The position numbers were made by a program, and so were the translations under genes. This document shows positions 1-43,596 of a DNA stretch of 43,596 nt, piece after piece (the first letter of the stretch is position 1; the number at the start of each line of letters is the position of its first letter). The notes below the pieces were generated by a model. That model made no database searches. It saw only the letters and a list, made by a program, of their open reading frames with translations, and had not been told where the DNA came from. Source of the stretch: Balneolaceae bacterium (GTDB taxonomy: Bacteria; Bacteroidota; Rhodothermia; Balneolales; Cyclonatronaceae); assembly GCA_007694035.1 (NCBI GenBank), contig RECM01000278.1:1-43596 (forward strand), read 5' to 3'.

Positions 1-78
1 GGAGCAGCGAAAAGGCAGAAGCAGAAGGCAGAAGTGGGAGGAGAGCAAAAGGCAAAAAGCAGAAGGCAGAAGTGGGGG
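1..78. repeat. GGCAGAA-type heptameric repeat tract
   Basis: ggcagaagcagaaggcagaagtggg...aaaagcagaaggcagaagtgggg. Confidence 0.8.
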
Positions 79-79
79 G

Positions 80-424
80 TCAGACCATTTTTGAGAGGAT
101 TGCGAAAATTTCATTGATCATTTTGCCGGTATTTTCAGTTTGCTCCGAAGTAAGATAGCCGAGATTCAAAGCCAGAATAATCTGAGTATCCAGTTCTACC
201 AGCGAAGATCTGGCAATTTGATAGAACCATTTCCTGTCTTTTTCAGATTTTCTGGAAGCACCTTCGGCTATGTTCGAAGGAACTGAAACCGAAGATTTCC
301 GGATTTGACCTGTTAATCCAAACTTTTCATCTTCAGGCATACTGCCCGTCAACCTGTATATCTCAGTTACGAGCTCAATACTTTTCCTGTAAACTATTAA
401 CTTTTTATGGCTTAATATCAACAT
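80..424 (-). CDS. four helix bundle protein (S23/23S rRNA intervening-sequence-like)
   Basis: Protein HKKLIVYRKSIELVTEIYRLTG...GLTGQIRKSSVSVPSNIAEGASRKS...LVELDTQIILALNLGYL is typical of the family. The ORF track extends to 502 but the likely start is the internal Met (MLILSHKKL). Confidence 0.85.
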   Translation of the reverse strand: MLILSHKKLIVYRKSIELVTEIYRLTGSMPEDEKFGLTGQIRKSSVSVPSNIAEGASRKSEKDRKWFYQIARSSLVELDTQIILALNLGYLTSEQTENTGKMINEIFAILSKMV

Positions 425-529
425 CCCCGTGTGATCTATATTTTGTAATTGGCAACAACCAATACTTCCGGTACTCCTATATAAGAACCAATTCCCCTCC
501 AACCCTTACAAAAAAATCTCCCTCCCCTA

Positions 530-582
530 ACTTCTGCCTTCTGCTTTCTGCCTTTTGCTGCCTTTTTACTGCCTTCTGCTGT
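530..582. repeat. TTCTGCC-type heptameric repeat tract, inverted relative to 1-78
   Basis: cttctgccttctgctttctgccttttgctgcctttttactgccttctgctg. Confidence 0.8.
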
Positions 583-987
583 CTATTTATCCTTTTTCAA
601 CTTCAACGAAGCCGAATTAATGCAATAACGCATACCCGTTGGTTTAGGGCCATCGGGGAAGACGTGGCCGAGATGGCCGTTGCATTCTGCGCACAACACC
701 TCGGTACGGACCATAAAGTGGCTTATGTCTTTTTTCTCTTCCACATGTCCGTCGGCCACTGGTGCATAAAAACTCGGCCAGCCCGACCCCGAATCGTATT
801 TCGTATCGGAACTGAAAAGAGGATTCCCGCAGCCCGCGCATACATACGTTCCTTCCTCTTCAATATCGTTGTACTCGCCCGTGAACGCCCTCTCAGTGCC
901 TTTCTGCCTGAGAATGCGGTACTGCTCGGCACTCAGTATTTCCTTCCATTCAGCGTCGGTACGGTCTGTTTTATCCTTTTTCATCAT
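583..987 (-). CDS. msrB: peptide-methionine (R)-S-oxide reductase MsrB, cytoplasmic
   Basis: CAGCGNPLF...[10 protein letters not shown]...[35 protein letters not shown]. Confidence 0.95.
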
Positions 988-1023
988 GTTATGTAATAAA
1001 GTTTTAGGGAGTGTAATTGCCTC

Positions 1024-1118
1024 AGGTCACAAGTCTCATATCTCATGTCTCATGTCTTGTGTCTTGATTCTTGTGTCTTGATTCTTGTGTCTTGATTCTT
1101 GCATCTCATGTCTCATTC
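1024..1118. repeat. TCTYRTG-type 7/14 bp tandem repeat
   Basis: tctcatatctcatgtctcatgtcttgtgtcttgattcttgtgtcttgattcttgtgtcttgatt. Confidence 0.85.
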
Positions 1119-1424
1119 TGCAATCAACCTATATCCCTGCCATAAAAAATACAAGTGCAAATGCACAGTTATAACAACACCGCTACCACCAAAAACCGTT
1201 CAACCCCCAAATATCTCACTCCATACCCCCAACCGCCCCCATCAATAGCCCTTCCCCCGACATACCGATCGCAAACCCGGTTTACCGGAATGAAGTCGAA
1301 GCATGCGCCCCGGTGCCCCGATGGCCCGGTGAAACCGGGCCTGCCGCGTTCACCACAGCAAAATCAACCCAATCACCAAAGCGACAAACAAAATGAACCA
1401 GCAGATAGCCCCCGAAAAAGCCAC

Positions 1425-1497
1425 TTCTGCCTTCTGCTTTCTGCCTTCTGCATGCCTTCTGCCTGTCTTCTGCCTGTCTTCTGCCTGCCTTCTGCCC
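1425..1497. repeat. TTCTGCC-type repeat tract
   Basis: cttctgccttctgctttctgccttctgcatgccttctgcctgtcttctgcctgtcttctgcctgcc. Confidence 0.85.
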
Positions 1498-1627
1498 CCA
1501 CGCCCTTTCTACAAAGCTTTTAAGAAACAACTCACGTATATTAACAACATACTATGTTCATCCGGATTCAGCGAATCGGGGGCCCTTAAACATCAGGCTT
1601 GCCTGCATAACTATATAAACAGTACCT

Positions 1628-3436
1628 ATGTCTCACGATCTGCACAAACGGGACACAATTGATCAGGTTCCGCCCGAACCCTGCAGCCCTGAAGAAGTTG
1701 CACTGAAGAGCTTTTTCCTGGGCCCGCAGTCGGAAAATGCGCCCTGGCTCAGGGAACTGGTGATGCAGATCCTCGACAACTGGTTTGCCTGGCGCCGGCT
1801 TCTGTACCCCGCCGACGGCAGGGCCATATCCGTGGCCGACCAGGAATCGACCCGTTTTCTGGCCAAAAGGGAGGATTTCAGGACCCGCATCTATGAGCTG
1901 ATGCAGCGTTTTCAGAATGAGATGCCGAGCTTTTCCCCCCGGTACATCGGCCATATGCTCACCGAAGCCTCCATGCCGGCTCTTCTGGGCCACATCATCA
2001 CCGTACTGCACAACCCCAACAACATTTCGGGTGAGGCATCGCGCGTGGGCATCGAAATTGAGGAGGAAGCCATTCATGAACTGATGAAGATGGTGCGCTA
2101 CCAGCCGGAAGAGGGGAACGGGCACTTTACCTCGGGCGGAACGCTGGCTAACCTCGAAAGCTGCCTGAGGGCACGCGGCAGAATGGCCAAATGGCTGGCT
2201 GCCGGAGCCGCCGCACGGGCCGCCGGACGGAATATCGGCCTCATGGAAGCCGCGCACATGGGCTGGGAGTATTACGACAGGCTGCGCGTTGATGACCGGA
2301 TGGACGACGACCTGCTGGTCCGGTTCAATTTCCTGAAGTCGGGCGCGCTGCGCACCGTGCGTGAATATGAAAAACTGTTCGGATTTCCGTACGAAGGCCC
2401 GGTCGCCCTGGTTCCGAATAACAAGCACTACTCCTGGAATAAAAGCATCGATATTATGGGGATGGGGGAGGAGGCGTTCCGCGGCATACCGACCGACCGT
2501 AACGGCCGCATGTCTGTGGACGGGCTGAAGAAAGAACTCGACCGTGCACTCGGCGAAAAACGTCCCGTTATGATGGTTGTTTCCATTGCCGGGACCACAG
2601 AACTGGGCGATTTCGATCCCATCCACGAAGTTCAGCACCTGCTCGATACCTGGCGTGAACAGCACGGCCTGCACATCTGGCACCACATCGATGCGGCCTA
2701 TGGCGGGTTTTTCTGTACCCTCGATATCGACAAAATAGACCTGATTTCGCAATCAATGACCGAAGCGCTCAAAAGCATGCACAAGGCCAATTCCATCACT
2801 ATCGATCCCCACAAGCTGGGGTATGTGCCCTATTCGTCGGGTGCGATCCTGTGCAAAAGCAAAAGAGAATATTTCTACAAAAAGACCCACGCTCCATACA
2901 TCAACTTCAGGGATGCCGAAGACCGCGGTCCGCAGACAGTTGAGGGATCCAGAAGTGCTGCAGGTGCTGTATCGACCTGGCTCACGGCCCGCTCAATCGG
3001 TTTGAACAGGGCTGGCTATGGCATCATACTCGAGAGGACCATCAGGTCGAGAATGAAGCTTGAGAGCCTGTTTGCCGAAGCCTCAGTGCGCCTTCGTGTG
3101 AACCCGCATGCCGAAACCAATGTGCTCTGTTTCTGTGTGGCCGATGAGGGAGACCCGCTCAGCATTGTAAACAGAAGGACCCAGGCCATCTATGAGGCCT
3201 TTTCGCCCGATGAAAACCACGACTTTTTTGTGTCGAAAACCAGCCTGGGCCGGAACGACTATAAGGCATTTCTGGATGACTTCACATCGGGATGGGATGC
3301 GGTACAGGATGCCGGTGAACTCAGCCTCATCCGCCTGGTACTGATGAACCCGTTTTTCGACAACCGCGAAACCGATGTCTACTACCCCGAAGAATTTGTG
3401 AGCAAACTGTTGCAGTTCCTCGATACCCTTGAATAA
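1628..3436 (+). CDS. group II pyridoxal-phosphate-dependent decarboxylase family protein
   Basis: 602 aa. FTSGGTLANLES, HIDAAYGG and the PLP-lysine context SITIDPHKLGYVPYSSGAIL. Confidence 0.9.
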   Translation: MSHDLHKRDTIDQVPPEPCSPEEVALKSFFLGPQSENAPWLRELVMQILDNWFAWRRLLYPADGRAISVADQESTRFLAKREDFRTRIYELMQRFQNEMPSFSPRYIGHMLTEASMPALLGHIITVLHNPNNISGEASRVGIEIEEEAIHELMKMVRYQPEEGNGHFTSGGTLANLESCLRARGRMAKWLAAGAAARAAGRNIGLMEAAHMGWEYYDRLRVDDRMDDDLLVRFNFLKSGALRTVREYEKLFGFPYEGPVALVPNNKHYSWNKSIDIMGMGEEAFRGIPTDRNGRMSVDGLKKELDRALGEKRPVMMVVSIAGTTELGDFDPIHEVQHLLDTWREQHGLHIWHHIDAAYGGFFCTLDIDKIDLISQSMTEALKSMHKANSITIDPHKLGYVPYSSGAILCKSKREYFYKKTHAPYINFRDAEDRGPQTVEGSRSAAGAVSTWLTARSIGLNRAGYGIILERTIRSRMKLESLFAEASVRLRVNPHAETNVLCFCVADEGDPLSIVNRRTQAIYEAFSPDENHDFFVSKTSLGRNDYKAFLDDFTSGWDAVQDAGELSLIRLVLMNPFFDNRETDVYYPEEFVSKLLQFLDTLE

Positions 3437-3499
3437 AAGCAGCCCGGAGGGCTGCAGATTTTGGGAGGCGAAAACGGTTGGTGCCGGTAGCATGCTTTT

Positions 3500-3550
3500 G
3501 AACAGTAGAACAGTAGAATAGGGAATAGGGAATAGGGAATGGGGAAGTGG
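3500..3550. repeat. AATAGGG heptamer tandem repeat
   Basis: gaacagtagaacagtagaatagggaatagggaatagggaatgggg. Confidence 0.8.
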
Positions 3551-3662
3551 GGGGATACGCAATCCGGAAGGTGACAACTGCGGTGCTGTTTGTATGCTTC
3601 GAGTTAGGGATCTACGGAGCAATAGAGCAATTGAGTTCGGAAGTGGGGGCTCAGTAGCACCC

Positions 3663-3723
3663 CACTTCTGCCTTTTGCTTTCTGCCTTTTCGACGCCTTT
3701 TCGCCGCCTTTTCACTGCCTTCC
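3663..3723. repeat. TTCTGCC-type repeat tract 3' of the second msrB
   Basis: cttctgccttttgctttctgccttttcgacgccttttcgccgccttttcactgcc. Confidence 0.75.
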
Positions 3724-3725
3724 GC

Positions 3726-4247
3726 CTACTCCGCTACGGCCTGAAATTCAAGTGCAGCTGAATTGATGCAGTAACGGAGTCCTGTCGGTTTTGGGCCGTC
3801 GTCGAAAACATGGCCGAGGTGGCCGTCGCAGCGCGGGCACAGCACCTCGGTGCGAAGGGTATTGTAACTGTCGTCGTCTACCAGTTTTACGTTTTCGACG
3901 ATAAGGGGGGCAAAGAAACTGGGCCAGCCCGACCGCGAGTCGTACTTCTGATCGGTATGAAAGATGTGCAGCCCGCACCCGGCGCATTTGTACACGCCCC
4001 GGTCTTCATTATAGTTCAGGGGACCGGTAAATGCCGGTTCCGTCTTCTTCTCCCTGAGAACCAGATAGGCCAGTTCAGGCAGTTCCCGCCGCCAGTCGCT
4101 GTCGCTTTTCACGATACGGTCGCCCTGGTATTCGGCTGCCGGCATTTTGTGCGCCGGTATCCTCATATCGTTCGGGTTGCGGAGCTGTGCATCGCAGGAT
4201 GTAGCCGTAAAAGCCAATATGGCGGTGATAATGAGTAAGGTTTTCAT
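3726..4247 (-). CDS. msrB: exported peptide-methionine (R)-S-oxide reductase MsrB
   Basis: N-terminal signal/lipobox-like MKTLLIITAILAFTATSCDAQ, then a full MsrB domain (CAGCGLHIF...GSGWPSFF-like...RYCINSAALEF). Confidence 0.93.
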   Translation of the reverse strand: MKTLLIITAILAFTATSCDAQLRNPNDMRIPAHKMPAAEYQGDRIVKSDSDWRRELPELAYLVLREKKTEPAFTGPLNYNEDRGVYKCAGCGLHIFHTDQKYDSRSGWPSFFAPLIVENVKLVDDDSYNTLRTEVLCPRCDGHLGHVFDDGPKPTGLRYCINSAALEFQAVAE

Positions 4248-4337
4248 CTCGGGGGGGATTAAAAATTGGTGTTTAAAAATTGACCGGAGGGAATTGGCAG
4301 GGGAGGTTTTATGCCTGATAAATTAGGGAAGTAATCG

Positions 4338-4500
4338 GGAATTGATGAGGAGATTGAATGAGGATCGATTGGGGGATTGATGAGGAGATTGATTGGGTAT
4401 AGAATGGTAGATTGATGATGAGATTAAATGAGGATCGGTTGGGGGATTGATAAGAGGAAATTGATTGGGTATAGAATGGTAGATTGCTGATGAGATTGGA
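4338..4500. repeat. ~72 bp tandem duplication built of shorter gattgatgagga-like units
   Basis: gattgatgaggagattgattgggtatagaatggtagattgatgatgagattaaatgaggatcggttgggggattgataagaggaaattgattgggtatagaatggta. Confidence 0.8.
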
Positions 4501-4813
4501 TTGGGTGGATTAATTGGGAGAAAGTTGATGTCATATCTGTCCAACAACAAAAAGCGTCCGGAAATTTCCATCAGCATAAAATTTTGCCTGATGCCGGCGG
4601 TTATGTCGGGGAAATCATTTATAACCTGTGTGTTATATTTGCATGCTTTCTCTATTTTGTGGTGCAGTCGGATATTCTGATGCATCGCGTTCAGTTTTCA
4701 GGATTCAGGATATCCGCATTGGTACCGGAAATCCGGATATAAATATTCATTAACCGGTTGGCCGGTGCAGATCCCCGATCCGTAACCGGTAACCATAAAT
4801 CAGGAGAAATGAT

Positions 4814-5293
4814 ATGAAGAAATTACTACCATTGTTGATAGTTGTACTTACGCTGTTTGCCGGTGTGCGCAGCGCCGATGCCCAGATATTCATCAGTGCC
4901 GGTGGTGCGGCCGCGACCGAGTTCGAGGGGCTGGGCCTGCAATTCGGGGCCGGTGTTCAGTTGCCCGTGCTTCCTTTCCGGCTCAGCGGCGACTACATCA
5001 TGTTTTTTGAAAAAGATGATGCCGGGGTTACCGAAAAATGGAATGAGTACAACATTAACCTGGGATATCAGTATGTGAGCCAGTTTGATTTCTCTTCATA
5101 TGTGTTCGCCGGCCTGAACTCGGCAACAGAAGAGTTTGGCTCCCTTAAAACCACAGCATATGGTGTTAATGTGGGAGTCGGGGCTGATTACAGCTTCGGG
5201 CTGCTCGGCTGGTATGGGGAGCTGAAATATACGGTGAGTGAGCTCGACCAGTTCGTCTTTACCACGGGCCTCCGTATTAAATTCGGTATTTAA
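4814..5293 (+). CDS. outer-membrane beta-barrel protein
   Basis: Signal peptide MKKLLPLLIVVLTLFAGVRSADAQ, alternating amphipathic strands, GLRIKFGI C-terminus. Confidence 0.7.
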   Translation: MKKLLPLLIVVLTLFAGVRSADAQIFISAGGAAATEFEGLGLQFGAGVQLPVLPFRLSGDYIMFFEKDDAGVTEKWNEYNINLGYQYVSQFDFSSYVFAGLNSATEEFGSLKTTAYGVNVGVGADYSFGLLGWYGELKYTVSELDQFVFTTGLRIKFGI

Positions 5294-5307
5294 GGAGCAA
5301 TGGTTTC

Positions 5308-5392
5308 AGCCACTCAGTGGCTGAACAATACGGTCACTGGCTGTACGATCCGGTCAGTGGTTGTACAATACGGTCAGTGGTTGTACAATCCG
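5308..5392. repeat. 20 bp tandem repeat
   Basis: tccggtcagtggttgtacaa/tacggtcagtggttgtacaa, about 4 units. Confidence 0.85.
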
Positions 5393-5474
5393 GAAGGTAT
5401 AAAGCTTGCAGCGGGCAGGGCTGATGGCCATTTTTGGGTGGCCATACCTCGCCATGCTGCCGGCAGAGCGTACC

Positions 5475-6473
5475 CTAACTCGATTCCCTGGATGAAAGAC
5501 TTACCGGAATAAGCGAAAGTATTCCCAGCTGGCGGTCAGGATTCAGGATTTTGTCCTTCATCGCATTAAGGGTTACCGAGCCCAGTTTTTCAAAATCGGT
5601 TTTAATGGATGAAATTCGCGGATGGCTGTGTACGCACATTGGCAGGTCGTCGTAACCGATTACAGCCAGATCCTCAGGCACCTTTATACCCTGATACCGG
5701 GCCGCATCCATGAAACCGTGGCACATAAGATCGTTGCTTGCAAATACTGCGCCGGGTTTTTGCTCAAGCTTTTTAAAATCTTCGAATGCCTTTACGCCGG
5801 AATCGTAATTGAAATTTCCTTCATATTCCCAGGTAAGGTTCGTATCGCTTACACGCGTTATTAAGTCTTTAAACCCGTTGTACCGGAACCGGGATTCAGC
5901 CTTTGTAAACGGCCCTTTGATAATACCAAAGCTTTTATACCCACGGTTGATCAGGTACTGTGCCGCAGTGTGTCCGCCGCTGTACCCGTCGAATGTGATG
6001 GTGGTAAAAACAGGATTTTCAATAAGGGCATTTGATATTACCGGTAGCTCTTTGGGAAGGATCCTCTCAAGCTCTTCGTAATCGGTGCGGGTGTATTCGG
6101 GTATGAATAGGATCAGGCCGTCGATATACAGCTCGTTAACATATTCCAGAATCTCTTTTTGGGATTTTGCAGGATCAAACAGGCTGATAAGTGAGAGGCG
6201 GACACGGGTGGATTTTGCGGCTTTGGTAAATCCATAGAAAAAAGAAGCATAAAATTCACCCTGATGAAAATCTGTGAACAGGCCGACATTAAGTGTATTT
6301 CTGTTCCGTTGAGTGGACCTCATTCTTGTAACAGGATACTTCAGTTTCTGAGCAGCACTGATAATTTTCTTGTTTGCTTTCTCACTTATTTTCCCCGAAC
6401 CGCTCAGTACCCTCGAAACTGTAGAAACGGAATAGCCGGTTGAATTGGCTATATCCTGCATTGTGATTTTCAT
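5475..6473 (-). CDS. LacI family transcriptional regulator (paralog 1)
   Basis: N-terminal HTH MQDIANSTGYSVSTVSRVLSGSGKIS; periplasmic-binding-like C-terminal domain. Confidence 0.93.
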   Translation of the reverse strand: MKITMQDIANSTGYSVSTVSRVLSGSGKISEKANKKIISAAQKLKYPVTRMRSTQRNRNTLNVGLFTDFHQGEFYASFFYGFTKAAKSTRVRLSLISLFDPAKSQKEILEYVNELYIDGLILFIPEYTRTDYEELERILPKELPVISNALIENPVFTTITFDGYSGGHTAAQYLINRGYKSFGIIKGPFTKAESRFRYNGFKDLITRVSDTNLTWEYEGNFNYDSGVKAFEDFKKLEQKPGAVFASNDLMCHGFMDAARYQGIKVPEDLAVIGYDDLPMCVHSHPRISSIKTDFEKLGSVTLNAMKDKILNPDRQLGILSLIPVSLSSRESS

Positions 6474-6554
6474 TATATTATGATCAGATGTAATGTTTTT
6501 TATAATTTCAGATAAAGATATTCATCTGAATCAGGTAATAATACGACGCAATTT

Positions 6555-6571
6555 ATGCAATAAATTTGCAT
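6555..6571. promoter_or_regulatory. candidate LacI-type operator upstream of LacI paralog 1
   Basis: ATGCAATAAATTTGCAT, near-perfect inverted repeat. Confidence 0.5.
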
Positions 6572-6735
6572 AAAATATAGCAAATATCCAACAACCTGCT
6601 GAATCTAATTGCAATTGTTGCGTAACCATGCAGGTTAACAGGTTAATTAATATGAACCGGCTCACCTTGCCGTGAGAGGTTGGTTAATTTGCACCGGCTC
6701 CCCTTGCAGGGATCTGATTCAGTTGTTTTCCTGTC

Positions 6736-8091
6736 TCAGGCAGGTTGGGCTGCTGCCCCCATTACATACGGTTTGGAGCCGATTTTGCCATAAAATACGA
6801 TATAGAGGTAGCAGAAAATCGGAATGATGAATGCCAGCTGTAAACCGGTAACATCAGCCAGTGCCCCGTAGAGCGGGGGTATGATGGCCCCGCCCACAAT
6901 AGCTGTACACAAAATACCGGATCCCTGTGCGGTATACTGGCCCATTCCGTGTATGGCAAGGGTAAAGATGGTCGGAAACATGATGGAATTGAACAGGCCG
7001 ATGCTCAGTATTGACCAGAAGGCGACACCGCCGCTGGTGATAATGGCTACTGTAAGCAGTACTACGTTGATCATGCCGTAGGTTGCCAGCAGGTTGCCCG
7101 GTTTGATAAAACGGAGCAGCCAGGAGCCGAGAAAACGCCCGAACATGGCACCGCCCCAGTAGAAGAATACGAAGGTGCCCACGAGCCGGGCCGGGGTCAT
7201 TTCAATGATGTCGCCGCCGGTTATCGTGGTCGCGATACTGCTCATTATGCCGCTTCCAAGGATAAAGGAACGGGCATCCATGTTCAGAAAATAGTTGACC
7301 AGGTAACTTCCTATGGTCACTTCAGCGCCCACATATACAAAAATGGCGAGGGCACCCAGCATCAGGTGCCGGTATTTGACGGCGTCCCTGTAATTGCCCG
7401 ATTTGTCGTGATCGGTCTCGAGGATGGAGGGCAACTTAAAGAGCGCGAAAACGATGGCCAGAAGAACCAGTACCGCGGCCAGGATCAGAAAGGGCCCCTG
7501 AACGGCGGCGGCTTCCCCGGCCATATAGATGTCACGCTCGGGTCCCGACATCCCGGCTATCTGCGCGGAGCTCATTACGGCCGCATCCAGGATGAAGGCG
7601 GCGCTTACAAGGGGTGCGAGCGTTGTTCCCAGCGAGTTAAACGCCTGCGAAAGGTTCAACCGGCTGGAGGCGTATTTGGCCGGGCCAAGTGCCGCAACAT
7701 AGGGGTTGGCAGCCACCTGCAGTATGGTTATGCCGCCCGCAAGGATGAACAGCGCAAGCAGGAAAAGCGTAAACACCCGCAGGCCCGCAGCCGGGTAAAA
7801 CAGTACACAGGCAAATCCCATCGTCATTAGCCCGATTACCACACCCCATTTGTAGCCAACTTTCGAAATGAGATAACCGCCGGGGATGGAAACCACGGCA
7901 TACGCGGTGAAAAAGGCAAACTGTACCATGCCGGCCTGAAAATAGGTAAGCTCAAATACATCCCTCAACCTGGGAATGAGGGCATCAACCAGTACGGTGA
8001 TGAATCCCCACATAAAAAACAGGGATGTAACAATGATCAGGGCAGTAGTATAGTTCGAACTCCTGTTGTTTTCTCCGGCTGATACGTCCAT
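6736..8091 (-). CDS. sugar MFS transporter (FucP/glucose-galactose type)
   Basis: 12-TM protein: TSLFFMWGFITVLVDALIPRLRDVFELTYFQAGMVQFAFFTAYAVVSIPGGYL. Confidence 0.92.
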   Translation of the reverse strand: MDVSAGENNRSSNYTTALIIVTSLFFMWGFITVLVDALIPRLRDVFELTYFQAGMVQFAFFTAYAVVSIPGGYLISKVGYKWGVVIGLMTMGFACVLFYPAAGLRVFTLFLLALFILAGGITILQVAANPYVAALGPAKYASSRLNLSQAFNSLGTTLAPLVSAAFILDAAVMSSAQIAGMSGPERDIYMAGEAAAVQGPFLILAAVLVLLAIVFALFKLPSILETDHDKSGNYRDAVKYRHLMLGALAIFVYVGAEVTIGSYLVNYFLNMDARSFILGSGIMSSIATTITGGDIIEMTPARLVGTFVFFYWGGAMFGRFLGSWLLRFIKPGNLLATYGMINVVLLTVAIITSGGVAFWSILSIGLFNSIMFPTIFTLAIHGMGQYTAQGSGILCTAIVGGAIIPPLYGALADVTGLQLAFIIPIFCYLYIVFYGKIGSKPYVMGAAAQPA

Positions 8092-8146
8092 GGCTATTAT
8101 TGATCAGTTTTTTTAAAATGCGTTAATACGGGTTTTTGGTGCCTGG

Positions 8147-8163
8147 TTTTGCATGCAAAATAT
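8147..8163. promoter_or_regulatory. candidate operator variant upstream of the MFS transporter
   Basis: TTTTGCATGCAAAATAT; TTTTGCATGCAAAA is a perfect palindrome. Confidence 0.4.
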
Positions 8164-8288
8164 GTTCAGTTCCGGATCGGTCCGGGTTTCGTGAATATGC
8201 AAAAAAAAACAGGATGGAATGCAATTAACTTTCCGGTACTTGCGAAAAAGGCAGTGTATGGTTTATTAATTTCAGGAGTGCAGCAGGT

Positions 8289-10610
8289 TCAGTTCTGCCG
8301 GCCGGAATCCGGGTGTGATTGAACGTTTGTGATGGTCAGGTTGAAATCACTGGCAAGCCCGCCCACAGAAAGGGTAAAGGATCCCGGCTCCAGTAGCGGC
8401 CTGCCCTTTTGGTCCGGGTAGGCCAGGTGCTCCCTGCTGCCTATGGTAAACGATACCGTTTGCGACTCACCGGGGGCCAGGTCTGTTTTTTCAAAGTGCC
8501 TGAGCTCTGTTACGGGCCGGCTGATGTACCCGACATGATTGCTGATGAACCACAGCACGCTTTCCATGCCCGGCCGGTCGCCGGTATTGGTTACCGTTAC
8601 AGTGGCCGTAATGGACCCGCCTTCATCCAGGTCATCCGAACTCAGTTCAAGATCCGAGTAGCTGAAGCTGGTGTATGAAAGCCCGTAACCGAAGGGATAC
8701 AGCGACGTGGTAAGGTTTCCCTGAACAATCATATTGGCCTCATCGGCATTAAAGAAATAGACATCGCTGTATTTGTGGTTGTAAGGCACATGATGTCCGG
8801 TATGCTGCGGGTATGAAAACGGTAATTTACCGCTGGGATTTACCCTGCCGCTCATCAGGTTTGCAATGGCTTCGGCTCCTTCGAAACCGGGCAGACCGGC
8901 AAATAGTATGGCATCAACCTGTTCCACAACACGCGTTATAAGGCGGGGCCTTCCCTGTACCAGCACAAGTACCACAGGGGTTGTGCTCCCCGACACCCTG
9001 CTTATATCATCAAGTTGTACGGCGGGCAGCGTCAGATCCGTTATGTTGCCCACATATTCAGTATAGGGTTCCTCGCCGCCGGCATATACGATCAGGTCGG
9101 CACGGTCCAGCCGGTTACTGAAAGCCGGCCACTCCTGTCCGGCACTCCCCGGGATGTTCTGAACCAGCTCAACGGTTGCCCCGGGGTACTCTTTCTTGAG
9201 GGCGGTGTAAACGGTCAGCATATCATCCGGATAGCGCTCTTCCTCGCCGCCCTGCCAGGCTATCGTCCAGCCGCCGCCCAGGTTCCGTTTGTTGTTTGCT
9301 GTGGGCCCCATTACCAGTATGTGAGCGGGACTTGCTGCCGGGAGTACAGCGTTCTCATTACGCAGCAGCACAATCGATTCCCGGGCTGCCTCCAGCGCTT
9401 TGGCTTTGTGCTCCGGCGACCCGATACGGTCGAACCGGTCGTTCCGGGGGTAGGGGTTCTCGAACAGGCCCAGTTCGAATTTCAGCCTCAGTATCCGTCG
9501 CACCGACTCATCAATCCGTTCTTCGCTGATCCTGCCTTCTTCCGCCAGTTCAAGCAGGGCTTTATTGAAAAACAGCGATCTTGGGGTCATGCTCATATCG
9601 ACTCCGGCCATAACTGTTCTGTACGTGGCTTCTTTATAATCTTTTGCGACCTTGTGGAAAGTGACCATCTTTCCGATATCGTCCCAGTCGGTAACAATCA
9701 CTCCTTCGAAGCCCATTTCATGCCTCAGAAGTTCGGTGAGCAGTTCATAGGATGCGTGAACAGGAATGCCGTTGATTTCCCCGCTGTTAACCATCACCGT
9801 TTTGGCACCAGCATCGATTGCCGCCTGAAACGGCGGACGGTGGAATTCATGTATAGCCTGCATCGATATCTGCGTGGGGGTACGGTCCCAGCCCGATTTG
9901 GGATCAGAATAGGCCAGAAAGTGCTTGGCGGTTGCCGCCACTTTATGGGGTGCTGTCAACTCGTTATTCTGATAACCGTCAACATAGGCGGCTCCCATCA
10001 CCGAAGCCAGGTGTGGGTCTTCGCCGAATGTTTCGTACAGTCGCGGCCAAAGGGGATTAACGCCCAGGTCAAGTACCGGTGCGAAATTCCAGTGATGCCC
10101 CAGATCGGCAGACTCGGTCGACGTAACACGTCCGGTATTATAGCTGTGCACCGCATTGAAAGTGGCTCCAAGGTTGATAGCGTGGGGAAAGATGGTGGCC
10201 CCGGAAAGGTAACTGGCCCCGTGAATATGGTCGATTCCATAGATCACCGGAATTCCCAGCCGGCATTCTTCCATGGCTATGCGTGCCAGCCGGTCGCTGA
10301 AGGTAAACCATTCAGATGCTGTAACGGCCTCGCCGTTCAGAAAAGACCCGATATGATGATTACGGATTAAATCCCGGGCTTTCTCCTCAACCAGAACAAC
10401 ATCCCGCTGTTGCCCGGTGGTATTGATCATTGTAATGTTGAGCTGGGTCATCTGCCCGATTTTTTCGTACAGCGTCATCCGGGAAAGCAGATCATCAACC
10501 CGTTCCTCAACCGGGGCTGAAGCGTTCCGGTACAGTTCGCCTTGCGCATGGGATATATCTGTAATGAATACAGCTATAACCAAGAGGGATAAAATACTGA
10601 TACTGTTCAT
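8289..10610 (-). CDS. glycoside hydrolase family 3 beta-glucosidase, secreted
   Basis: 773 aa, signal peptide; VIYGIDHIHGASYL, KHFLAYSDPKSGWDRTPTQIS, nucleophile context VIVTDWDDIGKM, C-terminal FnIII-like domain. Confidence 0.95.
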   Translation of the reverse strand: MNSISILSLLVIAVFITDISHAQGELYRNASAPVEERVDDLLSRMTLYEKIGQMTQLNITMINTTGQQRDVVLVEEKARDLIRNHHIGSFLNGEAVTASEWFTFSDRLARIAMEECRLGIPVIYGIDHIHGASYLSGATIFPHAINLGATFNAVHSYNTGRVTSTESADLGHHWNFAPVLDLGVNPLWPRLYETFGEDPHLASVMGAAYVDGYQNNELTAPHKVAATAKHFLAYSDPKSGWDRTPTQISMQAIHEFHRPPFQAAIDAGAKTVMVNSGEINGIPVHASYELLTELLRHEMGFEGVIVTDWDDIGKMVTFHKVAKDYKEATYRTVMAGVDMSMTPRSLFFNKALLELAEEGRISEERIDESVRRILRLKFELGLFENPYPRNDRFDRIGSPEHKAKALEAARESIVLLRNENAVLPAASPAHILVMGPTANNKRNLGGGWTIAWQGGEEERYPDDMLTVYTALKKEYPGATVELVQNIPGSAGQEWPAFSNRLDRADLIVYAGGEEPYTEYVGNITDLTLPAVQLDDISRVSGSTTPVVLVLVQGRPRLITRVVEQVDAILFAGLPGFEGAEAIANLMSGRVNPSGKLPFSYPQHTGHHVPYNHKYSDVYFFNADEANMIVQGNLTTSLYPFGYGLSYTSFSYSDLELSSDDLDEGGSITATVTVTNTGDRPGMESVLWFISNHVGYISRPVTELRHFEKTDLAPGESQTVSFTIGSREHLAYPDQKGRPLLEPGSFTLSVGGLASDFNLTITNVQSHPDSGRQN

Positions 10611-10626
10611 GATCGTAAATAAATGT

Positions 10627-10705
10627 AGTGCCTGATGAAGTGCCTGATGAAGTGTCTGATGAAGTGTCTGATGAAATGTCTGATGAAATGTCTGATGACG
10701 TGACT
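10627..10705. repeat. 12 bp tandem repeat, ~7 units
   Basis: gtgcctgatgaa x2, gtgtctgatgaa x2, atgtctgatgaa x2, atgtctgatgac. Confidence 0.95.
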
Positions 10706-10798
10706 GTTATCAATGCCCGGTTCTGAATGGCAGCCGGCCATAACCATGATGGCTGCCAGCCTGTGGCAAGAACAAAGGGGCAATAGAATGTAAATAAA

Positions 10799-10814
10799 TT
10801 GCACAAATATTGCA
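10799..10814. promoter_or_regulatory. candidate LacI-type operator upstream of GH3
   Basis: TTGCACAAATATTGCA matches the shared motif. Confidence 0.45.
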
Positions 10815-10886
10815 TTCGCAAGTTATGCGAGCAGGGTTTAATTAGCAACCCGAACCACCGTCGTCGTCACCTCCCAAAATCTTGAA

Positions 10887-11885
10887 TTACGACGACTCTC
10901 TCACGGTAATATCAACAGGTATCAGGCTCTGTATCCCGATTTCGGGTTGATTGGCAACCTGCTGATTATTCAGTACCCGCAGAGTGGTTTGGGCGAGCCT
11001 GCGGAAGTCTGTTTTTACCGAAGTAAGTTTGGGATGGGAATGAACACACATGGGAAGATCGTCATAGCCGGCCAGCGCAACATGACCGGGAATCGATAAA
11101 CCGGCTTCTTTGGCACATTCCAGAAACCCATGGCACATCAGGTCGTTGGTCAGAAATACGCTTCTGGGTTTGTTTTCAAGGGCCATATATTCCCCGAAAG
11201 CCCTGCAACCGGCTTCGTAGGTAAAATCGCCCTCCGATTCAAATATAAGTTCAATTTCGCTGGATTGGGCAACGTAGTCTCTAAACCCGTTGTACCGGTA
11301 TCGGGCCTCCGCCTTGTAGCCGGGGCCTTTCACAATCCCTGCAGTTCTGTAACCCCGGTTATGAAAATGAACGGCAACGGTGTGGCCGGCGCTGTACCCG
11401 TCGAATGTTATGGTTGGAAGCACCGGATTTTCGATCAGCGCATTCGATACTACCGAAAAATCAGAAGGAATGAACTCCAGTAATTTTTCATAATCTTCTT
11501 TTGTGAATTCCGGTATGAAAAGTATCGCACCCCTGAAATGCTGATCATATAACATGTCGATGCACTCTCTGAACATCGTACGCGGCTCCGGCAGGCTGAT
11601 GAGAGAAACGTTGTAATCGGTACTCAGTGTGGCCTTAATGTAGCCGTAATAAAAAGAAGCGTAGAATTCACCTTCCTTGAAATTGGTTACCAGGGCAATA
11701 TTATTGTAGGGCCTGTTGTAGCTTGCAGCATGGATACGTTCCAGCGGGTATTTCAGCTTTTTTGCCGTTTCAAGAATTCTGTTAACGGTTTCTGAATTGT
11801 ATTTATCGGATCCCCTCAGAACCCGGGAGACGGTCGATAGTGAATACCCGGTTGATTCGGAAATATGACGGAGTGTAACTTTCAT
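10887..11885 (-). CDS. LacI family transcriptional regulator (paralog 2)
   Basis: MKVTLRHISESTGYSLSTVSRVLRGSDKYN; clearly homologous along its length to the 5475-6473 product. Confidence 0.93.
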   Translation of the reverse strand: MKVTLRHISESTGYSLSTVSRVLRGSDKYNSETVNRILETAKKLKYPLERIHAASYNRPYNNIALVTNFKEGEFYASFYYGYIKATLSTDYNVSLISLPEPRTMFRECIDMLYDQHFRGAILFIPEFTKEDYEKLLEFIPSDFSVVSNALIENPVLPTITFDGYSAGHTVAVHFHNRGYRTAGIVKGPGYKAEARYRYNGFRDYVAQSSEIELIFESEGDFTYEAGCRAFGEYMALENKPRSVFLTNDLMCHGFLECAKEAGLSIPGHVALAGYDDLPMCVHSHPKLTSVKTDFRRLAQTTLRVLNNQQVANQPEIGIQSLIPVDITVRESS

Positions 11886-12135
11886 TCGATGTTTATGAGG
11901 TATGCTAAGGAATTGTAAAGCTTTGTCAAAACGTAACCTCAGAGTTATTCAGGGCGCCAGCCCGGCTTCGGTCAAGCTTCGTATGGGTGCAAAACGACGT
12001 TGTGATGTCGGAATAACCCGGCCCGGTTGAACCGGAGCGGATTTCTGCTGATGATATGGAATTATTTCATTTAAATGAACATGACTTGCTTCCTTAACAC
12101 ATTCCTGCAGCTTACCTCATCAGCTCATCAGCTCA

Positions 12136-13347
12136 TCAGCGTGCAACGGATGTTCCGGGTTCTGCCAGCAACGCGTACAGAATTATACATCCTCCTGCCA
12201 GTACTATGAGTCCGGTACCAAAAAGCAGCCATTGTACGGGCAGAAACAGGGGTATCTGCAAATACTGATACATGCCGAATACAAAAAGCAGCCCCACCAT
12301 GCCAATGATCCCCATTATCAGGATCCATGAACCGGTTCGGATGGTTTTATTCCACGGTAAGGTGAACGTTTGAGAAAGTATGAGCCAAAGTATGGCCGTA
12401 CTGGCAAAACCAAGCAGTAGCAGATGTACAAAACCGATTGCAAAAAGGTGGGTGCCTGTTAACCCGTCACCAATGCCGGGGATGGAGGCTATGGCATGAA
12501 AGAGTGATTTGAGCAGGAAACTGGCAAGCGCTGTGAATATAAATACTTTCGGGCATGCCGGAATGTGTCTGAAATATTTGTACAGCACTATTGCCAGCAG
12601 CAGCGTACCCGCCAGTACCATAGTGGCGCCGCCGATCCCCGCGAATATCCACAGGTCATTGCCGGTCAAATTCCGGATCAATGGTTCCATGGATGGAAAT
12701 ACCCCGATGAACAGCAGCCAGAAGGCTATACTGCCCGGGCGCTGATCCACATGGATCTGTGATTTTTCGAGCCAGGCGATCAGGAGCCCTGCAAGGGCAA
12801 ACGTTATCCAGCCATTGAACTGCAGGTGCAGATAGAAGGCTACCCATCCCTGAATCCAGTCGGGGCCCATCATGGTGCCGCCGGCCAGTGCCAGCGGACC
12901 GACAGATGAAAATACCATCCAGAATACCGCCGCATTCAGAAAATTTCTGACAAGAGGGTTAACAGCCATATTCTCATTGCTGAAATAGACAAAGGCAAAC
13001 CAGAGCGACAGAATAATGAACAGGGTTGAGAGCAGAATAGAATAGAAGGCGTAGCCCTGCAGGGCAAAGGCAATGGTCATGCCCGCAATCGCTGTGTGCA
13101 ACAGTACAAGATAGAGTGGGTGCCCCATCTTTTTCCGGCCGTTCTCATTCATGCCAAATTGGGAGATGAGCCCGGCCAGTGCCAGAAACAGCCAGCCCAG
13201 CATGGCCACGTGCGAATGTGAATGGATCAGGAATTTCGGATTGAACACCATCAGGGAGGGTTCAGCCCACTGCAGGCGGATATAGCATCCGCTCACCAGG
13301 GTTACGATCAGATAGAACAGCGATGGAATTAAATACTTTCGGGCCAA
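12136..13347 (-). CDS. heme-copper-oxidase subunit I-like polytopic membrane protein
   Basis: About 12 hydrophobic segments; HSHSHVAMLGWLFLALAGLI, FYLHLQFNGWITFALAGLL and THLFAIGFVHLLLLGFAST resemble HCO subunit I helices. Family assigned from memory. Confidence 0.6.
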   Translation of the reverse strand: MARKYLIPSLFYLIVTLVSGCYIRLQWAEPSLMVFNPKFLIHSHSHVAMLGWLFLALAGLISQFGMNENGRKKMGHPLYLVLLHTAIAGMTIAFALQGYAFYSILLSTLFIILSLWFAFVYFSNENMAVNPLVRNFLNAAVFWMVFSSVGPLALAGGTMMGPDWIQGWVAFYLHLQFNGWITFALAGLLIAWLEKSQIHVDQRPGSIAFWLLFIGVFPSMEPLIRNLTGNDLWIFAGIGGATMVLAGTLLLAIVLYKYFRHIPACPKVFIFTALASFLLKSLFHAIASIPGIGDGLTGTHLFAIGFVHLLLLGFASTAILWLILSQTFTLPWNKTIRTGSWILIMGIIGMVGLLFVFGMYQYLQIPLFLPVQWLLFGTGLIVLAGGCIILYALLAEPGTSVAR

Positions 13348-13430
13348 GGATTTCAGGCAAACATGAAGTTTTTGGATGGATTACTGTGCGTTAAGCTGCT
13401 GTAAAGGCACAGGCTGCGTTAAAGGGAAAA

Positions 13431-13455
13431 TTAAAGACTAATTTATCTTAATTTA
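13431..13455 (-). promoter_or_regulatory. candidate Rrf2-type regulatory site upstream of the oxidase-like gene
   Basis: TTAAAGACTAATTTATCTTAATTTA (+ strand), shared with the sites at 36930, 37401 and 38856. Confidence 0.5.
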
Positions 13456-13635
13456 GCGGTTTGCCCGGTATCCGGCAAGAGGGGGCACCAGCAAAATGGC
13501 GGGTGTGAATAAATTGATCCGGCAAGTGGTGTGTCTGCAACATGGCGGTCTTAAATAAAAAGAATTGCATAAGTTCTGCCTGTAAATGGCTGGTGGAAAT
13601 ATCTCGATTGCGCCATGCCTGTGTCAAAAATAAAA

Positions 13636-13664
13636 AAGGCTGCCGGTAAAAAACCGGCAGCCTT
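13636..13664 (-). terminator. intrinsic terminator after the secreted module gene
   Basis: AAGGCTGCCGGT-aaaaa-ACCGGCAGCCTT, perfect 12 bp stem followed by a T-run on the minus strand. Confidence 0.85.
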
Positions 13665-13697
13665 CATCTTAAAACTGCTGAAAAAAATTGCGGAAGG

Positions 13698-14615
13698 CTA
13701 TTTAATCAGGGTAAGTTTTCTGGTTTCTACACGATCGCCGGCATGCAGGCGGTAGATGTAGGTTCCGCTCGACAGGCCCGAAGCGTCAAAATTTACACGG
13801 TGCCAGCCGGCAGCCAGTTCTTCGTTGGCGAGAACAGCCATTCTTTGGCCGAGCATATTGTACACTTCCAGCGTGGTGAAAGATGCATCTGCCAAACCGA
13901 ATTCAATGGTTGTAGTGGGGTTGAACGGGTTCGGATAGTTTTGTTTCAGCTGCAGTTCCTGCGGAATCTCGGAGCTGATCAGGTCGATGCTGGTGGTTCC
14001 GTCTTCAAATACGAGATTATCGAGATACCAGGTATAGCGGTCGCCACCGGAACCGGAGCCACCCTGAATATCCATGATTATAACGACACGATCCCAGGGG
14101 GCATCAGGATCAACATCGAGTTCACTCAGGTTCCATTCCAGTTCGAGCCATTCGCCGGAAGCGGTAACATTGGCAAATAAATCGCCGGTGTTTACATCGG
14201 GGAATTGCTTCAGCTCAAGCTTCAGAAGGGCAGTTACATTAGCGATGTTTGACCAGACTTTCATTTTGAATACGGTTTCGTCGGTAACCGTAATTACTTC
14301 ATCGGTATGATAGAAGAAACCGGCCCAGGGATCTCCTCCTGCTTTAATGTACTGGAGTACAAAGTCGGATTCATTTAAACCACTTTTATCCGGATTGGCT
14401 ATTCTCTCCAGGGCTGAACCGGAGAAGGGGAAAAGGGTGTAGTCTTCCCAGTCAATGTCCTCATTGTCAAAATTGAGGCTCAGGGGAAGAAGCTGCAATA
14501 CGGCCGGGTCACCATCGCCAGGTGCTTCGATAACCTGGGCATTTATTCCTGCGGCCAGAAATAGCGGTATTAGCATACCGAGCAACAGGCTTTTTACTGT
14601 AACATTCATATTCAT
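13698..14615 (-). CDS. secreted T9SS-sorted protein with a single glycan-binding-like module
   Basis: Signal peptide; LPLSLNFDNEDIDW...TVFKMKVWS...SGEWLELEW...YTWYLDNLVFEDG resembles the two C-terminal modules of the 20229-22376 GH16; tail QNYPNPFNPTTTIEF...RKLTLIK. Confidence 0.75.
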   Translation of the reverse strand: MNMNVTVKSLLLGMLIPLFLAAGINAQVIEAPGDGDPAVLQLLPLSLNFDNEDIDWEDYTLFPFSGSALERIANPDKSGLNESDFVLQYIKAGGDPWAGFFYHTDEVITVTDETVFKMKVWSNIANVTALLKLELKQFPDVNTGDLFANVTASGEWLELEWNLSELDVDPDAPWDRVVIIMDIQGGSGSGGDRYTWYLDNLVFEDGTTSIDLISSEIPQELQLKQNYPNPFNPTTTIEFGLADASFTTLEVYNMLGQRMAVLANEELAAGWHRVNFDASGLSSGTYIYRLHAGDRVETRKLTLIK

Positions 14616-14721
14616 AATATCCTCACTAAATTTATTAATTGTTCAATTAGTAGTTGCGCATCTCACTTTTTATGATCTTTTGTTTGCATGATCATGTTAA
14701 ATTAACGGAATATTATCAATT

Positions 14722-14736
14722 GTTGCAAATATTTCG
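14722..14736. promoter_or_regulatory. candidate LacI-type operator upstream of the secreted module protein
   Basis: GTTGCAAATATTTCG matches the shared motif. Confidence 0.45.
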
Positions 14737-15210
14737 TATTAATTGCAAGTGACCATGCAAAAAAATGCAAAGATTAGGGTAACCATTAAATTGATAAGAG
14801 GTTGTGGGTTCAGTATCGTCGTTAATAAAGAGTATTATGCTGTTGTATCAGTTACTGCGGGAACTGGACGTTATTTCCCGTGTCTGCAGACACTCCGGAA
14901 TTTATATCTGAAAAAAAAGTGAAGGGCTCCCGGAGGAAGGGGAATCGGTTCTTATGCATGTTTTCTCTGATATTCGGTTGTGTGACAATGCCTTCAATTA
15001 TTTTATTATGCATGAATAAATAACAAAATCAATAATATAGGTGTTTTTACATCCTGGATATCAGGGGCGATTGTGAAATCGGAAACACGCTTTTTACGCA
15101 GTAGTGTTTTCTTTTTTTGGTATTGCGAAAGCCGGGAAAAAGCAGTTCAGTCCGGTTCATGGCTGAAATCCCGGCTTCAGCCGATATAAATGAATAAGAT
15201 GAAAATTTCG

Positions 15211-15225
15211 TTGCAAAATATTGCA
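15211..15225. promoter_or_regulatory. candidate LacI-type operator upstream of susC
   Basis: TTGCAAAATATTGCA, about 90 bp before the SusC start. Confidence 0.55.
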
Positions 15226-15313
15226 CTAAATTTAAATGTTTTGTATTGTATTTATGGCCGGTTGCTCTGGAAGGGCTTTTCGGTCTAATGTGTACATCAA
15301 AATCCAGCATGGC

Positions 15314-18300
15314 ATGAAAAATTATAAATCGCTACTACTACTGATCGCATTGTTTCTATTAGTTTCGGTTTCGGCCCAAAGTCAGGTCGTAAACGGAACT
15401 GTAGCCGACGCTCAAACCGGTGAACCCCTGATAGGCGTTAATATTATACTTCAGGGTACTACATCCGGCACGACCACCGATGTCGACGGCCGGTACTCCA
15501 TCACGTTACCAAATCTCGATGGAAGGCTTGTCTTTAGTTATGTGGGTTATGTTTCCAGAATTGTTGAAGTCGCCGGACGAAGTGAAATCAACCTGAATAT
15601 GGAGCCCGACATATTGATGGGCGAAGAATTTGTGGTTGTGGGCTACGGCCTGCAGCAGAAAAGCCTCGTAACAGGTTCCATTTCACGAATCGGAGCCGCT
15701 CAAATTGAACAATCGGCCTCCCTTCGCGTTGAGCAGGCCCTGCAGGGAAGAACAGCCGGTGTTATGGTTATGCAGAATTCCGGGCAGCCAGGTTCCGGAG
15801 CTACAGTAAGGATTCGCGGTATCGGTACCACCGGTAACGCCGATCCGCTCTATATTGTAGACGGGATGCCGGTTGGAGGTATAGATTACCTCAGCCCGAG
15901 TGATATTGCCTCAATAGAGGTACTTAAAGATGCCTCAGCAACCGCTATTTACGGGGCACGGGGTGCCAACGGGGTGGTCATGATCACCACAGCCCAGGGC
16001 CGGCCCGGCCCCATCCAGGTTTCCTACCACGGCTATCTGGGTGTTCAGAGCCCATGGAAAAAAACGGACCTGCTTGATGCGCCGAACTACATGAGGATAA
16101 TGAACGAAAGCTATGCCAACGATAACCGCCCCATACCGTTTCCCGACATTGATGCAAGAATTGCTCAAATCGGAAAAGGCACCGACTGGCAGGATGAGGT
16201 ATTCTTCTACAATGCACCGGTCGCCGATCACAGCCTGAGACTATCCGGCGGCTCGGAAACGTCAACATACATGCTCTCCATGTCGTACCGGCAGCAGGAT
16301 GGTATCGTGGCGGAAGGCAAGTCGAATTACGAGCGATTAACTGTACGTATGAATTCCGATCACAACCGCGGAAGGCTCACCTATGGCAGCCGTTTCAATT
16401 ACACCAACAAAACCACAAGGGGCATTAATCCGAATGAGGAATTTGGTGGTATTATGGCCCGTGTATCCAATATCGACCCGGTTACGCCGGTCAGGGATGC
16501 TGATGGCAACTTCGCTCAATCGCCCTATGCATCGCAGGAGGTGGTAAACCCGGTAGCCGCTATCGACATCATCAACGCCGAATGGAATGAAGATAAATTT
16601 GTGGGGGGTGTTTACGGCAATTTCAACATTCTCGACAATCTGAGCATCCGTTCAACACTTGACCTTGAACTTACGTACGGCAATAACCGCTCGTTTAACC
16701 CCAGGTACGACCTTGGAGGTAATGTTACAAATTCAACCACATCCGCCTTCCAGCAACAAAACAAATGGGTAACCTGGCAGACCAGCCATGTGCTCAGGTA
16801 TCAGCAGGCGTATCAGAACCACAATTTCACTGTTCTGGGTGGATTTGAACTGCTCTCACACAGACATGAATTTCTTGGTGGTACAGCGTTCAACCTGAGT
16901 ATGGAATCGTTTGATAACGCCTGGTTGTCGGTGGGTACGGACGAAGTAAACCAGACCAACTTTGGTGGGCTCGGGCTCGAGTCGATCGCATCGTTCTTTT
17001 CCCGTGTTAACTACGATTATAACAACAGGTACATGCTGGAAGGCGTGCTGCGGTATGACGGATCGTCCAAATTCGGCCCCGACAATCGCTGGGGTATTTT
17101 CCCCGCGTTTTCAGTTGGGTGGATTATTTCTGATGAAGAATTCATGAGTGATCAAAACGTGTTCAGTTTCCTCAAATTGAGGGGCGGCTGGGGCCAGAAC
17201 GGAAGTGACAATATCGGACAGTTCAGCTTTACACCGCTCATAACGACCCATGCCGGTTATGGGTTCGGAATGACACCTGTAGTTGTTACAGGCGCATACC
17301 CCGGGCAGATTGCCAACCCGGGCCTGAAATGGGAAACATCAGAACAGTTCAGTGTGGGCCTTGAGACCGCCTACAGGAATGACCAGATTTATCTGAACCT
17401 CGATTATTACATTAAAGATACCCAGGGCCTGCTGTTGGCAGCACCGATCCCGGCTTTCATCGGTAATGCACCACCGGTAATTAATGGCGGGAATGTCAGG
17501 AATACAGGTGTGGAAATTGAATCCGGTTTCCGTCATGTAACCGGCGACTGGCAGATGAATTTCAGCCTTACAGGTACCTACAACAAAAATGAGATGACGG
17601 CCATCAATAATGAAGAAGGACGTCTGTTCGGTGCAGGTGTATCTACATCGATGAACAATGTAGGTATGGCCATGGTCGGGCATCCTATCGCGTTCTTCTG
17701 GGGATACAGAACTGCCGGCATCTTTCAGAATACAGAGCAGGTTCAGAACCACAGATCATCCGATGGCACAGTGATTCAACCCAATGCCAGACCTGGCGAT
17801 ATGATTTTTGTGGATGTGAATGACGATGGTCAGATCACCGCCGAAGACCGTGTACAGATCGGTAATCCATATCCCGATTTCACCGCCGGTTTCAATATGG
17901 ACCTCAACTGGAGAAACTGGGATTTAAACATGTTCTGGTACGGTTCGTTCGGAAACGACATTTTCACAGGCGGCACGCGTCGCCACGATCTGAACATGCC
18001 GAACTGGAAAGCAGATGTTCTGAACCGCTGGACAGAAGACAATCCTTCTACCACGCACCCACGGGTTACCATCAATGATCCCAATGGTAACTTCACCCGT
18101 CCATCAGATTTCTTTGTGGAAGACGGGTCGTATGTAAGGCTGCGCAACATCAGCCTGGGCTACACCCTGCCAACGCGGATCGTACAGCGGGCGGGAGCAG
18201 CCAGAATGCGTATCTATGGCAGTGCCCAGAACCTGTTTACGTTTACCGGTTATTCCGGCCACGATCCGGAAATCGGATCGGGTTGGGCGCTTGATGTTGG

Positions 18301-18364
18301 CATCGACCGTAACATCTACCCACAGGCACGCACATTCACGATGGGTATCAACCTCGACTTTTAA
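15314..18364 (+). CDS. SusC/RagA family TonB-linked outer membrane protein
   Basis: MKNYKSLLLLIALFLLVSVSAQSQVVNGTVADAQTGEPLIGVNI; plug GRTAGVMVMQNSGQPGSGATVRIRG; DPLYIVDGMPVGGIDYLSPSDIASIEVLKDASATAIYGARGANGVVMITT. Start chosen at the internal Met followed by a signal peptide. Confidence 0.97.
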   Translation: MKNYKSLLLLIALFLLVSVSAQSQVVNGTVADAQTGEPLIGVNIILQGTTSGTTTDVDGRYSITLPNLDGRLVFSYVGYVSRIVEVAGRSEINLNMEPDILMGEEFVVVGYGLQQKSLVTGSISRIGAAQIEQSASLRVEQALQGRTAGVMVMQNSGQPGSGATVRIRGIGTTGNADPLYIVDGMPVGGIDYLSPSDIASIEVLKDASATAIYGARGANGVVMITTAQGRPGPIQVSYHGYLGVQSPWKKTDLLDAPNYMRIMNESYANDNRPIPFPDIDARIAQIGKGTDWQDEVFFYNAPVADHSLRLSGGSETSTYMLSMSYRQQDGIVAEGKSNYERLTVRMNSDHNRGRLTYGSRFNYTNKTTRGINPNEEFGGIMARVSNIDPVTPVRDADGNFAQSPYASQEVVNPVAAIDIINAEWNEDKFVGGVYGNFNILDNLSIRSTLDLELTYGNNRSFNPRYDLGGNVTNSTTSAFQQQNKWVTWQTSHVLRYQQAYQNHNFTVLGGFELLSHRHEFLGGTAFNLSMESFDNAWLSVGTDEVNQTNFGGLGLESIASFFSRVNYDYNNRYMLEGVLRYDGSSKFGPDNRWGIFPAFSVGWIISDEEFMSDQNVFSFLKLRGGWGQNGSDNIGQFSFTPLITTHAGYGFGMTPVVVTGAYPGQIANPGLKWETSEQFSVGLETAYRNDQIYLNLDYYIKDTQGLLLAAPIPAFIGNAPPVINGGNVRNTGVEIESGFRHVTGDWQMNFSLTGTYNKNEMTAINNEEGRLFGAGVSTSMNNVGMAMVGHPIAFFWGYRTAGIFQNTEQVQNHRSSDGTVIQPNARPGDMIFVDVNDDGQITAEDRVQIGNPYPDFTAGFNMDLNWRNWDLNMFWYGSFGNDIFTGGTRRHDLNMPNWKADVLNRWTEDNPSTTHPRVTINDPNGNFTRPSDFFVEDGSYVRLRNISLGYTLPTRIVQRAGAARMRIYGSAQNLFTFTGYSGHDPEIGSGWALDVGIDRNIYPQARTFTMGINLDF

Positions 18365-18382
18365 CATTAACACAATACCACA

Positions 18383-19927
18383 ATGAAGAAGCTATCAATT
18401 TTTCTAACTCTTACCGTCCTGTTGTTTCTGGGTGGTTGCGTTGATGATTTTTTAAGTCACAAGCCCCCCGTTCAACGAACCCAGGATAATTTTTTCCAGT
18501 CACAGCAGGATGCCGAACAGGCACTGTATGCCATCTATGAGGTGACCACGTTCTCTCATGGCCGCGGCAATTTCGGTTTCCATCCGTTTGACTTGATCTC
18601 CAACATCCTGTCAGACGATGCCTATGCCGGTGGTTCCGGCCCGGGTGACCAGCCGGAGCTTGTTGACTTCAATGCCCATAATATTTCCGTGACCAACGGT
18701 AAAGCGCTTGGGTTATGGTCAGACCGGTATACCGGTATCTACCGTGCCAATCTCCTGCTTAAGTACATCGATGAGATTGATTTCGTGAATGAAACAACAA
18801 GGGCCAATTTTGCTGCAGAAGCCCGTTTTCTTCGTGCGATGTTCTACTTCGACCTTGTGCGGTTTTACGGGTATATACCTCAGTTCACGCGCCCGCTTGT
18901 TGCCGCTGATATCGAAGTGCCGCAGAAAAGCCCCGAAGAGGTGTACAATTTCATAGCACAGGAGCTTGTTGAGATCATACCCAACATGCGTACCAGCGTT
19001 CCTGCCGCACAAGCCGGCCGGGCATCGGCCTGGGCAGCGAAATCTTTGCTGGGTCGGGTTTACCTGTACCATCAGGATTATGCCAAACCCGTTTTCGGTA
19101 TCGGCGATCTGCCGGTTACCCGGCAGGTAGTACTCGGGCATCTTGAGGATGTGATCCAGAACAGCGGACATGCCCTGCTGCCGAACTTTGCCAATCTGTG
19201 GGGACGTGCGGCCAATAATAACAACGAGGCCATTTTCTCGGTGCAGCACATTACCACATCCTTCGGCGACTGGGGCTTTTTGAACGGCTCTATCGGCAAC
19301 TGGACCGCAACCATGTCTGGTCTGCGCGGAGTTGGCTTTAACGTAAATTATGCCGGCGGATGGTCCTTCCAGCCGGTTACGCCCGATCTGGTTGCCGCAT
19401 TCGACCCTGCTACCGATTCGAGGTATCTTGCCACTATTCTTGATCCGGTGGCCGAAAACGTGCGGCACAATGCCGGTGAGATGTATCAGTGGCAGGGGTA
19501 CGCCTTTAAAAAGTTCTACCCGCGCCGGGGCGACACACCCGCTGTGAACGTAGAGTTCAACTGGCCGTACAACAGGCCCGTGGTCAGATTTGCCGATGTT
19601 CTGCTCATGGCAGCCGAACTGGGATCTCCCAATGCACAGACCTATTTCGATCAGGTACGTCAGCGGGCCTACGGTGCCAATTTTGTACAGATACCGGCCA
19701 CCCGGGAGAATATCATGAATGAACGCCGGCTCGAATTTGCCGGAGAAGGCATGCGCTACTGGGACCTGCTCAGAATGGGGCTCAATACGGCTGCCGAAAA
19801 GATCAACGCCCGGGCCAATCCGAATATTCCGATCAATTTCCGTACCGACCGGTTGGGCCTGTTGCCGATTCCCGAATCCGAGATCAGCCTGTCAAATCAG
19901 ACACTGGTGCAAAATCCCGGATATTAG
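18383..19927 (+). CDS. SusD/RagB family nutrient-binding outer membrane lipoprotein
   Basis: Lipobox LFLGGCVDDFL; RERR-like NERRLEFAGEGMRYWDLLRMG; directly downstream of susC. Confidence 0.96.
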   Translation: MKKLSIFLTLTVLLFLGGCVDDFLSHKPPVQRTQDNFFQSQQDAEQALYAIYEVTTFSHGRGNFGFHPFDLISNILSDDAYAGGSGPGDQPELVDFNAHNISVTNGKALGLWSDRYTGIYRANLLLKYIDEIDFVNETTRANFAAEARFLRAMFYFDLVRFYGYIPQFTRPLVAADIEVPQKSPEEVYNFIAQELVEIIPNMRTSVPAAQAGRASAWAAKSLLGRVYLYHQDYAKPVFGIGDLPVTRQVVLGHLEDVIQNSGHALLPNFANLWGRAANNNNEAIFSVQHITTSFGDWGFLNGSIGNWTATMSGLRGVGFNVNYAGGWSFQPVTPDLVAAFDPATDSRYLATILDPVAENVRHNAGEMYQWQGYAFKKFYPRRGDTPAVNVEFNWPYNRPVVRFADVLLMAAELGSPNAQTYFDQVRQRAYGANFVQIPATRENIMNERRLEFAGEGMRYWDLLRMGLNTAAEKINARANPNIPINFRTDRLGLLPIPESEISLSNQTLVQNPGY

Positions 19928-19958
19928 TTAGAATGATTAATCTGTGATTTTTTTAAAT

Positions 19959-19995
19959 CCACCGGTTGGTGTTCGTTCACCGGCCGGTGGTTTTT
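19959..19995 (+). terminator. intrinsic terminator after susD
   Basis: CCACCGG...CCGGTGG followed by TTTTT. Confidence 0.75.
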
Positions 19996-20228
19996 CTGTT
20001 CAGGTACCCGCTAACACTTGGCGGGCATATTTAGCCGGGTCAGGTTAAACCGGATAATGTTCAGCCAGAACAGGTTAAACCGGATCAGGTTAAGGCTTCC
20101 AACCGGAATTGACCTTGGCACGTTACGCAATAAGCAAATTTAATCGCGAAACAAAAAAGTGCAAACCGATTGTTCAGAGGCCGTTTAATACATCCCGGAA
20201 CACACCCTGAATCAGTTTAAACATCAAA

Positions 20229-22376
20229 ATGAATGGAGTTAATATGAAACTATATTATACCGGGGTTCTGATTGCACTGCTTGGCTTTATTACCTTTGTG
20301 CCCGTCACTATTCAGGCCCAGAACTGGGAGCTGATCTGGTCGGACGAATTCGATGGAAATGAACTTGATGGGTCGAAATGGTCGTTTCAGTACGGAACAG
20401 GTGCCGAAGAGGGACTGAGCGGCTGGGGAAACAGTGAATTGCAGTACTACACCGACCGGGCCGATAACATTTTCGTTCAGGATGGCAGGCTCCATATTGT
20501 AGCGCAACAGGAGACCTACCAGGGCATGGACTATACATCTGCCCGCATCCGCAGCATTCACCAGGGCGACTGGCGGTATGGCCGGTTTGAGATCAGGGCG
20601 AAGCTGCCGACAGGGCAGGGGCTCTGGCCTGCCATCTGGATGATGCCCACAGATGACGTTTACGGCCGCTGGCCCGCCAGCGGGGAAATCGACATCATGG
20701 AACTGGTTGGCCATGAACCCGATGTGATTCACGGTACCTTGCATTACGGGCCGCCGCACACCTACACTGGCGGATCGTACACGCTTGAAAATGGCACCTT
20801 TAACGACGATTTCCATACGTTCGCACTCGAATGGGAGCGTGGTGAAATGCGGTGGTATGTAGATGATGTACTGTATCTCACACAAACAGACTGGTTCAGC
20901 CAGGGGCAGGGATTCCCGGCCCCGTTCGAGCAGCGTTTCCACATGATTCTCAATGTGGCTGTTGGCGGAAACTGGCCCGGTAGCCCCGACAACACTACCG
21001 TTTTTCCACAACAGATGGAAATTGACTTTGTACGTGTATACCGGGATGCAGATGCCACATTCGATGTTTCCCTCCCGCTCACGTTCGAAGATCTCTACTC
21101 CAACTGGGCTGACGCGTTCACAGGATTTGAAGGAGGCACCGTTACGCCGGCCGATAATCCCGCACCGGATTTTATCAACAACAGCGACCGGGTCGGAATG
21201 ATGGTGAAAGACGGTGGCGCTTACTGGGGTGGAGCATATTTCAGGACCGAACGCCCCTTCTCTTTCAATGCGGACGTGAATACGATTACCATGAAGGTCT
21301 GGTCGCCGCGCAGCGGCGTTCCAATACTAATCAAAGCGGAACAACAAAATAGTGACCTGGAATTTGAAACCGTGCAGACCACTACCGCCAGCGGTGAGTG
21401 GGAGGTAATTACCTGGAGTGTGGACCCGGAAGCTTACAATATTGACTGGGATATAATTACGCTCATTTTTGATTTTGAAGAGGGCCAGTCGGGCGATGGA
21501 AGTGAGGATTTCATCTGGTATTTCGACGATCTCGACGTTTATGCTGCCATAACGGAAGACCCGGTTACCCCTGCAAACCAGGTCCCCGTTACGCTTCCGC
21601 TCACCTTTGAAAACACGCAATTCCCCTGGAACCGGGCATTTCTTGGATTCAGCGGTGGCGAGATAACAACCGTAAGAAACCCGCATCCCGATGTTCTGAA
21701 TAACTCTGCCCGGGTCGGAAAAATGGTTAAAAATGGCGGAGCTTTCTGGGGCGGGGCGTACATGATTCTGGATGACGCGTTTGTTTTCAGTGAAGACAAA
21801 CACACCATAACCATGAAGGTCTGGTCGCCGCGCCCCGAAGTACCGGTTCTGATGAAAATGGAACAGCGTTTCGGCGTCCAGTTCTACGAAATTGCCGAGC
21901 CCACCGCTACCAGCCAGCAATGGGAAGAGATGACCTGGAACATGAGCGGGGCCGGGTTTGTAAGGGAATGGGACCTTATTACACTGATATTTGATTTCCG
22001 GGCCGGGCAGGTCGGTGATGGCAGCGACAATTTCACCTGGTATTTCGATGATCTGGTTGTGGATGCGGAAAGGGTTGGGACCTCGGTGCCCGGCCACGGA
22101 TCAGATTTGCCGGTGACCTATGAACTCAGGCAAAATTATCCCAATCCATTCAACCCGACAACACAAATTCAATTCAACCTGCCCGAGCAGGCCCATGTTA
22201 TGCTCGAGGTCTACAATATTATGGGCCAGCGGGTGGCCACGCTCGCCAACGGCGCATTCCGGGCAGGCAGGCATGATGTGGTTTTTGACGCAACCGGTCT
22301 GGCTAGCGGCGTTTATCTGTACCATCTGCGTACCCCTTCGTTCAGTCAAACACAGAAAATGCTGCTGGCAAAATAA
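20229..22376 (+). CDS. GH16 endo-beta-glucanase/laminarinase with two C-terminal glycan-binding-like modules and T9SS tail
   Basis: WPASGEIDIMELVGHEPDVIHGTLHYG catalytic motif; duplicated ~165 aa module (LPLTFEDLYSNW..., LPLTFENTQFPW...); tail QNYPNPFNPTTQIQF. The Met at 20244 is an alternative start. Confidence 0.93.
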   Translation: MNGVNMKLYYTGVLIALLGFITFVPVTIQAQNWELIWSDEFDGNELDGSKWSFQYGTGAEEGLSGWGNSELQYYTDRADNIFVQDGRLHIVAQQETYQGMDYTSARIRSIHQGDWRYGRFEIRAKLPTGQGLWPAIWMMPTDDVYGRWPASGEIDIMELVGHEPDVIHGTLHYGPPHTYTGGSYTLENGTFNDDFHTFALEWERGEMRWYVDDVLYLTQTDWFSQGQGFPAPFEQRFHMILNVAVGGNWPGSPDNTTVFPQQMEIDFVRVYRDADATFDVSLPLTFEDLYSNWADAFTGFEGGTVTPADNPAPDFINNSDRVGMMVKDGGAYWGGAYFRTERPFSFNADVNTITMKVWSPRSGVPILIKAEQQNSDLEFETVQTTTASGEWEVITWSVDPEAYNIDWDIITLIFDFEEGQSGDGSEDFIWYFDDLDVYAAITEDPVTPANQVPVTLPLTFENTQFPWNRAFLGFSGGEITTVRNPHPDVLNNSARVGKMVKNGGAFWGGAYMILDDAFVFSEDKHTITMKVWSPRPEVPVLMKMEQRFGVQFYEIAEPTATSQQWEEMTWNMSGAGFVREWDLITLIFDFRAGQVGDGSDNFTWYFDDLVVDAERVGTSVPGHGSDLPVTYELRQNYPNPFNPTTQIQFNLPEQAHVMLEVYNIMGQRVATLANGAFRAGRHDVVFDATGLASGVYLYHLRTPSFSQTQKMLLAK

Positions 22377-22448
22377 TATGATCTGCCCAGCGGAGACATC
22401 TCATTAGTTATTAAATTACATAAGGATAATGTCTCCCGCACTTCGATA

Positions 22449-22515
22449 AACGAACCCTGTAAACGAACCCTGTGAACCAACCTGTGAACCAACCTGTGAA
22501 CCAACCTGTTCTGAC
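22449..22515. repeat. 12-13 bp tandem repeat, 5 units
   Basis: aaacgaaccctgt x2 then gaaccaacctgt x3. Confidence 0.9.
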
Positions 22516-22564
22516 TGCTGATAAACCTGTCAGATAACGTGTATAAATTGTTTTTCAGGATCGG

Positions 22565-25090
22565 TCATTTGATGATCGTAAACTTGCGCGATTGTACGTT
22601 ATCGCGGGTGATTAACCGGTAGATGTATACCCCGCTCGCCAGCCCGGTTGCATCAAACGGTACCTCGTACCGCCCCGATACCCTGAAGTCGTCGACCAGG
22701 GTTGCTACTTTCCGTCCGAGCATGTCGTATACCTCGAGTTTTATGTTGCCGGCCAATGGTATTTCAAACGGAATGATCGTACCGGGGTTAAAAGGGTTCG
22801 GGTAGTTCTGGTCGAGCCGGAAAGTAACAGGCCGCCGGGGTTCCTCATCTGTTTTCGTGGTTGTATCGGGTACAATTTCCAGGCTGATATTATTGAATGT
22901 GACCCGGTTGCCGTTATCGGCCGACATATTATCGCCGTCAAAACGGATCCTGACCCTGAAATCGGGATTGTCCATTACATCATCAATACCGCTGAAATCA
23001 ATGCTGTAACGCTGAAACTCGGTGTCGAGGGGGTACCGGTCATTCGCCAGGCCATCGTCTGTCCATACCGGCCCGCCTGTTTCCGTAGAGTAGTCGATCA
23101 ACAATGCCGTGGCTGCTCCCTCATCCATCGCGGCAAAACTGAAAATCACGCCTTCAAGGCCTGATGTCGGCATTTCAAAAATCAGGGTGTTTTCGCCGCC
23201 ATTGCCGGTAAACGGCTGCTTTACCTGTAATGCACGCATGGTGTTCTGGTCGTAGGGCCGGCCCTGGTTGCCTTCGGGGTGGTAGTTGATTTCGGTCGGA
23301 CGGTTGCGGCGCTCCATCGATGCTTTCCTCCACAGGGGGTGGGTATCGGTAAACGGATAGCCATCAAGGGCCGACTCAAACCGGATGGTGGCCTGCTCTA
23401 CCAGGGAGTAGGTGGCTTCCACAGATTCAAGCGGGGTGTTATTGATGAGATCGCTGCCAAAAAACCAGAAGTACCGAAGGCGGGATTCTGGCTCTTCAGA
23501 GGGCTCGGGCATTTGAGAGTCGATCCAGTCCATCCGCTTCTCCACCCAGTCGATCAGCCATTCAATCTCTTCTTCCCAGGTGTCGTATCCGTCGCGGCTG
23601 TACTCCCATACCCACTCACCAAGTATGGGCCATCGTATAAAATTCCGTTCCTGGGCTTCTTCCAGCAGTTCGGCATACCCGCGGATCATGTTTACTATGT
23701 GTTCTGTGGCATAGGGTCCCTGGCGCAGCTGCCACCAGCGGTCGCTGTATTTGCGGCTGAATGCCTCATCCTGGAACAGGCGTGTGTACCAGCCGTTCAG
23801 GTACTGAGTGGGGTTCAGATGGGTGTGGTACCAACCCGTTGGCGCTCCGCTCCATGGCCCCTTATAGTTGCCGGTGCTCAGGTTATAATCCCATATCGGG
23901 CCCATCACCATTTTGCCGCCACGGTCTTTATGCATGATCGTGCTGAGGCGGAAACCGTCCATCTCCTTTAAAGCCTCGATCATCAGGTGATAGTCGACGA
24001 ACGAGTCTGTGTCAAGCCACGCGGCGTACCCTGCATCAGGATCCCGGAAATTTGAACCGAACAGCGCGGCCTCCAGGCCACCGGTGTAGCCCGATATCCA
24101 GTTGCGCTGCTGGGGAGTTATATCTTCGACAGAGGGCCGGATAAGGGAAAACCTGGTGTTGAAAAAGGAACTTCTGAAATGATCATCCCGGTCGTAGTTG
24201 ATTATATACCCGCCGGTGATCTCCGGTTCGGCATTGTCTTCTGGTGTTAATTTGGTGATGTTAACGCGGTTATTGTCCCACTTTACCCGCTCAACCAGCA
24301 TATACACACCGTGGTAATGGCTTGCGGTTACCGGGCCGTTGCCATCGTGCAGAAAAAGCTCCACAAACCGGAGCCGGGGCGCGTATCGGCCCATATCGCG
24401 CCCAAGATCATAGGCGATGGCGTTGCGGATCAGTGTTTTGTCATCATAGGGCGCACTCATAATCCAGTTGTTTTCGGAGGGCATCCCCAGCACTGACTCG
24501 TTCCGGTTTTCGCCGGAATCGTCAATCAGGCGCACTCCAAACTGTTTTTTGGGAAACCCAAGAGAACTGGACCCGCGGTAGTTTGATTCGCTCAGGCTCT
24601 GCAGGTGCAGCTTGTCTGACAGCAGCCGTGCCCGGCCATCCTGCCCGATATCAATAACGGAAAACCCGACCGTTGACCGGTATGCACCCCAACGCTCCAT
24701 CACATCATCGAACTGGTGAACGATAACAAGGGGAAGGTTCGAGTCGAAATCCGCCACATTCGGATGAAGCTGGCTGTAGATTTTTGTGACTGCCGGACCG
24801 GGCTCAAAACCGTCGCGAAATGCGCGGGCACGAATCATCACCGATCCCGATACGGGCACCGGTTGCCCGGTTTGATACTGCTGATCCGATAATCCGGGCA
24901 GGTTACCGTTAGTGGTAAAGTATATCACGGTATTTTCTTCAGCCTCCATCTCAAGATCGAAAGGCTGGGTAAAGGTGCCGGCACTGTGTGAGAAAACAGG
25001 TGGCTGTAGGGTCTGAGCAGTTACTGATGTACTGGCGAGCATCAGCACCAGTATGCTGATGGCTAAGATGTAGCGCTTGAATATATACAT
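22565..25090 (-). CDS. secreted CotH kinase-like protein with T9SS tail
   Basis: GSSSLGFPKKQFGVRLIDDSGENRNESVLGMPSENNWIMSAPYDDKTLIRNAIAYDLG, YHGVYMLVERVKWD and MGPIWDYNLSTGN are CotH-type motifs; N-terminal chitobiase-C-like segment; QNYPNPFNPGTIIPF tail. Confidence 0.85.
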   Translation of the reverse strand: MYIFKRYILAISILVLMLASTSVTAQTLQPPVFSHSAGTFTQPFDLEMEAEENTVIYFTTNGNLPGLSDQQYQTGQPVPVSGSVMIRARAFRDGFEPGPAVTKIYSQLHPNVADFDSNLPLVIVHQFDDVMERWGAYRSTVGFSVIDIGQDGRARLLSDKLHLQSLSESNYRGSSSLGFPKKQFGVRLIDDSGENRNESVLGMPSENNWIMSAPYDDKTLIRNAIAYDLGRDMGRYAPRLRFVELFLHDGNGPVTASHYHGVYMLVERVKWDNNRVNITKLTPEDNAEPEITGGYIINYDRDDHFRSSFFNTRFSLIRPSVEDITPQQRNWISGYTGGLEAALFGSNFRDPDAGYAAWLDTDSFVDYHLMIEALKEMDGFRLSTIMHKDRGGKMVMGPIWDYNLSTGNYKGPWSGAPTGWYHTHLNPTQYLNGWYTRLFQDEAFSRKYSDRWWQLRQGPYATEHIVNMIRGYAELLEEAQERNFIRWPILGEWVWEYSRDGYDTWEEEIEWLIDWVEKRMDWIDSQMPEPSEEPESRLRYFWFFGSDLINNTPLESVEATYSLVEQATIRFESALDGYPFTDTHPLWRKASMERRNRPTEINYHPEGNQGRPYDQNTMRALQVKQPFTGNGGENTLIFEMPTSGLEGVIFSFAAMDEGAATALLIDYSTETGGPVWTDDGLANDRYPLDTEFQRYSIDFSGIDDVMDNPDFRVRIRFDGDNMSADNGNRVTFNNISLEIVPDTTTKTDEEPRRPVTFRLDQNYPNPFNPGTIIPFEIPLAGNIKLEVYDMLGRKVATLVDDFRVSGRYEVPFDATGLASGVYIYRLITRDNVQSRKFTIIK

Positions 25091-25145
25091 GATGAATAAT
25101 GAACCCGGGAAAATAATCAGAACAGGTTAACAGAATTATGAATAA

Positions 25146-25176
25146 AAGGCCGGCAGTGTGTCAACCCGCCGGCCTT
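25146..25176 (-). terminator. intrinsic terminator-like hairpin between GH16 and the CotH-like gene
   Basis: AAGGCCGGC...GCCGGCCTT followed by TTTTATT on the minus strand. Confidence 0.75.
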
Positions 25177-25200
25177 GTAGTCAACTGTTTAAACAAGTAT

Positions 25201-26313
25201 CTACTTAATTAGTTGCATGGAGCGGAATTTTTGAAAAGAACCGGTTGACATCCGGTAGATATAGGTTCCGGAACCAAGGCCACGTGCATCAAAGCGTACC
25301 GTATGTGTACCAGCATCATATGATCTGTCGGCCACGGTGGCAACCTTCCGGCCCATAATGTCAAAAACCTCAATGGTTACATGCGAAAATTCGCGCAGGT
25401 CAAAAGAGATATTGGTATCGGGATTAAATGGATTTGGGTAATTCTGATGGAGGTCGAAATTGCCGGGTATTTCGTCTTCATCGTCGATCGAAACAAGCTC
25501 CTGGTCCTGGTAAACCCGTACATAATCAATGACCATTTCCTGTGGAAATTCCGTTGTACTGTCGGGGTTGCCCGGCCATGTACCACCAACGGCTACATTC
25601 AGCAGCATGTGAAAATCCTGATCAAAGGGCCAGGGGTGAGGTGCCAGATTGTTGGGATTAACAAGGAAATAAAGCTGTCCGTCAACAAACCAGCGGATTC
25701 TGTTCGGTTGCCATATAATGGAATATACATGAAAGTCATCACTGAAATCGCCTTCACTTCGGGTGAAGACTCCGCCGCGTTCCAGGTTGTTGGGCCAGGT
25801 CGGTCCGTAATGTACGGTTCCGTGTACCCTGTGAGGCAGATGGCCCACAAGTTCCATGATGTCAATTTCACCGCTCTGCGGCCAGACGCCGTATACGCTT
25901 TCAGTCGGCATCATCCAGATAGCCGGCCACAATCCCCGGCCTTTGGGTGTTTTCGCCCGGATCTCGAATTTACCGTACGTCCAGTCGCCCTTGTTGATGG
26001 AACGGATTCTGGCTGAGGTATAATCCCTGCCCTGGAATCGTTCCTGCCGGGCAACGATATGAAGTTTCCCGTCTTCGATGAAAATATTTTCTTCCCTGTC
26101 GGTGTAGTACTGAAGTTCATTGTTGCCCCAGTTGATAAGGCCATACAGCGGTCCGGTACCGATTTGAAACGACCATTTGTCCATATCAAGCGTTTCGGAA
26201 TCGAATTCGTCTGACCATACAAGCTGCCAGGTTTGTGCCGTCGACAGGCCGGGTACCAGTAGCAGCGCCAGGATCGTCAATAATATCTGATGAATTTTTT
26301 TTCGGAAGTTCAT
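25201..26313 (-). CDS. GH16 endo-beta-glucanase/laminarinase with T9SS tail
   Basis: WQLVWSDEFDSETLD...WPQSGEIDIMELVGHLPHRVHGTVHYG; QNYPNPFNPDTNISF tail. Confidence 0.95.
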   Translation of the reverse strand: MNFRKKIHQILLTILALLLVPGLSTAQTWQLVWSDEFDSETLDMDKWSFQIGTGPLYGLINWGNNELQYYTDREENIFIEDGKLHIVARQERFQGRDYTSARIRSINKGDWTYGKFEIRAKTPKGRGLWPAIWMMPTESVYGVWPQSGEIDIMELVGHLPHRVHGTVHYGPTWPNNLERGGVFTRSEGDFSDDFHVYSIIWQPNRIRWFVDGQLYFLVNPNNLAPHPWPFDQDFHMLLNVAVGGTWPGNPDSTTEFPQEMVIDYVRVYQDQELVSIDDEDEIPGNFDLHQNYPNPFNPDTNISFDLREFSHVTIEVFDIMGRKVATVADRSYDAGTHTVRFDARGLGSGTYIYRMSTGSFQKFRSMQLIK

Positions 26314-26472
26314 TTGTAAATTTCTTTTATGGTCAGTCTTGGATCTGGCAAACTCACAAGCCCGAATTTGGCCATTGAAAGTTTATCTGTAGTGATCTGT
26401 TCTGATCAGAAAACTGCAGCCGGCAGTTTTTAGTTAAGCTTTGATTTAAAAAATCGTAAAAAACAGCCATTT

Positions 26473-26508
26473 GTGCAAATATTTTACAATTTTATGCAAA
26501 TATTTTCA
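26473..26508. promoter_or_regulatory. two adjacent candidate LacI-type operators upstream of the minus-strand GH16
   Basis: GTGCAAATATTTTAC and ATGCAAATATTTTCA, 21 bp apart start to start. Confidence 0.55.
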
Positions 26509-26665
26509 ATCACCATTTGGGGCACATTATTCCGGGTTTGAACGGTCTGCAGGCACCCGTCCCGTACCGCCTCAGCCAGCTCGTGTATGGTGTCGGATTC
26601 CAGAGTGATATGTTCCATAGCCTGATGCTCTTACGTGATCAATAAAGGGATTCTGACGCGTCAGC

Positions 26666-27376
26666 TCAGGGTGCGAGCCGTTCCATTTTCCATGGTGAAT
26701 GTTCCATTTCCCGTGTGAACAGGATGCGGTCGTGCAGCCGGTTTGGCCGCCCCTGCCAGAATTCAATGCGGTCGGGGCATAGCCGGTACCCTCCCCAGTT
26801 TTCAGGCCGCGTAAGATTACCGCTTTTTCGCACCTTTTCGGTGCGCGCTTCCAGCTCCGACCGCCCCTGCACAGTTCTGCTCTGTGGCGAAGCAATCGCG
26901 CTGATGCGGCTCCCCGCCGGACGGCTGTCGAAATAGGCATCCGACTCCCCGGCCGGAATCCTCGCGGCGATACCCTCGATGCACACCTGCCGGACCATCT
27001 CAGGCCAGTAAAACGTGAGCGATGCCCGGGGGTTATCATTCAGCTGCATCCCCTTGCGGCTTTCGTAATGGGTGTAAAACACGAACCCGCGCTCGTCGAA
27101 CCCCTTCAGCAGCACCACCCGGCCGCTTACCATTATGCGGCCTGACGTATCAGTATCTGCCTCATTCGCAGTTGCAGTGGCCAGAAACATGGCAGACGGG
27201 TCGAATGTCGACAGCCGGACCGCCTCCCCGAACCAGTTCTCAAATTGTACAAACGGATCGGGATTGGTCTGTTCCTCGGTCAGCGGCTCGCCGGTATACT
27301 CCCGGCGGATCGCAGCTACAGCCATCCTGGTATTCTGGCTCGTACGGTGAAAAATCTTTTTTATCGAATCAAGCAT
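26666..27376 (-). CDS. pdxH: pyridoxamine 5'-phosphate oxidase
   Basis: RREYTGEPLTEEQTNPDPFVQFENWF...SGRVVLLKGFDERGFVFYTHYESRKGMQLNDNPRASLTFYW...RPENWGGYRLCPDRIEFWQGRPNRLHDRILF. Confidence 0.95.
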   Translation of the reverse strand: MLDSIKKIFHRTSQNTRMAVAAIRREYTGEPLTEEQTNPDPFVQFENWFGEAVRLSTFDPSAMFLATATANEADTDTSGRIMVSGRVVLLKGFDERGFVFYTHYESRKGMQLNDNPRASLTFYWPEMVRQVCIEGIAARIPAGESDAYFDSRPAGSRISAIASPQSRTVQGRSELEARTEKVRKSGNLTRPENWGGYRLCPDRIEFWQGRPNRLHDRILFTREMEHSPWKMERLAP

Positions 27377-27771
27377 AACAGGAAAGGTAACTATTTATGC
27401 ATACAGTTTTGATGGACGGGCAATACATTTCTGCCGGTCAGCCAGCTTTCATTAGACATTAATAAGGCTATAATTAAGCTGTACTGAGCTGTATTGAGTA
27501 ATCATTTGCTGAATGTATGCACTACTGTATGCACTAATGTATAATGAGGGTAAAAACAACCTGACGCTTCAACAAATTTCGGAATCACCTTTTTCAACAC
27601 CGTTCCGACAATATCATCCGGATGTTTGTAAAACAGACACGAAATCCCGGGTTTGGCCTTCATATCAGACATCAGGTACGGATTTACGTTTCCGGATGCT
27701 TATTATAACATGTCATTTTATTACTGGCTCATGAGCACCGTAATCCAACAACTCATCAGCTCAACAGATAA

Positions 27772-27810
27772 AGAGCTCAAGAGCTCAAGAGCTTATGAGC
27801 TTATGAGCTG
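27772..27810. repeat. 8 bp tandem repeat
   Basis: gagctcaa x2, gagcttat x2, gagctg. Confidence 0.9.
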
Positions 27811-27823
27811 TATTTAAAATATT

Positions 27824-29464
27824 ATGGATCCTCAATCTCCCGATCTGCTCTGTTTCGATGGCAGCTATATCGAGTCAGGAAAATTCTATTCCGGCCAGGA
27901 TGCTGCGAAGCATTTTAAATTTCTGATTGAGCAACACGGCCCGGTAAATGCCGCCGGAGTAGTTGATGGATTCTATCGTTTTGTTGCCGGAGATGACAGA
28001 CATACCTGGTTCGGGGCCGATCACCTGGGCTCATATCCGCTTTTTTACAGAATGGAACCCGATTTTTCCTGGTCGGTTCATGCGGGTAAAATGGATACCA
28101 GTCCGGTGCCTGACGACCAATCGCTCTGCTGCCTGCTGGCCTGCGGATATGTAACGGGAAACCATACTCTGTACAAAGGCGTGCTGGAAGCTGAACCGGG
28201 CGCTGTACACACCTGGCACCATAAACAGGGAAAACTTGAGACCAGCCGACGCGCGAATACGGCAACACCCACTGTTCCCGGTTTCGGGGAATTGGATGAA
28301 CTGTCATCCGCATTGTTCCGGGCGGAATCGGCAGCCAAGGAGCCCCTGGCGTTCAATCTTTCTCTGAGCGGTGGACTTGATTCCCGGATTATTCTTGCCC
28401 AGGCACTGCGCCATGGCAAAAACCTGAATGCTTTTTCTTACGGGAAATGGAACACCCCTGATCAACGGATTGCAAAAAGAATATGCCAGGAATTTGATAT
28501 ACCCTGGACTTTTCACAACTACGGCGACCACCGTTCGCTTGTTGATGACAAACAGCGTCACTCCCGGTTTGCTGATCATGCTTTTTCCGGCCGCAGTATT
28601 CCCCATGAACAGGACTACATAAGCGCACACCTTACATCACCCGGCTCCCTTATCCTGGGAGGCCATTCCGGGGACCTGATTGCCGGCAGTTACCTCACAC
28701 CGGATCTGGCCCTGGCCCGTTCCGGAAAAGAGCTGACCGATCTTATGTTCTACCGTCACGCCCAGCTTACACCTGTAACCGGCAGAAGATTTTATGATGT
28801 GGTAAGGCAACGGCTGGCTGAATCATTCGGGGGTTTGGAGGCCGGAGAGGAGGGTATCGAACGGGCAGCTCTGCGTTTCAATCATCTCAACCGGCAGCGC
28901 CGGTATATTGTGAACAGTGTGAGGGCCTACACGTTACATGACATCCCGTTTTTCCTGCCCCTGTACACAAAAGGAATGATGGACTTTTTTTCCGGGCTGC
29001 CGGCAGAAGAAAAGCTGGACCAGAAATTTTATAAACAATTTGCGACCGGATTCCTGTTTAAAGGTGATCTGGCGCCTTTGTCTGAAATCACATCCACCCG
29101 CCCGCTCACTGCTGCTTACAAACCTGCTGGTTTTGCGGAGAGAATGAAATTCAGGATCAGAAACCTGGACAGGTACAAACTCCGGAAGCGATTGTTCAGA
29201 AGCCAGGCAACCGGTTATTCAACACCCCTCTACTTTATGATGGGCGAGACAACCGACCGTCTGATTACCCGGAAACGGATAGGCGAACACTTTCCATTTC
29301 TTCCGTCCCTGGCGGCGAAATTCGACGGATCCGGATGCCCAATAGCAGCAGACCACATCCGCAAGCTGCACCGTTTAAGAGCTTCTCAGCTCAATATCAA
29401 CGGTTTTTACGTGCTCTATTACCTGGGTATGTTGTTTGGTGAAAATAAAGATGATGTTTTATAA
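27824..29464 (+). CDS. asparagine synthase-like protein (ATP-PPi domain; no Cys2 nucleophile)
   Basis: FNLSLSGGLDSRIILAQAL PP-loop; AsnB-like N-terminal half, but the protein begins MDPQSPDLLCF rather than Met-Cys. Confidence 0.8.
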   Translation: MDPQSPDLLCFDGSYIESGKFYSGQDAAKHFKFLIEQHGPVNAAGVVDGFYRFVAGDDRHTWFGADHLGSYPLFYRMEPDFSWSVHAGKMDTSPVPDDQSLCCLLACGYVTGNHTLYKGVLEAEPGAVHTWHHKQGKLETSRRANTATPTVPGFGELDELSSALFRAESAAKEPLAFNLSLSGGLDSRIILAQALRHGKNLNAFSYGKWNTPDQRIAKRICQEFDIPWTFHNYGDHRSLVDDKQRHSRFADHAFSGRSIPHEQDYISAHLTSPGSLILGGHSGDLIAGSYLTPDLALARSGKELTDLMFYRHAQLTPVTGRRFYDVVRQRLAESFGGLEAGEEGIERAALRFNHLNRQRRYIVNSVRAYTLHDIPFFLPLYTKGMMDFFSGLPAEEKLDQKFYKQFATGFLFKGDLAPLSEITSTRPLTAAYKPAGFAERMKFRIRNLDRYKLRKRLFRSQATGYSTPLYFMMGETTDRLITRKRIGEHFPFLPSLAAKFDGSGCPIAADHIRKLHRLRASQLNINGFYVLYYLGMLFGENKDDVL

Positions 29465-29481
29465 AGCGGGACGTACGAAGC

Positions 29482-29630
29482 ATATCAGAACAAGTGATCA
29501 GAACAAGTGATCAGAATGAGTGATCAGAATGAGTGATCAGAATGAGTGATCAGAATATGAGATCAGAATATGAGATCAGAATATGTGATCAGAATATGAG
29601 ATCAGAATATGTGATCAGAAAAAGTGAACT
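29482..29630. repeat. 13 bp tandem repeat, ~11 units
   Basis: tgatcagaacaag, tgatcagaatgag x3, then (a/t)gatcagaatatg x5 and a terminal variant. Confidence 0.95.
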
Positions 29631-29641
29631 GACATCGCATT

Positions 29642-30430
29642 TCAGAAATCCTTCCTCAAAAACACCCGGAACGCCACGCTCAGGGGTATCGCCAGCCACA
29701 ACAGCATAACGCCAAGGCTTACGGCCATACCGAATCCGCTGCCGAAAAAGCGCTGAAATACAGCTCCGGTGAATCCCATCAGGGCGGAAATGTCGAAATT
29801 CAGCATAAGCAGGATGCGGGCAAGGTCCACAGGGTTCAGCATGGTTAGGGCTATGACCGGATTCTGCAGGGGGTAGTAGGAGAACAGGAAGATGATAAAC
29901 AGGATGAGCCCGTCGTAGATCACCGCGAAGAACAGCCAGAGCACCAGCGACAGCCCCAGGCCTTTGATCTTGTCCTCAAAACGCAGGGCGATCGAGAACG
30001 CCAGGGCGGTGAAAACCACGGTGAGCAGAATGCCCACGAACACGAGGAACAGCACACCAGCCGCAGCCTCGGAAGTGAGCCCGCCATGATAGGCAAACGG
30101 TACCAGAATGCCCAGGGCAAACCCGGAGGCCAGCGGAATGGTCAGGCCGGCATACAGTCCCGAAAACAGGCTCGAACGCGTGATGGGCTGCGAAAGCAGC
30201 AGCTCAATGTACTCCCTGGAATTGTACAGGTACATGGCGCCGAGCACAATGCTCACCAGCGGAATCACGATCAGCACCACGTTCATAAGGCTGAGGATCA
30301 CATGCTCGCCGGACCCGCCGAAACGGAACAGCGCGTCGGTGATGAGCCAGAAAAAGAGGGTATAGAAGATGATCCAGCGGCTGCGAATCACATCCTGAAG
30401 CTGGTATTTAATGATTTTAAGTGTGTTCAT
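29642..30430 (-). CDS. nosY: ABC transporter permease, NosY-like
   Basis: Six hydrophobic segments (MNTLKIIKYQLQDVIRSRWIIFYTLFFWLITDALFRFGG); start overlaps the stop of the upstream ATPase gene; nos-cluster context. Confidence 0.85.
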   Translation of the reverse strand: MNTLKIIKYQLQDVIRSRWIIFYTLFFWLITDALFRFGGSGEHVILSLMNVVLIVIPLVSIVLGAMYLYNSREYIELLLSQPITRSSLFSGLYAGLTIPLASGFALGILVPFAYHGGLTSEAAAGVLFLVFVGILLTVVFTALAFSIALRFEDKIKGLGLSLVLWLFFAVIYDGLILFIIFLFSYYPLQNPVIALTMLNPVDLARILLMLNFDISALMGFTGAVFQRFFGSGFGMAVSLGVMLLWLAIPLSVAFRVFLRKDF

Positions 30431-31248
30431 GCGTTGGCCTCCGTTGCAGGTTTAACGCCGGCGGCTTCCCGCCCGTTGGTAAAATGGGTTGCTTTTTCAT
30501 TGTTTACTTGTGTGGCCGATTCTTTTTCATCCGCCTGCAGCGACTCGCTGCGCTGAATCATCTGTGCCACGGCCCGCTCGAGGGTGGTTTCGCCGGTATG
30601 GTCGAGCAGGTACTGCATGGGCTTGTCGAATGCGATGCGGCCCTCCAGAATGTAAACCACCCGGTCGGCCAGCTCCTGTACCTCGCTCAGTATGTGGCTG
30701 GTCAGGATCACGGTTTTGCCCTTCTCCCTTTCGGCAATGATCTTGTCTTTTAGCTTGCTGCTTGAAATGGGATCCAGACCCGCGGTAGGCTCATCCAGAA
30801 AGATGATGCCCGGATTGAACAGAAAGGCTACCACCGCGCTCACCTTCTGCCGGTTGCCGCCCGACAGGGTTTTGAACTTTTTGCCGAGTTCGCTCCCGAG
30901 CCGGAAGCTTCCGATAAGCTCTTCGTCGGTGCCCGGCCCGTTTCCGCGGATGTCTTTTACCATGTCGATAATCTCCTGAACGGTCAGGTTTTCGGGGTAC
31001 CGGGCCGTTTGCGGCATATAGCCGATGTCGCGCCGGTATTCGCTGTTGCCGTTCAGGCGGGTTCCGTTTACATGGATGCTGCCCGAGTCGGGTTTTACCA
31101 GCCCGAGAATCGCTTTGATCAGGGTGGTTTTGCCCGCGCCATTCGGGCCGAGCACGGCCGTTACAGCCCCGTCGCCGATTTCGAGCTCAATGCTTTTTAA
31201 TACGTTTAGCCTGCCGTAGCTTTTCTGCAGGTTGCTGATGGTAATCAT
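30427..31248 (-). CDS. nosF: ABC transporter ATPase, NosF-like
   Basis: Walker A GPNGAGKTTLIKAILG, signature LSGGNRQKVS, Walker B GIIFLDEPTAGLD; overlaps nosD. Confidence 0.92.
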   Translation of the reverse strand: MITISNLQKSYGRLNVLKSIELEIGDGAVTAVLGPNGAGKTTLIKAILGLVKPDSGSIHVNGTRLNGNSEYRRDIGYMPQTARYPENLTVQEIIDMVKDIRGNGPGTDEELIGSFRLGSELGKKFKTLSGGNRQKVSAVVAFLFNPGIIFLDEPTAGLDPISSSKLKDKIIAEREKGKTVILTSHILSEVQELADRVVYILEGRIAFDKPMQYLLDHTGETTLERAVAQMIQRSESLQADEKESATQVNNEKATHFTNGREAAGVKPATEANA

Positions 31249-32624
31249 AGGTTTACCTCCTTCATCAGGGGCTTTTCGTCAATAAGTGTTTCGGGTGTAA
31301 GGGTTGGCATGATCCGCTCGGCCAGGTCGAGCAGATCGATAAAGAAACTGCGGATAAGTATGAGAGATGCCGGGTTCTGCTCCACGATAAGTGAGTACAG
31401 GCGCACCGGGCGGTGGGGCACATCGCCGGTGCCGGTCTGGTCGAGGTCGTACCCGTCGTACCGGCTCCAGTAGTTGCCTTCGAACGTGTTGTAGTTGCGG
31501 CGGCTGTTGGTGGCCACATCAAAGGTATTCTCGATAAAATTATTGGACGAAAACACATTGTTTTGGCTGTTGGCCATCACCTTTACGCCCCATCCGTTCC
31601 GGATAATGTGGTTGTTCTTCACCGCGATGCGGTTGCTGCCCTCCGAGTGAATGGCGATGGTATTGTCGCGGAACAGGTTGCCGCTGATCTGGCTGTCGGA
31701 GATGTCTTTCAGGAGCAGGCCGTAGGCGGCCGGGCCCCAGTTCTCCACAAAACGGTTACCGGTCATCTTTACGTTTTTGGAATACATGACCGCCACGCCG
31801 GCACCGTTGTTGCTGAAGGTGTTGTCGTGGTAGTGGCTGTCGTCAGAAAACATGAAGTGAAGCCCGTAGCGGAGGTTGCCGTTGCTCACATTTTCATAGA
31901 TGAGTGCCCCTTTGGCGAACTCCAGGTAGATGCCGTCGCGATGGCCCCGGATGGTGTTCCCGGTTACTTCAATGTCCCAGGTGCTCCACAGATGGATGCC
32001 GTTGCCGGAGGAGGCCTCGCGCGTTCCGCTGGCCGTGATGTGATTGTTCGCGACCAGGGACCCGCGAACGGTCGCCAGGTAGATGGCGAAAAAATTGTCG
32101 GTAAACCTGTTGCCGTCTATCACCACGCCGTTGGCATCCTCAACCAGCAGGGCCGCATGGTCGCGGGTGTAGCTTACACCCGTATTCCGGAATTCGATAC
32201 CCCTTATCTGTACGCTGTCGGCCAGTACTTTGAGGATGAAACCTTCGTTCCGGGCATCAATAACCGGAAATCCCTCGCCGGTCAGGGTTAGCTTTTTGCT
32301 GATCACCAGTTCCCGTTCGTTATAGGTACCGGCCATGATGCGTATGGTGGTGCCGGGTTCAGCCAGTTCTATGGCTTCCGCGATCGAGGCAACCGGACCC
32401 TGGGGGCGCACCACCAATTCACCTGAGCCCGTTCCGGCCGGTGCCTCTGTTGCGATCGCGGTCAGCATGAATAACAGCCCGAAAAAAAACGGTGCTAACC
32501 CGACGGTTGATCTTTTTTTTGCTGATGAGTGCTGCAGCCGCTGTCGGGAACAGGGCAGAGGATGCAGCATGCCCGGACTCCATCGTCCGGATGGAACGGA
32601 TCGTGTACTGTTGAAAATCTTCAT
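31245..32624 (-). CDS. nosD: NosD periplasmic copper-processing beta-helix protein
   Basis: Parallel beta-helix/CASH repeats (ANHITASGTREASSGNGIHLWSTWDIEVTGNTIRGHRDGIYLEF), nosDFY order. Confidence 0.92.
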   Translation of the reverse strand: MKIFNSTRSVPSGRWSPGMLHPLPCSRQRLQHSSAKKRSTVGLAPFFFGLLFMLTAIATEAPAGTGSGELVVRPQGPVASIAEAIELAEPGTTIRIMAGTYNERELVISKKLTLTGEGFPVIDARNEGFILKVLADSVQIRGIEFRNTGVSYTRDHAALLVEDANGVVIDGNRFTDNFFAIYLATVRGSLVANNHITASGTREASSGNGIHLWSTWDIEVTGNTIRGHRDGIYLEFAKGALIYENVSNGNLRYGLHFMFSDDSHYHDNTFSNNGAGVAVMYSKNVKMTGNRFVENWGPAAYGLLLKDISDSQISGNLFRDNTIAIHSEGSNRIAVKNNHIIRNGWGVKVMANSQNNVFSSNNFIENTFDVATNSRRNYNTFEGNYWSRYDGYDLDQTGTGDVPHRPVRLYSLIVEQNPASLILIRSFFIDLLDLAERIMPTLTPETLIDEKPLMKEVNL

Positions 32625-32659
32625 GATGGTGGTGGTGTTTTTACAGGTGAGGGTTCAGA

Positions 32660-33139
32660 TCAGTTTTGGGAGTGCTGCAGCCTCCATTCCTGCTTCACTA
32701 TTTCTCTGACTACATCCCAGCCGATCACGCTGCCACGGTACTGTTGCTGATGCAATACCGCTTCATCGTAATCGGAGTAGGCTGAAATGGAGAGCCCCAT
32801 AGGGCTCCGCAGGGACTCACTGTGCAGATAATGTGCTTCCTCAGCCGGTACCCACTCCGGACCGGCCGGGAAATCGGGTACCCAGAGCGAATGCACATGG
32901 TCGGCCTGCACTTCGCCACTCATATCATAGGCGGCGAGGCATTCGATGGAGTCGAATTTGTACACCAGGCCGTGTTTTGTTACCAGCTGCGATCCGTACT
33001 GCGGCTCGGAGATGATCATGCGGCAGTAGGCGCATTCTTCGCTGCCATAGTGGATCTGCTCAGGTCCGCGCTCGCACGATGCAATGGCGAACAGAAGCAG
33101 CATCAGGGCCATAATCCGTATAAGTTGTTCTGTTTTCAT
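32660..33139 (-). CDS. nosL: NosL copper-chaperone lipoprotein
   Basis: Lipobox AIASCERGP; CAYCRMIISEPQYGSQLVTKHGLVYKFDSIECLAAY. Confidence 0.9.
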   Translation of the reverse strand: MKTEQLIRIMALMLLLFAIASCERGPEQIHYGSEECAYCRMIISEPQYGSQLVTKHGLVYKFDSIECLAAYDMSGEVQADHVHSLWVPDFPAGPEWVPAEEAHYLHSESLRSPMGLSISAYSDYDEAVLHQQQYRGSVIGWDVVREIVKQEWRLQHSQN

Positions 33140-33150
33140 GGTACACGCTT

Positions 33151-33684
33151 TCAGTTACCGGTCTGCCTTGCAGCCAGAACGTCCATGTTGGCCTTCACAA
33201 GCTCAAGCAGCTCATCCCATTCCATAAAGGTGCCGGGGTAAGCTTCATAGATATTTGTGAGCATGCGCTCATTGTTGCGGTGGATGGGGGTAATGTGCAG
33301 CTGGCCGGGGCTCGGGCGCAGTGTGCTGCGCAGGTAGAGGGCCTCTTTCGGGCCAATCATATTTTTACCGTCGGCAAAATCGACGACCAGAACAGAGCGG
33401 GCCTTACCGGCTTCATCCCCGTTTTGAACCATCCAGGCTGCAAGATGCTCGACTGCCCTGAATTTGAGGATTTTACCGTCGGCCCTGACCAGTTCGGCGC
33501 CGTAGCGCACGGTTTCAATGGGCTTGTGGCACCAGTCGCACTGGTCGGCGCCATAGACGATGTCTCCGGCAACCTTGGTTTTGATTGAAGGACCGGGATG
33601 CGGGGCCTGTTTCTCGGGCCCGCAGGCTGCAAACAGGAATACGGCTGCGGTCAGAACAATGAGTATGGCCGAGAATGGTTTCAT
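33151..33684 (-). CDS. NosL-like lipoprotein, divergent paralog with CXXCH
   Basis: Lipobox FLFAACGPE; YGADQCDWCHKPIETVRYGAELVRADGKILKFRAVEHLAAWM aligns with NosL. Confidence 0.82.
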   Translation of the reverse strand: MKPFSAILIVLTAAVFLFAACGPEKQAPHPGPSIKTKVAGDIVYGADQCDWCHKPIETVRYGAELVRADGKILKFRAVEHLAAWMVQNGDEAGKARSVLVVDFADGKNMIGPKEALYLRSTLRPSPGQLHITPIHRNNERMLTNIYEAYPGTFMEWDELLELVKANMDVLAARQTGN

Positions 33685-34310
33685 GCGGACACCTCACTGG
33701 TTAGGGTTGTTACGGCAGGCTCCCCGTCGTTTTTGCCGGCGCCGGTAAATTTCTCCCTGTAGAGGGCGAACCCGGCGGTTAACATCGACAGTACGATGAA
33801 GAGCGATCCCCAGTAGGGCCAGGACGATGCTTTGATGTTCAGCAGCTGTTTGGTACCTATTAGCGGCGGCTGATAACTCATGCCGGGTACTTTTATGGGG
33901 GCGTCGGGGCTCAGATTATGCCCGTACTCGTATCCCCACAGGTAGTAGTCGATGATGCCGGCTATGGAAAGTACTATGAAAAGAACCAGCCATGACAACA
34001 GTATCCAGCGGTATCCGGCAATAGCGCCGATAATACCCGAGGCAATCATAAAGGCGAAAATCCATGGCATAATGCGGATTTCAGGTATGGCTTCCACATC
34101 GATTTCCTGCATGCCGATGTAGTGGTTCAGGATGTTGATGCTTGAAATATCGTGTCTGTTATGCCCCGTTACGTCGTTAATATAAATAAACATTCCTATG
34201 CCCTCGGGGAATTGAGGCGCTTTCATGGAGATCGTCCAGAAAGGCATAAAATAGAGGGGGATTAGCATGAGTGCTGCCAGGGCAAAGAGTATTCTGTTCG
34301 AAATTTTCAT
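33681..34310 (-). CDS. polytopic membrane protein of the nos cluster (possibly NosB-like)
   Basis: Several TM segments; start of the next gene overlaps its stop (33681-33684); lies between nosZ and the nosL genes. Confidence 0.6.
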   Translation of the reverse strand: MKISNRILFALAALMLIPLYFMPFWTISMKAPQFPEGIGMFIYINDVTGHNRHDISSINILNHYIGMQEIDVEAIPEIRIMPWIFAFMIASGIIGAIAGYRWILLSWLVLFIVLSIAGIIDYYLWGYEYGHNLSPDAPIKVPGMSYQPPLIGTKQLLNIKASSWPYWGSLFIVLSMLTAGFALYREKFTGAGKNDGEPAVTTLTSEVSA

Positions 34311-34450
34311 GATAGAGTCAGCTCCTGGCTGAAGCTTTGGTGGTGATGGTATTGGTGAGCCGCCGGGGCCCCTCTTCCGGCTGAACGGAAGAGGGGGCAG
34401 ACGGTATAATGTTCAATTGATGGTTTTACCGGTGGGTTGTGAATCTGTTA

Positions 34451-36424
34451 TCAGAGGTTGCCGGTACGGAAGGTGAGAGGTACGTCGGACCCTCTCGGCG
34501 ATACACGCACATATCCCTGCATTTCCTGGTGCAGTGCAGAGCAGAATGCGGTGCAGTAGAACGGATAGATGCCCGTACGGGTTGGCGTCCATTTCAGGGT
34601 TTTGGTCTGGCCGGGGGCCAGCAGTACTTCACCCATCTGCCCGCCTTTGATGGCAAATCCGTGAACAACATCCCATTCCTGCTCCAGGTTGGTGATGTGG
34701 AAGTAGACGGTGTCGCCCAGGCGTATACCCTCGATATTGTCGGGGCGGAAATTGGAGCGGATTGTTGCCATGTATACTCGCACCACATCGCCGTCGCGCT
34801 CAACTCGCGCATTGTTAACCGATTTTGTGGCGTGGGGGTGATGGTTGTCTTCCAGCTCATATATCTGCTTGATATTCGGCCTCAGTTTGGCGGCAGAAAT
34901 GGCCTGGGCATAGTGAGGCTCACCGATTGTCGGAAAATCGAGCAGCAGCTGCATTCTGTCGCCCGAAATATCATAGAGCTGCGCCGGGTGGTTCTGCTTA
35001 GGACCTACGGGCAGATAGCGGTCTTTGGCCGTTTTGGTGAGGCCGACCATATATTTGCCATAGGGTTTTTTCGTGTCGCCGCCCGGAATCATAAGGTGAC
35101 CGATCGAATAATAGGCGTCGATGCGGTCCACTACTTCGAACGTTTCCAGCGACCATTTCACGATTTCCGAGGAGATGTAAACCGAGGTATAAGCGTAACC
35201 TTTGCCGTCGAATTCGGTATGGAGAGGGCCGAGGCCGGGGTTTTCTACTTCGCCGGCTATGGTTGCTTCATAGCGAAGAACAGGAATGCCGTTTATGGTT
35301 TCTTCAAAATCCTCGTTTTCGATCGCTTCCAGCATTTTGGAGAAGGAGTGGACGGGGATTACAGTGGCCAGTTTTCCGCCGGCAACAAGGTATTCGCCCG
35401 TTGGGTCAACATCCACTCCATGAGGAGATTTCGGGGTCGGCAGGAAATACATAATGCCAGGGGCATCTTCGGGACGGAGTACAAGTACTTCATTTTTTTT
35501 GGTGCTTACAACCATGCTTGTAGCCGCATCGTAGGTATTATGGTAGTACTCGGTCGACATTTTTTTCGCCCGGCCTTCGCGTACATATTCTGCTGCTTTT
35601 TTCCAGTTTACTGCGGCGACAAAGTCTTTGTCGTTCCTGGAAGCATTGATCTCGAGCAGCGTATGGGCCTGTTCGGTATTGTAGGTGGTAAAGAAATACC
35701 AGTCGGCTGATTTTCCCTTGCCGGCACGTGCCAGGTCATAATTGTACGGTGGAACAATCATCTGGAAATCGATATTCATTTTGCCGGTCTCCTGGTCCAC
35801 TTTCAGGAAAGTGAGCGCCCCGTCGAAGTTCTCTTTGTAGCTGTCGATGGGTACATCCATGTCGGGCTCAAATGGTATGCTGAAACGGGTAGCTCCAACC
35901 ACATACTCGGTGTTTTCGGTTACGAACGATGAACCGTGGTTGCCGCCCGTATTCGGGATTTCGATGATCTCTTTGGTTTCAAAGGTGGTCAGATCGATGC
36001 GGGCGATGCGTGGTGTATTGTTGGCATTGATGAACAGCCAGCGGCCATCGGCAACACCATTGGTCTGCGACAGGTGAGGATGGTGGGAATCGTCCCAGGG
36101 CTGGAAGCCATAGGTTGTGTGAAGCAGGGCTTTCGACTCTTCATAGTAGCCGTATCCGCTCTCGGGATCCTGGGAAAATACAGGGATTACCTTGAAAAGA
36201 CGTCCCGAGGGCAGGCCGAAAACACTTACCTGGCCGCTGTAACCGCCAGACATAAATGTGTAAAATTCGTCGTAATCGCCGGGAGCGACGTACGTTTTCT
36301 GGGCAGCATCGGCACTGCCGATCATAGCCTGCTGAGAGGGGCAACCGGCTATCATTAGCCCGGCAGCGACTACAAGGAGCCCGCCCAACAGTGCTTTTTT
36401 GGTGGTGAATATGGATAGGTTCAT
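34451..36424 (-). CDS. nosZ: nitrous-oxide reductase NosZ, clade II (Sec-type), predicted lipoprotein
   Basis: 657 aa; DDSHHPHLSQTNGVADGRWLFINANNTPRIARIDL; C-terminal CuA-type GIYPFYCTAFCSALHQEMQGYVRV; N-terminus AGLMIAGC lipobox with no twin arginine. Confidence 0.97.
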   Translation of the reverse strand: MNLSIFTTKKALLGGLLVVAAGLMIAGCPSQQAMIGSADAAQKTYVAPGDYDEFYTFMSGGYSGQVSVFGLPSGRLFKVIPVFSQDPESGYGYYEESKALLHTTYGFQPWDDSHHPHLSQTNGVADGRWLFINANNTPRIARIDLTTFETKEIIEIPNTGGNHGSSFVTENTEYVVGATRFSIPFEPDMDVPIDSYKENFDGALTFLKVDQETGKMNIDFQMIVPPYNYDLARAGKGKSADWYFFTTYNTEQAHTLLEINASRNDKDFVAAVNWKKAAEYVREGRAKKMSTEYYHNTYDAATSMVVSTKKNEVLVLRPEDAPGIMYFLPTPKSPHGVDVDPTGEYLVAGGKLATVIPVHSFSKMLEAIENEDFEETINGIPVLRYEATIAGEVENPGLGPLHTEFDGKGYAYTSVYISSEIVKWSLETFEVVDRIDAYYSIGHLMIPGGDTKKPYGKYMVGLTKTAKDRYLPVGPKQNHPAQLYDISGDRMQLLLDFPTIGEPHYAQAISAAKLRPNIKQIYELEDNHHPHATKSVNNARVERDGDVVRVYMATIRSNFRPDNIEGIRLGDTVYFHITNLEQEWDVVHGFAIKGGQMGEVLLAPGQTKTLKWTPTRTGIYPFYCTAFCSALHQEMQGYVRVSPRGSDVPLTFRTGNL

Positions 36425-36454
36425 AGGTTTATTTTGTGATTGGTGAAAGGTTGA

Positions 36455-36916
36455 TTAAGGTTGTTCCGCTAGATGTTTCAGATAGGCAGTAATCGCCCTG
36501 GCGTCTTCTTCCGTTACATTCTGGAAGGGCATGGGGGTCATGTACTCGGCGAGCATTTTCAGGCCCTCCGGATGCTTCCTGGCCATGTCGGAGGGATTGA
36601 GAATCATATTCATGATGAAGGCATCGCTGCGCCGTTCGGTTACATCACCCAGGGCCGGCCCTACAAACCGTTCGGTCATCAGGTGGCAGGCCGCACATTT
36701 TGAATCAAAAATCTGCCGGCCTTTTTCAATCTTCTCCAGGTCGGAGGTACTTATGGTGATATCTTCGGTGATGGGGCCGATGCCGTGCTCGAGTTCAAAA
36801 GCCGTGAATTCACTTCCGGGTGTTTTATCGGCTGCCGACGATTTATCGTTTTCGGGGCTGCCGCAGCCGGTTATTAACAGGATGCTGATGAGTGATAGTG
36901 TTGTCAGGAATTTCAT
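36455..36916 (-). CDS. monoheme cytochrome c lipoprotein
   Basis: Lipobox LLITGCGSPE; IFDSKCAACHLMTERFVGPALGDV CXXCH; YMTPMPFQNVTEEDARAITAYLKHL. Confidence 0.92.
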   Translation of the reverse strand: MKFLTTLSLISILLITGCGSPENDKSSAADKTPGSEFTAFELEHGIGPITEDITISTSDLEKIEKGRQIFDSKCAACHLMTERFVGPALGDVTERRSDAFIMNMILNPSDMARKHPEGLKMLAEYMTPMPFQNVTEEDARAITAYLKHLAEQP

Positions 36917-36929
36917 GATGCAGATATAT

Positions 36930-36959
36930 AAAAGATTAAGTAGTATTTTGTCTTAATTA
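36930..36959 (-). promoter_or_regulatory. candidate Rrf2-type regulatory site upstream of cytochrome c/nosZ
   Basis: AAAAGATTAAGTAGTATTTTGTCTTAATTA (+ strand). Confidence 0.5.
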
Positions 36960-37394
36960 TGGGGCTGATAAAGTGTTGTCAGACAGGAGCAGCACGTGCT
37001 GATGAAGTTCGGTAACTGAGGTATGACAGCAGAAATGGTTGACCTTGCCACGGGCCACATCCCATTCCTGGTGGACCGGGCAGGGAGTTTTGGTACCGCA
37101 TCCCGGCAGGCGCAGAAGGCAACCCGTAAAAAGCTCATCACCGTCGATGGCAATAATCAGATCGTACAGGGTAATGGATGAGGCTTCCCTGGCCAGGGCA
37201 ACACCACCACCGGCACCGCGCGATGAGATCAGTACGTTATTTGCCGTTAGCATCTGAAGAATTTTTGTGAGGAAATGGTATGATATGTTCAGATCATTGC
37301 TGATGTCCCGGATCGGTACATACTTGCCCTGTGGGTACCCCGAAAGGTAGGCTACCGAGCGAATTCCATATGAGCAGCTTTTCGATACAAACAT
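36957..37394 (-). CDS. Rrf2 family transcriptional regulator (paralog 1), putative Fe-S sensor
   Basis: CSYGIRSVAYLSGYPQGKYVPIRDISNDLNISYHFLTKILQML; CLLRLPGCGTKTPC (C-x6-C-x5-C). Confidence 0.92.
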   Translation of the reverse strand: MFVSKSCSYGIRSVAYLSGYPQGKYVPIRDISNDLNISYHFLTKILQMLTANNVLISSRGAGGGVALAREASSITLYDLIIAIDGDELFTGCLLRLPGCGTKTPCPVHQEWDVARGKVNHFCCHTSVTELHQHVLLLSDNTLSAP

Positions 37395-37400
37395 AATGTA

Positions 37401-37425
37401 ATAAAAGACTCTTTTATCTTAAATT
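37401..37425 (-). promoter_or_regulatory. candidate Rrf2-type regulatory site upstream of Rrf2 paralog 1
   Basis: ATAAAAGACTCTTTTATCTTAAATT (+ strand). Confidence 0.55.
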
Positions 37426-37508
37426 AAAGACTAAAGACCTGCATGTCAAGTGAAAAATGAAAAAAATATTCGGTACAGATAAAACCGGTTAAGCGGTTGC
37501 TGTACTCG

Positions 37509-37946
37509 TTAGTCGAGGCTTAACCGCAAGCCGAGTTCCCTGATATCATCGGAGGTGGCCGCCAGTGTTTTGGCTGTAAACATCTCCTTCAGGTCTTCCC
37601 GAACCGTTACCCAGTGGTTGTGAAGGGGGCATGGACGCTGGGCCCCGCAACCCGGCAGGCCCAGAACACACTCGGTAAATACCTTCTCGCCGTCGATGGC
37701 TAAAACCACGTCGAGTATGGTTATGCTCTGTGCAGGCCTGGCCAGCAGAACACCGCCCTTGGGTCCTTTATGGCTTTGCAGAATCCCCTCAGCGGTTAGT
37801 TTCTGCAGGATTTTGGTGAGAAAATGAAACGATATATTGAGCTCATCGCTCATGTCGCGGATCGACACGTAGCTTTTGTTTTCGGATTGTTTCGCCACAT
37901 AAAGGGAGGCGAGCACACCATAGGTACAGGCTTTTGAAAGGACCAT
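37509..37946 (-). CDS. Rrf2 family transcriptional regulator (paralog 2), putative Fe-S sensor
   Basis: CTYGVLASLYVAKQSENKSYVSIRDMSDELNISFHFLTKILQKLTAEG; CVLGLPGCGAQRPC. Confidence 0.92.
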   Translation of the reverse strand: MVLSKACTYGVLASLYVAKQSENKSYVSIRDMSDELNISFHFLTKILQKLTAEGILQSHKGPKGGVLLARPAQSITILDVVLAIDGEKVFTECVLGLPGCGAQRPCPLHNHWVTVREDLKEMFTAKTLAATSDDIRELGLRLSLD

Positions 37947-37960
37947 GTTAGTATTAGCGT

Positions 37961-37983
37961 ATAAAAGAGTGGTTTATCCTGTT
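37961..37983 (-). promoter_or_regulatory. weaker candidate Rrf2-type site upstream of Rrf2 paralog 2
   Basis: ATAAAAGAGTGGTTTATCCTGTT (+ strand). Confidence 0.35.
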
Positions 37984-38092
37984 TTTACCAGCGCGAATGG
38001 TACCATTTTTTTTTCAGCTATTCCAGTGCGCACGTTAAAATACCGGCGGCAGCGCTTAACGCTGCCACCGGATGGCACGGGATTTTTGTGAA

Positions 38093-38797
38093 TTACGCGT
38101 TAAGGGCTTTGGGGAACAGAATGTTGTTTTCCAGATGTACGTGCTGGTGCAGGTCGCGTTCAAATGCCTCAAGTTCGGCATACGCAACCTGGTAGGTGTT
38201 GCATGCACCCGGCGGCGGGGTGAACTGATTGCTGAGTTCGCGTATCCTGGCCATCAGGGCACCGGCTCCGCTGTGTTCACTCTCCATATTTTCCACAAGT
38301 TGCTCAAGGCGGGCACGCGATGCCTCGTCTTTCTGTTTCAGCCAGGCTGTAATGAGCGGAAACACCTCGTTTTCCTCACTGGCCATATGATCGGTCATCT
38401 CCCTGCTCAGTTCTGAAAACAGCGCGGCTATTTCAACATTCTCGGGATGTGTTTCGGCGTGGCGGTCCGCAACTTTGTTTATGAAGAAGGGTATCCGGGT
38501 AAGCGCCTCGCGTACGTAGGTGTGGTGGTTATCGGTAATGTAATGGATAAGCAGCTCCGGGCTCCAGGCATTGAATCGTGGAACGGTACCGTTTACGGAG
38601 GTCATTACACGCCCAAGCTCGTCAAGTACCTCATCGGTGTCCAGATTGTGACTCCTGCAGGCATCTGCTACCGTTTTCTTTCCGCCGCAGCAAAAATCGA
38701 GTCCGTACTTTCTGAATACGCCCGCGGTGCGGTAATCGGTTGTTACCAGCACAGCTATGGTTTGGTTACTGATTTGTGATGTGATTTCGATATGCAT
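38093..38797 (-). CDS. iron-sulfur cluster repair di-iron protein (RIC/ScdA/YtfE)
   Basis: VFRKYGLDFCCGGKKTVADACRSHNLD ScdA_N-like; hemerythrin-like HYITDNHHTYVREAL...SEHSGAGALMARIREL. Confidence 0.95.
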   Translation of the reverse strand: MHIEITSQISNQTIAVLVTTDYRTAGVFRKYGLDFCCGGKKTVADACRSHNLDTDEVLDELGRVMTSVNGTVPRFNAWSPELLIHYITDNHHTYVREALTRIPFFINKVADRHAETHPENVEIAALFSELSREMTDHMASEENEVFPLITAWLKQKDEASRARLEQLVENMESEHSGAGALMARIRELSNQFTPPPGACNTYQVAYAELEAFERDLHQHVHLENNILFPKALNA

Positions 38798-38855
38798 AGG
38801 TCTGTTGTTTTCACGCTGCCGGTGTTTGCGCAGCCTGGTGATTGATATTATAATA

Positions 38856-38882
38856 GATAAAAGAGTATTATGTCTTAAATAT
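38856..38882 (-). promoter_or_regulatory. candidate Rrf2-type regulatory site upstream of RIC/ScdA
   Basis: GATAAAAGAGTATTATGTCTTAAATAT (+ strand). Confidence 0.55.
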
Positions 38883-38924
38883 AGAAATTAAACCAATATT
38901 AAAAAAACAGTTAGTTGATTTTTT

Positions 38925-40304
38925 TTATTCGACGGGCAGCCCGGTAACAGATATAAGTTCGGAATTGAAAAAACCGATCAGCCGGTCGGGGTCGGGCACA
39001 AGCCCCCTGTCGGCACTCAGGCCCACCATAACCTCCCCGGCATAACTGAACAGGCTGATGCCCAGGCCCAGCGCACCGGTTTTGGGCACCCAGAACATCA
39101 TCTTGTCGATGGTACTGCCGGCCAGGTGCAGTTTCTTCAGTGGGCCCGGCACATTAGTAACAACGGCCGTAACCTTGCTGCTCAGGTAATCTACGAGCAT
39201 GTCTTCCATAACGAGCGGAAGATTCCCCATCAATTTAAGTATACCGAGTGCGGCAACCGCTTCATGTGATTTTTTTATCCTGTCCATTTCCGCTTTCACT
39301 GCTTCAAGGCGTTCGGCGAATGTTGGCAGGGTTACGGGCAGTATCATAAACACCAGGCCGAAACGGTTGCCCAGTAGCGGATCCTTGCCTTCCCTTCTCA
39401 GATTTACGGGTACGGTAACCCTTATGCCGCCGGCATTCAGGTCAATATCATGGTGCAGCAGGTACGAGCGGATGGCCCCGGTCAGAATGGTGAGCAGTAC
39501 GTCATTTAAGGTGGCGTTGTTGTTCTGCCCGATCTGCTTGAAATGCTCCAGCGGAATCGCATCCGACCATTTGGCCGATTTCCGTACACCCAGCTGCCCG
39601 CGGAAGGGGGTATCCAGATCACGGGGCATTAAGCCGATCTTCAGGGCGGAAGCCAGTACCCGGGGTATGTCGCCCGGACCGGCGGCCCTGTCTACAATCT
39701 GATTGTTGCGCCGCCCGGTTGTACCGCCCGACGGCGTGAAATTATGCTCGGCCTCTTCTTCATCCGTTACCGACAGCAACAGCCTGATCAGAGCAATGCC
39801 ATCGCCCAGGCAGTGATGAAATTTGAAGATGAGCGCCGATCCGCCCTCATAATTATCAACGTGAAAAACTTTCCAAAGCGGCCTCGACACGTCAAGCGGC
39901 GAACTCATAATGTCGCTTACAGCCTGCTCAAGCTCAGCTTTTCCGTACGGTGCGGGCAGCCCGATGGTCTGAAGATGGTTGTCGGGATGGAAATCGGGAT
40001 CAGGTACCCATCTCGGTGAACCGAGGGGGTCTGCGGCGATCTGCCGGAACCGGTCATGGCTCATAAGCCGATCGATAAGTATCTGCCTGAGCCTGGGCAT
40101 ATCAAGCCGTTCTTTGAACATCATCAACCCGTTGATCATCATCAGGTTGGTGGAGTGTTCCATCCGGAGCCAGGCTGTATCGACCGAGGCCATCTTTTCG
40201 CCGGTCTTGAAGGGCGAAAACGGGTGGTTCCTTATGGTTGAATATGCGCTATGGAAAAGTCGGTCAATCAATACGGGGTCGCTGGTTATTTCGTTTCGGA
40301 TCAT
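38925..40304 (-). CDS. wax ester synthase/diacylglycerol acyltransferase (WS/DGAT) family protein
   Basis: FKFHHCLGDGIALIRLL contains HHxxxDG; MASVDTAWLRMEHSTNLMMINGLMMF is a typical start (Met near 40193 is the likely initiator). Confidence 0.92.
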   Translation of the reverse strand: MIRNEITSDPVLIDRLFHSAYSTIRNHPFSPFKTGEKMASVDTAWLRMEHSTNLMMINGLMMFKERLDMPRLRQILIDRLMSHDRFRQIAADPLGSPRWVPDPDFHPDNHLQTIGLPAPYGKAELEQAVSDIMSSPLDVSRPLWKVFHVDNYEGGSALIFKFHHCLGDGIALIRLLLSVTDEEEAEHNFTPSGGTTGRRNNQIVDRAAGPGDIPRVLASALKIGLMPRDLDTPFRGQLGVRKSAKWSDAIPLEHFKQIGQNNNATLNDVLLTILTGAIRSYLLHHDIDLNAGGIRVTVPVNLRREGKDPLLGNRFGLVFMILPVTLPTFAERLEAVKAEMDRIKKSHEAVAALGILKLMGNLPLVMEDMLVDYLSSKVTAVVTNVPGPLKKLHLAGSTIDKMMFWVPKTGALGLGISLFSYAGEVMVGLSADRGLVPDPDRLIGFFNSELISVTGLPVE

Positions 40305-40490
40305 TTTATGCGCCGCAGGCGATGGTGAAAAACGTGTGTATTCTGTTCACATCACAACTTGAGGCCGGGGAGCTCAATACCCACCCTTTCGACCGTCAAA
40401 ATATGGAATTTACATCCAATAATATCAACGCGTCGTAATACTGCTGTTCGAAAAATGTTTAAATGAAGCCACATCCGGAACCACAACCGG

Positions 40491-40817
40491 TTACTGATGG
40501 GTGCCCATAAAGCCGGGCCCGGTGGTGAGCGGGGTCACTCTCGCTGCAAGACTTCGTCCGAACAGGCCGTTTTTCAGATCGATCACAATTTGCCGGTCGC
40601 TGGCCAGCCCGATTTTTTTGTCGATGTAAATGGTGATGCCATCCTGTTCCACAACCTCAAATGCCGATTCGTCGGCGGGTTTTGTGAGTACGACATCAAA
40701 TTCCCCGTCAGATTTCAAACGGATCTGTACCGGCACATCCTTTTCTGTGATGAAAAGCAGGGCCCCGGGTTCCAGGTAGATTACAGGCATGTTGAATTCC
40801 GGTTTAATTAGTGCCAT
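40491..40817 (-). CDS. hypothetical protein
   Basis: 108 aa ORF with balanced composition, no recognised motif; coding status plausible only. Confidence 0.5.
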   Translation of the reverse strand: MALIKPEFNMPVIYLEPGALLFITEKDVPVQIRLKSDGEFDVVLTKPADESAFEVVEQDGITIYIDKKIGLASDRQIVIDLKNGLFGRSLAARVTPLTTGPGFMGTHQ

Positions 40818-41018
40818 ATCGCAGGCATCGGGTTTATGACAGGTGCACGCCCGGTTTTAAACCTGATCGCACTAATCATGCTGGCCGTACTGATCATTTT
40901 GTGCCGACGTGTACCTGAACAGGCAGTATACCGAATATAATGCACTATCGGCATCCGGAAAAATTGGCATCAGCCGCCTTTATGGATTGCCGCCATCTGT
41001 GGTATTACAAAGCGTTGT

Positions 41019-41093
41019 GGAATTTACCGGTAATTATGTCATGGAATTTTTCCGGTAATGCAGTCGTGGAATTTACCGGTAATACAATTGATA
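41019..41093. repeat. 24-25 bp tandem repeat, 3 units
   Basis: gtggaatttaccggtaattatgtc / atggaatttttccggtaatgcagtc / gtggaatttaccggtaatacaattg. Confidence 0.85.
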
Positions 41094-41263
41094 TATTTAA
41101 CCTGTTATTTCCGGATATTCAATCAGGATGAGAACACAGGCGGATTTTTTCCGTCAGACTTTCCTGTTTGTGATGCTGCGGTACCTGCCTGTTCGGGAAA
41201 TCCGCCGGCATCCGGCATTCGTGCTTGTTAACCTGACCTGAAACCGATCATTAAAGTCTGCAG

Positions 41264-42283
41264 ATGGCTGAAATTTTTGAAAATGTTTCCCTGCGCAATC
41301 TTAACACTTTTGGCATAGAATCAAGGGCGCGCCGATTCACGCGTCCGAAAACGAAAGACGAGCTGATCGCAATGCTGCAGCAAAACCCGGCGGCCGGCCT
41401 GGAAAAACGGGTGCTGGGTGGAGGAAGCAATATTCTGATAACCGGCGATGTGGATGCCCTGGTTATCCGGTACGATGATGTAAGTATGGATGTGGTACGG
41501 GAAACGGATGAGCATGTGTGGCTCAGGGTTGGAGGCGGACATAACTGGCACGATCTGGTGGTGAGGTGCATCGAAACCGGTCTGGCCGGAATCGAAAACC
41601 TCTCACTCATACCCGGTAATGTGGGGGCCGCCCCGATCCAGAATATCGGGGCATATGGCGTTGAACTGGCCGAGGTGTTCGATTCGCTTGAAGCTGTGGA
41701 ACTGTCGGGCGGCGAAGTGCACGCCTTCAGCAGCGAGGAATGCGGTTTCGGATACCGCGACAGTATTTTCAAAAACCGGGAGAAAGGGCGTTACCTGATC
41801 ACCGATGTTGTGTTGCGGCTGAACCGCAAGCCGGATTTCCGACTCGATTACGGCGATATACGCAGTACGCTCGATGCCATGGGCGTTGAAAAGCTCACAA
41901 TCGGGGCGGTCAGCGAGGCGGTGTGCCGAATCAGGCGCAGCAAACTTCCCGATCCGGCCAGACTGGGCAATGCCGGCAGCTATTTTAAAAACCCTGTTAT
42001 CACGGAAAAAGAATTTGAAAAACTTCGGGGAAAATACCCTGTAATGCCCGGTTATCCGTCAGGAGCCGGCAAGGTCAAAATACCTGCGGGGTGGCTCATC
42101 GAAAAAGCGGGCTGGAAAGGCCGCCGGATCGGAGAAACGGGAACCCACGAAAAACAGGCGCTGGTTATCGTGAATTATGGCATGGCGACCGGACAGGAGA
42201 TTCTTGACTATTCGGCCGGCATTGCCGCGGAGGTAGAATCCAAATTTGGCATCACGCTCACACCGGAAGTAAATATCTGGTAG
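41264..42283 (+). CDS. murB: UDP-N-acetylmuramate dehydrogenase
   Basis: NTFGIESRARRF...VLGGGSNILITGD...GLAGIENLSLIPGNVGAAPIQNIGAYGVELAEVF...YRDSIFK...PAGWLIEKAGWKG. Confidence 0.97.
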   Translation: MAEIFENVSLRNLNTFGIESRARRFTRPKTKDELIAMLQQNPAAGLEKRVLGGGSNILITGDVDALVIRYDDVSMDVVRETDEHVWLRVGGGHNWHDLVVRCIETGLAGIENLSLIPGNVGAAPIQNIGAYGVELAEVFDSLEAVELSGGEVHAFSSEECGFGYRDSIFKNREKGRYLITDVVLRLNRKPDFRLDYGDIRSTLDAMGVEKLTIGAVSEAVCRIRRSKLPDPARLGNAGSYFKNPVITEKEFEKLRGKYPVMPGYPSGAGKVKIPAGWLIEKAGWKGRRIGETGTHEKQALVIVNYGMATGQEILDYSAGIAAEVESKFGITLTPEVNIW

Positions 42284-42504
42284 GCGGTTTGCCACAGGTT
42301 GCCGTAGCGCATGTTGCCCCCAAAAACCGGCCGGATCGCTTCAAAAAATGAGGTACGGAACTGTTGCCGGGAACCCTTCTTATCGCGGTTTTCTGAACGC
42401 ATCGAATATTAATTATTTATAATAAATATAAATAAAAAGTGCTTGTCTGCTGTCTCCCATCAGGCTATCAGAATTCCCCTTGAAATGATCTTGAACATAT
42501 ATTT

Positions 42505-42825
42505 TTTGCACATATTGCGTTGCCGTTTTTTTCTGTTAAATTGCTACCAGAGTCAGACAGAAACATTAGAAACGAAGTTTGGCTTGAGGTTCGATACCGT
42601 CCGGTGTCGGGAGTCTGCGTTAACTCACAGGTTCCGGCGCAAGTCACTTCGGTAGGTGCCGGTTTAAAACGAATGTATCGAATAACAGCCTTTTCCGATT
42701 GGGAACAAGAGCTGCGGATCGGTCGCAAAATCTACGGATATTGTGGCTTATACGAGGAAATTGAGTTCGAATAGATCTTAAATCCTCTGCCGGAGACTCC
42801 CCACGGGAAAGGCTTTTTTTTTGCC
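42505..42825 (+). ncRNA. candidate structured ncRNA, copy 1 (promoter-like region to U-tract)
   Basis: Diverged copy at 43135-43450; hairpins CGATACC-GTCC-GGTGTCG and CCGGCGC...GTGCCGG; end pairing GAGTC/GACTC; TTTTTTTTT terminator tract. Confidence 0.45.
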
Positions 42826-43134
42826 TCTCTTCCCCTTCCGGTATACCCGGCTCTGAAAACAATCATTGTATTTCCCGGTGGATAAATCCCCGGCCGGAAC
42901 ATCGGGCTGTACACTGCCACGATTTGTCCGGCCCTGGTTTGCCCCGATGCAATCCTGTCAATAATGATCAAGTCGAACGCCGGCCGGATTTTTTTTCGAT
43001 TATTTATTTGACGCCTGTGCACCATATTCACCACCCTCATTTATTTGGAACTAATCTACATAAAAAGGTTACCTGTTGATGCACATGAAGCTAATGAAGA
43101 TGAGATAATAATGACCTTATAAATCTCATTTTTT

Positions 43135-43450
43135 ATACATATTGTGACCGGGTTTTTTTTCTTTAAATTACTTCCAGAGTCAGACAGAAACATTGGAAAC
43201 GAAGTTTGGCTTGAGGTTCAATACCGTCCGGTGTCGGGAGCCAAGGGTTAATTCTCAGGTTCCGGCGAAAGCCAACAAATACGACCCGGTTTAAAACGTA
43301 CGTATTGGATAACAGCCTTTTCCTGTGGGAACAAGAGCTGCGGATCGGCCGCAAAACCTACGGGTTTAGTAGGCCTATATGAAGCGATTGAGTTCGAATA
43401 GAATTTGATTCTTCTGCCGGAGACTCCCCGCGGAAAAGGCTTTTTTTATT
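43135..43450 (+). ncRNA. candidate structured ncRNA, copy 2
   Basis: Same order of conserved blocks as copy 1 with a compensatory pair change; ends CGGAAAAGGCTTTTTTT. Confidence 0.45.
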
Positions 43451-43596
43451 TATGCACTTCTCGTTCCTCCCGAACATCGCTAAATCGGAAATCGATACGT
43501 CTTATGAATCGTTCAATCAAATGGATTCGGATTTGGCCGGGATCGCGACTTTTTGATATCCGATTCATGAGACGTAGCGACCCGGCGATATTCGAT

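Follow-up and report, generated by a model that had tools for sequence, protein, structure and literature searches.

A probable paralogous gene pair for an undescribed family of free-standing structured non-coding RNA in a Balneolaceae bacterium

The last 1.1 kb of the DNA analysed here, a 43,596-nt stretch from a Balneolaceae bacterium (assembly GCA_007694035.1, contig RECM01000278.1; hereafter "the window"), contains two similar sequences downstream of murB, which raises the question of what they encode. A preliminary description, made from the sequence alone, took them to be two diverged copies, with a common block order, of a duplicated unit of ~310 bp, and read this unit as an undescribed family of structured non-coding RNA (ncRNA). 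The duplication itself is borne out, since the two copies are collinear, with 86% identity across 265 aligned positions, and the same pair is found in a second species. The unit is smaller than proposed, however; each copy is about 270 nt long, and the starts of the two are 627 nt apart. The sequence elements named in that description (CCAGAGTCAGACAGAAACATT, RATACC-GTCC-GGTGTCG, and the CTGCCGGAGACTCCCC...AAGGCTTTTTTT ends) are all present in both copies at the places given. The checks that it proposed also support its reading: covariance models match 18 genomes in addition to that of the second species, covariation is strong in all three domains of the RNA, no Rfam family matches the RNA, and there is neither protein-like conservation nor a conserved open reading frame (ORF). 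We therefore conclude, with a probability of roughly 0.8, that positions 42549-42822 and 43176-43447 are paralogous genes for a free-standing, highly structured ncRNA whose family has not been described before. The features of the locus are as follows:

41264..42283, + strand: murB, the upstream same-strand neighbour in both species of the genus, given as context and lying outside the RNA (Pfam MurB_C and FAD_binding_4; synteny in the second species, G001)
42509..42517, + strand: conserved upstream/-33 element of copy 1, CACATATTG (ACATRTTG in nearly all family copies; upstream alignment of 22 copies)
42536..42544, + strand: putative -7 element of copy 1, TTAAATTGC, resembling the Bacteroidota TAnnTTTG box with TTG-N19-TA spacing (sequence and upstream alignment)
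42549..42822, + strand: structured ncRNA, copy 1 with its U-tract (324.6 bits with covariance model R1, which was itself built from copy 1 among others; homologs; folding z = -3.9)
42550..42585, + strand: copy 1 domain I, a 5' hairpin in which 42550-42556 pairs with 42579-42585 (A-U to C-G change in copy a of G001; hairpin also in homologs)
42589..42683, + strand: copy 1 domain II, central, with a long closing stem and two hairpins at its tip (fold and pair comparison with homologs)
42687..42822, + strand: copy 1 domain III, 3', with a AGCCUUUUCC/GGGAAAGGCU closing stem followed by the U-tract, a predicted intrinsic terminator (two-sided changes in 29 of 42 pairs, 22 sequences)
43137..43144, + strand: conserved -33 element of copy 2, ACATATTG (sequence and upstream alignment)
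43163..43171, + strand: putative -7 element of copy 2, TTAAATTAC (sequence and upstream alignment)
43176..43447, + strand: structured ncRNA, copy 2 with its U-tract (313.8 bits with R1, likewise built from copy 2 among others; folding z = -4.7; 94% identity to the G001 ortholog)
43177..43213, + strand: copy 2 domain I, 5' hairpin (fold; in-genus pair comparison)
43216..43310, + strand: copy 2 domain II, central (fold; in-genus pair comparison)
43313..43447, + strand: copy 2 domain III with terminator (fold; 3'-domain covariation count)

Both copies are much more stable when folded than their dinucleotide-preserving shuffles (z = -3.86 for copy 1 and -4.68 for copy 2). The predicted layout comprises a 5' hairpin (domain I), a long central stem with two tip hairpins (domain II), and a 3' domain built around a three-way junction (domain III). 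The closing stem of domain III pairs AGCCUUUUCC with GGGAAAGGCU in copy 1 and, with the U residues that follow it, forms the terminator; the same domain includes a 5-nt A-rich AACAA bulge and a hairpin capped by C(UACG)G. Several pairings suggested in the preliminary description are replaced in this fold. The closure of the molecule by GAGTC and GACTC is not conserved: GAGTC (42550-42554) has a local partner at 42579-42585, and the GACTC proposed to meet it (42795-42799) pairs instead with GAGC at about 42709. A 7-bp CCGGCGC/GTGCCGG stem is present in copy 1, as described, but is not conserved, the corresponding sequences being CCGGCGA/GACCCGG in copy 2 and CCGGCGC/ACAACGG in copy a of G001. 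In place of the proposed TTCC/GGAA and TGCG/CGCA hairpins, the conserved fold has the closing stem of the 3' domain and its junction hairpins.

Comparison across homologs shows that this fold is maintained by compensatory changes in two bacterial families. Among 22 sequences of the 3' domain, 95.0% of cells are paired (79.7 ± 0.8 in shuffles), 29 of 42 pairs have two-sided changes (18.0 ± 2.0 in shuffles), and there are 145 double-change cells (42.2 ± 5.4 in shuffles); these counts are flattered by an alignment that was fitted to the model structure. When the partner column was slid by one to three positions as a control, pairing in the 3' domain fell to 40-60%. Alignments made from sequence only, and folds of single sequences, provide controls free of this bias. 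For domains I and II, a sequence-only MAFFT alignment read against the fold of one member gave 75.2% paired cells (65.0 ± 0.9 in shuffles) and two-sided changes in 36 of 50 pairs (21 ± 2.5 in shuffles). Unaided minimum-energy folding recovered the same three domains in most homologs, with the central domain deviating in three of them (L038, L039 and L042).

The only other genome of the genus that we found, G001 (JAIVHB010000148.1, titled as a Rhodothermaceae MAG), has the RNA pair beside murB in the same order and orientation as the window. We consider that neither the shared fold nor the pair is due to chance, given the folding z scores and this recurrence. Within the genus, each of the 79 consensus pairs is intact in all four copies, six of the pairs showing two-sided changes. 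Orthologs in the two genomes are 92.9% and 94.1% identical, as compared to 82-86% for paralogs, indicating that the duplication predates the divergence of these species. Across the alignment that spans murB, DNA identity between the window and G001 is 82%, so that the RNA, at 93-94%, is under stronger constraint than the adjacent gene; the spacer between the copies has 77% identity and 117 gap positions. Copy 2 is followed by a 132-bp element that has ~20-nt inverted repeats and looks like a MITE or a REP-type repeat, with a related sequence at the end of the window (43472-43596). G001 has two tandem copies of this element, 85% alike (L010:1212-1475).

Homologs outside the genus were reached with covariance models. 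R1, built from the four in-genus copies, gave full-length matches in two genomes of another family (f4) of the same order, G047 (52 bits) and G058 (31.6 bits). A second model, R2, to which the central and 3' regions of these two sequences were added, matched 18 f4 genomes of genera g25, g189 and g192 at 61-126 bits. A third, R3, consisting of the 3' domain alone, was run over 129 genomes of the order and recovered the same 18 together with both genomes of the window genus; over 396 genomes of the phylum its matches fell in genera g1 and g25 only. Blastn over the 396 phylum genomes gave no match outside the genome of origin, and phages, plasmids and viral contigs (IMG/VR) contained no match to the RNA. 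Short blastn matches of copy 1 among 60 relatives were set aside as terminators in G010, G021, G024 and G033, the last three adjoining SAM-riboswitch-like sequence, and a further one in G027 lies within an apparently coding stretch. Three covariance-model matches (L018-L020) were rejected as short or gapped chance alignments. A deeper R3 search of 16 chosen negative genomes returned terminator-sized matches of about 40-76 nt and no homologs. Thus the RNA has a narrow, patchy spread (some 20 of the 129 genomes from the order), and covariance-model search did not find it in well-assembled close relatives, absence calls that fall short of proof since the pre-filter scores part of each genome's candidates. 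The patchiness of the distribution argues for an accessory, perhaps condition-specific, role rather than a housekeeping one.

Each gene appears, from its sequence features, to have its own promoter of the TTG-N19-TA type and a built-in intrinsic terminator. The promoter-like segments noted earlier, TTGCGT-15-TTAAAT (42515-42541) and TTGTGA-15-TTAAAT (43142-43168), are both present. Indeed, the upstream region is among the best-conserved parts of the locus, with CACATATTG, a gap of ~18-20 nt, a TTAWATTRC-like box, and further conserved positions to about -100. The pattern CACATATTG-N18-22-TWWATT occurs once in the window's own genome and once in G001, in both cases at the RNA locus. The -7 box of Bacteroidota has the consensus TAnnTTTG (PMC9723704), and the upstream elements fit the promoter pattern of this phylum. 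From predicted start to terminator, at GGCTTTT, all 22 aligned sequences are 262-271 nt long, which we take as the probable length of the RNA. A discrete transcript of about 265-275 nt is predicted from the conservation of the promoter, the uniform length and the intrinsic terminator, and we infer that the RNA is transcribed as a discrete, stable species. The long conserved upstream region further suggests that transcription is regulated. Some 80 nt ahead of the predicted RNA start, homologs (e.g. L038, L039) have an ATTG-N5-CAAT palindrome of moderate conservation, perhaps a regulator site.

An obvious alternative is that the RNA is a diverged housekeeping RNA (6S, tmRNA, RNase P or SRP RNA) that Rfam models miss. 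Its size, autonomy, and own promoter and terminator would suit such an identity, and 6S RNA (RF00013), another autonomous structured RNA, is known as paralogous pairs in some bacteria. Nonetheless, as the preliminary description anticipated, none of these identities fits. Rfam 15 gave no match at the gathering score, either in the window or at the RNA of nine homologous loci, and at E <= 3 no model, those of RNase P and SRP included, had a match inside the RNA across the same set; at this relaxed threshold rli26 matched with 22 bits, in antisense to the promoter region. ARAGORN found no tmRNA in the window, and the tmRNA of this genome is on contig C257 (153.5 bits). 6S RNA is a rod with a central bubble, unlike the three-domain window RNA, and a separate 6S-like RNA with a rod-like fold (z = -4.8), a closing stem and a central bulge is encoded elsewhere in the genome (G000:C2:28204-28385; L012:1501-1682, - strand); its score of 30 bits against a cut-off of 46.4 suggests that the Rfam 6S model under-scores this lineage. 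Since the RNA is also not found in many relatives that must carry housekeeping RNAs, we regard this explanation as extremely improbable. We give as little credence to a cis-regulatory leader, in which a riboswitch or attenuator would control a downstream gene through its built-in terminator. In its favour, the fold includes the terminator, copy 1 is followed on its own strand by copy 2, and at three of the 18 f4 loci a same-strand ORF comes next. At the other 15, however, the downstream gene is convergent, as is the FKBP-like gene on the opposite strand in the window genus, and the downstream genes vary between lineages, with no constant neighbour; this predominance of a convergent, facing gene argues against a riboswitch. 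A small mRNA, or a dual-function RNA for a short peptide, is very unlikely. Its appeal is that, in several homologs, one frame of the central motif gives I-V-R-G-C-E-N-P-G-I, but starts and stops around this stretch are not conserved, two homologs lack any ORF of at least 15 aa, the stretch is absent from the window genus, and this sole constant stretch is accounted for by a conserved RNA motif.

Another possibility, unlikely but less easily dismissed, is that the RNA is part of a mobile or defence element, such as a retron-like msr-msd, a guide RNA or a non-autonomous transposon. The presence of the RNA is patchy, its chromosomal location within the order varies among at least five sites, relatives have RNA-less sites (it is absent there beside the methyltransferase gene of the f4 neighbourhood described below), the genes are tandemly duplicated, and the 132-bp inverted-repeat element lies just downstream in the window genus. 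These observations are also in keeping with vertical descent accompanied by loss and rearrangement, and 12 of the 18 f4 loci share one syntenic neighbourhood, with a short-chain dehydrogenase, GFO/IDH/MocA oxidoreductase or methyltransferase gene (e.g. L048:6340-7647, L062:5112-7100), the remaining f4 loci being elsewhere. Nine neighbours scanned in Pfam included no reverse transcriptase, nuclease or transposase, so that a retron or DRT ncRNA was rejected in view also of the lack of a constant neighbour, and the searches of phage, plasmid and viral contigs were negative. Farther from the RNA pair, the window has consecutive + strand genes for a TonB-dependent (SusC-like) receptor, SusD and a protein with a GH16 domain (15236-22376), likely a polysaccharide-utilisation locus, and an 841-aa CotH kinase-domain protein (22565-25090, - strand).

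A paralogous pair of free-standing structured ncRNA genes accounts for the locus more readily, in that conserved, covarying structure is combined with what look, as sequence features, like a promoter and a terminator of its own. The RNA is most likely a trans-acting regulatory RNA or the RNA component of an RNP, where we infer action in trans solely from the autonomy of the gene. We propose that the RNA would act in trans as a regulator or RNP component, that conserved unpaired parts of it, namely the AACAA bulge, the three-way junction and the GUGUGAAAA loop of family f4, may be presented to a protein or RNA partner, and that its transcription may be regulated through the long conserved upstream region. 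Duplication of the gene in the window genus may have served dosage or specialisation. A bolder version, which we consider rather unlikely, is that this is a new class of ornate RNA that moves between chromosomal sites as an RNA-only gene and whose role is that of an RNP scaffold, an oligomer or a regulator of undescribed mechanism.

The nearest analogue by size and organisation is the raiA motif RNA, or ModT, of Bacillota and Actinomycetota, which is transcribed from a single sigma-A-type promoter, is 215-260 nt long in C. difficile, and acts in trans (PMC11706538). It resembles the window RNA in size and organisation only, being free-standing, with an elaborate conserved fold and its own terminator. 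The window and the nine homolog loci gave no match to its Rfam model; moreover, the ModT model has two pseudoknots, whereas the fold proposed here consists of nested pairs only, and raiA occurs in over 2,500 species, as compared to about 20 genomes for the window RNA. OLE, GOLLD and ROOL are larger RNAs that form homo-oligomers by cryo-EM. They share with the window RNA an elaborate conserved fold, a non-coding nature and a function that was long obscure (PMC12286853), but they have no covariance match to it. Among Bacteroidota sRNAs, Rfp18 of Flavobacterium psychrophilum, for which mRNA targets have been predicted, is by description similar in being a newly described, structured, independent transcription unit of the -33/-7 promoter group (PMC9723704).

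Titles and abstracts of the literature on small and structured RNAs of this bacterial branch yielded no report of the family. The family is new and absent from Rfam 15, its general kind, the free-standing structured ncRNA, being known already; all members to date come from one order of environmental bacteria. By analogy with raiA/ModT, a specific cellular job would be expected for a structured RNA of such size and covariation. With an alignment of 22 members, a secondary structure that has been tested, defined gene ends, a promoter signature and relatives that have or lack the gene, the function can be addressed directly in a cultivated member, if there is one.
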